A stretch of 64,000 nt of DNA from Desulfobaculum xiamenense. GTDB lineage: Bacteria; Desulfobacterota; Desulfovibrionia; Desulfovibrionales; Desulfovibrionaceae. Shown here piece by piece: positions 1-64,000 of this stretch. The translations under genes and the position numbers were made by a program. The stretch spans positions 62,001 through 126,000 of the forward strand of contig NZ_JAATJA010000002.1 in assembly GCF_011927665.1 (NCBI RefSeq), read 5' to 3'. Position 1 is the first letter of the stretch; each line of letters opens with the position of its first letter. The notes beneath the pieces were generated by a model, which had not been told where the DNA came from, ran no database searches, and was given only the letters and a program-made list of their open reading frames with translations.

Positions 1-967
1 AGCCCGCAACGGCCGCGATGGCCAGTCCACCCGGCAGACGGCCGAGCCACTTGTACGCGGTGTCGAAGAGGTCCTTGCTGATACCCGCCTCGGAGGCCAG
101 AAGGCCCATGAGGATGAACAGCGGTGCCACGGCGAGGATGAAACTCGCGGCGGTGGCGTAGGGCGCAAGGCCAAGGGTGTTCAGGGCGGGGGTCAGGCTG
201 AAGCCAAGGGAGCCGAGTCCGATGAAGCCCACCACGCCCATGGCGAAGCCGATGGGCATGCCGAGCAGCAGAAGGACCATCATGAAGGCCATGCCGAGGC
301 TACCTAGGCAGAGGCGGCTGGGACGCACGGGCAGGCTCTTGATCCACAGGGGAGCGGCAAGCACCACGACGCCCGCAACAAGAGCGAGCACGATGCCGAG
401 CCATGCGCCGTCGCGCACGTTGCGCGAAAGGCTCCTCAAGGTCTGCTGCAGGATGACGAGCATGAGCACGAACAGGCCGAACGCGGCCAGCGCCACGAAG
501 ATCCACATGGGGACCTTGAGCATGATGCTGTATTCGCCGACCTTCTTGAGAGTGGCCAGAACGGTGCGCCAGCCCATGAGGGCGAAGAAGGCCGTGCAGG
601 TGACGCCGTTGAAGGTTCGCAGCACGCCCGCGGTACGGGGCGAGAGCTTGGAGGTGAGGAGGTCGATCTCGATGTGCCCGTCCTTCTTGTGCGTGTAGGC
701 GAGGGACAGGAACACGATGGCCGCCATGAAGAACTCCTCCAGCTCGATGATGCCGGGGATGGACTTGTGGACGGCAAAGCGCGCCACCACGTCGAGGGTG
801 ATGGGCACTGACATAAGCGCCACGGCGATGGTGGCCAGGGCGAACATCCTGCTCGCCACAGGCTCCAGGATGACGTCCATGGCGTCGGCGAGCCTGTCGA
901 GGACATTGCGCTCGCCATTGCCGATACGCGTGGAGTCGATGGTGGAATCGAGGATTGCTTCGGACAT
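1..967 (-). CDS. TRAP transporter fused small/large permease (DctQM), partial
   Basis: The reading frame is open from an ATG at 967 through the left edge, so at least 322 residues are visible and the C-terminal part is missing. The first ~165 residues look like a DctQ small subunit (about four hydrophobic segments, with a conserved IELEEFF-type stretch). They are followed by a linker helix and the start of a DctM large subunit (LGMPIGFAMGVVGFIGLG, then a segment resembling FILMGLLASEAG). Fused DctQ-DctM permeases use a sodium or proton gradient to import carboxylate-type substrates delivered by a periplasmic binding protein. It is the last visible gene of an operon with the binding protein gene 57 bases upstream. 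The substrate cannot be told from sequence. Confidence 0.9.
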   Translation of the reverse strand, partial: MSEAILDSTIDSTRIGNGERNVLDRLADAMDVILEPVASRMFALATIAVALMSVPITLDVVARFAVHKSIPGIIELEEFFMAAIVFLSLAYTHKKDGHIEIDLLTSKLSPRTAGVLRTFNGVTCTAFFALMGWRTVLATLKKVGEYSIMLKVPMWIFVALAAFGLFVLMLVILQQTLRSLSRNVRDGAWLGIVLALVAGVVVLAAPLWIKSLPVRPSRLCLGSLGMAFMMVLLLLGMPIGFAMGVVGFIGLGSLGFSLTPALNTLGLAPYATAASFILAVAPLFILMGLLASEAGISKDLFDTAYKWLGRLPGGLAIAAVAG

Positions 968-1024
968 AATTCTCATTCGCCTTGCTACAACCGGGGGGCG
1001 GCGCGGACCGCCCCCCGATCCGTA

Positions 1025-2074
1025 TTACATCTTGAAGCCGCGTCCGGTTTCGCCAGCATACTGATCGCGCAGACGGAAGGCGTCTTCGACGATGGCGCGG
1101 GCATTCTTGAAGCCGCGTCCTTCCATCTCGGCGATCCAGTTCTCGCGCAACTGCGCGGTGGCGGCGATCCAGCGGTCACGCTCGGCCGCGTCGAGCACGA
1201 TGAACTCGTGTCCGCCCTTCTTGAGGGTCTCGGAATCGCGGATGGCGCCCTCATCGAGGGTCACGCCACAGCGCCGAGCCATGACCTTGCCGGTGGTCTC
1301 GGTGAAGGCCGTCTTCGCGCCGTCACTCAGGCCATCCCACAGATCCTTGTTCATGCCAGCCCAGAAGGCATTGGCGAAGAGGTCGCAGATGGTGGTGTAC
1401 TTCACGGCCTCGCTGATCTTGTAGGAGACGATGGGAGCCAGCGGGCACAGCACGCCGTCGGCCATGCCACGCTCAAGGGCAAGGTAGTTGTCGGTCGGGG
1501 GCAGCTGGATGGGATTCGCGCCAAGGGCGTTGAGAATATTGATGGAGGTCCGGTTCCAGGCGATAATCTTCATGCCCTTCAGGTCCGCCATGGTGCGCAC
1601 CGGAGTGGTGGTGTGCAGCTGGTAGGTGGCGCTAGCCCAGTGCCACATCAGACGGATGTCCTTGTACTCGGCCTGAATCTCGGGATACTTGGCGTACAGG
1701 TCGGAAATGATGAGCGAACCGCACTCCGCGCCGGGCACGAGGCCGGGCAGTTCGAGAACGTTGCTCAGGTCGAACTTCCCGGGGTTGCGCGGGCAGTCCA
1801 TGGCACCGATGGCAAGCATGCCGGACACGGTGGAATCATAGTAGTCGGAGATGGGACACAGGGTGTTGGGGTTGAAGTAGGTGAGTTCCACTTCTCCGCC
1901 GGTGGCCTTGGCCATTTCCTTGAACCACGGCTCCCACGCGTTGGTCACGGTGGGGTGGGTATTCATGTAGATCGAGCTCATGGGAAGATCCATGCCCGCA
2001 TTGGCCTGCGAGGCGGCCATCAGCACGAGCATGGCCACGCAGGCCAGCCACGTCCGCAAGGTTCGAGTGCGCAT
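1025..2074 (-). CDS. TRAP transporter substrate-binding protein, DctP family
   Basis: 349-residue periplasmic binding protein. Residues 1-26 form a Sec signal peptide (basic start, hydrophobic core, ending QANA). The mature part has the DctP-family layout, with a central segment resembling LKGMKIIAWN where family members carry the Arg/Asn substrate carboxylate contact. Two ATGs lie upstream at 2089 and at a GTG-type start at 2128, but only the ATG at 2074 has a good ribosome site (AGAGGG five bases before it), so I chose it. It sits between a phosphodiesterase-like gene and the fused permease on the same strand, so it should deliver the substrate to that permease. Confidence 0.88.
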   Translation of the reverse strand: MRTRTLRTWLACVAMLVLMAASQANAGMDLPMSSIYMNTHPTVTNAWEPWFKEMAKATGGEVELTYFNPNTLCPISDYYDSTVSGMLAIGAMDCPRNPGKFDLSNVLELPGLVPGAECGSLIISDLYAKYPEIQAEYKDIRLMWHWASATYQLHTTTPVRTMADLKGMKIIAWNRTSINILNALGANPIQLPPTDNYLALERGMADGVLCPLAPIVSYKISEAVKYTTICDLFANAFWAGMNKDLWDGLSDGAKTAFTETTGKVMARRCGVTLDEGAIRDSETLKKGGHEFIVLDAAERDRWIAATAQLRENWIAEMEGRGFKNARAIVEDAFRLRDQYAGETGRGFKM

Positions 2075-2165
2075 AACATCCCTCTTCATGCATTGAGAAC
2101 GTTCTGGGAAAGCGGGGCGGCAGCCCACCGCCCCGCAACTTCATGCCGCAACAGTCAAACAGCGC

Positions 2166-4136
2166 CTATGCGCAGTCGTGGTGGTCCCACGGTTCGCGGC
2201 TGTCGCGAGCCATGGCGGCCTCCATGCGCTTCATGCCTTCACGCAGCTTCTCAAGCTCCTTGTCCTTGAAGTTGGGGTCCTTCAGGGCCTGGTAGAGCAC
2301 TGCGCCTTCGCAGGTCTCGGGCTTGGGGAAGCCGAGCAGCTCGCAGATGGTGGGGACCACGTCCCACAGCCAGCAGGAGCGTTCCATGCGGAAGTTCTTC
2401 TTCACGTTGGGTCCGTTGAGGACCAGCAGCACGCCGAGCTTGCCCGGACCGTACTCGGCCGTGGGCAGCATGTGACCGTGCTGGCCACCGAACTCGGGGT
2501 ACAGGGCGTAGACAACGTCGCCCACGCGGTCGCCGTACAGGCCGAGGATGCGGGCCTCGCGCTTGGGCAGGGCCAGCGCCACGGGGCGCTTGCCGGTCTC
2601 GGGGTCCACGTAGGTCAACAGGGCGTCACAGATCTCGCGCTGGACCTTCTCGTAGTCCTCAGGCTCCACGATACCCTCGGGATCGCGTCCCTTGAGGTTC
2701 ACGTAGACGTAGACCTCGCGCTGGGGCACGGCCTTGGAGCGGGCGTAATCGGGAATGTTCTGGCTCAGGGCGATGGGGTTGACCTCGTTCTCCATGGCCT
2801 TGGAGTCGGTCTTGAAGGCCAGACCGGCGGGCTCAAGGGCCTTGTAGGGGTCGAACACCGGGCCGTCCGGGGTGGCACCGTGGTCGGAGACGAGCACCAC
2901 CAGCGTGTCCTTGTCGGCCTGCGACAGGATGCGCTCGATCATGCGGTCCTCAAGCTCGTAGATGCGGCGATGGACTTCCCAGGCCTTCTCGCGCACGGCG
3001 GGGGAGCCTTCGTGCATGTCGGTCATGACCAGATGGTACATCCAGTCGATGGGATGGGAGTGCATGTAGAACAGGTCCCATTCCTGATTCTCGAGGAGAT
3101 TCACGGCGCATTCGGCGTTCCACATGGAGAGGTTCTCGTTCATCTCCACGTAGGTATCGAGGTCGATGGAGCCGAGCATGGCCATGATCATGCCACCGTT
3201 GGAGTGGATGGAGCCCTTGGTGATGCGGTTGCCGTTCCAGGCCTCGGCGGGCTCGGCCCAACCCTTGGTGGGGGCCATGGTGCCCACAAGGAGCTTGAAC
3301 TCGCTCAGGTCGTCGGCCAGCTCGATGAGCTTGCAGCGGAAGTGGACTTCCTCCTCGGTGCCGTCCTCCATGGCGATGGTGGTGAAGATCATCTCGCTCC
3401 ACTGGCCCTTCTTCAGGGTGCACAGGGTGCTGTCGGCAGTCTTGCCGGTTGCGAGGGTGATCTCCTCGTAGCCGTTCTCGCCTTCGGGAGCGAGCACCCA
3501 CCACGTGGTGTCCACGGGCTTCTTGATGCTCTTGGGGAAGGGCAGGCGGACTTCCATCTCCTGCGGATCGTCACCGAGCGCCTCAAAGCCTTCCCAGCCG
3601 TCGGCATCGGCGAATTCGCCACGGAAGCCGTTGGGGTAGATGTCGGTGGAGACGATGAAGTCCTCACAGACGTAGAAGGTGGAATCCAGTCCGGGCAGGC
3701 CCTTGCGGTTCTCGCCCACGTGGAAGCCGTTGCCGCCCACGATGACGCCGTTGGTCATGCGGGTGGGAGCGGAGCCGGGGTAGGTGAGCACCACGCACTT
3801 CTTGCCGGCCTTGTCGGCGGCTTCCCAGATGAACTCGGCGTTGATGCGCTCGCGGTCCCAATTCTGGGTGATGTTTTCGTTACCGGGGTTGGTTCCGGCG
3901 GTATGGTTGTGGAAGTCGGTCACGCCATGGGTTCCGGCGAAGGAACCGGTACCGATCGTCGCCCAGTTCGGCGGGGTGACGGTGGGGTAGGGGGGCATGC
4001 AATGCGTGGCGAAGGTGCCCTTTTCGATGAGCTTCTTGATGGTGGGCAGATACCCTTCCGCGACGTAGCGCTCCACCATGTGGGGGAGGGCGCAGTCGAG
4101 ACCGATGAGCATAACCTTTGTCGGAGTCTTAGCCAT
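2166..4136 (-). CDS. Alkaline-phosphatase-superfamily phosphodiesterase/pyrophosphatase-like protein
   Basis: 656 residues with no signal peptide, so probably cytoplasmic. The pattern fits the type I phosphodiesterase/nucleotide pyrophosphatase family (PF01663): metal ligand Asp14 in GLDCA, a nucleophile region PTVTPPNW with Thr54 as likely nucleophile, then HSHPIDW, VLVSDHGAT and GQHGHM supplying the remaining Asp/His ligands. These enzymes hydrolyse phosphodiester, pyrophosphate or phosphonate-type substrates at two metal ions. The start has AAGGAAG seven bases upstream. It is the first gene of an operon with a TRAP binding protein and permease and lies behind a sigma-54 promoter, so it may process the imported compound. 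The substrate is unknown; related members include phosphoglycerate mutase-like and sulfatase-like enzymes. Confidence 0.82.
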   Translation of the reverse strand: MAKTPTKVMLIGLDCALPHMVERYVAEGYLPTIKKLIEKGTFATHCMPPYPTVTPPNWATIGTGSFAGTHGVTDFHNHTAGTNPGNENITQNWDRERINAEFIWEAADKAGKKCVVLTYPGSAPTRMTNGVIVGGNGFHVGENRKGLPGLDSTFYVCEDFIVSTDIYPNGFRGEFADADGWEGFEALGDDPQEMEVRLPFPKSIKKPVDTTWWVLAPEGENGYEEITLATGKTADSTLCTLKKGQWSEMIFTTIAMEDGTEEEVHFRCKLIELADDLSEFKLLVGTMAPTKGWAEPAEAWNGNRITKGSIHSNGGMIMAMLGSIDLDTYVEMNENLSMWNAECAVNLLENQEWDLFYMHSHPIDWMYHLVMTDMHEGSPAVREKAWEVHRRIYELEDRMIERILSQADKDTLVVLVSDHGATPDGPVFDPYKALEPAGLAFKTDSKAMENEVNPIALSQNIPDYARSKAVPQREVYVYVNLKGRDPEGIVEPEDYEKVQREICDALLTYVDPETGKRPVALALPKREARILGLYGDRVGDVVYALYPEFGGQHGHMLPTAEYGPGKLGVLLVLNGPNVKKNFRMERSCWLWDVVPTICELLGFPKPETCEGAVLYQALKDPNFKDKELEKLREGMKRMEAAMARDSREPWDHHDCA

Positions 4137-4235
4137 TGTAACTTCCTTGATGTCCTTGAAAGTGAGACGATTTCACCTGTCAGCCACGCGGCTGATCCAA
4201 TGTGTCTCCGCAAACGAATCCCTGCCCTGCCTTAA

Positions 4236-4249
4236 GCAACCAATGTGCC
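4236..4249 (-). promoter_or_regulatory. Sigma-54 (-24/-12) promoter of the phosphodiesterase-TRAP operon
   Basis: Read on the minus strand the sequence is CGGCACATTGGTTGCT. This keeps GGCAC and TTGCT of the sigma-54 consensus, with exactly ten bases between the GG (-24) and GC (-12) pairs. Transcription would start near 4225, about 90 bases before the ATG at 4136. Three upstream direct repeats strengthen the call. Confidence 0.72.
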
Positions 4250-4330
4250 GGAATTCACAAATAACCCGGCAAGCAAGGCATTGTGCGGGTTGCGCTGGGT
4301 TTCCGTCTCTTCGGAGCAGCTTCGGAAGCT

Positions 4331-4435
4331 GGGTCACAATCGCGCACCTTCGCAAGATTTCCCTGCTCAACATGTTCATTTACCAGTGTTAACAGCAAAC
4401 GGGTCATAACCGCGCATGCCGGTCAGAAACGCGCA
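4331..4435 (-). promoter_or_regulatory. Three direct repeats, candidate upstream activator sites
   Basis: Three 16-base direct repeats, GGGTCACAATCGCGCA (4331-4346), GGGTCATAACCGCGCA (4401-4416) and CGGTCAGAAACGCGCA (4420-4435), share GGTCANAANCGCGCA. They lie about 80-190 bases upstream of the sigma-54 -24 element, the usual place for binding sites of a sigma-54-dependent activator. The activator gene is not in the window. Confidence 0.6.
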
Positions 4436-4612
4436 TCTGCCTGCGTCGCTCGTGCCCCATTTTCACAAGCTGGCTACCACGATCGGCGAAAAGGCGCACG
4501 CACCAATTGTTTTGTAGATAATCCGGGGTGTTGTGTGATGATCACGATTAGAAAAACATTCACGCTCCATCGGCTCCCACCGGGAGCGATGGGCGAAACG
4601 GTCCCTTCGCGC

Positions 4613-4657
4613 CCAAAAAAGGAACAGGCGGAGCGCGTTCATGCGCTCCGCCTGTTC
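4613..4657 (-). terminator. Rho-independent terminator of the chemoreceptor gene
   Basis: A perfect 15-base-pair stem (4622-4636 with 4643-4657, loop GTTCAT) is followed on the minus strand by TTTTTTGGG. It lies about 80 bases past the chemoreceptor stop codon. Confidence 0.9.
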
Positions 4658-4734
4658 ATCGGCAGCCCGCCGCCTGTTGGATGGGGAGGACCTGCGGCGG
4701 GACGATTCGGGGAGGGGGAGGCCTCCCCGAAAGA

Positions 4735-7050
4735 TCAAACGCTCATGCGGTGGATGATGGCCTCAAGCCGCGTGGCGAGTTCGGACAATTCACCGACCGA
4801 ACCGCGAGAGCTAACCATCGCCGCGGCAGTCTCGCCGGAAATGCTATCCACTTCCACCGAGGCCTCGGAGATCTGCTCGCAGACCACGGACTGCTCCTCC
4901 GCAGCAGCGGCGATGTCCCGCACGCTGTCGGCGGCACGCTGCCCGGCCTCCACGATGGCCCGAAGCGCACCCAGCGCGCCATTGGCCATATCTGCGCTAT
5001 TCCGGGCCGCATCCGCCGTGTCGCGCATGGCACCAACGCAGTTTTTCGTCTCCCTCTGGATGGCACCCACGGTTTCATCCACTCGCCTCGTGGCGGCCAT
5101 GGTCTTCTCGGCCAGCTTACGCACCTCGTCGGCAACGACGGCGAACCCGCGTCCGGCATCTCCGGCGCGGGCGGCCTCGATGGCGGCATTGAGCGCCAGA
5201 AGATTCGTCTGGTCCGCAATGTCGCTGATGATGGTCATAACCTCGGCAATGCCCGAGGCCTGCGCCTCCAGCCCCTCGATCTGACCGGCCACGGCGGCAA
5301 CCCGTCGATTGACCTCCACGGTGGACTCCACGGCCACCCCGACCACGCGCTGGCCCTCCTGCCCGCGCGAGAGCACATCCTCCGCCCCGGTGGCCGAAGA
5401 CGCCGCGTTGCGCGAAATCTCAAGGATGGACGCATTCATCTCCGTCACGGCGGAAGCCACCTCGGCGGAGCGTTCGCGCTGCCGCGTCGCTCCCACCGTG
5501 GACTGTTCAATCTGCGCCCCAAGGGACTGCACGGCACCGGCAAGCCCCTCGCCAACGCCCAGGGCGTCGCGCGCGGCGGCCTCAAGCGTGCCCGCCTGCT
5601 CGCGGATGCGCTGTTCCTGCTCGCGAATGGCCGTCAGCTCGAACCACAGGGTCACCACGCCAAGCACCTCGTCATCCAGCGAATAGAACGGCGTGGCCAC
5701 AATCTTGAATATCTTGCGGCTTCCGTCCGCAGCGGCGTATTCCACCTCGCGCTCGATGCGTGTGCGGTCACGCAGGGCCACATCGGCCGCCGTGGTCCGT
5801 CCGGCGTCGCCGCACACGAACTCGCCGGAGGTCATGCCGTTGTAGTCCTCGGGACGCCCCGGCTTGCCGAGGGCCGCGAGTATCTCTCCATTGCTGTGGA
5901 CAATGCGCCCATCGCGATCGAGCACCCCGCACGGTACGGCAATGCTCTTGAGCACGCCGAGGCCGAAGCCGAGCTTCTCGCGCAATTCCGCGGTCATATG
6001 CACGATGCTCTCGCGCAGGTCCACGAATTCGCCACGAAATGTTCCCTCAAGACGGGCATCGAGATCGCCATCGGCCACGCGTCCCGCGTAGTCGGCCACG
6101 GCGCGAAGCGGACGAATGGCCAGAAAATGCACCAGCAGCGCAATGCCCACGCTCAACAGCAGCGTCTGCGCCACCCCGCCGACCAGCATGGTCCGACGGC
6201 TCGTCGCGAGACCTGCCAGCAGGTCGTCCTCCGCCGCCGTGGCGCACAGCACGATCCCCGCCTTGGACAGCGGTCGAGTCACCACACGCTTGGCCTCTCC
6301 CCGCCACTCGTAGTTCAGCACGCCATCCGGCGCCGCCAGCGCCTTGCGGACAAAATCGGTCTTCGAACCGCCCGCGAGGAGTAGCGAACCGTCGGGATGC
6401 GCAACGAAGCGTCCGGCGGCATCGATAGCGAAGACATAGCCCGTGGCTCCAATGCGCACGTCATCCAGAAAGCGTCGGGCGAAAAGAGTCCAATCCACAG
6501 CGCAGGCCATGCCGCCAACCACGCGGCCCTCGTGCCGCAACACCCGTGCGGCATGAAAGACCAATGGGCCGTCCGCCCCCATGCGCGTCACGCGGGTATC
6601 CACGGCGTCGTCCGCGCCCCCCATGATCTCTCCGAAGAACGGTTGCCCGGAGACGTCCGTCCCGCGCAGGATCGCTCCGGAAACGTCGGTGCCCGCAGTG
6701 ACGACGCCCTTGGCATTGAAGATGAAGAGGGCGGCGAAGCGCTCCTCGGCGTCAAGGACGTCCTTCAGGAACTTCTCCGCGTAGGGAACCGGGGTAGGGT
6801 AATAGAGGATGGAACTGGCCAGCGTCCGCTGGGATTCGAGAATGCGCAAGGTGCCGAAGCCGCCGGAGAGATAGTCCTCAAACGAGCGCCCAAGGGCATC
6901 CGCCGTCTCGGCCATTGCGCCGGTTTCCGCATCCAGCGACTGCGTACGCAGACGACTGTCCATGTACCACATGGACGCGGCAACGGAGACGAGAATCACA
7001 AGAACCGTGGGAACAAGAAACATCCATTGCAAGGGTATCCGCTTTCGCAT
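4735..7050 (-). CDS. Methyl-accepting chemotaxis protein with Cache-like, HAMP and PAS domains
   Basis: 771-residue transmembrane chemoreceptor. An N-terminal membrane helix (about residues 7-25) is followed by a periplasmic double-Cache-like sensor, a second helix near residue 300, a HAMP region ([20 protein letters not shown]), a PAS domain ([20 protein letters not shown]) and the signalling module with the conserved hairpin tip ([19 protein letters not shown]). It should relay ligand binding to CheA/CheW. The frame is open upstream to 7209, but the ATG at 7050 lies just before the first membrane helix and is preferred, although no strong ribosome site is visible. It is monocistronic, with a strong terminator behind. 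No CheR-tethering pentapeptide is seen at the C terminus. Confidence 0.9.
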
Positions 7051-7371
7051 CGCACGAGTCCATCGTTTGTCGTTTTCGAAGCAACCATTCCGTGAAACCG
7101 CATGGAATGGCGCGGGGTTGCTTGCAATCCCCGTACCCCAGCCCGACAAGACGAAAGCCGCCATCCATGCGCATCGGCAAGGCATGCGCCCCGCGCGGAC
7201 GTGGGACACGAACGCGCAGTGGACGCGGCATGTAAATTCAACATACTGATATTGTTGAGCTTATATACAAGGGGTCATTTCCGCACGGTTTGCCCCCGAA
7301 ATGCCTCGGCGCAACAGACCGCCAGATCAAGAAGAGGGCAGGGGACACGGACAGGATGGCGAACGCACAAA

Positions 7372-7402
7372 ACGAAAAAACCCTCACGCTTTCGCGTGAG
7401 GG
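7372..7402 (-). terminator. Rho-independent terminator after tRNA-Phe
   Basis: The stem CCCTCACGC-TTTC-GCGTGAGGG (7381-7402) is followed on the minus strand by TTTTTTCGTTTTG. It lies 12 bases past the tRNA 3' end. Confidence 0.9.
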
Positions 7403-7414
7403 CATGCTTTCGAA

Positions 7415-7490
7415 TGGTGCCACGGCACAGAATTGAACTGCGGACACGGGGATTTTCAGTCCCCTGCTCTACCAACTGAGCTACCGTGGC
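7415..7490 (-). tRNA. tRNA-Phe (GAA)
   Basis: A 76-base tRNA on the minus strand with acceptor stem GCCACGG/CCGTGGC, D arm, anticodon loop CTGAAAA (anticodon GAA), T loop GTTCAATTC and an encoded CCA end. A terminator follows directly. Confidence 0.97.
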
Positions 7491-7621
7491 CCCCGTTGGA
7501 GACCTGTGTTTAGCCAAACCCCATACCCTTGGCAAGCACTTTTTTCAGATTTTTTACTTTCCCGCCTCCGGGCTGGGAAATGCGGACAACTGTCAGCGTT
7601 GGAGAAACGGGAATCGCACCC

Positions 7622-8443
7622 TCAGAAGCTGACGCGAACGGCCACGCCGTACACGCGTGTCGTGTTCTCCGGCTCGACAACCGTCGAATACGGCGCGCCG
7701 CCGAGGCTCACCTCGTCGGAGTCGGACTCGTCGATGTCCCAGTACCGGATGTAGGGTTCGACCACGACGCCGAAGCCGTCAAAGGTGTAAGCGACGAACA
7801 CGGCCCCGCGCAGGCCGTAGCCGTCGAACATGTCCTGATCGTTGCGCGCATCGTCGAGGCCGGAAACGGCCTGACTCAGGCGGCTCTTCACGCGGCCGCC
7901 CCAGAAGATGTCGTACTCGCCGCACAGGCCGAAGCGCCACTTCCCGCGCACGAAGGCCAGCTCCGCACCGACGGGCGAATAGAGCTGGCGGATTTCGCGC
8001 TCGTACCCGCCGCTGCCCTCAATATCATCGAACCAGTAGCGATAGCCGATGCCGATGAACGGCGTCAGCGCCCAGTCCCCGCGGTCAATGTCGTAGCCCA
8101 CGAGGGCGCGCAATTGAAACAGCGAATCCTCGGTGTCGCTCTCGCGCGGCGCGCCTGCCTGCGTCTGCCCGTCATAATCGAGTCCGCCGCCCAAGTATTC
8201 CATCTCGCCGCGTCCCATCCACCCTGCGGAGCAGTGGTAGGTACCGCGCAGTTGAACACCGTGCAGGCTGCCCGTTTCCTTCATCAACCCCGGCTCGCGG
8301 TAGCGAACGTTGGCGTAGGCATAGCCGAACTCGACGCCGCTGTGCAGCGCCGTGAGCGACGCGCCCTCCTCGGCGAAGGCGGCATGCGCCACGAGACACA
8401 CCAGACACAGCGCCGTCATGACGCGAAGAGCAAAACATCTCAT
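7622..8443 (-). CDS. Outer-membrane beta-barrel protein
   Basis: 273 residues with a signal peptide (residues 1-24, ending AAFA). The mature part is made of alternating aromatic/hydrophobic strands and short polar turns, and ends in ...VYGVAVRVSF. The terminal Phe is the hallmark recognised by the outer-membrane assembly machinery. The ATG at 8443 has GGGGAGG seven bases upstream, so the longer open frame extending to 9256 is not coding. Acidic runs (DIDESDSDE) lie in predicted loops. The specific function is unknown. It lies about 100 bases after the M23 peptidase gene on the same strand, so the two may be co-transcribed. Confidence 0.82.
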   Translation of the reverse strand: MRCFALRVMTALCLVCLVAHAAFAEEGASLTALHSGVEFGYAYANVRYREPGLMKETGSLHGVQLRGTYHCSAGWMGRGEMEYLGGGLDYDGQTQAGAPRESDTEDSLFQLRALVGYDIDRGDWALTPFIGIGYRYWFDDIEGSGGYEREIRQLYSPVGAELAFVRGKWRFGLCGEYDIFWGGRVKSRLSQAVSGLDDARNDQDMFDGYGLRGAVFVAYTFDGFGVVVEPYIRYWDIDESDSDEVSLGGAPYSTVVEPENTTRVYGVAVRVSF

Positions 8444-8547
8444 TGCGGAACCTCCCCGTATAGCGATTCGCATCGCCAACCATAGCACGCCACACGGCGC
8501 GTGCCTACGGAAACGGGGAGAAATGGCGGATAGGGCGCGGATTCGAT

Positions 8548-9798
8548 CTAGAGGGATGTGTCGGTCATGGGCCGCATGGCGACGGACGTGGTGCCCATGC
8601 GCGCACGGCAGGCCACAACCACATGGCGCAGGAAACGGCGCTCGTTCTGGGCCAACGGCGGTGCGCTGAGCGTGCGCTTGCCGCGCGGGTTGACCAGCCG
8701 GCCGTCCTTGCGCATCCGGAAGTCCAGATGCGGACCGGTGGCGAAGCCCGTGCTGCCGACAAAGGCAATAATCTCGCCCTGCACGACACGGCGACCTTCC
8801 TCCAGACCTTCGGCGACGGCGTTGAGGTGCAGGTACATGGTCTCGTAGCCACCATCGTGACGGATAACGATGTGCCGCCCGGCCTTGCGGTCCTGCGTGA
8901 TGCGCTCCACCTCGCCGTCGCAGGCGGCGTAGACGGGGGTTCCACGCGGGGCGGCGTAGTCGATGGCGTAGTGCGGCTGCCAGCGGCGGGTGACGGGATG
9001 CAGGCGGTTCGAGGCATAGCCGGAGGCCAGCGTGTAGCTTTCCAGCGGCGCGCGCAGGTAGGGTTGCAGATTCTCGCCCTCGGCCGTGTAGTAGGAGGCC
9101 CGCCCGTCCGCGCTCCGATACCAGAAGGCCTCGTGAACCGTACCCGGCGTGAAGATGGTGGCGGCGAGCACGCGACCGAAGCCGACGAAGGCTCCCCTGC
9201 GGAACTTGCGTTCCACGAGGATGTTGAAGGCGGCGCCGGGGCGCAGGTCCTTCCACGCGTTGAAGCGGAAGGCGAAGATGTCGGCCACCATGAGGGCCAG
9301 ATCGCGGTCGCCGCCGGCTACGGATACCGCACTGGAGAAACCGTTGGGAACGCTGACACTGCCGATAAGCGTGTCCTCGCGCACATCAACGGGGACGCGC
9401 ACGGTCCGGGCAGCGAACCCGTCGCCGGAGCGCTCGACCACCAACTGCTCCCAGTCGTCGATGTCATAGCGAAAGGCGCGAAACCCCGAGGCATCGGTAG
9501 TCAGGACATAGGTCTGGCCGACACGAAGACGATTCAGGGAGAAGACGCCCTTGCAGGCCTGCGCGAAGGCGTGAATTTCCGACGCTCCGAGGACATCGCC
9601 CAGCATGGACGAGATGGTGTCGCCGGAGCGCACGACGCCGTCGCGCGGGGCGTTGGTCGAAATGGGGGCATCGGCAGTCTCCCCGGCATACGCGGGGCCG
9701 AGGGTCATGATGATGAAGGCGATAAGAAAAGCGGTCCGCCGCAGTATGTGCAGGGCGCTGGAATCCGCAATGTGTCGTGTTGTGTCGTCGATGTGCAT
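8548..9798 (-). CDS. M23 family murein endopeptidase (LytM domain)
   Basis: 416-residue exported zinc peptidase that should cleave peptidoglycan cross-links. A signal/anchor segment (about residues 20-38, ending AYA) precedes a LysM/OapA-like N-terminal region (SGDTISSMLGDVLG) and a C-terminal LytM domain with the zinc and catalytic motifs HYAIDYAAP (His and Asp near 275 and 279), MYLHLN (near 320) and HLDFRM (near 359). All expected ligands are present, so it should be active. I chose the ATG at 9798 because the signal peptide begins there; an upstream in-frame GTG at 9888 would add 30 residues. It resembles MepM/YebA-type enzymes. Confidence 0.87.
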   Translation of the reverse strand: MHIDDTTRHIADSSALHILRRTAFLIAFIIMTLGPAYAGETADAPISTNAPRDGVVRSGDTISSMLGDVLGASEIHAFAQACKGVFSLNRLRVGQTYVLTTDASGFRAFRYDIDDWEQLVVERSGDGFAARTVRVPVDVREDTLIGSVSVPNGFSSAVSVAGGDRDLALMVADIFAFRFNAWKDLRPGAAFNILVERKFRRGAFVGFGRVLAATIFTPGTVHEAFWYRSADGRASYYTAEGENLQPYLRAPLESYTLASGYASNRLHPVTRRWQPHYAIDYAAPRGTPVYAACDGEVERITQDRKAGRHIVIRHDGGYETMYLHLNAVAEGLEEGRRVVQGEIIAFVGSTGFATGPHLDFRMRKDGRLVNPRGKRTLSAPPLAQNERRFLRHVVVACRARMGTTSVAMRPMTDTSL

Positions 9799-10634
9799 CC
9801 GTGGTCCGTTCTTGTGGGGATATCGGGGCGGGTGCCGTCCATTCGGCACGGAACATGTGCCCATACCCGGCTTCGAAAGCGCTGTCACCCCCGAGAGGAA
9901 TATCCGCGCTTGGCGCTATGATATTCGATTCAACAATCACGGACTGTTAGAGGAGGCACCCAAAAAACGTGAAATGATGGGAACATTTGGGCAGGGGCAG
10001 AGTCCTTGCGGGAATGCCGGAAAAGGGAACAGGGGGGTGGGGGAGGGGCGCGCCGCGTGGCGCACACACAAGGTGGCGGCCGGGGTTGTCGCCGGCCCCG
10101 GCCGCCACTGAGAGGAAGGAGGCTTTCTATCCGTTCAAACCAAGGGAGGGGTATCTCGTCGGTGCGGCGGCTTCCAAGGGGGATGATCGCTGCCGCCGCA
10201 CCGCTCGCACGGTAAAGAGTGAAGAGAGCTTGGGAGGTGGCTGTGGGAAGACGATCTGTCGTCATCGTCTTCTTGCCCTCTCTTATGCAGACGCCGTGCC
10301 AAACTCAAAAATCAAACAATTCCAGCAATTTATATATTTCCTCTATAATGTCCAGAGATTCGCAGGTGCACATGGATGCACATCTTGTGCAAAAAGCGGT
10401 GCACATTATTGCACATCAGCGCACACATCTTGTGCAGACCATTGTGCAGAGGCGGCCTTGCGGGTGCAGCGCAGCTGGATACGCCGCGGCTGAACCAGAA
10501 GCGTTCGCCTCCATCCGCCAAGGCGGAGATGTCGATAACTTTTGCCATTATTCCGTGATGTTACATATGAAACGAACATTACGAACACAGGGTGGCCCGG
10601 CCTTCCTAGCGGGTGCGCGAGTCCCTTTCCGCCA
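9799..10634. other. 836-base intergenic region without a convincing gene
   Basis: It holds a GC hairpin without a T-run (10073-10108), an AT-rich tract (10302-10352) and a phased TGCACA/TGTGCA array (separate entry). Short open frames here (for example 10330-10548 minus) contain residue repeats dictated by the DNA array and look non-coding. Confidence 0.6.
10367..10448. repeat. Phased array of eight TGCACA/TGTGCA motifs
   Basis: TGCACA begins at 10367, 10377, 10400 and 10410; CGCACA at 10420; TGTGCA at 10386, 10431 and 10443. Steps are 9-14 bases and mostly 10-11, so the motifs fall on about the same face of the helix. One pair forms the inverted repeat TGCACA-TCT-TGTGCA. An AT-rich tract lies 15-65 bases to the left. 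This looks like a cooperative protein-binding array; the protein is unknown. Confidence 0.65.
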
Positions 10635-11081
10635 TCACTCCGGCGGGAATTCATGGTGAAAGGCATCTGCCACGCCAGACAGAAGCAGCAGGCTACGCGC
10701 GTCCACCCGGAACAGGACGCAGTCCGGCGTATCGAAAAACATGGCAAGCGCCGGATTTCGCGCAAGCAGGGCATCCTTCGCGGCCTGCCGCTCCGCCATG
10801 TCGTGCACTTCCACGGCGAGCCCGGAGACGGTGAGGGCGCAGATGGCCGGGCGTTCCCGCCGCTCCGGGTGTTCCACCCTGGTGTCGATAAGCAGGCTCG
10901 CCTCTGGATTGGCGAAAAGGTTTCGCCACTTGCGGCTTTCTCTGGCGGTGACCATGTACAGGCTGCGACGGGACGCCGAGGGGACATAGGTCATAAGCGA
11001 CGTGTGGGGCCTGTCGCCGTTGGACGTGGCGAGAACGCAGAAACTCTGTGACGCGATGAGCGCAAGGCTGGTTTCGAGCAT
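10635..11081 (-). CDS. Pyridoxamine 5'-phosphate oxidase-like (PPOX-fold) flavoprotein
   Basis: 148-residue split-barrel protein of the general stress/PPOX type, probably binding FMN or another flavin. The N-terminal half has the characteristic strands FCVLATSNGDRPHTSLMTY and LYMVTARESRKWRNLFANPEASLLID, the latter resembling the flavin-phosphate contact region. The ATG at 11081 has GAGG five bases upstream; an in-frame GTG at 11111 is less likely because that ribosome site would then lie inside the gene. The substrate is unknown. It stands alone on the minus strand, with the TGCACA array beyond its 3' end. Confidence 0.8.
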   Translation of the reverse strand: MLETSLALIASQSFCVLATSNGDRPHTSLMTYVPSASRRSLYMVTARESRKWRNLFANPEASLLIDTRVEHPERRERPAICALTVSGLAVEVHDMAERQAAKDALLARNPALAMFFDTPDCVLFRVDARSLLLLSGVADAFHHEFPPE

Positions 11082-11225
11082 GGATACCTCGGCGGGTGAA
11101 GGTCTGGACACTGCCGATGATACACCCGCCGAACGCGCACGAGGAGAGAAACCCGCAACGGGAGAGCAAAGAGAAGAAAAGACGACGTGACGGCGCGCGG
11201 CGGCCTGGTCGATTACGCGGCGGAG

Positions 11226-11261
11226 AAAAGGAAAACGGCCGCCCCGTTACGGAGCGGCCGT
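11226..11261 (-). terminator. Rho-independent terminator of the subtilisin-like protease gene
   Basis: The stem 11235-11242 with 11254-11261 (ACGGCCGC/GCGGCCGT) is followed on the minus strand by TTTCCTTTTC, starting nine bases after the stop codon. Confidence 0.85.
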
Positions 11262-11269
11262 CGCAAGAA

Positions 11270-14200
11270 CTATTGGCGCAATGCGCGCGTCCTTCGAATC
11301 ACGATCACGAGGGCGGCAAGAAGAAGCAGCGCGGTACCGACGTCGCTCCCGCCGCCCACGGTGCATCCGCCTCCACCGCCACCGCTGCCGCCAGCGCTCC
11401 CGCTGGATACCACACCGCTCAACACCTGCGGGTCCTTCACGCTTCGCGCGGCAGGGTCCATATCGAAGGGACCATTGTCCCTCACGACGGATACGACGTA
11501 GTAGGTCGCTTCGGGGTCGAGCACGCGCACTGGGTCGATGAAGCCGCCGTGCGCATCGGTCAGCCACCAGTTGCCGTCCTCGTACGTTTCGTAGCTGGGG
11601 TAGGTGAAGGCACGGCTGTGTCCACCGCCAAGGAGCTTTGTCAGGCGGAAGGTTTCCGCCGTCTGCGCGTCGAGATTGCTCACGGCATAACGCATGCTGA
11701 CGAGCTGGTCCGCATCGCGGGTCGTTGCCGTGAATTCCACCATATCGCCGTACAGCCTTTCGAGGCTGGTGCCGTTTTCCTCGTTCACCTGTGCGGCGGA
11801 AACGCTGGTTCGCGTACTGGACAGGCTCGTCAGAGCCGGAGCGGCGGGCTGCACAGGATTGGCGCTGACGGGGTTCTCCCCAGTCGTAGGAACATCGCCA
11901 TGCAGGCCGCTCATCACCAGCGCATAGGGCTGAGGACCTACCGGGATGTTGTGCGCGGACACTTCCACCACATACTCGCCCGCGGCTGCGGCATTGAGGG
12001 TCACGCTGACGGTGTTGTTGACCCTGTCGAAGCTCGTGGGCGGCACGGGCGCACGGAAGAATCCGACAATGCAGGGCGTGTCCGGAGCGACCGCCCATCC
12101 TGTGCCATCATTGATCATACCGCGCCCGGTGGGGTTGCCGTTGGTCGCTAGTATCGAAAGGAGTTCGGATTCCTTCTCCAGCACGACGAACACACTGCCC
12201 GCCTCCACGGACAATCCGATGGGCAAGGCGGTGTCCCCCGCACGCAGAAAGTCATAATGCTTGCGATACAGCTCCCGGCCCACACCGGACTCCGTCCAGG
12301 CATAGACGACGAGAGAAACGTCCGAGACATAGGGATCATCGCCATTCTTCAGCACGAAGCCGACGCTCTCCAGCTGACTGGGATACAACGTGGGGGTGAA
12401 GCGCAGGCCAACCCGATATCCGTCGAGTGTCGTAAGGCCACGCGCCAGATCCAGATAGCGGACATCCTCCAACGAACTAAGGTTGCGCGCGTTGTCAGGA
12501 TAGATCCACGTACCGTCCGGACGCCTGACCCGGAGGTCCAGATCGTTGACCAGTCCGCCGGCCGCGATTTCGGAACCGGGGTAGTCCGTCCAGCCCAGCG
12601 TGGCTCTGAACGGTCCGCCGGGCGTGCAGACGTTGAACGGGAAGGTCCTCACGTAGGCCGAATCCCTTGGGGCATCCGCGTCGCTCACGTCGTGGAATTC
12701 CACGCGGGAGGCGTCGTCGAGATTCATGGCGCGGGACAGATGCAACCGCCCCCACCCCTGCACGGGACTGGGGGAGCTCGTCATCTCGCGCATGGCTCCG
12801 TCCCCGTACTGCCCCGGAGCCATGTCCGTCGCGCCATGAATGAGCGCCGTCTTGACCAATGCGGCGGACGGCGCGGGCATATGCTCGACGGTCATCAAAT
12901 ATTCCCGCATCAGGATGGCCGCGCCAGCGGTCATCGGCGTCGCCATGCTGGTGCCGTCCATGAAGAAATAGCTGGCCGCCAACCCGCCCGCAGGAACATA
13001 CTCCTCCGGCAACACGCCGTCCCGAACCCCCACGCTGGACCGCGTGGAGATGATTCTCGTCCCCGGAGCAACGATCTCCGGCTTATACCGGCCATCAAGC
13101 GTGGGGCCTCGGCTGGAGAACGCCGCCATGCCGTAGGGCTTGTCCGCTATGCCATCCTCCGCGAACGGTGCGGTGCGAAATCCATAGTCCGACCACATCG
13201 TGGTTGCGGTCTCGCCATCCAGCCGCACACTTTCGCTGGCGCCCACGGTTAGGCAGTTCTTGGCGCTGCCCGGGGTATCCAGCACGAAGGAATCGATGCG
13301 CCCGTCCCCGTCGAAATCATCCCCGGCATTCCCGGCCGCGTAGAGCACCAGAAAATCCTTGTGGTCCCACAAAAAATCGTCCACGGCGACGCATTCGCTG
13401 GTGTATTCGCCTACCCCGGCCGATCCCCAACTATTGGAATGAATGCGCGCGCCAGCGGCGTACGCAGGCAGAAACAAATCGTACAGATCGACAGGAATGC
13501 CGGGCAGACTGGAATCCCCTGATTCCGGTCCCACCGTCTGGAAGTAGAGTTTCGCCTTGGGGGCCATGCCTGCGAAGCACGTTTTGGGAAAGCTATTGTG
13601 TTGCGGATCACTCCCCGAAGCCATGCCGTTCCCCAAAACGATTCCGGCGACATGCGTTCCATGCCCGCTCTTGTCCGCATCACCGGTGCCAAGCACCACA
13701 TTGGCGAGGACTCGGCTACCGCCGCTTCCATCAGAAAAATCCGGGTGGTCCGGGGCAATGCCGCCGGTGTCCAGACCCGAGTCGCAGATGCCGACAATCT
13801 GGGATTCGCCGTACAGGTCGATGCCCAGGGACTCATGCTTGGCCATGCGCACGCCACGGACGCCGATGATATCCGAACCGACATTGTTGTTCGTCTTAGG
13901 CTCCGGCGCAGGTTCGATCCACTTGATGCCGGGAACGCTCTTCAGCCCGTCAAGCTTCGCAAAGGGAAAGTCCACGTTCAGGATGACGCCGCGTCTGGTG
14001 GTAGAGTCGCTCCCCACCACGCCGCCTTGCGCCTCGATGGCATCGCGCAGCCGGGAGACATCTTCCCCCGGAAAAGCGACCACGCGCAGTCTGACGGAGC
14101 CGCCCTGCATTTCGAGCTGTTCAGAAGAAATGGAAAAAATACGGCCGGAAAGCCGAAAGGACGCGGAATACGGGCCAACCCACCGCACATGCGGTGTGTC

Positions 14201-14563
14201 GCGAATGGCCTGCAATGTGTCGGAGTGCGCCTTGATGATGAAGCCGTATTCTGGAACGTAGTCGAAAAACAAAACGCCCATTGCCGTGAGCGTGTCCTTC
14301 CACTGCTGACGCACAGGTCCATCGAATTGGATAATGTGGTAGGTATCATCCTGTGCCATGGCGCGCAACGCGCGCCTCGTGGCCGGTTGCTCCGCCATGT
14401 CGGCATCGTCTTCCATTGGTGGCGAGACCAGCGGATCGAACTGCATGTTGTGCATATGGAGCATCGGAGCTGACGTTTCAGATTCGCACAATCCCGCCGT
14501 ACCGCACAGGCAGAGAATCATGGAGGAAGCTACCAACAAGGCAAGTGACTTTCCCGTGTACAT
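11270..14563 (-). CDS. Large subtilisin-like (S8) serine protease with Gly-Gly-Cys C-terminal sorting tail
   Basis: 1097-residue exported protease. It has a signal peptide (about 1-26), an N-terminal propeptide-like region, then a peptidase S8 domain with Asp in GICDSGLDTGG (near 261), His in SGHGTHVAG (near 303) and Ser in MDGTSMATP (near 538). Beta-sandwich domains follow. The C terminus is a Gly-rich run ending in Cys (about 1058-1070, GGGGGGCTVGGG), one hydrophobic helix and a basic end (RRTRALRQ). This is the plan of JDVT-, Synerg- and MYXO-type C-terminal sorting tails, in which a glutamic intramembrane protease cuts near the Cys and the protein is anchored at the surface. The very next upstream gene (14774-15184) encodes such a protease. 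The substrate is unknown. Confidence 0.9.
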   Translation of the reverse strand: MYTGKSLALLVASSMILCLCGTAGLCESETSAPMLHMHNMQFDPLVSPPMEDDADMAEQPATRRALRAMAQDDTYHIIQFDGPVRQQWKDTLTAMGVLFFDYVPEYGFIIKAHSDTLQAIRDTPHVRWVGPYSASFRLSGRIFSISSEQLEMQGGSVRLRVVAFPGEDVSRLRDAIEAQGGVVGSDSTTRRGVILNVDFPFAKLDGLKSVPGIKWIEPAPEPKTNNNVGSDIIGVRGVRMAKHESLGIDLYGESQIVGICDSGLDTGGIAPDHPDFSDGSGGSRVLANVVLGTGDADKSGHGTHVAGIVLGNGMASGSDPQHNSFPKTCFAGMAPKAKLYFQTVGPESGDSSLPGIPVDLYDLFLPAYAAGARIHSNSWGSAGVGEYTSECVAVDDFLWDHKDFLVLYAAGNAGDDFDGDGRIDSFVLDTPGSAKNCLTVGASESVRLDGETATTMWSDYGFRTAPFAEDGIADKPYGMAAFSSRGPTLDGRYKPEIVAPGTRIISTRSSVGVRDGVLPEEYVPAGGLAASYFFMDGTSMATPMTAGAAILMREYLMTVEHMPAPSAALVKTALIHGATDMAPGQYGDGAMREMTSSPSPVQGWGRLHLSRAMNLDDASRVEFHDVSDADAPRDSAYVRTFPFNVCTPGGPFRATLGWTDYPGSEIAAGGLVNDLDLRVRRPDGTWIYPDNARNLSSLEDVRYLDLARGLTTLDGYRVGLRFTPTLYPSQLESVGFVLKNGDDPYVSDVSLVVYAWTESGVGRELYRKHYDFLRAGDTALPIGLSVEAGSVFVVLEKESELLSILATNGNPTGRGMINDGTGWAVAPDTPCIVGFFRAPVPPTSFDRVNNTVSVTLNAAAAGEYVVEVSAHNIPVGPQPYALVMSGLHGDVPTTGENPVSANPVQPAAPALTSLSSTRTSVSAAQVNEENGTSLERLYGDMVEFTATTRDADQLVSMRYAVSNLDAQTAETFRLTKLLGGGHSRAFTYPSYETYEDGNWWLTDAHGGFIDPVRVLDPEATYYVVSVVRDNGPFDMDPAARSVKDPQVLSGVVSSGSAGGSGGGGGGCTVGGGSDVGTALLLLAALVIVIRRTRALRQ

Positions 14564-14773
14564 CCGGCGCTCCGTCGTTTTTGCTATACCTGCAATGATG
14601 ATGGCAAAGCAGGCTTCGCATGAATGAAGGAATCTGAATTACGTGAGTTTCCAATGCTTTTCAATGATTGTACGAAGACAGATTTAACATGACGAAGACT
14701 TCGCCTGCGAAGCATGCGAACGGCAAGGCAGAAACTGAAGGGACGCATATCTGAATCCGACTCGTCGCAATAA

Positions 14774-15184
14774 TCAGACGGAGAGGAAGAACATGACGTT
14801 GTAGGCAACGTGCAGAAAGGCGCAGGCAGTCACGCTCCGGTGCCTGCTCCAGAGCGCACCGAACGCGAGGGAGGGAAGGAAGGTCAATGCGGCCCAAAGC
14901 GGCGGATGCGTGGGAAGATGGGCCAGCGCAAAGAGGAGGGAAACGAAGAGGTTCGCGCCGGTGACGATGCCGATGCGCAAGGCGAACCTGCGCTCCAGCG
15001 CGTCCTGCACCACACCCCGGAACAGGAACTCCTCGACGAACGCGCGCAGGGGCAGGCTCCAGAGCGCGACATCAACTCCGGGCGAATAAAGTAGCGCAGG
15101 CGCGCCAAGGACCACCAGCACCCAGAAGAATGGCGTCGTCAGGGCCAGGCGCAGTCGGAACCATTCGGGCATTTCGGAAATCAT
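14774..15184 (-). CDS. CPBP-family glutamic intramembrane protease (MrtJ-like sorting enzyme)
   Basis: 136 residues with about four membrane helices and all CPBP/Abi motifs: Glu51-Glu52 with Arg56 (EEFLFRG), His89 (FALAHLP), and His125 with Asn129 (HVAYN). These residues form the active site of glutamic intramembrane proteases. The small size and position next to a protein with a Gly-Gly-Cys tail match the MrtJ/MrtS/MrtX group, which process dedicated C-terminal sorting signals. The ATG at 15184 has AAGGCGG nine bases upstream; the open frame continues to 15361 without a better start. It is separated from the S8 protease gene by 210 bases on the same strand. The exact subfamily is inferred from context. 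Confidence 0.8.
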   Translation of the reverse strand: MISEMPEWFRLRLALTTPFFWVLVVLGAPALLYSPGVDVALWSLPLRAFVEEFLFRGVVQDALERRFALRIGIVTGANLFVSLLFALAHLPTHPPLWAALTFLPSLAFGALWSRHRSVTACAFLHVAYNVMFFLSV

Positions 15185-15331
15185 GCTGGGCCGCCTTGCG
15201 GCTGGTTCGGGGTGAATCGGTACCAGACAGGGAACGCGGCCTTGGGCGTGCCCGGACCGATCGCCTGCCTGCCGCATGCGGTTCCACATGTGCGATGCCC
15301 CGTCAAGCGAGACAGGCAATCCGCCGCGCCG

Positions 15332-15375
15332 CAAAAACGACGACGGCCCCCCCGGGGGCATGCCGGAGGGGCCGT
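15332..15375 (-). terminator. Rho-independent terminator of the ech operon
   Basis: A GC-rich stem with ends ACGGCCCC/GGGGCCGT (15343-15350 and 15368-15375) is followed on the minus strand by CGTCGTTTTTGC, about 30 bases after the echF stop. Confidence 0.8.
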
Positions 15376-15407
15376 GTGTCGATGGGTCACCACACTTCAG
15401 GAGGCCG

Positions 15408-15815
15408 TTACTGAACCTTGGTCTCCTCCACGGGGAAGTCCTTCTCCTCGGCCTTCTCGGAGGCCTTCTTGGCAGGCTTGGGAGGGGTTCCCTGGAGCTT
15501 GATCATGACCTTGGTGGCCACGGGCTTCTTGTGATCGTTCTTCATGGACAGGCTCTTGGCCGGGCAGTTGGACACGCAGATGCCGCAGCCGATGCAGGCG
15601 TAGGGATCGAGATCCCACGTTCCGGCCTTGCGGTCCACGCTGATGCACTGCGAGGGGCACTTGCGCGAGCACATGCCGCAGAAGATGCACGTCTCGATGT
15701 TGTTGACAAGCTCTCCACGGTACTTCTCGAAGGTCGGGCGCACCTCGAAGGGATAGAGGCGGGTCGCCTTGCGCGTGAAGAGGTTCTTGAGCACGGTCGG
15801 AGTCAGATTGAGCAT
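15408..15815 (-). CDS. echF: Ech hydrogenase ferredoxin-like subunit EchF
   Basis: 135 residues with two classical four-cysteine clusters, CIFCGMCSRKCP and CIGCGICVSNCP, each binding a [4Fe-4S] centre. The subunit carries electrons between soluble ferredoxin and the small subunit EchC. The C-terminal ~35 residues are Lys/Pro/Glu-rich and probably disordered. It is the last gene of the operon, 15 bases after echE, and a terminator follows. Confidence 0.93.
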   Translation of the reverse strand: MLNLTPTVLKNLFTRKATRLYPFEVRPTFEKYRGELVNNIETCIFCGMCSRKCPSQCISVDRKAGTWDLDPYACIGCGICVSNCPAKSLSMKNDHKKPVATKVMIKLQGTPPKPAKKASEKAEEKDFPVEETKVQ

Positions 15816-15830
15816 TTCGTGCGCCCTCCC

Positions 15831-16907
15831 TTAGCGTTCCGTGCAGGAGATGCACGGGTCGATGGACAGGACCACGACAGGCACGTCCGCCAGCTCGATG
15901 CCGCCGATCATGGCCAGCAGCGGGGGAATGTTGGCGAATGTGGGGGTGCGGATGCGCACCCGGTCGAGGTACTTCTTGCCGCTGGCCTTGATGTAGTACA
16001 GGAGCTCGCCGCGGGGCTGCTCGGTACGGTGGACGATCTCGCCCTCGGGATGTCCCTTGAAGGGCGTGGCCAGATCGCCTTCGGGAAGGCGGGAGATGGC
16101 CTGCCGCACGAGGTCGATGGACTGGAGCGTCTCGCCGAAGCGGACGGCGCAGCGTGCCCACGAATCGCCCTGCGGGTAGACCACGGGTTCGAAGTCGATG
16201 CGGTCAAAGCACTCGTACTTGAGCTGGCGGCAGTCCTGCGCGACGCCGGAGCCGCGCAGGGTCGGGCCGCACGCGCCGGTGGCGATGGCCATCTCGGCGG
16301 TGAGGACGCCCTTGCCCACAGTACGGGACTTCACGGTGTAGTCATTAAGGATGGTGTTGGAGAGTTCCTTGAGGGCCTTCTCCGCCTCATCCAGCTCGGT
16401 CAGAATCCAGCGGCACTGCTCGGGGGAGAGGTCGGCACGCACGCCGCCCACCACGTTGACGGAAACGATGACGCGGTTTCCGGCAGTGGCCTCGTTGATG
16501 TCCATGATCTTCTCACGGATCTTCCAGAACTGCTGGAAAAGCGCCTCGAAGCCGAAGGCATCCGCGAAGAGGCCCAGCCACAGCAGGTGGCTGTGCATGC
16601 GGTGCAGCTCGGACCAGATCACGCGCAGGTGCTGCGCACGGTCCGGCACCTCAAGGTTGAGGAGCTTTTCGAGAGCCTCGCAGTAGGTCATGGCGTGGAT
16701 GCACGAACAGATGCCGCACACGCGCTCCACAACCTGAATCATCTGATGGTAGTCACGGATTTCCGTGAGCTTCTCGAGCCCGCGGTGGACGAAGCCCAGC
16801 GCCGGGATCGCTTCCTTCACGATTTCGTCTTCGACCACCAGCTTCAGGTGGATCGGCTCCGGAAGGACCGGATGCTGGGGACCGAAGGGGATTACCGTCT
16901 TGGCCAT
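15831..16907 (-). CDS. echE: Ech hydrogenase large subunit EchE (NiFe)
   Basis: 358 residues holding the NiFe site. The nickel-binding cysteines are Cys64 and Cys67 (VCGICS) and Cys352 and Cys355 (DPCISCTER). The chain ends three residues after the last cysteine, so there is no C-terminal extension for a maturation endopeptidase to remove, as known for Ech-type group 4 hydrogenases. Homologous to NuoD of complex I. With EchC it forms the cytoplasmic catalytic module that couples ferredoxin oxidation and proton reduction, or the reverse, to ion movement. It starts nine bases after echD. Confidence 0.95.
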   Translation of the reverse strand: MAKTVIPFGPQHPVLPEPIHLKLVVEDEIVKEAIPALGFVHRGLEKLTEIRDYHQMIQVVERVCGICSCIHAMTYCEALEKLLNLEVPDRAQHLRVIWSELHRMHSHLLWLGLFADAFGFEALFQQFWKIREKIMDINEATAGNRVIVSVNVVGGVRADLSPEQCRWILTELDEAEKALKELSNTILNDYTVKSRTVGKGVLTAEMAIATGACGPTLRGSGVAQDCRQLKYECFDRIDFEPVVYPQGDSWARCAVRFGETLQSIDLVRQAISRLPEGDLATPFKGHPEGEIVHRTEQPRGELLYYIKASGKKYLDRVRIRTPTFANIPPLLAMIGGIELADVPVVVLSIDPCISCTER

Positions 16908-16916
16908 GTCGAATCC

Positions 16917-17288
16917 TTACTGTTTGGTGATCTTGACGTTGCTGCAGAGCGGGACCTGGGTCACGGTGATTTCCTCGTCGAGGAACAGCGTGCGGTTGAA
17001 GTCCAGCACCAGGCCATCGAAGCCGAGCGCGAACTGGTCGCGCATCTCGTTCTCGGCGAGCATCGCGCAGAAGTAGATGCCGCTGACGCTCGGAACGGGT
17101 TTCGCCTTCTCGGCCTTCATGCGCAGGTTCACGAGTTCCAGATCCTTGTCGAGGTGGTAGAGGATATCAACATTGTCCTCGTCCAGCTCGGTGCAGGACA
17201 TGGCGACCAGCCTGTAACCGTCGTTCTTGAGCATGAGTATCTCGTTGGCGACGGTCTCCTTGGTGACCTCTTTCAGATTCTCAATCAC
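16917..17288 (-). CDS. echD: Ech hydrogenase subunit EchD
   Basis: 123 residues, NuoC-like cytoplasmic subunit without cofactor motifs. The sequence has the expected pattern for EchD (MSCTELDEDNVDILYHLD, then acidic and hydrophobic alternation) and sits between echC and echE as in other ech operons. It probably connects the catalytic module to the membrane arm. It starts 17 bases after echC. Identification rests partly on position because EchD is poorly conserved. Confidence 0.88.
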   Translation of the reverse strand: MIENLKEVTKETVANEILMLKNDGYRLVAMSCTELDEDNVDILYHLDKDLELVNLRMKAEKAKPVPSVSGIYFCAMLAENEMRDQFALGFDGLVLDFNRTLFLDEEITVTQVPLCSNVKITKQ

Positions 17289-17305
17289 GGTTCACTCCCT
17301 CGGGG

Positions 17306-17755
17306 CTATGCCTTGTTGGATTCTTCCACCTTTTCGGCGAACTTCTGAAGCCCCAGCACAACGCCGTCGATGATGGCCTCTGGCTTGGCAGGGCATCCGG
17401 GGACGTACACGTCAACGGGGATGACCTTATCCACGCCGCCGAGCACGTTGTAGCACTCGCGGAACACGCCGCCCGAAGTGCCACACGCCCCGATGGCGAT
17501 GACGGCCTTGGGGTCCGGCATCTGATCGTAGATGTTCTTGAGGACCTTCTTGTTGCGGTGGTTAACGGTGCCGGTAACCAGCAGCACGTCGGCGTGCTTG
17601 GGGTTGCCCACGTTGACGATGCCGAAGCGCTCGATGTCGTAGAGCGGGGTCAGGCAGGCAAGCACCTCGATATCGCAGCCGTTACAGCTCCCGCAGTCGA
17701 AGTGCATGATCCACGGAGACTTGATGCGCGACTTCTTGATGAATGACTTGATCAT
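17306..17755 (-). CDS. echC: Ech hydrogenase small subunit EchC
   Basis: 149 residues, NuoB-like, binding the [4Fe-4S] cluster nearest the NiFe site. Candidate ligands are Cys21, Cys24 and Cys27 (CGSCNGC), Cys91 (GACGTSGG) and Cys121 (PGCPAKPE). It transfers electrons from EchF to EchE. It is separated from echB by three bases, so the two are translationally coupled. Confidence 0.95.
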   Translation of the reverse strand: MIKSFIKKSRIKSPWIMHFDCGSCNGCDIEVLACLTPLYDIERFGIVNVGNPKHADVLLVTGTVNHRNKKVLKNIYDQMPDPKAVIAIGACGTSGGVFRECYNVLGGVDKVIPVDVYVPGCPAKPEAIIDGVVLGLQKFAEKVEESNKA

Positions 17756-17758
17756 GAC

Positions 17759-18613
17759 TTAACTCGCGGCGTGCAGCCAGATGAGGTTCACGAAGGACAT
17801 GGCCAGTCCGATGCTCCACACGTACTTGAGCATCCAGCGCCAGGTCATGCGGGCCATGGTGTTGTCGATCACGATCTCGGCGAAGTAGGTGGCGGTCAAA
17901 AGGATCGCCATGCCGTACCAGCTGGTGGTCCAGAACAGGGCGCAGATGCCGAGGACGAGGATCGTTTCGAACCAGTGCGCCAGCTCGATGAGGCCGAGGA
18001 AGGGACCGGAGTACTCGGTGAGCACGCCCTTCACCAGCTCCTGGTGGCCATGATGCGAGGTCGAGAAGTCGAAGGGGGACTTGCGCAGCTTGATGGTCAA
18101 CGCGTAGCCGAGCACGATGAACATGAGCGGCAGCTTGAGCAGCAGGGGCTTTTCCACCGCGACGATGTCGCTGATGTTGAAGCTGCCGGTCACGAGGTAG
18201 ATGCTCACGAAGACCAGAATGAGCAGCGGCTCGTAGGTCAGCACCTGAATGAGCTCGCGCTGCGCGCCCACCTGCGAGTAGGGCGAAGGCACGCTCATGG
18301 CACCCATGACGAGGAACACCGCGCCGATGGCCTGCACAAAGAAGATCAGCAGCAGGTCCGACTGAAGGAAGAACAGGACCACGGACAGCGCCGCGGCGAC
18401 CATGTACACCCACGCGCAGAACACCTGCCACGTGTTGGCGACCATCTTCTCCTTCCCGAACAGCTTGGCCACGTCGTAGAAGGCCTGCGTGATGGGCGGA
18501 CCCTGACGGGACTGCATCCACGCGGTAACCTTGCGATCGAGACCGGCGATGAGGCCACCCGCGAGGGGGGCGGCGACCAGACCGATGAATACCAGCAGAA
18601 TCTTGGTGATCAT
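17759..18613 (-). CDS. echB: Ech hydrogenase membrane subunit EchB
   Basis: 284 residues, NuoH-like, with about eight hydrophobic helices and the NuoH-type loop (GPPITQAFYDVAKLFGKEK) that links the hydrogenase module to the ion-pumping arm. Its ATG overlaps the echA stop by one base (TAATG), indicating translational coupling. It forms the junction between EchCE and the antiporter-like EchA. Confidence 0.94.
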   Translation of the reverse strand: MITKILLVFIGLVAAPLAGGLIAGLDRKVTAWMQSRQGPPITQAFYDVAKLFGKEKMVANTWQVFCAWVYMVAAALSVVLFFLQSDLLLIFFVQAIGAVFLVMGAMSVPSPYSQVGAQRELIQVLTYEPLLILVFVSIYLVTGSFNISDIVAVEKPLLLKLPLMFIVLGYALTIKLRKSPFDFSTSHHGHQELVKGVLTEYSGPFLGLIELAHWFETILVLGICALFWTTSWYGMAILLTATYFAEIVIDNTMARMTWRWMLKYVWSIGLAMSFVNLIWLHAAS

Positions 18614-20505
18614 TACAGCGCCCCTCCCATCATCAGCACGATCAGGGCGATGGCGGCGATATTGACCGGCGTGGTCAGCACGTTCTCGCCAAAGACCGCA
18701 GTCAGGTAGTAGTTGCCAGCCTCGACCTTCACCGGGGCATTCATAGGACCGGTGAACAGGGAGTCCTTGATGTCACCGACCTGCAGACCGCCGAGGTACG
18801 GGGCCGAGGGATTGAGGGTCCGCGCCTTCTTGGCCGCGCGCAGCGCGTACAGGAAGCCCAGCCCGAGGATGAAGAACAGCGGATACACTGCAAACGCGCC
18901 CATGGGGCCGCTCAGGATACCGCCGGAGCTGACCAGCGGGGGGGCCTGGAACAGGGGCTGCACCAGTCCGGAGTAGATGATCGGAGCGCCAAGGGAGAGC
19001 ACCACCGCGCCAACGGCGAGGGAGGTCAGGGGCATGCGGATGAGCACGTCCTGCTTCTCCGGAGTGGGCCGCTCACCTGCGGGGTAAGAAAGCATAAGAC
19101 CGGCCCAGCGTGCCCAGTAAATGACAGTGAGGGCCGAACCAAGGGCCATCATCACCACCACGAGCAGATTGCCCGCCGCGGATTCGATGGCGAGCCACTT
19201 GGCCATCAGCACGCCGAAGGGCGGCAGGATCATGGTCAGGATGCCGACCACCGCAATGATGGTGGTGCGGGGCATGCGGCCGTAAAGCCCGCGCATGTCC
19301 TCGATGTCTCTGGAGCCGATTTCCTGCTCGATGGTTCCCACGCACAGGAACATGAGCGACTTGGACACGGCGTGGAAGATGATGAGCAGGATGGCCGCCG
19401 TCAGCGCCGCCGGGGTGTTGATGCCCGCACAGGCGATGATCAGGCCGAGGTTGGACACCGTGGAGTAGGCGAGGATCTTCTTGCCGTTGGACTGGCTGAT
19501 GGCCAGAGCGGCACAGGCGACGAAGGTGAAGGCGCCGCACAGGGCCACGCCGTCGGAGACGAAGGAGCCCGCGAAGGCGGGGGCGATGCGCAGGACCACG
19601 TACACGCCCGCCTTGACCATGGTGCTCGAATGGAGCAGGGCCGAGACAGGGGTGGGGGCGACCATGGCGCCCAGCAGCCAGCTCTGGAAGGGCACCTGCG
19701 CGGCCTTGGTGAAGCCCGCGAGGCAGATGAAGGCCAGCGGGATGAGCAGGGCGCTGGCGGCGGGACCGGCGGCGATGATCTGCTGGAGATCAAGGGAGCC
19801 GGTGACCTTGTAGGCCCAGATCATGCCGATGACGAAGGCCAGTCCGCCAAGGCTGTTCATCCACAGAGCGCGGACGCTGTTCCTGATGGCCACCTCGGTG
19901 CCGTCATGCCCGATGAGCATAAAGGAACAGAAGGTGGTGACTTCAAAGAAGAAATACAGCCACAGGATGTTGTTGGAAAGCACGAGGCCGTTCATGGCGC
20001 CAAGGAACAGGACCATGAACATGAAGAACCGGGGCTGCCGGCTGATCTCCAGATGGAGATGCTCCTCGTGCGCCTTCATGTAAGGAATGCCGTAGATGCA
20101 GATAAGCGATCCCACAATCGATATCACAAGCACCATCACCAGCGAGAGCTGGTCGGCATAGAACGCGGTGACCGGGGCTGCATGGTCGACCATGAACAGC
20201 TCGAACAGGCCGAGCAGCACAATCTGCGACACCGTGAACAGCTTGATCAGCAGGTTCCTGTATTTGAAGGCGTAGTAGAGAATGACAAACAACAGGGCGA
20301 AGTCCGCCACCGCGATGAACGTTCCCCAGCCCGCCGGGGGCGCGTAGGTGAACGTGCCCTGCGCCAGCAGGGCTATCGAGGCAGCGGCCAGAATGCCGCC
20401 CGTGACCGTGACGACCAGTGACCGAATGACCCCAGCCCGCAGAAAATAGCAGGCGAGGCCGGCCACGAATGGAAGAAGAATCAGAAGCACTAACAGATTG
20501 GACAT
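18613..20505 (-). CDS. echA: Ech hydrogenase membrane subunit EchA (antiporter-like)
   Basis: 630 residues, about 16 membrane helices, homologous to NuoL/MrpA-type antiporter subunits. Conserved helix-break regions are visible (FTKAAQVPFQSWLLGAM and LLHSSTMVKAGVYV, with the lysines expected in the proton path). It is thought to move H+ or Na+ when ferredoxin is oxidised. The open frame begins at 20643, but the ATG at 20505 has GAGG five bases upstream and starts directly with a membrane helix, so it is preferred. First gene of echABCDEF, with a candidate promoter and operator about 80-130 bases upstream. Confidence 0.94.
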   Translation of the reverse strand: MSNLLVLLILLPFVAGLACYFLRAGVIRSLVVTVTGGILAAASIALLAQGTFTYAPPAGWGTFIAVADFALLFVILYYAFKYRNLLIKLFTVSQIVLLGLFELFMVDHAAPVTAFYADQLSLVMVLVISIVGSLICIYGIPYMKAHEEHLHLEISRQPRFFMFMVLFLGAMNGLVLSNNILWLYFFFEVTTFCSFMLIGHDGTEVAIRNSVRALWMNSLGGLAFVIGMIWAYKVTGSLDLQQIIAAGPAASALLIPLAFICLAGFTKAAQVPFQSWLLGAMVAPTPVSALLHSSTMVKAGVYVVLRIAPAFAGSFVSDGVALCGAFTFVACAALAISQSNGKKILAYSTVSNLGLIIACAGINTPAALTAAILLIIFHAVSKSLMFLCVGTIEQEIGSRDIEDMRGLYGRMPRTTIIAVVGILTMILPPFGVLMAKWLAIESAAGNLLVVVMMALGSALTVIYWARWAGLMLSYPAGERPTPEKQDVLIRMPLTSLAVGAVVLSLGAPIIYSGLVQPLFQAPPLVSSGGILSGPMGAFAVYPLFFILGLGFLYALRAAKKARTLNPSAPYLGGLQVGDIKDSLFTGPMNAPVKVEAGNYYLTAVFGENVLTTPVNIAAIALIVLMMGGAL

Positions 20506-20580
20506 GACGACCTCGTTTAAAAAGTTCCGCCAATCGTATCCCACAGCCACCCGGCCTCCCACTGACCGGGACAAGTACCC

Positions 20581-20604
20581 GAAATCATGAAATTTCAGGA
20601 TTTC
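20581..20604. promoter_or_regulatory. 24-base near-perfect palindrome, candidate ech operator
   Basis: The two 12-base halves are GAAATCATGAAA and TTTCAGGATTTC; 11 of 12 positions are self-complementary. It begins eight bases downstream of a candidate -10 box for echA and would cover the transcription start, so a repressor is the simplest reading. Confidence 0.5.
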
Positions 20605-20611
20605 TGGTTGC

Positions 20612-20640
20612 TTTTTATGACATGAACAGATGCAGGTCAA
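20612..20640 (-). promoter_or_regulatory. Candidate sigma-70 promoter for echABCDEF
   Basis: On the minus strand TTGACC (20640-20635), a 17-base spacer and TAAAAA (20617-20612) form a reasonable -35/-10 pair. The start would be near 20605, about 100 bases before the echA ATG. Confidence 0.45.
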
Positions 20641-21150
20641 CAAAAGTTTCGATTTTGGTCTGTTCCATCACATATAAAGTGTATTATTGAATGCGATTGT
20701 CATGTTGAAAGTGTCAAGCTTTGGAAACTTGCTCAACCTCGTGCACCAAATATTAGCACCGCAACTGTCAGTGAACCCTCACGCCGCATTCTTTTCCGAC
20801 CATATCCGTTGCACATTACCAAAACTCGCACCACACAACGATCGCTGGCCCCATCATGGTTGCCGGAAGTACGTTGATTGAACGAACAGCCAATACATGG
20901 CAACCAGCAAGAACCTGTCTCTGCCGGCGCAAAACAGTCAGCTAGGCGACACTTGATAGGTCGCGGATCGTGTGGGAATCATGCCGATGGATTTGCATCA
21001 GATTACAACGTCAACACAAACCCCCGCATTGTGAATGCCTTCACATTGTGACGCATAGCGACATTTCACCGCACTTCCCGGCCACGCAACATCATTGATG
21101 CACACGGCATCTTTCACCCCACGCACCGTCGCAGCCCCGCCGAAAAAAGA

Positions 21151-21189
21151 AAAACGTGGACCTACGCTTTTCGCGAAAGTCCACGTTTT
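21151..21189. terminator. Bidirectional terminator between the gyrA-TPR operon and ech
   Basis: A perfect 11-bp stem AAAACGTGGAC/GTCCACGTTTT (21151-21161 and 21179-21189), with A/T runs built into both sides. It could end the leftward dnaA-gyrA-TPR transcript after it passes the two repeat copies. Confidence 0.75.
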
Positions 21190-21203
21190 TCCATCATGCC
21201 CAA

Positions 21204-21331
21204 GGCTCCATCGCGCAAAGCCGCACGGCGCACGAAGAGCATCCACGTCTATCGCATATCGGGGGTCCAGGGGGCCAACGGCCCCTTGGCCGGCGGAGCC
21301 TACGGCTTGCATCGGTCAATGAACGATACGG
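21204..21331 (+). repeat. Dispersed intergenic repeat, partial copy 1
   Basis: It matches the right ~130 bases of the ~200-base repeat, from the GCGCAAAGCCGCACGG block through hairpin III (CCAGGGGGCC-AAC-GGCCCCTTGG) to GAACGATACGG. The left part with hairpins I and II is missing. Confidence 0.85.
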
Positions 21332-21381
21332 CAAACCACAGCGCCATACGGATAGCCACAGCGCCACACCGCTGCGCGGGC

Positions 21382-21580
21382 AAGGCCTCCGGCGGCCGGG
21401 GCTTTGCCCCGGACCCCACTCAAGGAAATGATTTCCTTGACAATCCTCACTAGGGCTTCGCCGCGCAAAGCCGCACGGCACGCCAAGGGCACCCACGTCC
21501 ATCGCATGTCGGGGGTCCAGGGGGCCAGCGGCCCCTTGGCCGGCGGAGCCTACGGCTTGCATCGGTCAACGAACGACACG
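21382..21580 (+). repeat. Dispersed intergenic repeat, copy 2
   Basis: Full copy. Hairpin I is CCGGGGC-TTT-GCCCCGG; hairpin II CTCAAGGAAA-TGA-TTTCCTTGAC; hairpin III CCAGGGGGCC-AGC-GGCCCCTTGG. It lies just past the stop of the TPR lipoprotein gene. Confidence 0.9.
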
Positions 21581-21616
21581 CCAAGCCACAGCACCATACG
21601 GCAGGGCACAGCAGTG

Positions 21617-22376
21617 CTACTGGAGGAGCTTCAGTTGCGTCTCGACGGCGCGGGGGTTCGGGTAGGTTTCGAGAATGGAGCGGAAGAGGTCGCGCGCGGC
21701 GGGGATGTCACCCTGCGCAACGGCGATTTCGGCGAGCATGTAGATGGAGCGGGCTTCGAGTTCGGGGTCGACGCCCTGCGCCTCAAGGAGCTTTCGCAAA
21801 CAGTCTCGCGCCTGCTCGTTGTTGTTGAGCAGGAAGAAGGCCTGCGCGAGTTCATAGAGGCAGGTGGCCCGGGCCGGGCCATCGGGGGCATTGTCCACGG
21901 CGGCGCTCATGGCATCGCGGGCGAGGTCGTAATGGCCCTGAAACTGGTAGATCTTGCCGAGGTTGTGGTGGATTTCCCAGAGCCTGTCGGTGGGGACGGA
22001 CTCCTCAGTCAGCAGGTGCAGCCATGTCTCGGCGGCCTTGCCCCAGTTGCGCATACGGGTATGCACCTCGGCGAGCTTCCATGTGAGTTCGGCGCTACGC
22101 TCCGGGCGATCGGCGAATTCGAGGATCATGGCTTCGAGAATGGTCACGGCCTTGGTCGGGGTATCGTTCACGACAAGACAGATGTCGAGCAGACGATTCC
22201 AGACGCGCCAGCGCTCGTCGCCCTGCGGGGTGGATTGCAGATAGGCCTGATAGAGACCTTCCGCCTGAAGGTAGTTGCCCCGGGCGTATTCCCCGTCGGC
22301 GCGGGCCAGAGGCCCGTCGCCGATTTGCGGGGAACACGCCCAGAGCGAACTCACGAGCAGCACGAGTGCCGCTATG

Positions 22377-22387
<11 letters not shown>
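21617..22387 (-). CDS. TPR-containing lipoprotein
   Basis: 256 residues. The signal peptide ends in a lipobox (LWAC, Cys18), so the mature protein is lipid-anchored in the envelope; Ser follows the Cys. The rest is predicted helical with tetratricopeptide-like repeats (for example [20 protein letters not shown] and [20 protein letters not shown]). Such proteins act as scaffolds, often in outer-membrane assembly; the partner is not evident. It overlaps the gyrA stop by about 11 bases and is therefore probably translated from the gyrase transcript. It is the last gene of the dnaA-dnaN-gyrB-gyrA cluster. Confidence 0.82.
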
Positions 22388-24845
<2,458 letters not shown>

Positions 24846-25081
24846 GCTTCTCCCTCGCAAGCTTGCCGGAGCGAGGCTCCGGGCGGGGATTGGTCCGAAT
24901 GGTCCTGCCTGCGCGGAAGACTCCACGCGGGGACCGGATCCGGAATCCGTATATCCCGGCCACACCGTCCGGTTGAGGACGGCGCGGCCGGGGGTCTGTC
25001 AATTCGATGCCCTCGCCGCCGGGACGCGCGCGGTCACATGCCGCAAAGCGCGCTCTCCCACGCAGGCGGGACGGCCACGGC

Positions 25082-28653
<3,572 letters not shown>

Positions 28654-28775
28654 CGTCTTCTCCTTGCTTCAAAACTGAACACGAATATCGCGGTCGCAGG
28701 AATTCCCGCGACGACCTCTCGAAACGATGGTCCCAGCCTCTTGCGGCGGAACCGTGAGATGAAAAAATGCCCGGC

Positions 28776-30089
28776 CTAGTCGCCGGACTCGCACTTCTTG
28801 CGCAGCGCTTCCAGCTTGTCGCGGAAGGCCATATCCTCGCTCATGCTCTTGCGAACCTTGCGCACGGCGTAGAGCGCCGTGGAGTGGTCGCGTCCGCCGA
28901 AAATCCGCCCAAGGGCAGGGTAGGAGCACCCCAGAAGCTCGCGACACAGGAACATGGCCATCTGGCGCGCCTGAACGATGTTCTGGTGCCGCCGCAGCCC
29001 CGTCAGGTCCTTGCGCTCCAGCCCCTGCGCCGCCGCGACGATGTCGAGCACTGCCTCGGGCGTCATGTCGGAGCGCACGCCGCCGGCCGTCTGCGACAGG
29101 ATGCGGTCGAAATCGCGATCCGAAAGGTCCGCATGCACGAACTCGCGGTACGCGTAGACCTTGAGCAGAAGCCCCTGCAGAAAGCGCAAATCCGTGAAGC
29201 GCTGGGCAAGGGTCAGTATCCTGTCGCGCGACAGGGGAAGCCGCTTCTGCGTGCAGAAGCGCTCCACGTAGCGCACCCGGACTTCGAGGTCCGGTTCCTT
29301 GAGGGTGACGATAAGCCCCCACTCAAGGCGCGACTTGAGCTTGGGATCGAGAAACTCGTAGGAGGGTAGGTTATCCGCGCAGCAGAAGATCATCTGCCTC
29401 TTGCCGTTGTAGAAACTGTCGAAGAGGTTGATAAGCTCCGCCTGAAAGGCCCTATGCCGCCCCACGAGCTGAAAGTCGTCCACAACGAGGAAGCGGTGGG
29501 AGCACACATGCGAACGCGCCTTGAAATAGTCCCCGCCGAAGGTCCCCTCGTACAGATTGCACAGCTCCTCAAGGGACGCGCAGAACACGGCCTCCCGCCC
29601 GAAGCGTCCGGCCATCTCGTTGGCCACGGCCTTCACAAGGTGCGTCTTGCCGCACCCGGCGGGACCGCTAATGATGAACGGATTGAACTCCACATCCGTC
29701 TGACGGGCCACCTCGCGGGCGGAGGTCAACGGGAAGTAGTTCTTCCGGTTCTCGATGAAGCTCGAAAACGTGAACTCCGGCCCGAAGGGGAAATCCACGG
29801 ACCGCGTCTCCTCGATGACGGGATGCTCGGCGGTGTCGTGCCCACGGCCATTGGAGCCGTAGCGGATCACCAGCCCGGAGCCAAGAAACCCATGCACTTC
29901 CGCCTCGAACCGCTCACGCATCGCCCCGGCGAACCAAGCGCCGAAAAAGGCGTGCGGAAACAGCACGGAGACTTCGCCGCGCTCTTCGTCCAGTTCCACC
30001 CGCAAGGGGTCGTACCAGCGCTTGAGCTCGATTGCGGAGCACGTTTTCCGCAGATGCTGACGCAGATTATTCTTCAGTTCGGAATCCAT
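28776..30089 (-). CDS. dnaA: Chromosomal replication initiator DnaA
   Basis: 437 residues. The AAA+ core has Walker A GPAGCGKT (142-149) and Walker B FLVVDDF (near 204). The DNA-binding domain carries the DnaA signature GGRDHSTALYAVRKV near residue 404. The linker between domains I and III is short. It binds DnaA boxes and opens the origin. It heads dnaA-dnaN-gyrB-gyrA on the minus strand and diverges from the DUF39 gene 254 bases away. I could not find consensus TTATCCACA boxes in that gap. Confidence 0.96.
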   Translation of the reverse strand: MDSELKNNLRQHLRKTCSAIELKRWYDPLRVELDEERGEVSVLFPHAFFGAWFAGAMRERFEAEVHGFLGSGLVIRYGSNGRGHDTAEHPVIEETRSVDFPFGPEFTFSSFIENRKNYFPLTSAREVARQTDVEFNPFIISGPAGCGKTHLVKAVANEMAGRFGREAVFCASLEELCNLYEGTFGGDYFKARSHVCSHRFLVVDDFQLVGRHRAFQAELINLFDSFYNGKRQMIFCCADNLPSYEFLDPKLKSRLEWGLIVTLKEPDLEVRVRYVERFCTQKRLPLSRDRILTLAQRFTDLRFLQGLLLKVYAYREFVHADLSDRDFDRILSQTAGGVRSDMTPEAVLDIVAAAQGLERKDLTGLRRHQNIVQARQMAMFLCRELLGCSYPALGRIFGGRDHSTALYAVRKVRKSMSEDMAFRDKLEALRKKCESGD

Positions 30090-30343
30090 GGGTGTCCGGG
30101 TCGTTCGGGGAGAATACGGTTCACGAAAAATGAGGCAGAAAACACTTGTGAAATCGGCGAGTTGCAGACACGTTCACTGCTTCGAAAAAGTATGGGCCGT
30201 TATATCCCAAAACACTCCCAAAGCCAAGGGAAAACCTAGAATCCAAGCGGCTTCCCGCCGGATAACCAGGAAAAAACCCGTTGCCTTCATCAACGATATT
30301 CGACACGATGACCACCCATCTGACACATCGCACAGGAGGAGCC

Positions 30344-31519
30344 ATGGGCAACTCGCACGCAGTGAATAAAACACTGAAGGAAATCAACGATAAGATCCGC
30401 AAGGGCAAGGCCGTCGTCCTCAATGCCGAGGAGATGATCGAGGTCGTGCGCAGAAAGGGCAAGGAAGAGGCGGCGAAGGAAGTCGACGTCGTCACCACCG
30501 GCACCTTCTCGCCCATGTGCTCGTCCGGTCTGCTCTTCAATATCGGCCAGAAGACCCCGCCGACCATGAAGACCTCCAACGTCTGGCTCAACGGCGTCCC
30601 CTGCTATGGCGGACTCGCCGCCGTGGATTCGTACCTCGGCGCCACCGAGCCAACCGAGGACGATCCGCTGAACAAGGTCTACCCCGGTCAGTTCAAGTAC
30701 GGCGGCGGCCACGTCATCGAGGATCTCGTCCGCGGCAAGGCCGTGCACCTCAAGGCCACCGCCTACGGCACGGACTGCTATCCCCGCCGCGAGCTGGACA
30801 AGGATGTTACCCTCGCCGACCTGCCAGAGGCCACGTTGCTCAACCCTCGCAACTGCTATCAAAACTACAACTGCGCGGTGAACCTCACCAGCCGTCTCAT
30901 CTACACCTACATGGGACCGCTCAAGCCCGGCGCGCGAAACGCCAACTACGCCACCGCAGGCCAGATCAGCCCGCTGTTCAACGATCCGTTCCTCAAGACC
31001 ATCGGCCTTGGAACGCGCATCTTCCTCGGCGGCGCGGTGGGTTACGTCCTCGGACCGGGAACACAGCACAACCCCAAGCCCGCACGCAACGAGCGCGGAA
31101 TTCCCCTCACCGGAGCAGGAACCCTCATGCTGCGCGGCGACCTCAAGAAAATGAACGCGCGCTACGTGCGCGGCGTCTCCATCACCGGCTACGGCTGCTC
31201 CCTCGCCATGGGCGTGGGCATCCCGATCCCCATCCTCAACGAGGAAATGGCCTGGTACACCGGCGTCTCGGACGCGGACATCGACATGCCCGTCAAGGAC
31301 TACGGCTACGACTACCCCAACGGGCTGCCGCGCATCCTCAAGCACGTGAAGTTCTCGGAACTCGTCTCCGGCGAGATCGAACTCAACGGCAAGAAGGTCG
31401 AAACCGTGCCGCTCACCAGCTACAGCCGTTCCCTCGAAATCGCCAACGAGTTGAAGAAATGGATCGAGGAAGGAAACTTCCAGCTCACAGAGCCGCAGGA
31501 AGAGATTCCCTCATACTAG
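30344..31519 (+). CDS. DUF39 / COG1900 homocysteine biosynthesis protein
   Basis: 391 residues matching the DUF39 family, which in methanogens and Desulfovibrio is required to make homocysteine from aspartate semialdehyde and reduced sulfur. Conserved cysteines include GTFSPMCSSG, GVPCYGG, GTDCYPRR and NPRNCYQNYNC, and a glycine-rich core (GTRIFLGGAVGYVLGPGTQH) is present. The ATG at 30344 follows a perfect AGGAGG, so the longer frame from 30281 is rejected. The ferredoxin/NIL partner usually needed is not adjacent; instead a LarE-like sulfur-transfer gene overlaps its 3' end. It diverges from dnaA. Confidence 0.88.
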   Translation: MGNSHAVNKTLKEINDKIRKGKAVVLNAEEMIEVVRRKGKEEAAKEVDVVTTGTFSPMCSSGLLFNIGQKTPPTMKTSNVWLNGVPCYGGLAAVDSYLGATEPTEDDPLNKVYPGQFKYGGGHVIEDLVRGKAVHLKATAYGTDCYPRRELDKDVTLADLPEATLLNPRNCYQNYNCAVNLTSRLIYTYMGPLKPGARNANYATAGQISPLFNDPFLKTIGLGTRIFLGGAVGYVLGPGTQHNPKPARNERGIPLTGAGTLMLRGDLKKMNARYVRGVSITGYGCSLAMGVGIPIPILNEEMAWYTGVSDADIDMPVKDYGYDYPNGLPRILKHVKFSELVSGEIELNGKKVETVPLTSYSRSLEIANELKKWIEEGNFQLTEPQEEIPSY

Positions 31520-32280
31520 CCGATCTTCCCGAGGCTCTGCGCCGTCACCTCGCAGACCTCGAAAGACTTCTCGGTTCCAGTGCCCCCGGCGCCATCGCGG
31601 TGTCCGGGGGCCTGGACAGCCGACTCCTGTCCCTCATCGCCGCCCGCATCGGCATGGACGCCATCTGCGTCCATTTCACCGGTCCCCACCTCACCCCCGA
31701 CGAATCCGCAAGTGCCCGCCAATGGCTCGAAACCATCGGCCTGCCGTTCGTCATTCTTGAAACCGACCCCCTCGCCATCCCCGAGGTCGCCGCCGGTTCC
31801 CCGGAGCGCTGCTACCACTGCAAGCGTCACCTCTTCGCCACCGCAGCACGGCTTCACCCCGGCCGCACCCTCATCGACGGCACCAACGCCTCGGACCTCA
31901 CCACCCACCGCCCCGGACTCAAAGCCCTGCGCGAACTTGGCATCACAAGCCCCTTCGCGGCATGCGCCATCACCAAGGACGACATCCACACCATCGCCCG
32001 CGCCATGAATCTGCCCAACCCAGACCAGCCCGCACGCCCCTGTCTGCTCACGCGATTCCCCTACAACATCTCCCCCGGACGCGACACCCTGCGCCGCCTC
32101 GCCGCCATCGAGGACTCCCTCGCCCGCGACGGTTGGACCGACTTCCGCGTCCGCATCCGCGAGGACGGCACCCCACAACTCCACGCCAACCCCATAAACG
32201 CCCACCGCACCGCGCCCAGCGGACTCGACATCGTCTGGACAACGCAGGTCAGCGGACTCTGGGATAGACGGCAGTCGTAA
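31459..32280 (+). CDS. LarE-like PP-loop ATPase / sulfur transferase
   Basis: About 273 residues of the adenine-nucleotide alpha-hydrolase (PP-loop) superfamily. The PP-loop is AVSGGLDSR. Three cysteines stand out: two in RCYHCK and one in RPCLLTRFPY, the last at the position of the sacrificial Cys of LarE; LarE proteins with three such cysteines are reported to bind a [4Fe-4S] cluster. The start is uncertain: the only ATG before the PP-loop is at 31459, inside the DUF39 gene (61-base overlap), while ATA at 31513 or CTG at 31537 would be unusual. Lactate-racemase genes are not nearby, so a role with the DUF39 enzyme is possible. A dispersed repeat follows. Confidence 0.78.
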   Translation: MDRGRKLPAHRAAGRDSLILADLPEALRRHLADLERLLGSSAPGAIAVSGGLDSRLLSLIAARIGMDAICVHFTGPHLTPDESASARQWLETIGLPFVILETDPLAIPEVAAGSPERCYHCKRHLFATAARLHPGRTLIDGTNASDLTTHRPGLKALRELGITSPFAACAITKDDIHTIARAMNLPNPDQPARPCLLTRFPYNISPGRDTLRRLAAIEDSLARDGWTDFRVRIREDGTPQLHANPINAHRTAPSGLDIVWTTQVSGLWDRRQS

Positions 32281-32340
32281 CGCACCACGCGTATACCGCT
32301 GCGCGGAGCAGGGACGGGACAGGGCAGGCAGGGACGGGAA

Positions 32341-32540
32341 AAGGCCTCCGGCGGCCGGGGCTTTGCCCCGGACCCCAGTCAAGGAAATGATTTCCTTGAC
32401 AATCCTCACTAGGGCTTCGTCGCGCAAAGCCGCACGGCTCGCCAAAGGCACCCACGGTTATCGCATGTCGGGGGTCCAGGGGGCCAGCGGCCCCTTGGCC
32501 GGCGGAGCCTACGTCTTGCACCCATCAATGAACGATACGG
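32341..32540 (+). repeat. Dispersed intergenic repeat, copy 3
   Basis: Full 200-base copy. Hairpin II is a perfect 10-bp stem, GTCAAGGAAA-TGA-TTTCCTTGAC. It lies in tandem with copy 4 between the convergent larE-like and GNAT genes. Confidence 0.92.
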
Positions 32541-32585
32541 TCAGACACCGCGATGAACCGCTGTGCGGAGCAGGGACGGAGAAAA

Positions 32586-32785
32586 AAGGCCTCCGGCGGC
32601 CGGGGCTTTGCCCCGGACCCCAGTCAATGAAATGATTTCCTTGACAATCCTCATTAGGGCTTCGTCGCGCTAAGCCGTACGGCTCGCCAAAGGCACCCAC
32701 GGTTATCGCATGTCGGGGGTCCAGGGGGCCAGCGGCCCCTTGGCCGGCGGAGCCTACGTCTCGCACCCATCAATGAACGATACGG
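32586..32785 (+). repeat. Dispersed intergenic repeat, copy 4
   Basis: Full 200-base copy, about 97% like copy 3 by eye. Hairpin II has one mismatch (GTCAATGAAA/TTTCCTTGAC). It ends a few bases before the GNAT stop codon. Confidence 0.92.
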
Positions 32786-32792
32786 TAGGCCT

Positions 32793-33263
32793 CTACGCCA
32801 ACGGCTTGAGCATTTCGACCTTTCGGGCTTCGGCCTTGGGGTCGAAATAGGCGTCGTTCACGTAGAAGCCGCGAGCGGCGTAGAAGTGGAGGGCGGTGCG
32901 GTTGCGCTCGAAGCATTCGAGGCGGGCATGGGGATACCCGGCTGCGGCGATGCGACGTTCAGCCTCGGCGATGAGGACTGATCCGATGCCGCGTTTGCGA
33001 CAGACCTTGTCGACGTGGAACATGTCGATGGTGTTCCCGTCCACGCAGAGCATACCGACGAAGGAGCCATTAAGAACAGCGACGAGAATGCCGGACATAC
33101 GACGCATGACGTAGCGTTCCGTCTCGGGGCCTTCGGTCCACGGGCGCAATTCGGACTCAGTAAACAGCCCGGCATAGACGGAGACGACGGCGGAGCGACA
33201 CAGCTCGACGGCGTCGTGGAACTCGTCGTTGCGCACACTGCGGATCACGAGATCATGCGGCAT
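32793..33263 (-). CDS. GNAT family N-acetyltransferase
   Basis: 156 residues with the GNAT fold: an acetyl-CoA site around VDKVCRKRGIGSVLIAEAER (the R/Q-x-x-G-x-G/A motif is RKRGIG) and the C-terminal NRTALHFYAARGF motif typical of the family. It should transfer an acetyl group to an unidentified amine. The ATG at 33263 follows a perfect AGGAGG four bases upstream. It is convergent with the larE-like gene, with two repeat copies between. No neighbour hints at the substrate. Confidence 0.85.
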   Translation of the reverse strand: MPHDLVIRSVRNDEFHDAVELCRSAVVSVYAGLFTESELRPWTEGPETERYVMRRMSGILVAVLNGSFVGMLCVDGNTIDMFHVDKVCRKRGIGSVLIAEAERRIAAAGYPHARLECFERNRTALHFYAARGFYVNDAYFDPKAEARKVEMLKPLA

Positions 33264-33332
33264 GGGGCCTCCTGTGCAAATCGTCAGCCGCACCATGGCT
33301 CCAATATGGAACGAAGGGCTGACGATGGCGCA

Positions 33333-34214
33333 TCAGATCAGCGCCTCCGGTTTCACGCGAAACGCTCCCTCCCAGTCGGGAAGCATCTCAATGACGTCGT
33401 CCTTCCAGCGGATGCGCCATGCGTGAAGGAGCATGGCGGAGCGATCGGACGTGCGCCCATACTTGCGGTCCCCAACGATGGGCAGCCCGCGCGAAGAGAG
33501 TTGCACGCGAATCTGGTGCGTCCGCCCAGTGAAGAGTGTGACGGCCATGAGGGAGTACTCGCGGGTGGAGAGGAGACATTCGGCGCGGGCATGGGCGTCG
33601 CGTCCGTCTCCAGTGTGGACCCGCTCCCGTCCCTCGGGACCAGTCTTGGCCAACTCGTCACGCATATCCATGACGGTGCCAACGGGGACCGCGCCGTGTA
33701 CCCAGCACAGGTAGACCTTGTCGATGTCGTGAACCCGGAATGCGTCCTGAAGATCACGAAGCGTTTCGTATGACGTGGCGCACAGGAGCACCCCGGAGGT
33801 GTCCCGGTCCAGCCTATGGGCGGGAGTGGGGGCGAAGGGAGCATCGGGGAATTGGGCGGCAAGACGCGCAGTCAGGCAATCCTCGTGCCCAGAACCGGGA
33901 TGCACGGCCAACCCGGCAGGCTTGGCGATGGCCAACAGCCCGTCGCGATGCAGAAGTACGCGAAGTGGAGGAAGGCCAGAGGGCGAGGCAGAAGCGGGTT
34001 CATCGATGCGGATGGGTGGCACGCGCACGACCTGCCCGGCCTCGATGCGGTCGAAGGGCTTGCGACGGCCGCCATCGACCCGCACCTGTCCTGTGCGGAT
34101 GAGACGCATAACGAGTGAACGGGGAATGTCTGCCCCAAGGCGACGTTGTAGAAACTGAAGCAGCTTCTGGCCGCCTTCGTCGGGGGTGACCTCAAGGTGT
34201 TGAACGGGTGGCAT
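33333..34214 (-). CDS. RluA-family 23S rRNA pseudouridine synthase
   Basis: 293 residues. An N-terminal S4 RNA-binding domain (LLQFLQRRLGADIPRSLVMR, then TGQVRVDG) is joined to a pseudouridine synthase domain with the catalytic Asp136 in HRLDRDTSG and the downstream GRTHQIRV motif. The S4 plus catalytic layout is that of RluC/RluD enzymes, which isomerise specific uridines in 23S rRNA. The target position cannot be read from sequence. It lies 70 bases upstream of the GNAT gene on the same strand, so the two may be co-transcribed. Confidence 0.9.
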   Translation of the reverse strand: MPPVQHLEVTPDEGGQKLLQFLQRRLGADIPRSLVMRLIRTGQVRVDGGRRKPFDRIEAGQVVRVPPIRIDEPASASPSGLPPLRVLLHRDGLLAIAKPAGLAVHPGSGHEDCLTARLAAQFPDAPFAPTPAHRLDRDTSGVLLCATSYETLRDLQDAFRVHDIDKVYLCWVHGAVPVGTVMDMRDELAKTGPEGRERVHTGDGRDAHARAECLLSTREYSLMAVTLFTGRTHQIRVQLSSRGLPIVGDRKYGRTSDRSAMLLHAWRIRWKDDVIEMLPDWEGAFRVKPEALI

Positions 34215-34324
34215 GGCCCTTTCCTAGCGGATGTCCCCACCAAGGGGAAGAGGATTGGAATGGCGAATCCGAGCCGGAACGACCACCAAGCCCCTTAATA
34301 TGAATGCGATGACGAGTTGTAATA

Positions 34325-35362
34325 CTATCTGTCTGACGTTTTGGATTTCGAAATGGCCGTGCGTATTTCTTCAAGGACCGCGCGGCTTGGAACGCCATGT
34401 TCCTCGCTTGTTACGCAGGTACTTTCCACCAGATTTTCCATGACTTCGCGCATACGGTTCGCATCCGATACCGCGAGGCTGGTCATCTGGATTCCATGGC
34501 GTTCAAGGCTCCATTGCAGGGCACGTCTAGCCTGATCATCGGCATAAGCTCCGGTCCACAAGGCATGCTCACGAGAGAGGCCATCCATCACCCGCTTCAC
34601 ATCCTTCGGCAGGCCATCCCAACTTTCGCTATTCATGATGACCACGAAGGGGTGGACCTGAAAGCGCTCCGTGGAGACAAATTTGCAGTATTCGGCGAAA
34701 TTCATGTCCATAAGCACCTCTGGCGAGGAAAGGACACCTTTAACCATGCCGTCGTGCAGGGCATCGCGCGTTTGCGACATGGGTAGGGCAACCGGAACGG
34801 CACCAAGTGCGTCGAGAACTCCGACCCCCTTGCCGACCGCACGGATTTCCAATCCCGGAAGATCGCTCATCCTGCCGATGGGCACCTTGCTCATGATGCA
34901 TGATGGTCCTGAGGTGAAGGCCGTAAGTATCTTCACTGCCGAGAATTCATCAGGTCGATGGCGCAGGAGAAAATCGAGGAAGGTGACGCTGGCGACCTTG
35001 GCGTTGGGGAAGCCTACAGGAAGTTCAAAGAGCTCGCTCAATGGAAAATCTCCGGGACGGCTGGAGAGATGCAGGCAACCGATATCCGCGCGTCCAGAGA
35101 CAACCCCCTCGTACAGGGTGGAGAAATTGAGGAGCGTGCTTGCAGGATGTGTCCGAATAACCACGCGTCCGCCGGTACGCCGGGTCACTTCCGCCGCCCA
35201 GCGCTCCATCTGGATGCAGGGAAACGTGGAAGCGGGCGGGGTGTTGGCGTATTCAAGAACGATGGGATTCTGCGCGTGGCACACCATGGACGCGCAAAGG
35301 GTGTACGCGAACACCAGCGCCACAAGGGCAGACGTGCGTAGCACGGACAACCGACGAGCCAT
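34325..35362 (-). CDS. Orphan TRAP-type (DctP family) substrate-binding protein
   Basis: 345 residues with an N-terminal signal sequence (about 1-30, ending CHA). The mature domain follows the DctP pattern (FSTLYEGVVSGRADIGCLHL, then GRMSDLPGLEIRAVGKGVG where the substrate contacts lie). It is clearly diverged from the binding protein at 1025-2074. No permease gene is next to it, so it either serves a remote permease or acts in sensing. It stands between rluA-like and FG-GAP-like genes on the minus strand with its own short upstream gap. Confidence 0.85.
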   Translation of the reverse strand: MARRLSVLRTSALVALVFAYTLCASMVCHAQNPIVLEYANTPPASTFPCIQMERWAAEVTRRTGGRVVIRTHPASTLLNFSTLYEGVVSGRADIGCLHLSSRPGDFPLSELFELPVGFPNAKVASVTFLDFLLRHRPDEFSAVKILTAFTSGPSCIMSKVPIGRMSDLPGLEIRAVGKGVGVLDALGAVPVALPMSQTRDALHDGMVKGVLSSPEVLMDMNFAEYCKFVSTERFQVHPFVVIMNSESWDGLPKDVKRVMDGLSREHALWTGAYADDQARRALQWSLERHGIQMTSLAVSDANRMREVMENLVESTCVTSEEHGVPSRAVLEEIRTAISKSKTSDR

Positions 35363-35455
35363 CGGGCACCTCGGGGAAAGCGTGAAATGGCCTTTGGGGC
35401 CGATGATAGCAGGAAAGTGGGAGAAGGGGAAAGCTGGAGGAGAAAAAGGAAACGC

Positions 35456-35488
35456 GGCGGTCGGAGAGTTTCTCCAACCGCCGCGCGG
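35456..35488 (-). terminator. Rho-independent terminator of the FG-GAP-like gene
   Basis: The stem CGCGGCGGT/ACCGCCGCG with an inner GGAGA-TCTCC pairing is followed on the minus strand by TTTCCTTTTTCTCC, 24 bases after the stop codon. Confidence 0.8.
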
Positions 35489-35511
35489 GATGATCTGGTG
35501 GGAAGCGGAGC

Positions 35512-37200
35512 CTACTGCTCGCGTTCCACGGGCGAATTCTCGTCGGTCTTGGTCCGGTCAAGAGAGTAGCTGACGACCATGGCCTTGCGTTCGCCGAGAC
35601 CGGCATTGCCGGGGTAGGTGTTGAGGGCCACATACAGGTCCTCAACGCCGTCGTTGTCGATGTCGGCAAGGCCGTAGTCACACACGGTGCCCTTGATGCG
35701 GCGGGTCTTCCACGCAAGGCTCATGCCCACGCCGTCCCAGAACAGGGAGTGGATCTCGCCGTTGGGGAAGAAGCGGTAGCGCTCGAAGAACTGCGCGGCC
35801 ACGGAGATGTTCTTGTTGACCAGCACTTCCCAGTTCTCGTTGCCGTCGAGATTGGTGGGCACGAGGCGCAGAGGGATGTAGTACAGGTTGGTGTACTGGT
35901 CCTTGGCCGTTCCGAGACCGGTGAGGGTATCGGGAATTTCGAAGCCCAGCTGCGATCCGGCGAACTGGTCGAGGGTGGTGGACTGGAGTTCGTTGCCGGG
36001 GGTGTAGACCTCGATGTGGTCATCCTTGCTCACCAGCAGAAGCTTGTAGCCGTCGTTGGTGGGCAGGTAGGTCACGTTGAACACGTTGGCCTTCTCGGGC
36101 AGGGCCACGCGCTTGCCGAGCTGGTACTCTCCGCCCATCCGCACAACCTCGTGCACCGGGGAATCGAAGATGCGCAGGCGACCGGCCTTCTGACCCAGCA
36201 GAACAGGTGAGAAGTTCGGGGGCATGCGCACGACGCGCATGAAGAAATTGAGGTCCTCGGCGAGGGGCTTGAGGTGACCATCCTCAAACGCGAAAATATA
36301 GGAATTCGGCGTATGGGGTGCATTGCGTGAAAGGGCGGAATCAAGCTTCTGCTCGAACACGCCGGACACGGCGATCTCCATGTGGCCGTCGCGATCAAGG
36401 TCAATGAGATCCACATTGAGCAGCTCAATGCGCTGGGATGGAGTGATCTCGTCGAGTAGCAGCAGGCGTCCTTCCTGCCAGCGGTAGACATGCACAGAGT
36501 GCTTGCTGATAAAGATGAGTTCGTTGAGTCCGTCGCCGTCGGGATCGCCAGCGATCATGCCCTGCGCGGTGAAGGGCAGACGGGGGCTCTTCCAGCGGCC
36601 GGGCGTGTCGGAACCGCCGCTGTAGCGGAACTGCGGATTCAGGTAGAACTGCTGGCCGTCCTTGCGCTCGTTGAAGATGAGCTCGGGATTCATGCGGTTG
36701 ACCGGCTTGTCCTCGGCCGCGACCTTGCGCTCGTCGGGGCGCTTGAAGATACGGTCGTTGACCTGACGGGCCATGCCTTCGAGGGCGGGGATGAGTCCGC
36801 CGATGTCGGTCTGCATGTCCTGCGGCCATGCGCTGCCATCCTTGCCGTTGACGCGCAGATCCACGCTGCACTGTTCGCCGAGGATGGTCACGCTGCCCCA
36901 CACGAGGTAGTCGGCATCGAGACCCTCAAGGGTCCTGACGGCGGCGGCATCGGATTCGGGAGCATTGGAAACGCTGGCGGCGATGCGGTCCTTTCCGACC
37001 GGCTCGAGATGCTTGTCCCAGTTCAGGCGGGAAATCATCATATCCTGAATGCCGCGGCTCAGGTACTGATACTTATCTGGACCATTGATGGTGAAGGGCA
37101 AGACTGCGAAGGATTTGGCAAGCTCCTGGGCCATGGCCTGACCGGGCAGCATGAGCGTGATGGCCATGAGCAGGGCAGCCAGAATTCGTACACACCCCAT
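35512..37200 (-). CDS. Exported FG-GAP/VCBS-like beta-propeller protein
   Basis: 562 residues with a signal peptide (1-24, ending AMA). The first ~170 residues resemble a CsgG/TolB-N-like domain (FAVLPFTINGPDKYQYLSRG, with LVWGSVTILGEQCSVDLRV). The remainder is beta-propeller-like with calcium-type FG-GAP motifs: GDPDGDGLNELIF, DLDRDGHMEIAVSG, LDGNENWEVLV and DIDNDGVEDLYVA. It probably works in the envelope; its partner and ligand are unknown. The ATG at 37200 has AAGGAG nine bases upstream; the open frame extends to 37269. It diverges from the RNA methyltransferase gene across 265 bases that should hold both promoters. Confidence 0.8.
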   Translation of the reverse strand: MGCVRILAALLMAITLMLPGQAMAQELAKSFAVLPFTINGPDKYQYLSRGIQDMMISRLNWDKHLEPVGKDRIAASVSNAPESDAAAVRTLEGLDADYLVWGSVTILGEQCSVDLRVNGKDGSAWPQDMQTDIGGLIPALEGMARQVNDRIFKRPDERKVAAEDKPVNRMNPELIFNERKDGQQFYLNPQFRYSGGSDTPGRWKSPRLPFTAQGMIAGDPDGDGLNELIFISKHSVHVYRWQEGRLLLLDEITPSQRIELLNVDLIDLDRDGHMEIAVSGVFEQKLDSALSRNAPHTPNSYIFAFEDGHLKPLAEDLNFFMRVVRMPPNFSPVLLGQKAGRLRIFDSPVHEVVRMGGEYQLGKRVALPEKANVFNVTYLPTNDGYKLLLVSKDDHIEVYTPGNELQSTTLDQFAGSQLGFEIPDTLTGLGTAKDQYTNLYYIPLRLVPTNLDGNENWEVLVNKNISVAAQFFERYRFFPNGEIHSLFWDGVGMSLAWKTRRIKGTVCDYGLADIDNDGVEDLYVALNTYPGNAGLGERKAMVVSYSLDRTKTDENSPVEREQ

Positions 37201-37465
37201 GAATGTCAACTCCTTGGAAAAGGTCTGTCTGCAGCGGGAGCGGCCGAACGAGGGAGAGTATGGCCGCATGATGGCGAAATTACGTACGTTGTTTCCTCAT
37301 CCTCTTCGGAGAGGAATCCCTGTGTAGCACCTTCTGTCACGGGACGCAAAATCTAACTTGCGCGCGCGGCGGACGGGGCGAATGCGCCGGGTTGCGCTCG
37401 ACGCCCGCACACCGTAGATTCCGCACTTTCAGCGGCGTAAAATCTACCGGGAGAAGATACCCACA

Positions 37466-38764
37466 ATGTCAGGAAATAACAATATTCACGGGCAGGACGA
37501 ATCGGGCCGGACCTTCCGCATGGCCTGCGGCCCGGCCGAACACGCGCTTGCCCGCACCCTTCTGGAGGCACAGGGCTACGCCTTCCGGCCCGAGCCGTTC
37601 TCGGACATCGCCTTCGCCCTTGATGCGGAGCCAGCCCCCCTCGGCGGCAGCCTCGCCAACACCTTCGGCCTCATCTACATTCAGGACCGATCGAGCATGC
37701 TACCGCCGCTCATGCTCGCCCCACGTCCCGGCGAGGCGGTGCTCGACATGTGCGCCAGCCCCGGCGGCAAGACCAGCCTCCTGTCCCTGCTGGTCGGCCC
37801 CGAGGGATTCGTCATCGGCAACGAGCCGAACCGCACCCGTCTGGAAACCCTGCGCCGCAACCTGCACCGCATGAACGCCGTCAACGCAGCGACATGCTCC
37901 TTCCCCGGAGAGGAGATTCCGCTGCCGGACGGCTCCTTCAATTGCATTCTGCTCGATCCGCCGTGCTCCGGCTGGGGCACCGTGGACAAGAATCCCAACG
38001 TCATGCAGATCTGGGGAGCGGGAAAGACCGAACCTCTGGAAAAGCTCCAGCGGCAACTGCTGAAGCGCGCCGTCGAGCTGCTCGCCCCAGGCGGGCGGCT
38101 CATGTATTCCACCTGCACCACCAATCCCCTCGAAAACGAGACACAGGCGGACTTCGCTTTGCGCGAGCTGGGCCTCACGCTGGACCCGATGGAGCATCCC
38201 GCCGGATTCACCGTGGATACGCCCACCATGCGCCATCTCGACGGCGTGTTGCGCGTTGGCGGTGGCAACGAGGGCGGACAGGGCTTCTTCCTGGCCCGCT
38301 TCGTGAAGCCGGGCCGCGCCGAGGACGTGCAGCCAGAGTCCCACGTGGGCGATGAGATGCCCGGACGTCCCCTCTCCGCCGCGGAACGGACCATGTGTGC
38401 CGAGGCCGGTGCGGACCTCGCGGGCCTGCCGTCCGGCGAAGTGTACCGCTTCGGCGACAACGCCTATTTCCTGCACAGCCACGCCCTGCGCATCATTCCC
38501 GGAGACATGCGCTGGCAGGGGTTCCCCGTGGGGCGCTTCGCTGGGCGCAAGTTCAAGCCGGACGCGCGTCTTCGTGCGCTCCTGCCTGCCTACGACGCAT
38601 CACGCTACGTGGACGCGCAGTCCCCGGACGACATATTGAGCCTCCTCTCCGGCCAGAGCATCGCGGCACCGTCTCGTGGTTCGTGGGCCGGTCTCGCCTT
38701 TCGCGGAGTGCCGCTTGCCCGTCTCGCGGTCAAGGGCACCCGGGCCCTGTGGTCCGATCGCTAG
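37466..38764 (+). CDS. RsmB/NOP-family rRNA cytosine-C5 methyltransferase (RsmF-like)
   Basis: 432 residues. The Rossmann domain has the SAM motif LDMCASPGGKT (near 94-103) and both catalytic cysteines of RNA m5C methyltransferases: Cys167 in LDPPCSGWG and Cys217 in MYSTCTTNP. A C-terminal domain of ~140 residues resembles the RsmF/YebU extension. It should methylate a cytosine in 16S rRNA. The ATG follows GGGAGAAG. It is monocistronic on the plus strand, with a strong terminator 26 bases after the stop. Confidence 0.9.
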   Translation: MSGNNNIHGQDESGRTFRMACGPAEHALARTLLEAQGYAFRPEPFSDIAFALDAEPAPLGGSLANTFGLIYIQDRSSMLPPLMLAPRPGEAVLDMCASPGGKTSLLSLLVGPEGFVIGNEPNRTRLETLRRNLHRMNAVNAATCSFPGEEIPLPDGSFNCILLDPPCSGWGTVDKNPNVMQIWGAGKTEPLEKLQRQLLKRAVELLAPGGRLMYSTCTTNPLENETQADFALRELGLTLDPMEHPAGFTVDTPTMRHLDGVLRVGGGNEGGQGFFLARFVKPGRAEDVQPESHVGDEMPGRPLSAAERTMCAEAGADLAGLPSGEVYRFGDNAYFLHSHALRIIPGDMRWQGFPVGRFAGRKFKPDARLRALLPAYDASRYVDAQSPDDILSLLSGQSIAAPSRGSWAGLAFRGVPLARLAVKGTRALWSDR

Positions 38765-38789
38765 CACTTCTCATCGCCATACCTTTCTC

Positions 38790-38826
38790 AAGGGCGGGAC
38801 GTTCATCCGACGTCCCGCCCTTTTTT
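38790..38826 (+). terminator. Rho-independent terminator after the RsmF-like gene
   Basis: The stem AAGGGCGGGACGT/ACGTCCCGCCCT with loop TCATCCG is followed by TTTTTT. Confidence 0.93.
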
Positions 38827-39251
38827 ATGTCTTTTCCTTATGGGCTCTTTTGTCTGCCCTTCGTTTCGGTTTCGATTCGGGCGATGTCCTGCGCGTTTCT
38901 TCTCCTCTTCTTTCTTCCATCTTAAGAAATAATGTCTTGAATGGCGGTGGAAGAAGACACGCCGCTTGTGTTCATATGTGTGATAACTACTCGTTTTTGA
39001 TGAAAAAGTTATTGTTCGTTTCTGACACCAACTTTGCGTGCCTTGCGACAGGGTGGTGTTCGTTTCCGAAACTCGTGTCGATGACGTTCGCAAGCTGTTT
39101 CCTGATGTTCATAACGTGTTCCAAGTCCGGAAAGCCTTGAGCCACGCTGGTTGCGGACTGATTTTTAGCCAGAATTCCCGTGCGGAACGAACATCGGGGG
39201 AGTGGGTGGTTTTCAGCCCGATTCGCTGCCATGTTCGTAACCCGCACAACG
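38827..39251. other. 425-base intergenic stretch, unassigned
   Basis: It is noticeably more AT-rich than its surroundings. A near-identical 16-base direct repeat, TGTTCGTTTCTGACAC (39013-39028) and TGTTCGTTTCCGAAAC (39058-39073), lies 45 bases apart. I see no convincing gene; an 86-codon open frame on the minus strand (38987-39247) starts at GTG without a ribosome site. Confidence 0.5.
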
Positions 39252-39254
39252 CGA

Positions 39255-39296
39255 AAGCGCCCCGCGACGGGGTGTGAAAACCGTTGTGGGGCGCTT
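39255..39296 (-). terminator. Possible terminator of the THUMP methyltransferase gene
   Basis: AAGCGCCCC/GGGGCGCTT pair across a loop that itself can fold (CCCCGTCGCGGGG). Only TTT follows on the minus strand, so the call is weak. Confidence 0.4.
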
Positions 39297-39323
39297 GTGA
39301 GGGCTCATGGGGGAAGCGTGTGG

Positions 39324-40493
39324 TCAGTCTGTCCTTCGGGTGCCTGAGTACAGCTCGAAGAGCAGCAGGCGGCATTCGATGCGTCCGTTGTAGAGCGGGA
39401 TTCTGGCGCTCGTGCGCAGGCCGATGCGCTTGGCCAGCGCGAGGTTGCCCGTGAAGACCGCCCCGGTGTACTCCTTGCAGTTCGTCTTGAGGAAGTCGCC
39501 GATGGCGGTGTAGTCCGCGGCGAGGTCGGCCTCGTTACCGAGGCGCTGGCCGTACTCCGGGTTCATGATGACGAGGGAGCCGGGAATGGGCGCTGGTACC
39601 TGCGTGGCGCGGAAGTCGCACACGTCAAAAAGAATGTGGCGGTCCATGCCTGCGGCGGTCGCGTTCTTGCGGGCGGCGTCCACGGCGCGCGGGTCGATGT
39701 CCGTGGCGATGATGGTGCCGGAGGGGGCTTTGCGCACCCGCGATAGGGCGTCCTTGCGCATGGATTCCCACTGGGCGCGGTCATGTCCTATGATGTGCAT
39801 AAAGGCGAAATTGTCGCGCAAGAGGCCCGGCGCGGTATTGGTCGCCACGAGGGCGGCCTCGATGGCCAGCGTGCCGCTGCCGCACATGGGATTTACGAAA
39901 TGCCCGGAGCCGTCGAAGCCCGCGCCCATGATGGCCGCGGCGGCCAGCGTTTCGCGCATGGGGGCGAGGTGGGGCAGCTTGCGGTAGCCGCGCATGGAGA
40001 GCGGTTCGCCGGTGGTATCAATGTAGATGGTCGCCGTCGAATCCTGCCAATGCAGGGACACCACGCTTTTCGAGCGGTCCGGTCCGGAGTTCGGTCGGCG
40101 GCCCTTTTTCGCGGCGATGCGGTCCACGATGGCGTCCTTGACGCGAAGCCCGGCGAAGCGCGCGTCGCGCACGGCCTCGGTGCGGGTGGAGGCGACGACG
40201 GAGACGTATCCGTCACTGTCGATAATGTCTTCCCATGCGATGCCGGAGACCTGCCGATAGAGCGCGTCCGGGGAGTCGGCCTCGAAGCGCTTAAGGACGT
40301 AGAGCACGCGATGGGCGGTGCGCAGGTGCAGGTTCAGGAGCATGCAGTCGTACAGCGTGCCCGATGTCTCCATGGCCGCAGGTCCGGCCGGGGTGGCGTC
40401 GTAGCCGAGGTTTTCCATCTCTCGCGTCAGAAATGGCTCTACGGCCTTGGCGCAGGTGACGAGAATGCTGCTTTCGTTGTCGAAGAGGTTCAT
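39324..40493 (-). CDS. THUMP-domain RlmL/Trm14-type RNA guanine-N2 methyltransferase
   Basis: 389 residues. An N-terminal THUMP domain precedes a SAM-dependent methyltransferase domain with FVNPMCGSGTLAIEAAL (SAM site) and TDIDPRAVDAARKNA. Motif IV reads MNPEYGQRLG, whereas the family norm is (N/D)PP(Y/F): the second proline is replaced by Glu. It probably modifies a guanine in 23S rRNA or a tRNA. The ATG at 40493 has GGGAG six bases upstream. It diverges from the aldolase-like gene across 231 bases. Confidence 0.85.
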   Translation of the reverse strand: MNLFDNESSILVTCAKAVEPFLTREMENLGYDATPAGPAAMETSGTLYDCMLLNLHLRTAHRVLYVLKRFEADSPDALYRQVSGIAWEDIIDSDGYVSVVASTRTEAVRDARFAGLRVKDAIVDRIAAKKGRRPNSGPDRSKSVVSLHWQDSTATIYIDTTGEPLSMRGYRKLPHLAPMRETLAAAAIMGAGFDGSGHFVNPMCGSGTLAIEAALVATNTAPGLLRDNFAFMHIIGHDRAQWESMRKDALSRVRKAPSGTIIATDIDPRAVDAARKNATAAGMDRHILFDVCDFRATQVPAPIPGSLVIMNPEYGQRLGNEADLAADYTAIGDFLKTNCKEYTGAVFTGNLALAKRIGLRTSARIPLYNGRIECRLLLFELYSGTRRTD

Positions 40494-40725
40494 GGTGTGC
40501 TCCCTTGGCGCAGGTGGCGCGCTGCGCGAACATAGGGTACACCATCGCCGCAGGCAAGGGCCATGACTGGGGGCGCTTCCGATTCCGCAATCGCTTGAGC
40601 TTGCGGCCAAGCATCCCTATATTCCTGTCGTGGGACATGGTTACGGAGCAAATTTCCACTCGCCGGGGCGGGTGGTCCGGAATATTCTGACTGAAGCACA
40701 TGATGCGGAAACGAGAGAGGTGAAC

Positions 40726-41493
40726 ATGATCGGTACGATGCGGCGGCTGCGGCGGCTGTTCGACGCCACAACCGGAAAGGCGGTTCTTCTGCCGCTGGAT
40801 CACGGCGTCAGCGAGGGTATGCTTTCCGGACTGGAGGCCATTCCCGAACTTCTGCGGGCCGCAGGCTCTCTGCCTGTGCAGGGTGTCGTGCTCAACAAAG
40901 GCCTCGCGCGGGCCGTTGGCGCAGCCATGCCTGCGGACAGGCAGCTCGTCGTCCAGCTTTCGGCTGGCACCAAGCACGGCCTGCCCACCTACAATCAGAG
41001 CGTGGTTTGTTCTGTGGAGGAAGCCCACAGGCTGGGTGCGGACGCAGTGTCTCTGCAGGTGAACATCGGCAACGAGCTCGAAGACCGCATGCTTCAGGAT
41101 TTCGGCACTGTCACGGACGAGGCGCATCTTCTGGGCCTGCCCGTCATCGCTGTGGTCTATGCCCGTGGCGGACAGATTGTCAACGAGCTGGACCCGAGCC
41201 TCATCGGGCACTGTATCCGCCTCGGCGGCGAACTCGGAGCTGATGTCGTCTGCGCGCCGTACTCCGGCAATGCGGAATCCTTTGGTCGCGCCGTGTCGCT
41301 GTCCTCGGTTCCGGTGCTGGTCACGGGCGGTCCGGGGCAGCCGGACTGGAAGTCCTTCCTGTCCATGATCGGCGAGGCGCTCTCCGCCGGAGCCTCGGGC
41401 GTGGCCATCGGACGCAACATTTTCCAGCATCCCGCGCCGCTCGACGCGCTGGCCGCCGTGTGTGACATCGTGCACGGGCAGCGCCCCGAGTAA
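40726..41493 (+). CDS. DeoC/LacD-family class I aldolase-like protein lacking the Schiff-base lysine
   Basis: 255 residues resembling 2-amino-3,7-dideoxy-D-threo-hept-6-ulosonate (ADH) synthase, the first enzyme of the alternative aromatic pathway known from Methanocaldococcus. Asp25 (LLPLDHG) and Tyr145 (VVYARGG) match its Asp33 and Tyr153, and the 120-residue spacing is the same. The next site, 31 residues on, should be the Schiff-base Lys (Lys184) but is Cys176 in VCAPYSGN. It is therefore either inactive as an aldolase, uses another residue, or has a new reaction. The ATG at 40726 follows GAGAGG; the earlier frame start at 40630 is rejected. No dehydroquinate-synthase partner is nearby. 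Confidence 0.75.
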   Translation: MIGTMRRLRRLFDATTGKAVLLPLDHGVSEGMLSGLEAIPELLRAAGSLPVQGVVLNKGLARAVGAAMPADRQLVVQLSAGTKHGLPTYNQSVVCSVEEAHRLGADAVSLQVNIGNELEDRMLQDFGTVTDEAHLLGLPVIAVVYARGGQIVNELDPSLIGHCIRLGGELGADVVCAPYSGNAESFGRAVSLSSVPVLVTGGPGQPDWKSFLSMIGEALSAGASGVAIGRNIFQHPAPLDALAAVCDIVHGQRPE

Positions 41494-41513
41494 CGCGCAA
41501 AGACCATAGATAA

Positions 41514-41552
41514 GAAGAGGGCGCGGACCACATGGTCCACGCCCTCTTTCTT
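41514..41552. terminator. Bidirectional terminator between aldolase-like and ClC genes
   Basis: The stem AGAGGGCGCGGACCA/GGTCCACGCCCTCT (41516-41530 and 41534-41547, loop CAT) is followed by TTTCTTT on plus and by TTCTTA on minus. It serves both convergent genes. Confidence 0.88.
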
Positions 41553-41567
41553 TACGCAGGATTTGAT

Positions 41568-43358
41568 TTATTCCCCGATGCTGGTGATGGCCTTGCGGTA
41601 GGCGTTGAACACGTCATCGCGGTTCAGCAGCCCGAGGATGATGTTCGTATCGTCGGGATGGACCACGGGAATCTGGCCGTAGTCCGTGTCCACGAACTTC
41701 ATGAGGGCGGTGTACAGGTCGTCCTTTGGCAAGAGGGTGGCCGGCTTTCCGGCCAGATCGCGCACCACGATGAGGTCGTAGAGGCAGGTCTCGTAGAGCA
41801 CCTTGCGCACGTCCTTCATGCCGAGGATACCGGTGATGACGCCGTCCTGATTCTTGATGGGGAAATACAGTTCGTTGGAGCCGACAATGATGTCGGTGAG
41901 GGCCTTGAGGGTGGTGCCTTCCTCCAGCGTGGTCACGCGGCCGGGGCGGAAGAAGTCCTTCACGTAGAGGCCTTCGAGGACGTTTATGGTCATGTCCTCA
42001 ATGTGGGCGGGCGATTCGAACTTGTTCTCGACCTGATTCTCGTAGAGCGAGGTCTTCTTGCCGAGCACGATGCACACCACGCTGGCCAGCATCAGCGGAG
42101 CCAGCAGGCCGTAGCCCTGCGTGAGTTCGCAGACCATGACCATGGGGCCGATGGGCGCGTTGGCCACGCCCGCGAAGAAGGCCGCCATGCCCACCAGCAC
42201 GTAGCCGCCGGGCTGGGTGACGATGTCCGGGAAATGGCGGTGGGAGAAATAGCCCACCAGACCGCCGCTCATGCCGCCCACAAACAGGGCCGGGGCGAAC
42301 ATGCCGCCGCTCATGCCGGAGCCTATGGTCACCGAGGTGGCCAGCGTCTTGCCCACGAGGATGGCGAGCATGACGGATATGGCCAGTTCGCCCTTGATGG
42401 CCAGTTCCAGCCATCCGTAGCCGCCGGTCAGCACCTGCGGGAAGGCCATACCCATGAGACCCATGCACAGGCCGCCAAGACCCATGGTCCACATGACGCC
42501 TATCCGGAGCGAGAGCGGCTCGAACACCTTGAATTTCACGAATTCGAAGGTGCGGATGTAGAACCAGCCCGTGAACGAGCAGAAGAAGGCCATGAACACG
42601 TAGAAGGGCAGTTCCAACGCGTTGGTGAACTGGAACTCCGGAATGCCGAAAATCGGCTCCGTGCCGAAGAAGAGCGAGAACAGCGAATACGCGATGACCG
42701 ACGAGATGACCGAAGGCAGCACCGCTTCGGATTCGAAGTCCTCTTTGTAGATGACTTCGATGGCCGTGAGCGCGCCGCCAAGCGGGGCGCGGAAGATCGC
42801 GCCGAGGCCGCCCGCCGCGCCTGCCAGCAGCATGATGCGGCGCTCCTTGGTGGTCAACTTGAAGCGGTCGGCGATGAAGCTGCCGATGGTCGCGCCTACC
42901 TGCGATATGGGCCCCTCGCGGCCCGCGCTGCCGCCGGTGGTGATGGTCAAAACGGCGGTGAGGCCCTTGATGAGTCCCACCAGCGGGCGGATGCGGCCTT
43001 CCTTGTTGTGGAAGGCGTTGATCATGGAGTCCGTGCCGTCCGTGCCGCCGCCGATGGTCTCGGGGATGAACTTCACGACCAGCCAGCCTGTGAGGATGCC
43101 CACGGCCGAGGTCATGATGGGGATGAGCCACGGGCGGAACGCTCCGGCCGGACCATGGAATATCTCCTCACCTGCCGGAGCGGGCAGGGTGAGGCCCGCC
43201 AGCTTGTGCAGCAGGATGAATTTCAGGAATTCCACGCCGGAGAAGAACAGGACGGCGGCCAGGCCCGAGAACACGCCCACGCCGAGTGAGAGTCCGATCC
43301 AGCGCATGGTCGCGCCGCCGAACATGGAATAGAGAATTTTCATGGGCCGGGTGAGCAT
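41568..43358 (-). CDS. ClC-family chloride channel/antiporter with C-terminal CBS pair
   Basis: 596 residues. The membrane part carries the ClC selectivity motifs GSAGREGP (its Glu near 148 is the gating glutamate, so H+/Cl- exchange is possible), GSGMSGGMFAP and a GGSAG-type first motif. Residues from about 450 form two CBS domains (VTTLEEGTTLKALTDIIVGS and LPKDDLYTALMKFVDTD), which often bind nucleotides and regulate gating. It starts three bases after the ribF stop, so the two form an operon; an in-frame ATG at 43343 is an alternative start. Confidence 0.92.
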   Translation of the reverse strand: MLTRPMKILYSMFGGATMRWIGLSLGVGVFSGLAAVLFFSGVEFLKFILLHKLAGLTLPAPAGEEIFHGPAGAFRPWLIPIMTSAVGILTGWLVVKFIPETIGGGTDGTDSMINAFHNKEGRIRPLVGLIKGLTAVLTITTGGSAGREGPISQVGATIGSFIADRFKLTTKERRIMLLAGAAGGLGAIFRAPLGGALTAIEVIYKEDFESEAVLPSVISSVIAYSLFSLFFGTEPIFGIPEFQFTNALELPFYVFMAFFCSFTGWFYIRTFEFVKFKVFEPLSLRIGVMWTMGLGGLCMGLMGMAFPQVLTGGYGWLELAIKGELAISVMLAILVGKTLATSVTIGSGMSGGMFAPALFVGGMSGGLVGYFSHRHFPDIVTQPGGYVLVGMAAFFAGVANAPIGPMVMVCELTQGYGLLAPLMLASVVCIVLGKKTSLYENQVENKFESPAHIEDMTINVLEGLYVKDFFRPGRVTTLEEGTTLKALTDIIVGSNELYFPIKNQDGVITGILGMKDVRKVLYETCLYDLIVVRDLAGKPATLLPKDDLYTALMKFVDTDYGQIPVVHPDDTNIILGLLNRDDVFNAYRKAITSIGE

Positions 43359-43361
43359 GGT

Positions 43362-44303
43362 CTAAATCTGCGCGTCCGAACTGGCGAGGATGGTCCTAGC
43401 CAGGCTGATATCCTTGGCAATCTGCTCCGTCAGTTGGTCGAGGCCGTCGAACTTGCGCTCGGAGCGCAGGCGCTGCACGAAGCGCACCGTGAGGTCCGCC
43501 CCGTAGAGGTCGGCCTCGAAGTCCATGATGTGCACCTCGACGGACATGGCCTCGTTCCCGAAGGTCGGGTTGTAGCCGATGTTGGCCACGGCGGGCATGG
43601 TGCGTCCGCCAACGGTGGCCCACACCGCATATACGCCCATGCCGGGGCACAGTTCGTCCACCAGCTTGAGGTTGGCAGTGGGGAATCCGAGGAGCCTGCC
43701 GCCGCGGTTCGCGCCGTGTTCGACCTTGCCGACCACGGTGTAGAAACGTCCCAAGAGGGGGCGGGCGTCCCACACGTTGCCAGCGCGGACCAGATCGCGG
43801 ATGCGGGTGGAGCTGACGATGGCGTCGCCATGCATGTAGGGACCGACACGCTCCACGCCGAAGCCGTACTTCAGCCCCAGTTCACTCAATACCTCGAAAT
43901 TGCCGCTGCGACCCTTGCCGAAGGCGTAGTCGTAGCCGATGACCAGCTCTTTCACGTTCAGCCCATCCACGAGGTAGCGGCGGACGAAATCGTCCGGCGT
44001 CAGCGCGGCCATGCAGCGCGAGAATTCGAGGACGACGCACAGCTCCACGCCCATGGCGCTTATGAGTTCGAGCTTCTGGTCCAGCAGGGTGATGAAGGGA
44101 GGGGTGTTCTTTCCGGCCAGAACGCGCAGGGGATGCGGTTCGAAGGTGATGACCACGCACTCCTGGCGGTTGGTCAGCGCCTTGTCACGGGTGCGGGCAA
44201 TGAGCTTCTGATGCCCCTTGTGCACGCCGTCGAAGTTGCCGATGGTGGCGCAGGCGCCCCGAAGGGTACCGCGGATGTCTTCTATGTCTCTGATGACGAT
44301 CAT
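43362..44303 (-). CDS. ribF: Bifunctional riboflavin kinase / FAD synthetase
   Basis: 313 residues, normal for RibF. The N-terminal FAD synthetase domain has the nucleotidyltransferase motif GNFDGVHKGHQ and later STRIRDLVRAGN. The C-terminal riboflavin kinase domain has GRLLGFPTANL and GVYAVWA. It makes FMN and then FAD. The ATG at 44303 begins IVIRDIEDIRG; the open frame to 44342 adds only a His/Pro-rich stretch. First gene of ribF-clcA. No FMN riboswitch is visible upstream. Confidence 0.95.
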   Translation of the reverse strand: MIVIRDIEDIRGTLRGACATIGNFDGVHKGHQKLIARTRDKALTNRQECVVITFEPHPLRVLAGKNTPPFITLLDQKLELISAMGVELCVVLEFSRCMAALTPDDFVRRYLVDGLNVKELVIGYDYAFGKGRSGNFEVLSELGLKYGFGVERVGPYMHGDAIVSSTRIRDLVRAGNVWDARPLLGRFYTVVGKVEHGANRGGRLLGFPTANLKLVDELCPGMGVYAVWATVGGRTMPAVANIGYNPTFGNEAMSVEVHIMDFEADLYGADLTVRFVQRLRSERKFDGLDQLTEQIAKDISLARTILASSDAQI

Positions 44304-44491
44304 TGGGTGATGCCTTTGTGGTCGGGGATGAAAGCAGGGCATGGACTACCGTAAAAAGGTATCGCATTCAAGCGCAGAGGAAAAACGCTTTGCGATGCGT
44401 TGCCAACAGCCCGAAATCAAACGCTAAAATTTTTCGGCAAAAATGGCTTGCCAACGGCATCCCCCGGCGATATAGAAAGCGTCCACAAAGT

Positions 44492-44578
44492 GCCGAAGTG
44501 GTGGAATTGGTAGACACGCTAGGTTCAGGGTCTAGTGAGCGTTCGCTCGTGGGAGTTCGACTCTCCCCTTCGGCACCA
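44492..44578 (+). tRNA. tRNA-Leu (CAG), copy 1
   Basis: An 87-base class II tRNA with acceptor GCCGAAG/CTTCGGC, anticodon loop TTCAGGG (CAG), long variable arm (TGAGCGTTCGCTCGT) and encoded CCA. The 87 bases are identical to the minus-strand copy at 48833-48919. A terminator follows. Confidence 0.97.
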
Positions 44579-44589
44579 TATCGAAAGAC

Positions 44590-44622
44590 AAGGGCTTCCA
44601 GTGCAGACTGGAAGCCCTTTTT
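44590..44622 (+). terminator. Rho-independent terminator after tRNA-Leu copy 1
   Basis: The stem AAGGGCTTCCAGT/ACTGGAAGCCCTT with loop GCAG is followed by TTTTT. Confidence 0.92.
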
Positions 44623-44748
44623 CGTTGTGGTTGGTTAGTTGTATGGCGAGTTGGTTGTCTGGTTGAGATGTGCGTTGATACAGGGCGGTGATTTATGGTT
44701 GCGGCTGGATTTTCTTTGATGTAGCTCTTCGCGTTAGAGGTGGCGAAT

Positions 44749-45513
44749 ATGCTGAATGTGATAACATGTGCAGATCATTCTTTTATGAAATATTCTGCAG
44801 TGCTGAAAAGGACGGCAGAGAAGCGAAGCAATCTTCGTGTTTTTGTCTATGATATAGATCCTTGTGAAGAAAAACATCCTTGTGCGGATTTTAAGTTTGA
44901 CGCTGGAACTGATTTTAAAAAGTTTGATGCAAATAATCATATTATAGCGAATCATAAGCCTCTTTGTGTGGCTGATTTTTTGAAAAAAACTGGGCGGGGA
45001 TGTATTTGTATAGATTCCGATTGTTTGTTGGTTGGGGATATTGACGCATCAGTGTTCGAGGGCGTTGATTTGTGTGTAACCCCTCGGGGAAGACGTGAGA
45101 ATAAGCCTCATATATTGAAAAATGGGCTTTTGAATTCCGGTTTTATGTATTTTGCATATAATGATGCCGTAATGGAATTTATTGCCCGTTGGGGTGAAGC
45201 TTGCGCTGGCGGGCAGGTGTCAGACCAAAAGGCTCTTAGCGATATCTTGTCTGTGAATATTGATTTTAATAGAGGGCTCGGTATTCAAAAATTTAGGGAT
45301 ATCAATGTAAAATTGATAGATCCTGATATTTATAATGACGTTACTTGCAGGACGGGATCTGTTTTTCATTGTAAAAGCGTTGCGCGAACAAAAAGAAAAT
45401 ATATCTTCTATAAGATTTTTTCATTTCTTGCCTGCGCATTTCCGAAGGTTGTTGACCGAGTCGTGCGTTTTAACCGAAAGCATAGGATCTTTATATATAA
45501 AAGGAATTGTTAA
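44749..45513 (+). CDS. Putative GT-A-fold glycosyltransferase, AT-rich and probably acquired
   Basis: 254 residues. Features point to a nucleotide-sugar transferase: the DxD-like CIDSDCLLVGDID (near 90), LLNSGFMYFAYND, and SDQKALSDIL. No specific sugar or acceptor can be named. The start ATG at 44749 has AGAGG eight bases upstream; a GTG at 44740 is the alternative. Base composition is strikingly AT-rich with A/T third positions (GAT, TTT, AAT, ATA), unlike any neighbour, and the gene starts 126 bases after the terminator of tRNA-Leu copy 1, so horizontal transfer at a tRNA is likely. No integrase or clear att repeat was seen. Confidence 0.65.
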   Translation: MLNVITCADHSFMKYSAVLKRTAEKRSNLRVFVYDIDPCEEKHPCADFKFDAGTDFKKFDANNHIIANHKPLCVADFLKKTGRGCICIDSDCLLVGDIDASVFEGVDLCVTPRGRRENKPHILKNGLLNSGFMYFAYNDAVMEFIARWGEACAGGQVSDQKALSDILSVNIDFNRGLGIQKFRDINVKLIDPDIYNDVTCRTGSVFHCKSVARTKRKYIFYKIFSFLACAFPKVVDRVVRFNRKHRIFIYKRNC

Positions 45514-45653
45514 CTCTTTGCTCGTATGGTTTTAGAAACGGCCCAAGAAATGAGGCCACTTTTACATGTGGCGTCTTAATGGGGCGTATCAATATATTGT
45601 AGCTTCGTTTGATCAGCTACAAATCAGGAAAAGATATCAACGGCTGAATAGAA

Positions 45654-48170
45654 TTACTTGTCAGGCTCATCCTGCGGCCCGTCCTTGGGCGGGGTGGGTT
45701 GTGATGTTTCGGCCGGTCCATTGTCCTTTGCGGTTTTCCCGTCATCCTTGCCGAACTTCTGGATTTCTTCCGCGAGGTTGTGGAGGCGTTCGTCCACCAG
45801 CGCGTTGATGCTGCCCTTGGGGTAGTGGCCGCCCTTGCCGCGCTTGCCCGCGCGGGTGCCGGTGAGCAGTTCGATGCCCTCGTCGATGGTGCGTACGCTC
45901 CACACGTGGAAGTTCCCGTCGGCCACCGCCTCGACCACTTCCGGGCGCAGCATGAGGTCCTTTTCGTTGGCGTGGGGGATCATGACGCCCTGCCGCCCGG
46001 TGAGGCCCGCGTGCTTGCAGCACAGGAAGAAGCCTTCGATCTTTTCGTTCACGCCGCCGATGGGCTGCACCTCGCCCATCTGGTTTACGGAGCCGGTCAC
46101 GGCGATGTCCTGCCGCAGGGGCTTTCCGGACAGACTGGAGAGCAGGGCGTAGAGTTCCGTGCTGGATGCCGAGTCGCCGTCAATGCCACCGTAGGACTGC
46201 TCGAAGGTGATGGAGGCCGAGAGGGAGAGGGGCTTGTCCTGCGCATAGCGGCTGCGCAGGAAGCCGGAGAGGATGAGCATGCCCTTGTTGTGCGTCGGCC
46301 CGGAGAGCTTGGCCTCGCGTTCGATGTTGATGATACCTTCGCGCCCGAGGGCGGTCACGGCGGTGATGCGCGACGGCTTGCCGAACATGTAGTCGCCCAT
46401 GGAGTAGACGGCCAGTCCGTTAACCTGTCCCACCACCGCACCGTCGGTATCCACGAAGATGGTGCCGCGATCAATGAGTTCCTGCAGGCGCTCCTCGATC
46501 TGGTTGGTGCGGTAGATCTTTGCGTCGATGGCCGCTTCCACGTGCCGGGCGGCGACCGTGGACGCCTTGTCGCTGGTGGCGAAGAAGTCCGCTTCGGCCA
46601 GCAGGTCCGAAAGGATGGGGAAGGCTGTGCTCAGCTTCTCGCGGCGTCCAGCCATGCGCACGGCGTGTTCCACCACCCGCGCCACGCCCGAGGCGTCGAA
46701 AGGCTTGAAGCCGTCCTTGTCCTGCTCCGCGCGGATGAAGCGTGCCACTTGCGTCACGGCGTCGTCCGTGCGGTCCATGGACGACTCGTAGTCCGCGCGC
46801 ACCTTGAATATCTTGGGCATGTCCTCGTCGTAGTGGCGCAGCAGTGTGTAAATCCACGGATCGCCCATCACCACCACCTTCACCTTCATGGGGATGGGTT
46901 CGGGCTTGAGGCCCGTGGCCGTGAAGAAGTAGTAGGGGTCGTAGGTCTGGATTTCTATCTGCTCCGTCTTGAGGGAGCGCTTGAGTGTCTGCCACACGCC
47001 GGGTTCCATGATGGCGTCCATCAGATTGATGACGAGATAGCCGCCGTTGGCGCGGATGAACGAGCCGGCCTTGATTTTTGTGAAGTCCGTGCGCCAGCCG
47101 CCGCCGGGTTCCATGATGCGTTCGATGGAGCCGAACAGGTTGCGGTAGGTGGGATAGGATTCGATGATGACCGGAGGTCCCTTGAGTTCGCTATTGTCCA
47201 CGAGGAGATTGACCTTGTAGGGATGCAGCACCGCTTCCGGCGACGCGACCATGATGGGTAGCGGTCCCTGAGGCTTTGCACCCATCATGCGCAGGTCGTC
47301 GAGGTGCTCCACCATGTGTTCGAGCATGGCGTCGAGGTAGGCGCCGACCTTTTCGTCCTGAAAAGCCGTGCGCACGGCGCGCAGCAGGTCGTTGGCCAGC
47401 GCCATGAACATGAGGCGGTCCACTTCCTCGTGCTTCTTTGCCACTTCCTTCTGAAGGGCGCGCACCTGCTGGACGATGAAGTCCAGTTCCTCCTTGAGCC
47501 TGAGCCTGCGCTCCTTGATGCTTTCGAATTCCTCGCGCGGAAAGCGTCCCTTCTCGACCAGTTCCTCCATCTCCACCAGCCGCTTGGGCTCGCCGTCCAC
47601 CAGAGGGAGGATGTCCGGGCGCTGTATCGGTCCCATCTGCATGTTGACCACCACGAGGTCCGAGTCCTTCACCTTGTCCTCGACGTCCTTATAGAACTCG
47701 CGGACCCTGCGCTCGTGCGCCTCGTGGATGGCGTTCTTGCGGGCGATGTATTCCTCGCTCTCGAAAAGCTGAGGCAGGTCGCGCTTGAGGCTGTCCAGAA
47801 ACTCCGACATGGCCTTGGAAAAGCGCGAGCCGTCACCCGCCTTGAATTGCAGGAGAATTGGCGACTCCTGCCGCTTGAAGTCGTTGACGTAGCACAGGTC
47901 CTCTGGTGGCTGGTCCGTGCGCGAGAGCTCCCGCAGGAGCTTCTTCACCGTGGCCAGACGGCCGCTTCCTGCCGCGCCGGTCACGAAGATGTTGTAGCCC
48001 TTGCGGACCATGCCCATACCGAAGCGGAAGGCCTCGACGCCGCGCTTTTGGCCGATGATGTCGGTCTGCGGTTCGAGGTCGTTGGTGGTGGCGAAGGGAA
48101 GGGAATCGGGATCGAGCTTCCATCTGAGCTGGGCCGGGGTCAGGCCGGAGGGCAGCTTCTTCGGAGCCAT
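45654..48170 (-). CDS. LonC/LonH-type AAA-Lon protease
   Basis: 838 residues with an N-terminal AAA_32-type domain, a central helical domain and a C-terminal S16 Lon protease domain. The catalytic dyad is Ser in GIDGDSASSTE (near 664) and Lys in NEKIEGFF (near 707), with the 43-residue spacing of Lon. Walker A is GAAGSGRLAT, with Arg where Lys normally is, so ATP hydrolysis may be lost, as in LonC proteins. The C-terminal ~40 residues are Asp/Pro/Lys-rich and probably disordered. It lies 21 bases after the hsp20-like gene and forms an operon with it; both suggest protein quality control. Confidence 0.88.
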   Translation of the reverse strand: MAPKKLPSGLTPAQLRWKLDPDSLPFATTNDLEPQTDIIGQKRGVEAFRFGMGMVRKGYNIFVTGAAGSGRLATVKKLLRELSRTDQPPEDLCYVNDFKRQESPILLQFKAGDGSRFSKAMSEFLDSLKRDLPQLFESEEYIARKNAIHEAHERRVREFYKDVEDKVKDSDLVVVNMQMGPIQRPDILPLVDGEPKRLVEMEELVEKGRFPREEFESIKERRLRLKEELDFIVQQVRALQKEVAKKHEEVDRLMFMALANDLLRAVRTAFQDEKVGAYLDAMLEHMVEHLDDLRMMGAKPQGPLPIMVASPEAVLHPYKVNLLVDNSELKGPPVIIESYPTYRNLFGSIERIMEPGGGWRTDFTKIKAGSFIRANGGYLVINLMDAIMEPGVWQTLKRSLKTEQIEIQTYDPYYFFTATGLKPEPIPMKVKVVVMGDPWIYTLLRHYDEDMPKIFKVRADYESSMDRTDDAVTQVARFIRAEQDKDGFKPFDASGVARVVEHAVRMAGRREKLSTAFPILSDLLAEADFFATSDKASTVAARHVEAAIDAKIYRTNQIEERLQELIDRGTIFVDTDGAVVGQVNGLAVYSMGDYMFGKPSRITAVTALGREGIINIEREAKLSGPTHNKGMLILSGFLRSRYAQDKPLSLSASITFEQSYGGIDGDSASSTELYALLSSLSGKPLRQDIAVTGSVNQMGEVQPIGGVNEKIEGFFLCCKHAGLTGRQGVMIPHANEKDLMLRPEVVEAVADGNFHVWSVRTIDEGIELLTGTRAGKRGKGGHYPKGSINALVDERLHNLAEEIQKFGKDDGKTAKDNGPAETSQPTPPKDGPQDEPDK

Positions 48171-48191
48171 GCGAAACCTCCGTTGCGAGGG

Positions 48192-48596
48192 TTACCGGGT
48201 CGAGATTGCTACGCGCTTTGCGGATGCCGGATCGCATTTGGCGAGGATGATGGTCAGCACGTCGTCCTTGAACACGGCCGACGCGTTCTCCGTGCTGATG
48301 CGGCAGGGCAACTGGAGCTGCCTGCGCACGCCCTCCACCCCGGCCGGGCTTTCGCGGCGGGCGGTCACGGTGAGCGTGGTTTCGGTCAGGGAGACGTCGA
48401 TGTCTTCGATGGAGAATCCGGGGAGGGGCAGGGTGACGGTCACGCTGTCTTGTTCCTTGCGGATTTCCAGTCCGTCGGCGTGAAGGCAGGAGACGGAAGG
48501 CAGGCCGAGATCCATGCAGAAGCTGTCGAACAGCTGGTCCATGTCCTCCTTGATTCGCGAGAGCTGCCTGTCGCTCCAGAGACGCAGGTCGGGCAT
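48192..48596 (-). CDS. Hsp20/alpha-crystallin family small heat-shock protein
   Basis: 134 residues. The central alpha-crystallin domain runs from about residue 45 (GLEIRKEQDSVTVTLPLPGF through FKDDVLTIILAK), including the conserved DGVLTI-like motif near the end. It is a holdase chaperone that binds unfolding proteins. The ATG at 48596 has GGAGG seven bases upstream; the open frame to 48668 lacks such a site. First gene of an operon with the LonC-like protease. No CIRCE-type inverted repeat was seen upstream. The C-terminal IxI motif is replaced by VAIS. Confidence 0.85.
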   Translation of the reverse strand: MPDLRLWSDRQLSRIKEDMDQLFDSFCMDLGLPSVSCLHADGLEIRKEQDSVTVTLPLPGFSIEDIDVSLTETTLTVTARRESPAGVEGVRRQLQLPCRISTENASAVFKDDVLTIILAKCDPASAKRVAISTR

Positions 48597-48787
48597 TGTC
48601 GGTCCTCCGGTTGAAGTCCGTGATGCCGGATGTTCTGTGCGGATGTTTGCAATGAGCCTAGCACGCATGGGCGTGCATGCTCAAGGCATTCGAAATGCGG
48701 CGAAAAGTGCGGGGTTGCGGGGCTGGATACGGAAAGGCTCGAATGACGGGAGTGTACGCCGGAAGGGATTTTTTCTGGGCGCAGGGC

Positions 48788-48817
48788 AAAAAAAAGGCTC
48801 CGGGGTGGACCGGAGCC
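48788..48817 (-). terminator. Rho-independent terminator after tRNA-Leu copy 2
   Basis: The stem GGCTCCGG/CCGGAGCC with loop TCCACC is followed on the minus strand by TTTTTTTT. Confidence 0.92.
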
Positions 48818-48832
48818 AGAGCACCATTTTGG

Positions 48833-48919
48833 TGGTGCCGAAGGGGAGAGTCGAACTCCCACGAGCGAACGCTCACTAGACCCTGAACCTAGCGTGTCTA
48901 CCAATTCCACCACTTCGGC
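48833..48919 (-). tRNA. tRNA-Leu (CAG), copy 2
   Basis: The 87-base sequence is identical to the plus-strand tRNA-Leu at 44492-44578, including the encoded CCA, but in opposite orientation. The flanking sequences are different, so the duplication covers only the tRNA. Confidence 0.97.
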
Positions 48920-49013
48920 ACGGGAGAGACGTCTATAGCCTTGGACGCCCCCGTTTGGCAAGCGCAAAATCCACGCGCGGCGGATTTTTTGCGGAAAAAC
49001 CGTGTGGGCCGGG

Positions 49014-49463
49014 CTACTGCGTTACGTTGGATGCGGCCTCGGCGGCTGCGGCGGCCTTGGCGAAGTCGTCGCGAAGGGCCTGCGCCACATGTTCCTTGTA
49101 TGCGGCCAGCGCTTTGGTGTCGATGCCTGCCAACACCTCGGCCTCGGTCGCGATGTCCGCGAAGGCCTTGGTCGAGGACCAGATGATGTGGATGCCCACC
49201 AGCTTCTTGGCCACGACGACCTGCGCGAGGATGTTCGAGGTCTTGAGCTTGCGGCGCTGCGCGTCGGGCATGCCGGGAACCTGCATCAGGTGCCGCTTGG
49301 GGTAGAACAGATACCGGATGGCCAGTTCCGATGTCGCGAACGGCTCGTTCTGGAATCCATCGTCAACGTCCAGACCGCTTTCCTTCGCCGACTGGATCAT
49401 GTTGAAGATATCGGAAGCGAGGCTTTCCTCGTAGGACTTCTCCGCGTTTTCCACGTTCTCCAT
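49014..49463 (-). CDS. Conserved-looking hypothetical protein
   Basis: 149 residues, soluble and mainly helical, with no signal peptide. It begins MENVENAEKSYEESLASDIF and ends in an Ala-rich helix (DFAKAAAAAEAASNVTQ). I do not recognise a family. The middle (LKTSNILAQVVVAKKLVGIH, then SSTKAFADIATEAEVLAGID) looks folded rather than random, and codon use matches the neighbours. The ATG at 49463 has AGGAG seven bases upstream; the frame continues to 49544 without such a site. It is alone between tRNA-Leu and a dispersed repeat, so context gives no function. Confidence 0.7.
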   Translation of the reverse strand: MENVENAEKSYEESLASDIFNMIQSAKESGLDVDDGFQNEPFATSELAIRYLFYPKRHLMQVPGMPDAQRRKLKTSNILAQVVVAKKLVGIHIIWSSTKAFADIATEAEVLAGIDTKALAAYKEHVAQALRDDFAKAAAAAEAASNVTQ

Positions 49464-49704
49464 GTCGCAACTCCTGAAAATGTATTTGCGGCGCATGCTC
49501 CGCCCCGCTTCTGCCCACATACACGCCCCCGCCCAAGCCCGCAAGGTCGCCTCCCGGACACCTTGGGGGCGTGTTCATAATTTAGCTAATTAAAATAGTA
49601 GGTTGTATGAGATATGAACACAAACGACACGGTTCGCGCCATGTCGAAACGGCCGTCAGGCTCGCGTGAATGGCCTCCGGTTGCCGGGCGAGGTGAGAAG
49701 GAAA
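49464..49704. other. 241-base upstream region with AT-rich inverted repeat
   Basis: GTGTTCATA (49571-49579) pairs with TATGAACAC (49613-49621) around a 33-base AT-rich centre containing TTAGCTAA. It lies about 110 bases upstream of the hypothetical gene at 49014-49463 and may be its promoter/operator. Confidence 0.4.
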
Positions 49705-49902
49705 AATGCCTTCGGCGACCGGGGCGCTGCCCCGGACCCGCTCAAGGGCCGTGGGCCCTTGAGAATCCCAATTAGGGCTTCGTCGCGCAAAGCAGCATGG
49801 ATTTCCACGGCACCCAACGTTTATCGCAAATCGGGGGTCCAGGGGGCCAGCGGCCCCTTGGCCGGCGGAGCCTACGTCTTGCACCTGTCAACGAACGATA
49901 CG
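49705..49902 (+). repeat. Dispersed intergenic repeat, copy 5
   Basis: Full copy diverged from copies 2-4. Hairpin II is CTCAAGGGCC-GTG-GGCCCTTGAG, changed in four stem columns relative to copy 3 with pairing kept. Hairpin I has loop GCT instead of TTT. Confidence 0.9.
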
Positions 49903-49950
49903 CCCCGCCTACAGCGACAGCACGACATGCCGCGTCCGCCGCGCGGGCAC

Positions 49951-49983
49951 GAAAAAGGGGACCGTCCTTGTCGGACGGTCCCC
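49951..49983 (-). terminator. Rho-independent terminator of the DEAD-box helicase gene
   Basis: The stem GGGGACCGTCC/GGACGGTCCCC (49957-49967 and 49973-49983) is followed on the minus strand by TTTTTCGTG, 28 bases after the stop. Confidence 0.92.
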
Positions 49984-50010
49984 TGTGCGTTCATGGCGTA
50001 GCGGGATCGG

Positions 50011-52242
50011 CTATTCGTCGTCGCTTCCGCCGGAGGTCTCCTGCGGAGCGGAGCCTTCGCCGGTGCGCGGCTTGCGGCGGCGCTTGCGGGGGCGACGGCG
50101 CTTGGCCGGGGCGTCACCCTCGGGGGCGTCGCCATTCTGGCTGGCCTCGGGGGTACGGGGTGCGGCCGCCTGCGAGGGTGTCTGGGGCGCGCCATTTTCG
50201 GCGGCCTCTCCGGTGCGGGGCTTGCGGCGACGGCGCTTGCGCTTCTTGGGCGCGGGGGATTCGGATTCGTCCTGTGCGTCCTCGATACGCTCCTCTTCGT
50301 TGCGGGCGGGCGCGGGCTTGCGCTCGCGACGTTCGCGTCGTTCCTCGCGCGGCTTGGGCGGCTTGGGCGCGGGGGGCTGGGGCGTGGAGTGCAGGGTCTT
50401 CTGGTAACACTCGTCGAGGAGCATGGCCACGAGCTGGACGATGTCCTCGTGTTCGCTGAGGGAGCGCACGAGGGGCACGAAGCGCTGGATGCGCTCGCGG
50501 GTGACGTTGTCCAGTTCGCGGATGCGGGCTTCGAGCAGCGCGGTCACGCGGATGCCGACGGCTGCGGCGAGATCGTCGTCCGAGGGCAGGTCGCGTTTTT
50601 CGAGCTTGATCTTGTAGGTCTTGGCGATGCGTTCGAGGGCGAGGCGCTCCATGACATCGACAAGGGAGATGACCTCGCCGGTGGCTCCGGCGCGACCGGT
50701 GCGTCCGGCGCGGTGGATGTAGACCTCGTGATCGTCCGGCGGCTCGTAGAGGAACACGTGGGAGATGTCGGGCACGTCGATGCCTCGGGCTGCAACGTCG
50801 GTGGCAACGAGGAAGCGGAGGTTACCGGTGCGCAACCGTTCGAGAACCTGCTCGCGCTTGACCTGCGTGAGGTCGCCGGAAAGCTCGTCGGCGTCGTAGC
50901 CGAAGCGCTGGAGCACGGTGGTCAGGTAGTGCACGTGCTGCTTAGTGTTGCAGAAGATGAAGCCCGTGGCCGGGTTTTTGAGTTCGATGATGCGAACCAG
51001 CGCGCGGTCCTTCTGCATGGCCGGGCATTCGTAGTAGACGTGCGGGGTGTCGGCCACGTGGACCTGCTCGCCGGAGAGGGAGAGCAGGCGGGGGCGATCC
51101 ATGAATTCGCCAGCCAGCCGCAGCACGTGGTGCGGGTAGGTGGCGGAGGTCATGAGCATGTTGATGCGGCGGCGTGGCAGGTAGCGCTGGACCTGCTTCA
51201 TGTCCGGGTAGAAGCCGATGGACAGCATGCGGTCGGCCTCGTCGAAGACGAGGGTGTCCAGCCCGCCGAGATTCAGGGAGCCGCGCAGCAGGTGGTCGAG
51301 CACTCGGCCGGGGGTGCCCACGACGACGTGCGCGCCCTGCCGGAAGGCTTCGAGCTGCGTGGCGTAGCCGGTGCCGCCGAAGACGGCCACGGTGCGCACG
51401 CCGGTGCCCGCCGAGATGAGTTCGATTTCGCGGGCGACCTGCTGGGCGAGCTCACGCGTGGGGACGAGCACCAGCGCCTGACACTCGTTGCGCTCGGCTT
51501 TGATGCGGCCGAGGATGGGCAGGCCGAAGCTGCCGGTCTTGCCGCTGCCGGTGCGGGACTGGATCATGAGATCGCGTCCGGCGAGCAGGTAGGGGATGGC
51601 CTTGGCCTGCACGGGCATGAGGGCCGTCCATCCGGCGCGGGCGCAGGCCTGCTGAAGCGGTTCGGGCAGCTCTTCGAGGGTGATTTCGGGCAGGGACTCG
51701 TCCTCGGGCATCTCGACCACCTCCTGACGCTCGTGAGCGGGCTTTGGGGCGGGAGTTGCAGCTTCGGACTGGCGGGGTGCGCGGCGGCTGGCGGGGCGCA
51801 CGGGTTCGGCCGTGGGGGTTGATTCTACGATGATTGATTCTCCGGTGTCGGATGCGGGGAGCGCCTGTTCGGCTTCGGGAGCCAGAGGTGGCTCCAAGGT
51901 CTCAAAGGGCGCGGGTTCGATGGGTGCCTCGGCGATGGCCGCTGCGGGGGTTTCGGAAATGGTTTCGGTGGGCTGCTGGCCTTCCGGACGGCGGGAGCGC
52001 GACGAGCGTCTGCGGCGCGGACGGCGGGAGCGGGCGGGTTTCTCGTCCTGCTCTGCGGCGACGGCGGCGGCCATGGTCGCGGGTTTGGCCTTCGCCTCGG
52101 GTGCGGGCTTGGCCGCTGCCTCGGGTGCGGGTGCCGCCTGCTCGGCGGGCTTCTGCACGTCCTTGGGGGCCGCGTCCTGCTGGGGCTGGGCGGCCTTGCG
52201 CTTGGGGGACTTCAGGCCAAAGATGTTGTGGTCTTCACTCAT
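50011..52242 (-). CDS. DEAD-box RNA helicase with long charged N- and C-terminal extensions
   Basis: 743 residues. The helicase core (about 180-590) has Q motif LMPVQAKAIP, motif I SRTGSGKT, motif II DEAD (VFDEADRML), motif III SAT and motif VI HRAGRTGRAG. It unwinds or remodels RNA duplexes using ATP. Residues 1-180 are Ala/Pro/Glu-rich with an Arg/Ser block (RSRRPRRRRSSRSRR). The last ~130 residues contain repeated Arg/Lys-rich stretches, including two KPRTGE copies, which should bind RNA non-specifically or drive condensation. It resembles RhlE/CsdA-like enzymes used in cold or ribosome assembly. Monocistronic. Confidence 0.92.
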   Translation of the reverse strand: MSEDHNIFGLKSPKRKAAQPQQDAAPKDVQKPAEQAAPAPEAAAKPAPEAKAKPATMAAAVAAEQDEKPARSRRPRRRRSSRSRRPEGQQPTETISETPAAAIAEAPIEPAPFETLEPPLAPEAEQALPASDTGESIIVESTPTAEPVRPASRRAPRQSEAATPAPKPAHERQEVVEMPEDESLPEITLEELPEPLQQACARAGWTALMPVQAKAIPYLLAGRDLMIQSRTGSGKTGSFGLPILGRIKAERNECQALVLVPTRELAQQVAREIELISAGTGVRTVAVFGGTGYATQLEAFRQGAHVVVGTPGRVLDHLLRGSLNLGGLDTLVFDEADRMLSIGFYPDMKQVQRYLPRRRINMLMTSATYPHHVLRLAGEFMDRPRLLSLSGEQVHVADTPHVYYECPAMQKDRALVRIIELKNPATGFIFCNTKQHVHYLTTVLQRFGYDADELSGDLTQVKREQVLERLRTGNLRFLVATDVAARGIDVPDISHVFLYEPPDDHEVYIHRAGRTGRAGATGEVISLVDVMERLALERIAKTYKIKLEKRDLPSDDDLAAAVGIRVTALLEARIRELDNVTRERIQRFVPLVRSLSEHEDIVQLVAMLLDECYQKTLHSTPQPPAPKPPKPREERRERRERKPAPARNEEERIEDAQDESESPAPKKRKRRRRKPRTGEAAENGAPQTPSQAAAPRTPEASQNGDAPEGDAPAKRRRPRKRRRKPRTGEGSAPQETSGGSDDE

Positions 52243-53090
52243 GCAACACGTTTCCTCGTAAACGTTTACGTAACTCGACCCCTAATTCTTTGCCATGCTT
52301 TCACTATTTTGACTAGCCCCGCAAAATCTTTGTTCTTCCGGGCCTCTTCCGCACCGCGTTCGCGGGGTGGACGGACCGGGCCGTTTTCGGCGCATGACGC
52401 GGCCGGACGGGCTTCGGGGCAGGGTCATATGGCACAAGAGGGGTCGCAATGCCGCGGCAGCGTCGTAACGCTGCAGTCGCGGTGCCGCTGTTTCGGGCGA
52501 CGGCGGGGAGGGCGGGCAGCGGCCTGCCGCGCGGGAGCAGGGTGCTCACCGTGGGCGCTTCGATGCCGACGCACTTCTCCCTTGGCTTGTGAAGCGGGCC
52601 GTACGTTCCCGATGTCTGTAGTCGGGCTTCCGGAACATGCCGCGGAAGCCTTGCGCGGTGCATTTCACGCGCACCGCACGGACGCGTTTGCCGCGGACGG
52701 CGTTATCCTCGGAGGCCTCGCTATCGGCGGCGGACCGCGCGGGCGAGCCACGTTCGGGGCGGGAGACGCGGAATTCCATCGAGCCGACCAGCCGTGCGGA
52801 CGAAGGTCTCGCTACGGCGGGGCGGCGGATGTTGCAGCAACGGACTGTGCATCCTGTTGCGCTGGTCCGCATGCATCCCCGGGAGAGGGCCGGACTGGCG
52901 ATTGCCTGTGCGAAGGCATTCCGGCCGCAAGTGAAGGAATACGTTTGCCGTCCCATTGTCAAGAGGATACCGCATGGCGGCGATGCGAAATCCGTTTCGA
53001 AACGTCGTGCGCGCGGTGGTGGAGTAGGCGCGGCGTCCGTTGCGCGGAGGGCGTGCATGGATGCCGCAATGTGCAATTTTCGTTGCGAGG
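52243..53090. other. 848-base stretch without a recognisable gene
   Basis: Open frames exist on both strands (up to 333 codons on plus from 52228, 176 on minus) but all are Arg/Ala/Pro-rich, lack ribosome sites and show no family resemblance. It could be a decayed gene, a long leader or an RNA gene. No hairpin or repeat dominates. Confidence 0.5.
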
Positions 53091-54218
<1,128 letters not shown>

Positions 54219-54315
54219 GTGCGCTCCTTTTCCCGAGACGGGAATGGGTGTATCCTTGCAACGTACCCTGGGCCATCATCGAATTCAACATGGAAGGAAA
54301 GGGGAGACGTTCGAC

Positions 54316-55362
54316 ATGGACCGAACCTGTTTCATCGGTGCGTCTGCGCCGGGCGCGTGTGGCGAGGATATGCGTTTGGCGAACAATGACATGGACTGCG
54401 CCAAGGGCGGGCCGCGTCCGCTGCGCATCGGCATTGCACGCTGCCTGCTTGGCGACGCCGTGCGCTACGATGGCTCCGGCAAGCTCGACCGCTACCTGCG
54501 CGACGTGCTTGGGACCTTTGTGGAGTTCGTGCCCGTGTGCCCCGAGGTGGAGTGCGGCATGGGGACCCCGCGCGAGGCCGTGCGGCTGGTGGGCGATTTG
54601 GAGACCCCGCGCCTCGTGGGACGCAAGACCGGCGAGGACTGGACGCGGCGCATGCGCGAGTGGGGCGAGGCGAGGCTTGCCGAACTGGAGCGCGAGGACC
54701 TGTGCGGCTACGTGTTCAAGGCGCGTTCGCCGTCGAGCGGCATGGCGCGCGTGAAGGTCTACCCCGAGGGCGGCGGTCAGCCGCGCTACGACGGTGTGGG
54801 CATGTGGGCGCGCATGGTCATGGAGCGCTTTCCGCTCCTGCCCTTCGAGGACGAGGGGCGGTTGAACGACATGGGCATTCGCGAGAATTTCGTCACCCGC
54901 ATCTTCGTGATGCGCCGCTGGCGCGACCTTCTGGCCGCGGGGCTGACCACCGGGCGGCTGGTGGACTTCCACACCCGGCACAAGATGCTCATCCTTGCCC
55001 ACAACCAGGCCGCCTACCGCGAAATGGGACGGCTGGTGGCGCAGGCCGCCGACATGGACCCCGAGGCGCTCGCCTGTGAGTACCTGACGCTCCTCTCCCG
55101 CGCATTGTCGCGGCGGGCCACGGTGAAGAGCCACACCAACGTGCTCATGCACGCGGCGGGGTACTTCCGTCGGCAGCTTTCCGCCGACGAGCGCGCCGAG
55201 CTTTCCGAGCTGATCGAAACCTATCGCCGGGGCCTTGTGCCGCGCATTGCGCCGCTCACGCTTCTCAACCACTACGTGCGCAAGTACGACGAGAGCTATC
55301 TGGGCGGACAGATCTACCTGCATCCCCACCCCGTGGAATTGAGGCTCTTGTTCCATGCCTAG
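54316..55362 (+). CDS. DUF523 (TudS-like) - DUF1722 (YbgA) fusion protein
   Basis: 348 residues. Residues about 35-160 form a DUF523 domain, the family of thiouracil desulfidase TudS, with Cys43 (ARCLLGDAVRYDG) and Cys75 (PVCPEVECG). The third cluster Cys, expected in a KxxSPSC motif, is Ser141 here (KARSPSSG). The C-terminal half is DUF1722 (FHTRHKMLILAHNQAAYREM), which in E. coli YbgA is encoded beside the photolyase gene, as here. The ATG at 54316 has GGGGAG nine bases upstream. It overlaps the next gene by eight bases. The function is unproven. Confidence 0.82.
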   Translation: MDRTCFIGASAPGACGEDMRLANNDMDCAKGGPRPLRIGIARCLLGDAVRYDGSGKLDRYLRDVLGTFVEFVPVCPEVECGMGTPREAVRLVGDLETPRLVGRKTGEDWTRRMREWGEARLAELEREDLCGYVFKARSPSSGMARVKVYPEGGGQPRYDGVGMWARMVMERFPLLPFEDEGRLNDMGIRENFVTRIFVMRRWRDLLAAGLTTGRLVDFHTRHKMLILAHNQAAYREMGRLVAQAADMDPEALACEYLTLLSRALSRRATVKSHTNVLMHAAGYFRRQLSADERAELSELIETYRRGLVPRIAPLTLLNHYVRKYDESYLGGQIYLHPHPVELRLLFHA

Positions 55363-56943
55363 TGCCACCCATCATTCCTCCCCGTCGCCGTCCGCGCGGC
55401 GTGTGGCCGTCATCGGGGCCAGTGGCTATGTGGGTGGACGGCTGGTGCCGCTGCTGCTCGACGCGGGGCACACGGTACGCGCGGTGGTGCGCTCGCCGCG
55501 CAAGCTGTCGTGCCGACCATGGAGCACGCATCCGCGCCTCGAAACGGCGGCGGCAGACGTGCGTGACCTCGAATCGCTCACCGCTGCCCTCGCCGATGTG
55601 GAGGTGGCCTACTACCTCGTGCATTCCATGCGCCCCGGCCAGCGCAATTTCGCCCGCGCCGACCACGAGGCGGCACGCGTCATGGCCGAGGCCGCCGCGC
55701 GCTGCGGGGTGTCGCGCATCATCTACCTCGGCGGGCTGGGCGACGAGGACGATCCCACCCTGTCGCGGCATCTGCGTTCGCGCATGGAGACCGGGCGGGT
55801 GCTGGCCGAGGGGCCGGTGCCCGTGACCTGCCTGCGTGCGGCCATGATCCTTGGCTCTGGCAGCGCGTCCTTCGAGATCATGCGCTATCTTGTGGACCGG
55901 CTGCCCGTCATGGTCACGCCGCGTTGGGTGCGCACGAAGTGCCAGCCCATCGCCATAAGCGACGTGCTGGGCTATCTGGTCGGTTGTCTCGACGTGCCGC
56001 AGACGGCGGGGCGGACCTTCGACATCGGCGGGCCGGACATCCTGAACTACGAGGAAATATTCGCCCTCTACGCCGAGGAGGCCGGGCTACGTCGGCGCAC
56101 TGTCGTGCCCGTGCCGGTGTTCACCCCTGCGCTGTCGTCGTGGTGGATACACCTTGTCACGCCGGTGCCCGCCAGCCTCGCCAGACCGCTGGCCGAGGGG
56201 CTACGCAACGAGGTCGTTTGCCGCGAGAATGACATCCGCGCCCTCGTTCCGCGAGAGCTTCTGTCCGTGCGCGAGGCCATCCGCCGCGCGCTGGACCGTG
56301 TGCGGCAGGGGAACGTGGAAACCTGCTGGGCGGACGCCGGAGAGACGCGCCCGCCGGAGTGGCTGGCCTGCGGCGACGCGCCCTACGCCGGGGGCACGGT
56401 GTTCGAATGCAACCACCGGGTGGCGCTCGGCTGCGCCCCGGCCGAGGTCTGGCGCACCGTGCGCGGTATAGGCGGTGCGCACGGCTGGTATCATGCCGAC
56501 GTTCTGTGGTGGCTGCGGGGGCTTGCGGACCGGCTTATCGGCGGGGTAGGCCTTCGCCGGGGCCGTCGCGATCCGGACGATCTTCACCCCGGCGACGCGC
56601 TGGACTTCTGGCGCGTTCTCGTGGTCGAACCCGAACGCCGCCTGCAACTGCTGGCGGAAATGAAGCTGCCGGGCGAGGCCATTCTCCAGTTTTCGTTGAC
56701 GCCCCTGCCCGACGGCGGCACGGAGCTTTCGCAGATAGCCCGTTTCCTGCCGCGCGGCCTGTGGGGCATGGCCTACTGGTACGCGCTGGCCCCCGTGCAT
56801 GGCTGGCTGTTCAAGGGCATGCTGCGCGGCATGGCCCGGGCGACCGCCTGCCCTTTGCGCGGGGACGTCACCGCCTTCGAACATTCCGGGGATATGTGTA
56901 TACTGCCGTCAGAGCCCACGCCCCCGCAGAGAGGAACCGAATC

Positions 56944-56947
<4 letters not shown>
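55355..56947 (+). CDS. NAD(P)-binding SDR-like protein with DUF2867 domain
   Basis: 530 residues. The first ~300 form an atypical extended short-chain dehydrogenase domain with GASGYVGGRL as nucleotide site and YYLVHSM, RIIYLGGLG and FDIGGPDILNYEE as later landmarks; no canonical YxxxK is evident. Residues ~340-510 are DUF2867, a START/SRPBCC-like ligand pocket (VALGCAPAEVWRTV, then DALDFWRVLVVEPERRLQLL). It is often encoded next to photolyase and DUF1722 genes. It overlaps the upstream stop by eight bases and the photolyase start by four, so the three genes are one translationally coupled operon. Confidence 0.85.
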
Positions 56948-58317
<1,370 letters not shown>

Positions 58318-58339
58318 CGCGGGGGGCGCTGTGGCTGGG

Positions 58340-58542
58340 CGTATCGTTCTTTGAGGGGTGCAAGACGTAGGCTCCGCCAGCCAAGGGGCCGTTGGCCCCT
58401 TGGAACCCCGATTAGGCGATGGGCGTGGTTACTGTTGGCTCACGTTGCGGCTTTTATTCAATAATTCCAATATATAAGGATTCTCAAGGGAATTATTCCC
58501 TTGAGCGGAGTCCGGGGCAGCGCCCCGGCCGCCGGAGGCAAA
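58340..58542 (-). repeat. Dispersed intergenic repeat, copy 6 (inverted)
   Basis: Full copy in the opposite orientation to copies 1-5, between convergent photolyase and tpx genes. Hairpin III is CCAAGGGGCC-AAC-GGCCCCTTGG (perfect), hairpin II CTCAAGGGAA-TAA-TTCCCTTGAG, hairpin I has loop GCT. Confidence 0.9.
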
Positions 58543-58605
58543 ATTTTCGCCCCTGCCCGGCTGCCGCAGGCCCGTCTTTCGCTGTGTCCAAACGCTGTGG
58601 CCGCG

Positions 58606-59118
58606 TCAGAGCGCGGCGCGTGCTGCGGTGAGGGCTGCGGCGTAGTCCGGTTCCTGCGAGACCTCGCCGACGATTTGCTGGTAGGCGATGACGCCCTTTG
58701 GGTCCACCACCAGCACGGCGCGCGCCAGCAGTCGCAGTTCGCGGATGACGAGGCCGTAGGCCATGCCGAAGGAGAGGTCCCGGTGGTCGGAGAGGGTGAC
58801 GACCTTGTCCACGCCTGCCGCGCCGCACCAGCGTTTCTGGGCGAAGGGCAGGTCCGTGGAGATGGTGAGGATGGTGACGTCGCCGAGGTTTGCGGCCTCG
58901 GTGTTGAAGCGGCGGGTTTCCATGTCGCAGACCGGGGTGTCCAGCGAGGGGACGCTTGAAATGATGAGCACGCGCCCTGCGTAGTCTGCGAGGGTCTTCG
59001 GGGCGAGGGCGGTGTCGAGCACGGTGAAGTTCGGGGCCTTCTGGCCCACCTGCACGGGTGTTCCGGCCAGCGTGAGGCCATTGCCATGCAGGGTGATGAT
59101 GCCGGTCCTGTCTGCCAT
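58606..59118 (-). CDS. tpx: Thiol peroxidase (Tpx-type atypical 2-Cys peroxiredoxin)
   Basis: 170 residues. The peroxidatic Cys is Cys64 in SLDTPVCD and the resolving Cys is Cys98 in KRWCGAAG, the Tpx arrangement. It reduces hydroperoxides, usually with thioredoxin as electron donor. The ATG at 59118 follows AAGGAG; the open frame to 59175 adds only a His/Thr-rich tail. Monocistronic on the minus strand, convergent with the photolyase gene. Confidence 0.95.
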   Translation of the reverse strand: MADRTGIITLHGNGLTLAGTPVQVGQKAPNFTVLDTALAPKTLADYAGRVLIISSVPSLDTPVCDMETRRFNTEAANLGDVTILTISTDLPFAQKRWCGAAGVDKVVTLSDHRDLSFGMAYGLVIRELRLLARAVLVVDPKGVIAYQQIVGEVSQEPDYAAALTAARAAL

Positions 59119-59205
59119 GTCGTGTCTCCTTGTGGTCTGGTGTGTCGGCTGTGGGCACGTCGCGTCGGGGGCCATTACGAGTCATACGCCATTCGGGCGG
59201 GCGCG

Positions 59206-60776
59206 TCAGCCCGTTGGACCGTCGAAGGGGAGGCATCGTTGCGCGGGCGGTGGACATGCGTCGCTCTTGTGTCGCCCGGCCTCGGGCGTTGCACGCCCGG
59301 ATATGCGCGTCAGCGCGGCGAGGCGCGTTTCGATGTCCGTGGTCAGGCTTTCGGGCCGCATGCGCCAGTGCCAGTTGCCCTTGAGGTGTCCGGGGCGGTT
59401 CATGCGCGCCTCGGAGCCGAGGCATAGGAGATCCTGCGTGGGGATGATGGCGAGGTTGGCATGGGAGAGGAGCGCCATGCGCACCAACGCCCATGGGATG
59501 TCCGTTCGTGGCAGGCGCAGCCCGAGGTAGGCAAAGAGCCGTTCGCGGGTGGCGGCGTCGGCCTCGTCGTCAAACCAGCCCAGCGTGGGATTGTTGTCGT
59601 GCGTGCCGGTGTAGACCACGCTGTGCGGGCCGATGTTGTGCGGGATGTAGGGATTTCGCGCCATGTCCGGGCCGAAGGCGAAGAGGAGTATTTTCATGCC
59701 TGGCAGGCCGAAGCGATGCATGATCTCGCGCACGTCCGGGGTGATGACGCCGAGGTCCTCGGCCACGAGGGGCAGGGCGGCGCGCCGGGCGTGCAGCGCT
59801 TCGAGGAGTTCCTCGGCCGGGGCCTCGATCCATTGTCCGTTCATGGCCGTGCGCTCACCCGCCGGAACCTCCCAGTAGGCCGCAAGACCCCGGAAGTGGT
59901 CGATGCGCAGCATGTCGAAGAGGTCGAGGTTGCGCAGGATGCGGCGAATCCACCAGTCGAAGCCGGAGTCGCGCAGGACGTCCCAGTCGTAGACCGGGCT
60001 TTCCCACAGTTGGCCCGTGGCGCTGAAGTAGTCCGGCGGCACGCCCGCCATGGCGCGGGGCTGGAGATTTTCGTCGAGTTTCCAGTTCTGCGGGGAGCGC
60101 CAGAGGTCCGCGCTGTCGTGGTCCACGTAGATGGGCATGTCGCCGAAGAGCTGGATGCCGAGGCCGTGGCAGTGGCGGCGCAGGTCCGTCCACTGGCGGT
60201 GGAAGATCCATTGCAGGAAGGCGGCGAAATCCATGTCCTCGGCGAGGTCTGCCCGTGCGCGGGCAAGCGCGTCGGGGTTGCGGTCGCGCAGGGCGTCTGG
60301 CCATGCGGTCCACGGCTTGCCACCGTAGCGCCCGCGCAAGGCCACGAAGAGCGCGTAGTCGTCCAGCCAGTCGGCCTGTTCCTCGCGGAAGATGGCGTAG
60401 GCGGGGTGGGCGGCTGGGGAGAACCGGGCGTAGGCCTTGGCGAAGAGGGCGAACTTGTGACGGGTGACGGCGGCGAAGTCCACACTGTCCTCGGGAAAGG
60501 CGGGCGGATTGGCGACGTCCGCCGGGTCGAGCCAGCCCTCGGCGGCCATGCGCGAGGGGCAGATGAGCAGCGGATTGCCCGCGAAGGCGCTGACGCTGTG
60601 GTAGGGATCGTTCCACGAGGTCTCTGCCGTGGGTGTGAGGGGCAGAAGCTGCCACACGCGCTGGCCGGTGCGGTGCAGGAAGTCCGCGAATGCGTAGGCC
60701 TCGTCGCCAAGCCCGCCGATGCCGTGGGGCGAGGGCAGGGACGTCGGGTGCATGAGAATGCCGCTCGATCGGAGCA

Positions 60777-60780
<4 letters not shown>
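59206..60780 (-). CDS. malQ: 4-alpha-glucanotransferase (amylomaltase)
   Basis: 524 residues of glycoside hydrolase family 77. The three catalytic acids are in MLRIDHFRGL (nucleophile Asp), LVAEDLGVI (acid/base Glu) and GTHDNNPT (Asp). It moves alpha-1,4-glucan segments between chains. The C-terminal ~40 residues (after LTRISGR) are Pro/Cys-rich and atypical. Its ATG overlaps the upstream treS-maltokinase stop by four bases (ATGA), with GGGAG five bases before, so it is translationally coupled. Confidence 0.95.

Positions 60781-64000
<3,220 letters not shown>

Follow-up and report, generated by a model that had tools for sequence, protein, structure and literature searches.

What is the role of the dense array of TGCACA/TGTGCA hexamers that is flanked by a PNPOx-family gene and a gene for an M23 endopeptidase in Desulfobaculum xiamenense, and what does it act upon? 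The array was found in a 64-kb stretch of the genome, here called the window, and a preliminary description had proposed an iteron, a partition site or an origin-like element. The array most likely represents the upstream activating sequence of a sigma-54 promoter and not an origin, iteron or partition site, and its assignment as a sigma-54 enhancer array can be made with high confidence. The features of the locus are given in Table 1.

Table 1. Features of the TGCACA array locus, with positions in the window
Feature	Position	Strand	Remarks
Predicted upstream activating array	10367–10448		seven exact TGCACA/TGTGCA half-sites and CGCACA at 10420–10425
AT-rich spacer, array to promoter	10302–10366		44 of 65 bases are A or T
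Predicted sigma-54 promoter TGGCACGGCGTCTGCA (-24/-12)	10286–10301	minus	best score of the whole window
Candidate structured small RNA	10068–10275	minus	start from canonical sigma-54 spacing, end from last hairpin
5′ hairpin GAAGACGAT...ATCGTCTTC	10247–10272	minus	in the predicted fold of D. xiamenense
Anti-Shine-Dalgarno-like segment CCACAGCCACCTCCC	10232–10246	minus	congener has TACAGCCACCTCCC, aligned by eye; computed alignment is two bases out of register
Central hairpin, 12 bp, C-rich loop	10160–10203	minus	all 12 pairs kept; two G-C to G-U changes in congener
Terminator-like stem, 13 bp	10073–10108	minus	all 13 pairs kept; four two-sided changes in congener
M23 endopeptidase gene	8548–9888	minus	next gene downstream of RNA; ShyC/ShyA/MepM-like, all below NCBIfam cutoffs
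PNPOx-family gene	10635–11111	minus	other flank of array

Exact TGCACA hexamers, counted on both strands, start at 10367(+), 10377(+), 10386(−), 10400(+), 10410(+), 10431(−) and 10443(−). The eighth member, CGCACA, has one mismatch; thus the eight copies first described within 82 bases are seven exact copies and one near copy, the extent being correct. With CGCACA included, the orientations are mixed (++-+++--) and the start-to-start spacings are 10, 9, 14, 10, 10, 11 and 12, i.e. roughly helical as described, with a wider spread than 10–11 bases. The density of seven copies per 82 bp is the highest of any hexamer in the window, the runner-up having four, and 50 dinucleotide shuffles of the window gave at most three TGCACA in 82 bp. 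The clustering therefore cannot be due to chance, as was claimed, and the array has the look of a cooperative protein-binding array. The total number of TGCACA in the window is about that of chance (36 vs 31 expected). Longer repeats explain part of the array, i.e. GGTGCACATnnnTGCACATC at 10365 and 10398, and CACATCTTGTGCA at 10379 and 10424.

The AT-rich tract beside the array is real and forms the spacer between the array and the sigma-54 promoter match. The consensus sequence of the -24/-12 element is TGGCACGNNNNTTGCW; the match at this locus has C for T at one position and scores 16.75 of 17.5 on a custom sigma-54 score. This best match is on the minus strand, so that, read in that direction and with the first base of the -24 element as reference, the half-sites fall at -71 to -147, which is the placement of sigma-54 activator enhancer sites. 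The locus thus displays both parts expected of a sigma-54 promoter with an upstream activating sequence, the -24/-12 element and putative activator sites roughly 60–200 bp upstream of it. In D. vulgaris the largest fraction of sigma-54 promoters is found at 100 nt or less from the closest activator site, according to the available part of one study (PMC4641369). In the D. xiamenense genome the strict sigma-54 pattern occurs no more often than its reversed control (12 vs 14 occurrences); the sequence TGCACANNNNTGCACA occurs 25 times in 59 genomes, four of these in D. xiamenense, vs three times for its reversed control. The minus strand of the spacer has a single weak sigma-70-like match (10354–10327, 9 of 12 positions; one found vs 0.6 expected), which could be an alternative or second promoter. 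A site for IHF was also considered and rejected: the spacer has one IHF-like site with one mismatch, the spacer of the congener described below has none, and sites with one mismatch are found in 8 of 19 zra-type spacers.

The array, the promoter, a downstream sequence of approximately 200 nt and the M23 gene occur together in one congener (G001) too, as a conserved unit in a different neighbourhood. The closest relative of the M23 protein in the congener shows 47% identity, and upstream of its gene the same layout is found. The congener has half-sites at -126, -104, -82 and -70, which compare with -124 (CGCACA), -104, -81 and -71 in D. xiamenense; the half-site at -70 or -71 is in the opposite orientation in the two species. 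The sigma-54 match upstream of the conserved block in the congener scores 15.5. The M23 protein itself has ShyC as its best NCBIfam model (8.9e-46, below cutoff), and the true start of its gene is probably inside the open reading frame listed.

Canonical sigma-54 spacing would presumably place the start of the transcript at about 10275. The predicted fold of the RNA that begins there is more stable than those of all 200 shuffled sequences in both species (z = -5.0 in D. xiamenense, -6.2 in the congener). The two main stems show four compensatory and two wobble-preserving changes and no broken pairs, in a comparison of two sequences from which the structure was itself derived. At the position of the 5′ hairpin the congener has, by eye, a GAAGG...CCTTC inverted repeat, although its predicted minimum-energy fold differs. 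Stretches conserved between the species are CAGCCACCTCCC, which is complementary to a Shine-Dalgarno sequence and was aligned by eye (the computed alignment is off by two bases), and AGCTCTCTTCA. A long-range stem of a promoter-proximal GAGAG with CTCTC was considered but not retained, since with canonical sigma-54 spacing GAGAG would precede the transcription start.

The RNA has a narrow distribution. In a nucleotide search of 198 genomes, convincing matches were found only in D. xiamenense and in the congener, the latter being the source of the query; the others had E-values of 0.012 or worse. A covariance model, with stricter filters that may lose weak matches, detected the RNA in the same two genomes out of 199. 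In the region all Rfam families stay below their gathering scores, the best of these matches being ftsZ-DE and ar14.

It has to be decided whether this transcript is a separate RNA. The same enhancer and promoter might instead drive a long structured 5′ leader or attenuator of the M23 mRNA, an unlikely arrangement but the main rival. The RNA and the M23 gene are found together in both species, sigma-70 scans show no promoter between them in either, and the terminator-like stem of D. xiamenense has no T run. In the congener, however, the RNA and the M23 gene are separated by a strong hairpin and a run of eight T residues directly after it, with about 100 bp from there to the M23 start. A terminator scan called neither stem: that of D. 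xiamenense has no T run, and the congener stem was missed because its 9-base loop exceeds the limit of the scan. The stems kept by paired changes and the position of the T run in the congener support a discrete transcript, and from the sequences a free small RNA appears probable.

The identity of the activator is suggested by a second array in the same genome. Pattern searches with TGCACA pairs showed only one other array of at least three TGCACA upstream of a sigma-54 promoter, at 562.7 kb of contig C2. This array has six sites (positions 3704–3844 of the extracted locus L033) with a sigma-54 match at L033 position 3888, and downstream of it are genes for a ZraP-like protein, a PAS-HisKA kinase and a receiver-AAA(sigma54)-Fis regulator with the GAFTGA motif. 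The ZraS-like kinase gene is at approximately 563.5 kb of the contig and the regulator gene at L033 positions 6369–7817. None of the ZraP, ZraS and ZraR scores of the operon attains its NCBIfam equivalog cutoff. The ZraP-like protein has an E-value of 7e-23; the regulator scores 403.7 of the 760 bits required for ZraR and higher, 468.2 of 714, for AtoC, and the kinase scores slightly higher for AtoS than for ZraS. Since AtoC and AtoS outscore ZraR and ZraS, the name ZraPSR-like rests on the ZraP-like gene and the layout. The congener also has a ZraPSR-like operon, with seven TGCACA sites. Few such arrays are thus present in the genome, and the one studied here is kept in the sole congener compared, which agrees with what the preliminary description had expected of a specific element.

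Some of the other TGCACA pairs of D. xiamenense were inspected as well. Those at C3:81068 and C3:131166 show no sigma-54 match of at least 14.5 in the stretch taken, the pair at C1:1484135 has a weak match (14.5) about 200 bp away, and for the pair at C3:227703 the match is 2.3 kb away. Three TGCACA at C1:145291–145327 (L127, 823–859) lie approximately 320–360 bp downstream of a strict sigma-54 match. The congener has a third array, with six TGCACA sites upstream of an OmpA-family gene (L055, 1393–1471), with no sigma-54 match of at least 15.5 nearby. In another genome, G010, a Metal_resist (ZraP-type Pfam) gene has three TGCACA-type sites together with a sigma-54 match (15.5) in front of it (L054, 3957–4799); this gene is on a different contig from the best ZraS-like kinase of that genome.

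A ZraS-like kinase was matched in 97 of 99 genomes, and 30 loci were examined, one per genome and D. xiamenense included. After orientation, 25 of the 30 have a sigma-54 match of at least 14.5, although some of these matches are near the end of the stretch, with less than 200 bp readable upstream. TGCACA is found within 200 bp upstream of the match in 21 loci, mostly at -60 to -145; 18 have at least two sites and three have a single site, in one case at -16. In the 25 upstream regions TGCACA is the commonest hexamer, with 64 copies, and ties with GTGCAA in the number of regions (21). The remaining nine loci have no TGCACA or no sigma-54 match; G032 is among them because the 1.5-kb flank was too short, and its array is seen in a separate extract (L052). 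As a control, ten other strict sigma-54 matches of the D. xiamenense genome were analyzed. None has two TGCACA within 220 bp and two have a single copy, at -202 and -7; because the strict pattern does not outnumber its reverse, not all of the ten need be promoters.

The array therefore has its motif in common with the promoter of its presumed regulator, as a member of a ZraR regulon would. The link between regulator and motif is one of co-occurrence; ZraR-like specificity is very likely. A different activator might bind the array, the resemblance to zra promoters being incidental. TGCAC/GTGCA half-sites resemble the sites of NtrC-like activators in general, and the genome probably encodes other sigma-54 activators. 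Among the Desulfovibrio papers listed, the one relevant occurrence of TGCACA is in an HcpR site of another deltaproteobacterium, TTGTGcttTtTTgCACAA, which is not unlike a pair of half-sites (PMC545781). Against this, arrays of TGCACA accompany zraPSR-like promoters but are absent from the ten other strict sigma-54 matches, and binding by a different activator is rather improbable.

An open reading frame crosses the RNA, and this raises the question of a small protein (LYRASGAAA...RRT) made under ZraR-like control. In one stretch, with a 3-nt gap nearby, 12 of 13 residues are identical between the species. The frame in the congener however stops after 41 codons, whereas that of D. xiamenense runs across the terminator stem to 111 aa. 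A search of 297 genomes with a 33-aa sequence gave matches below E = 0.008 in the two congeners alone (D. xiamenense and G001); nine of the 19 weaker matches (E 0.008–0.1) were aligned and appear chance-like. There is no Pfam match to the protein, and the stems are kept by paired changes. A coding function is thus improbable, slightly more so than the binding of a different activator.

A replication origin, iteron or partition element is very improbable: the AT-rich tract adjoins the array, the dnaA-dnaN-gyrB cluster is about 15–20 kb away and a GC-skew minimum covers the region, but there is no exact TTATNCACA near the array, similar TGCACA arrays in the same geometry recur at zraPSR-like promoters, and the unit in the congener is on a 37.6-kb contig without dnaA, dnaN or gyrB. 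The cluster is on the minus strand at 25082–30089 of the window (dnaA at 28776–30089), and across 184 kb the cumulative GC skew is at a broad minimum from about -8 to +16 kb, lowest near -4 kb. The proposed skew analysis thus does place the array close to the origin in D. xiamenense, in company with the nearby cluster; the congener contig shows no linkage to dnaA. When 11 window proteins (DnaA, DnaN, GyrB, the M23 protein and seven other neighbours) were compared with that contig, the M23 protein alone was matched. The single exact TTATNCACA of the window is at 39794. DnaA-box-like sites with one mismatch number four in 10283–10891, one of them an array site, and 27 in the window; the maximum of four per kb is also attained near 45 kb. 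A cluster of DnaA boxes of the oriC type is thus not found. The observation that the local genes point one way is correct for both flanking genes.

From the array, the promoter match, the RNA structure, the conservation as a unit and the motif shared with zraPSR-like promoters, we infer the following course of regulator binding, signal, transcription and RNA function. Upon envelope stress the ZraS-like kinase would phosphorylate its partner regulator, and the phosphorylated ZraR-like regulator would assemble cooperatively on the TGCACA half-sites. The DNA would loop over the AT-rich spacer, and the regulator would drive open-complex formation at the sigma-54 promoter. The minus-strand transcript, from about 10275 to about 10068, would be the structured RNA, most likely a trans-acting regulator that works through its C-rich and anti-Shine-Dalgarno segments. 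It would be in one regulon with zraP, beside a peptidoglycan endopeptidase of the M23 family. Taken as a whole, an enhancer array of a ZraR-like sigma-54 activator that drives a trans-acting structured small RNA is a likely reading. The OmpA-family array of the congener, the Metal_resist array of G010 and the zra-type loci may together constitute an envelope-stress regulon.

The ZraPSR system of E. coli, a two-component system for zinc and envelope stress, is comparable, in that a ZraP-like periplasmic protein, a kinase and a sigma-54 response regulator are encoded in one operon with an array and a sigma-54 promoter in front. The D. vulgaris regulator DVU3381, which we take to be ZraR, also sits in a gene set comparable to ZraPSR. 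The targets of E. coli ZraR are zraP/zraSR, possibly mgtA, and another 25 from ChIP-seq, for which Rome et al. 2018 is cited; the available portions of the two sources mention no small RNA among them (PMC8249747, PMC7657598), whereas here the candidate small RNA beside the M23 gene shares the array. The role of ZraR, zinc resistance or a wider envelope stress response, is debated in the part available of one of these (PMC7657598). DVU3381 is listed with DVU3382-DVU3381 and DVU3384 under envelope stress, and the accessible part of Table 1 of the D. vulgaris study gives no ncRNA target for it (PMC4641369). Four other sigma-54 regulators of D. vulgaris, DVU0653, DVU0679, DVU1419 and DVU2359, are given there with ncRNA targets, DVU1419 being under envelope stress (PMC4641369, Table 1, as available). 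As proposed for the present locus, these are cases in a sulfate-reducer lineage of a sigma-54 regulator that controls an ncRNA. The Qrr small RNAs are driven by sigma-54 under LuxO. The small RNA GlmY is likewise driven by sigma-54, under QseF, according to the available text (PMC6075780). Both systems have, as is predicted here, a two-component sigma-54 activator, an upstream activating sequence, a -24/-12 promoter and a structured RNA, and GlmY serves the cell envelope too; the activator however differs, and no Rfam family of this kind reaches its gathering score at the locus. The titles and beginnings of abstracts that were examined hold no report of a ZraR-controlled small RNA, which does not prove that there is none.

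The array and promoter thus most likely illustrate well a type of switch that is already known, and the candidate small RNA appears to be one so far uncatalogued. Envelope-stress small RNAs exist in the sigma-E and Cpx systems. That the RNA is a new envelope-stress small RNA under direct ZraSR-like/sigma-54 control, with anti-Shine-Dalgarno-like segments and beside a peptidoglycan endopeptidase gene, is somewhat favoured; it would then be a sigma-54 counterpart of those RNAs, and direct control of a small RNA encoded next to a cell-wall hydrolase would open a post-transcriptional arm of the response to testing. An orphan-looking repeat array is in this way tied to a recognizable kind of stress regulator, and TGCACA provides a usable half-site for ZraR-like regulators in relatives of D. 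xiamenense.

Two minor observations concern other regions of the genome. A second protein with a DnaA C-terminal domain is encoded at position 990708 of contig C2. Two genes for tRNA-Leu(cag) at 44492–48919 of the window, with identical Rfam scores and in opposite orientation, flank a segment of lower GC content (0.557 for 44001–48000 vs about 0.60–0.68 elsewhere in the window), which is perhaps an inverted duplication or an integrated element.
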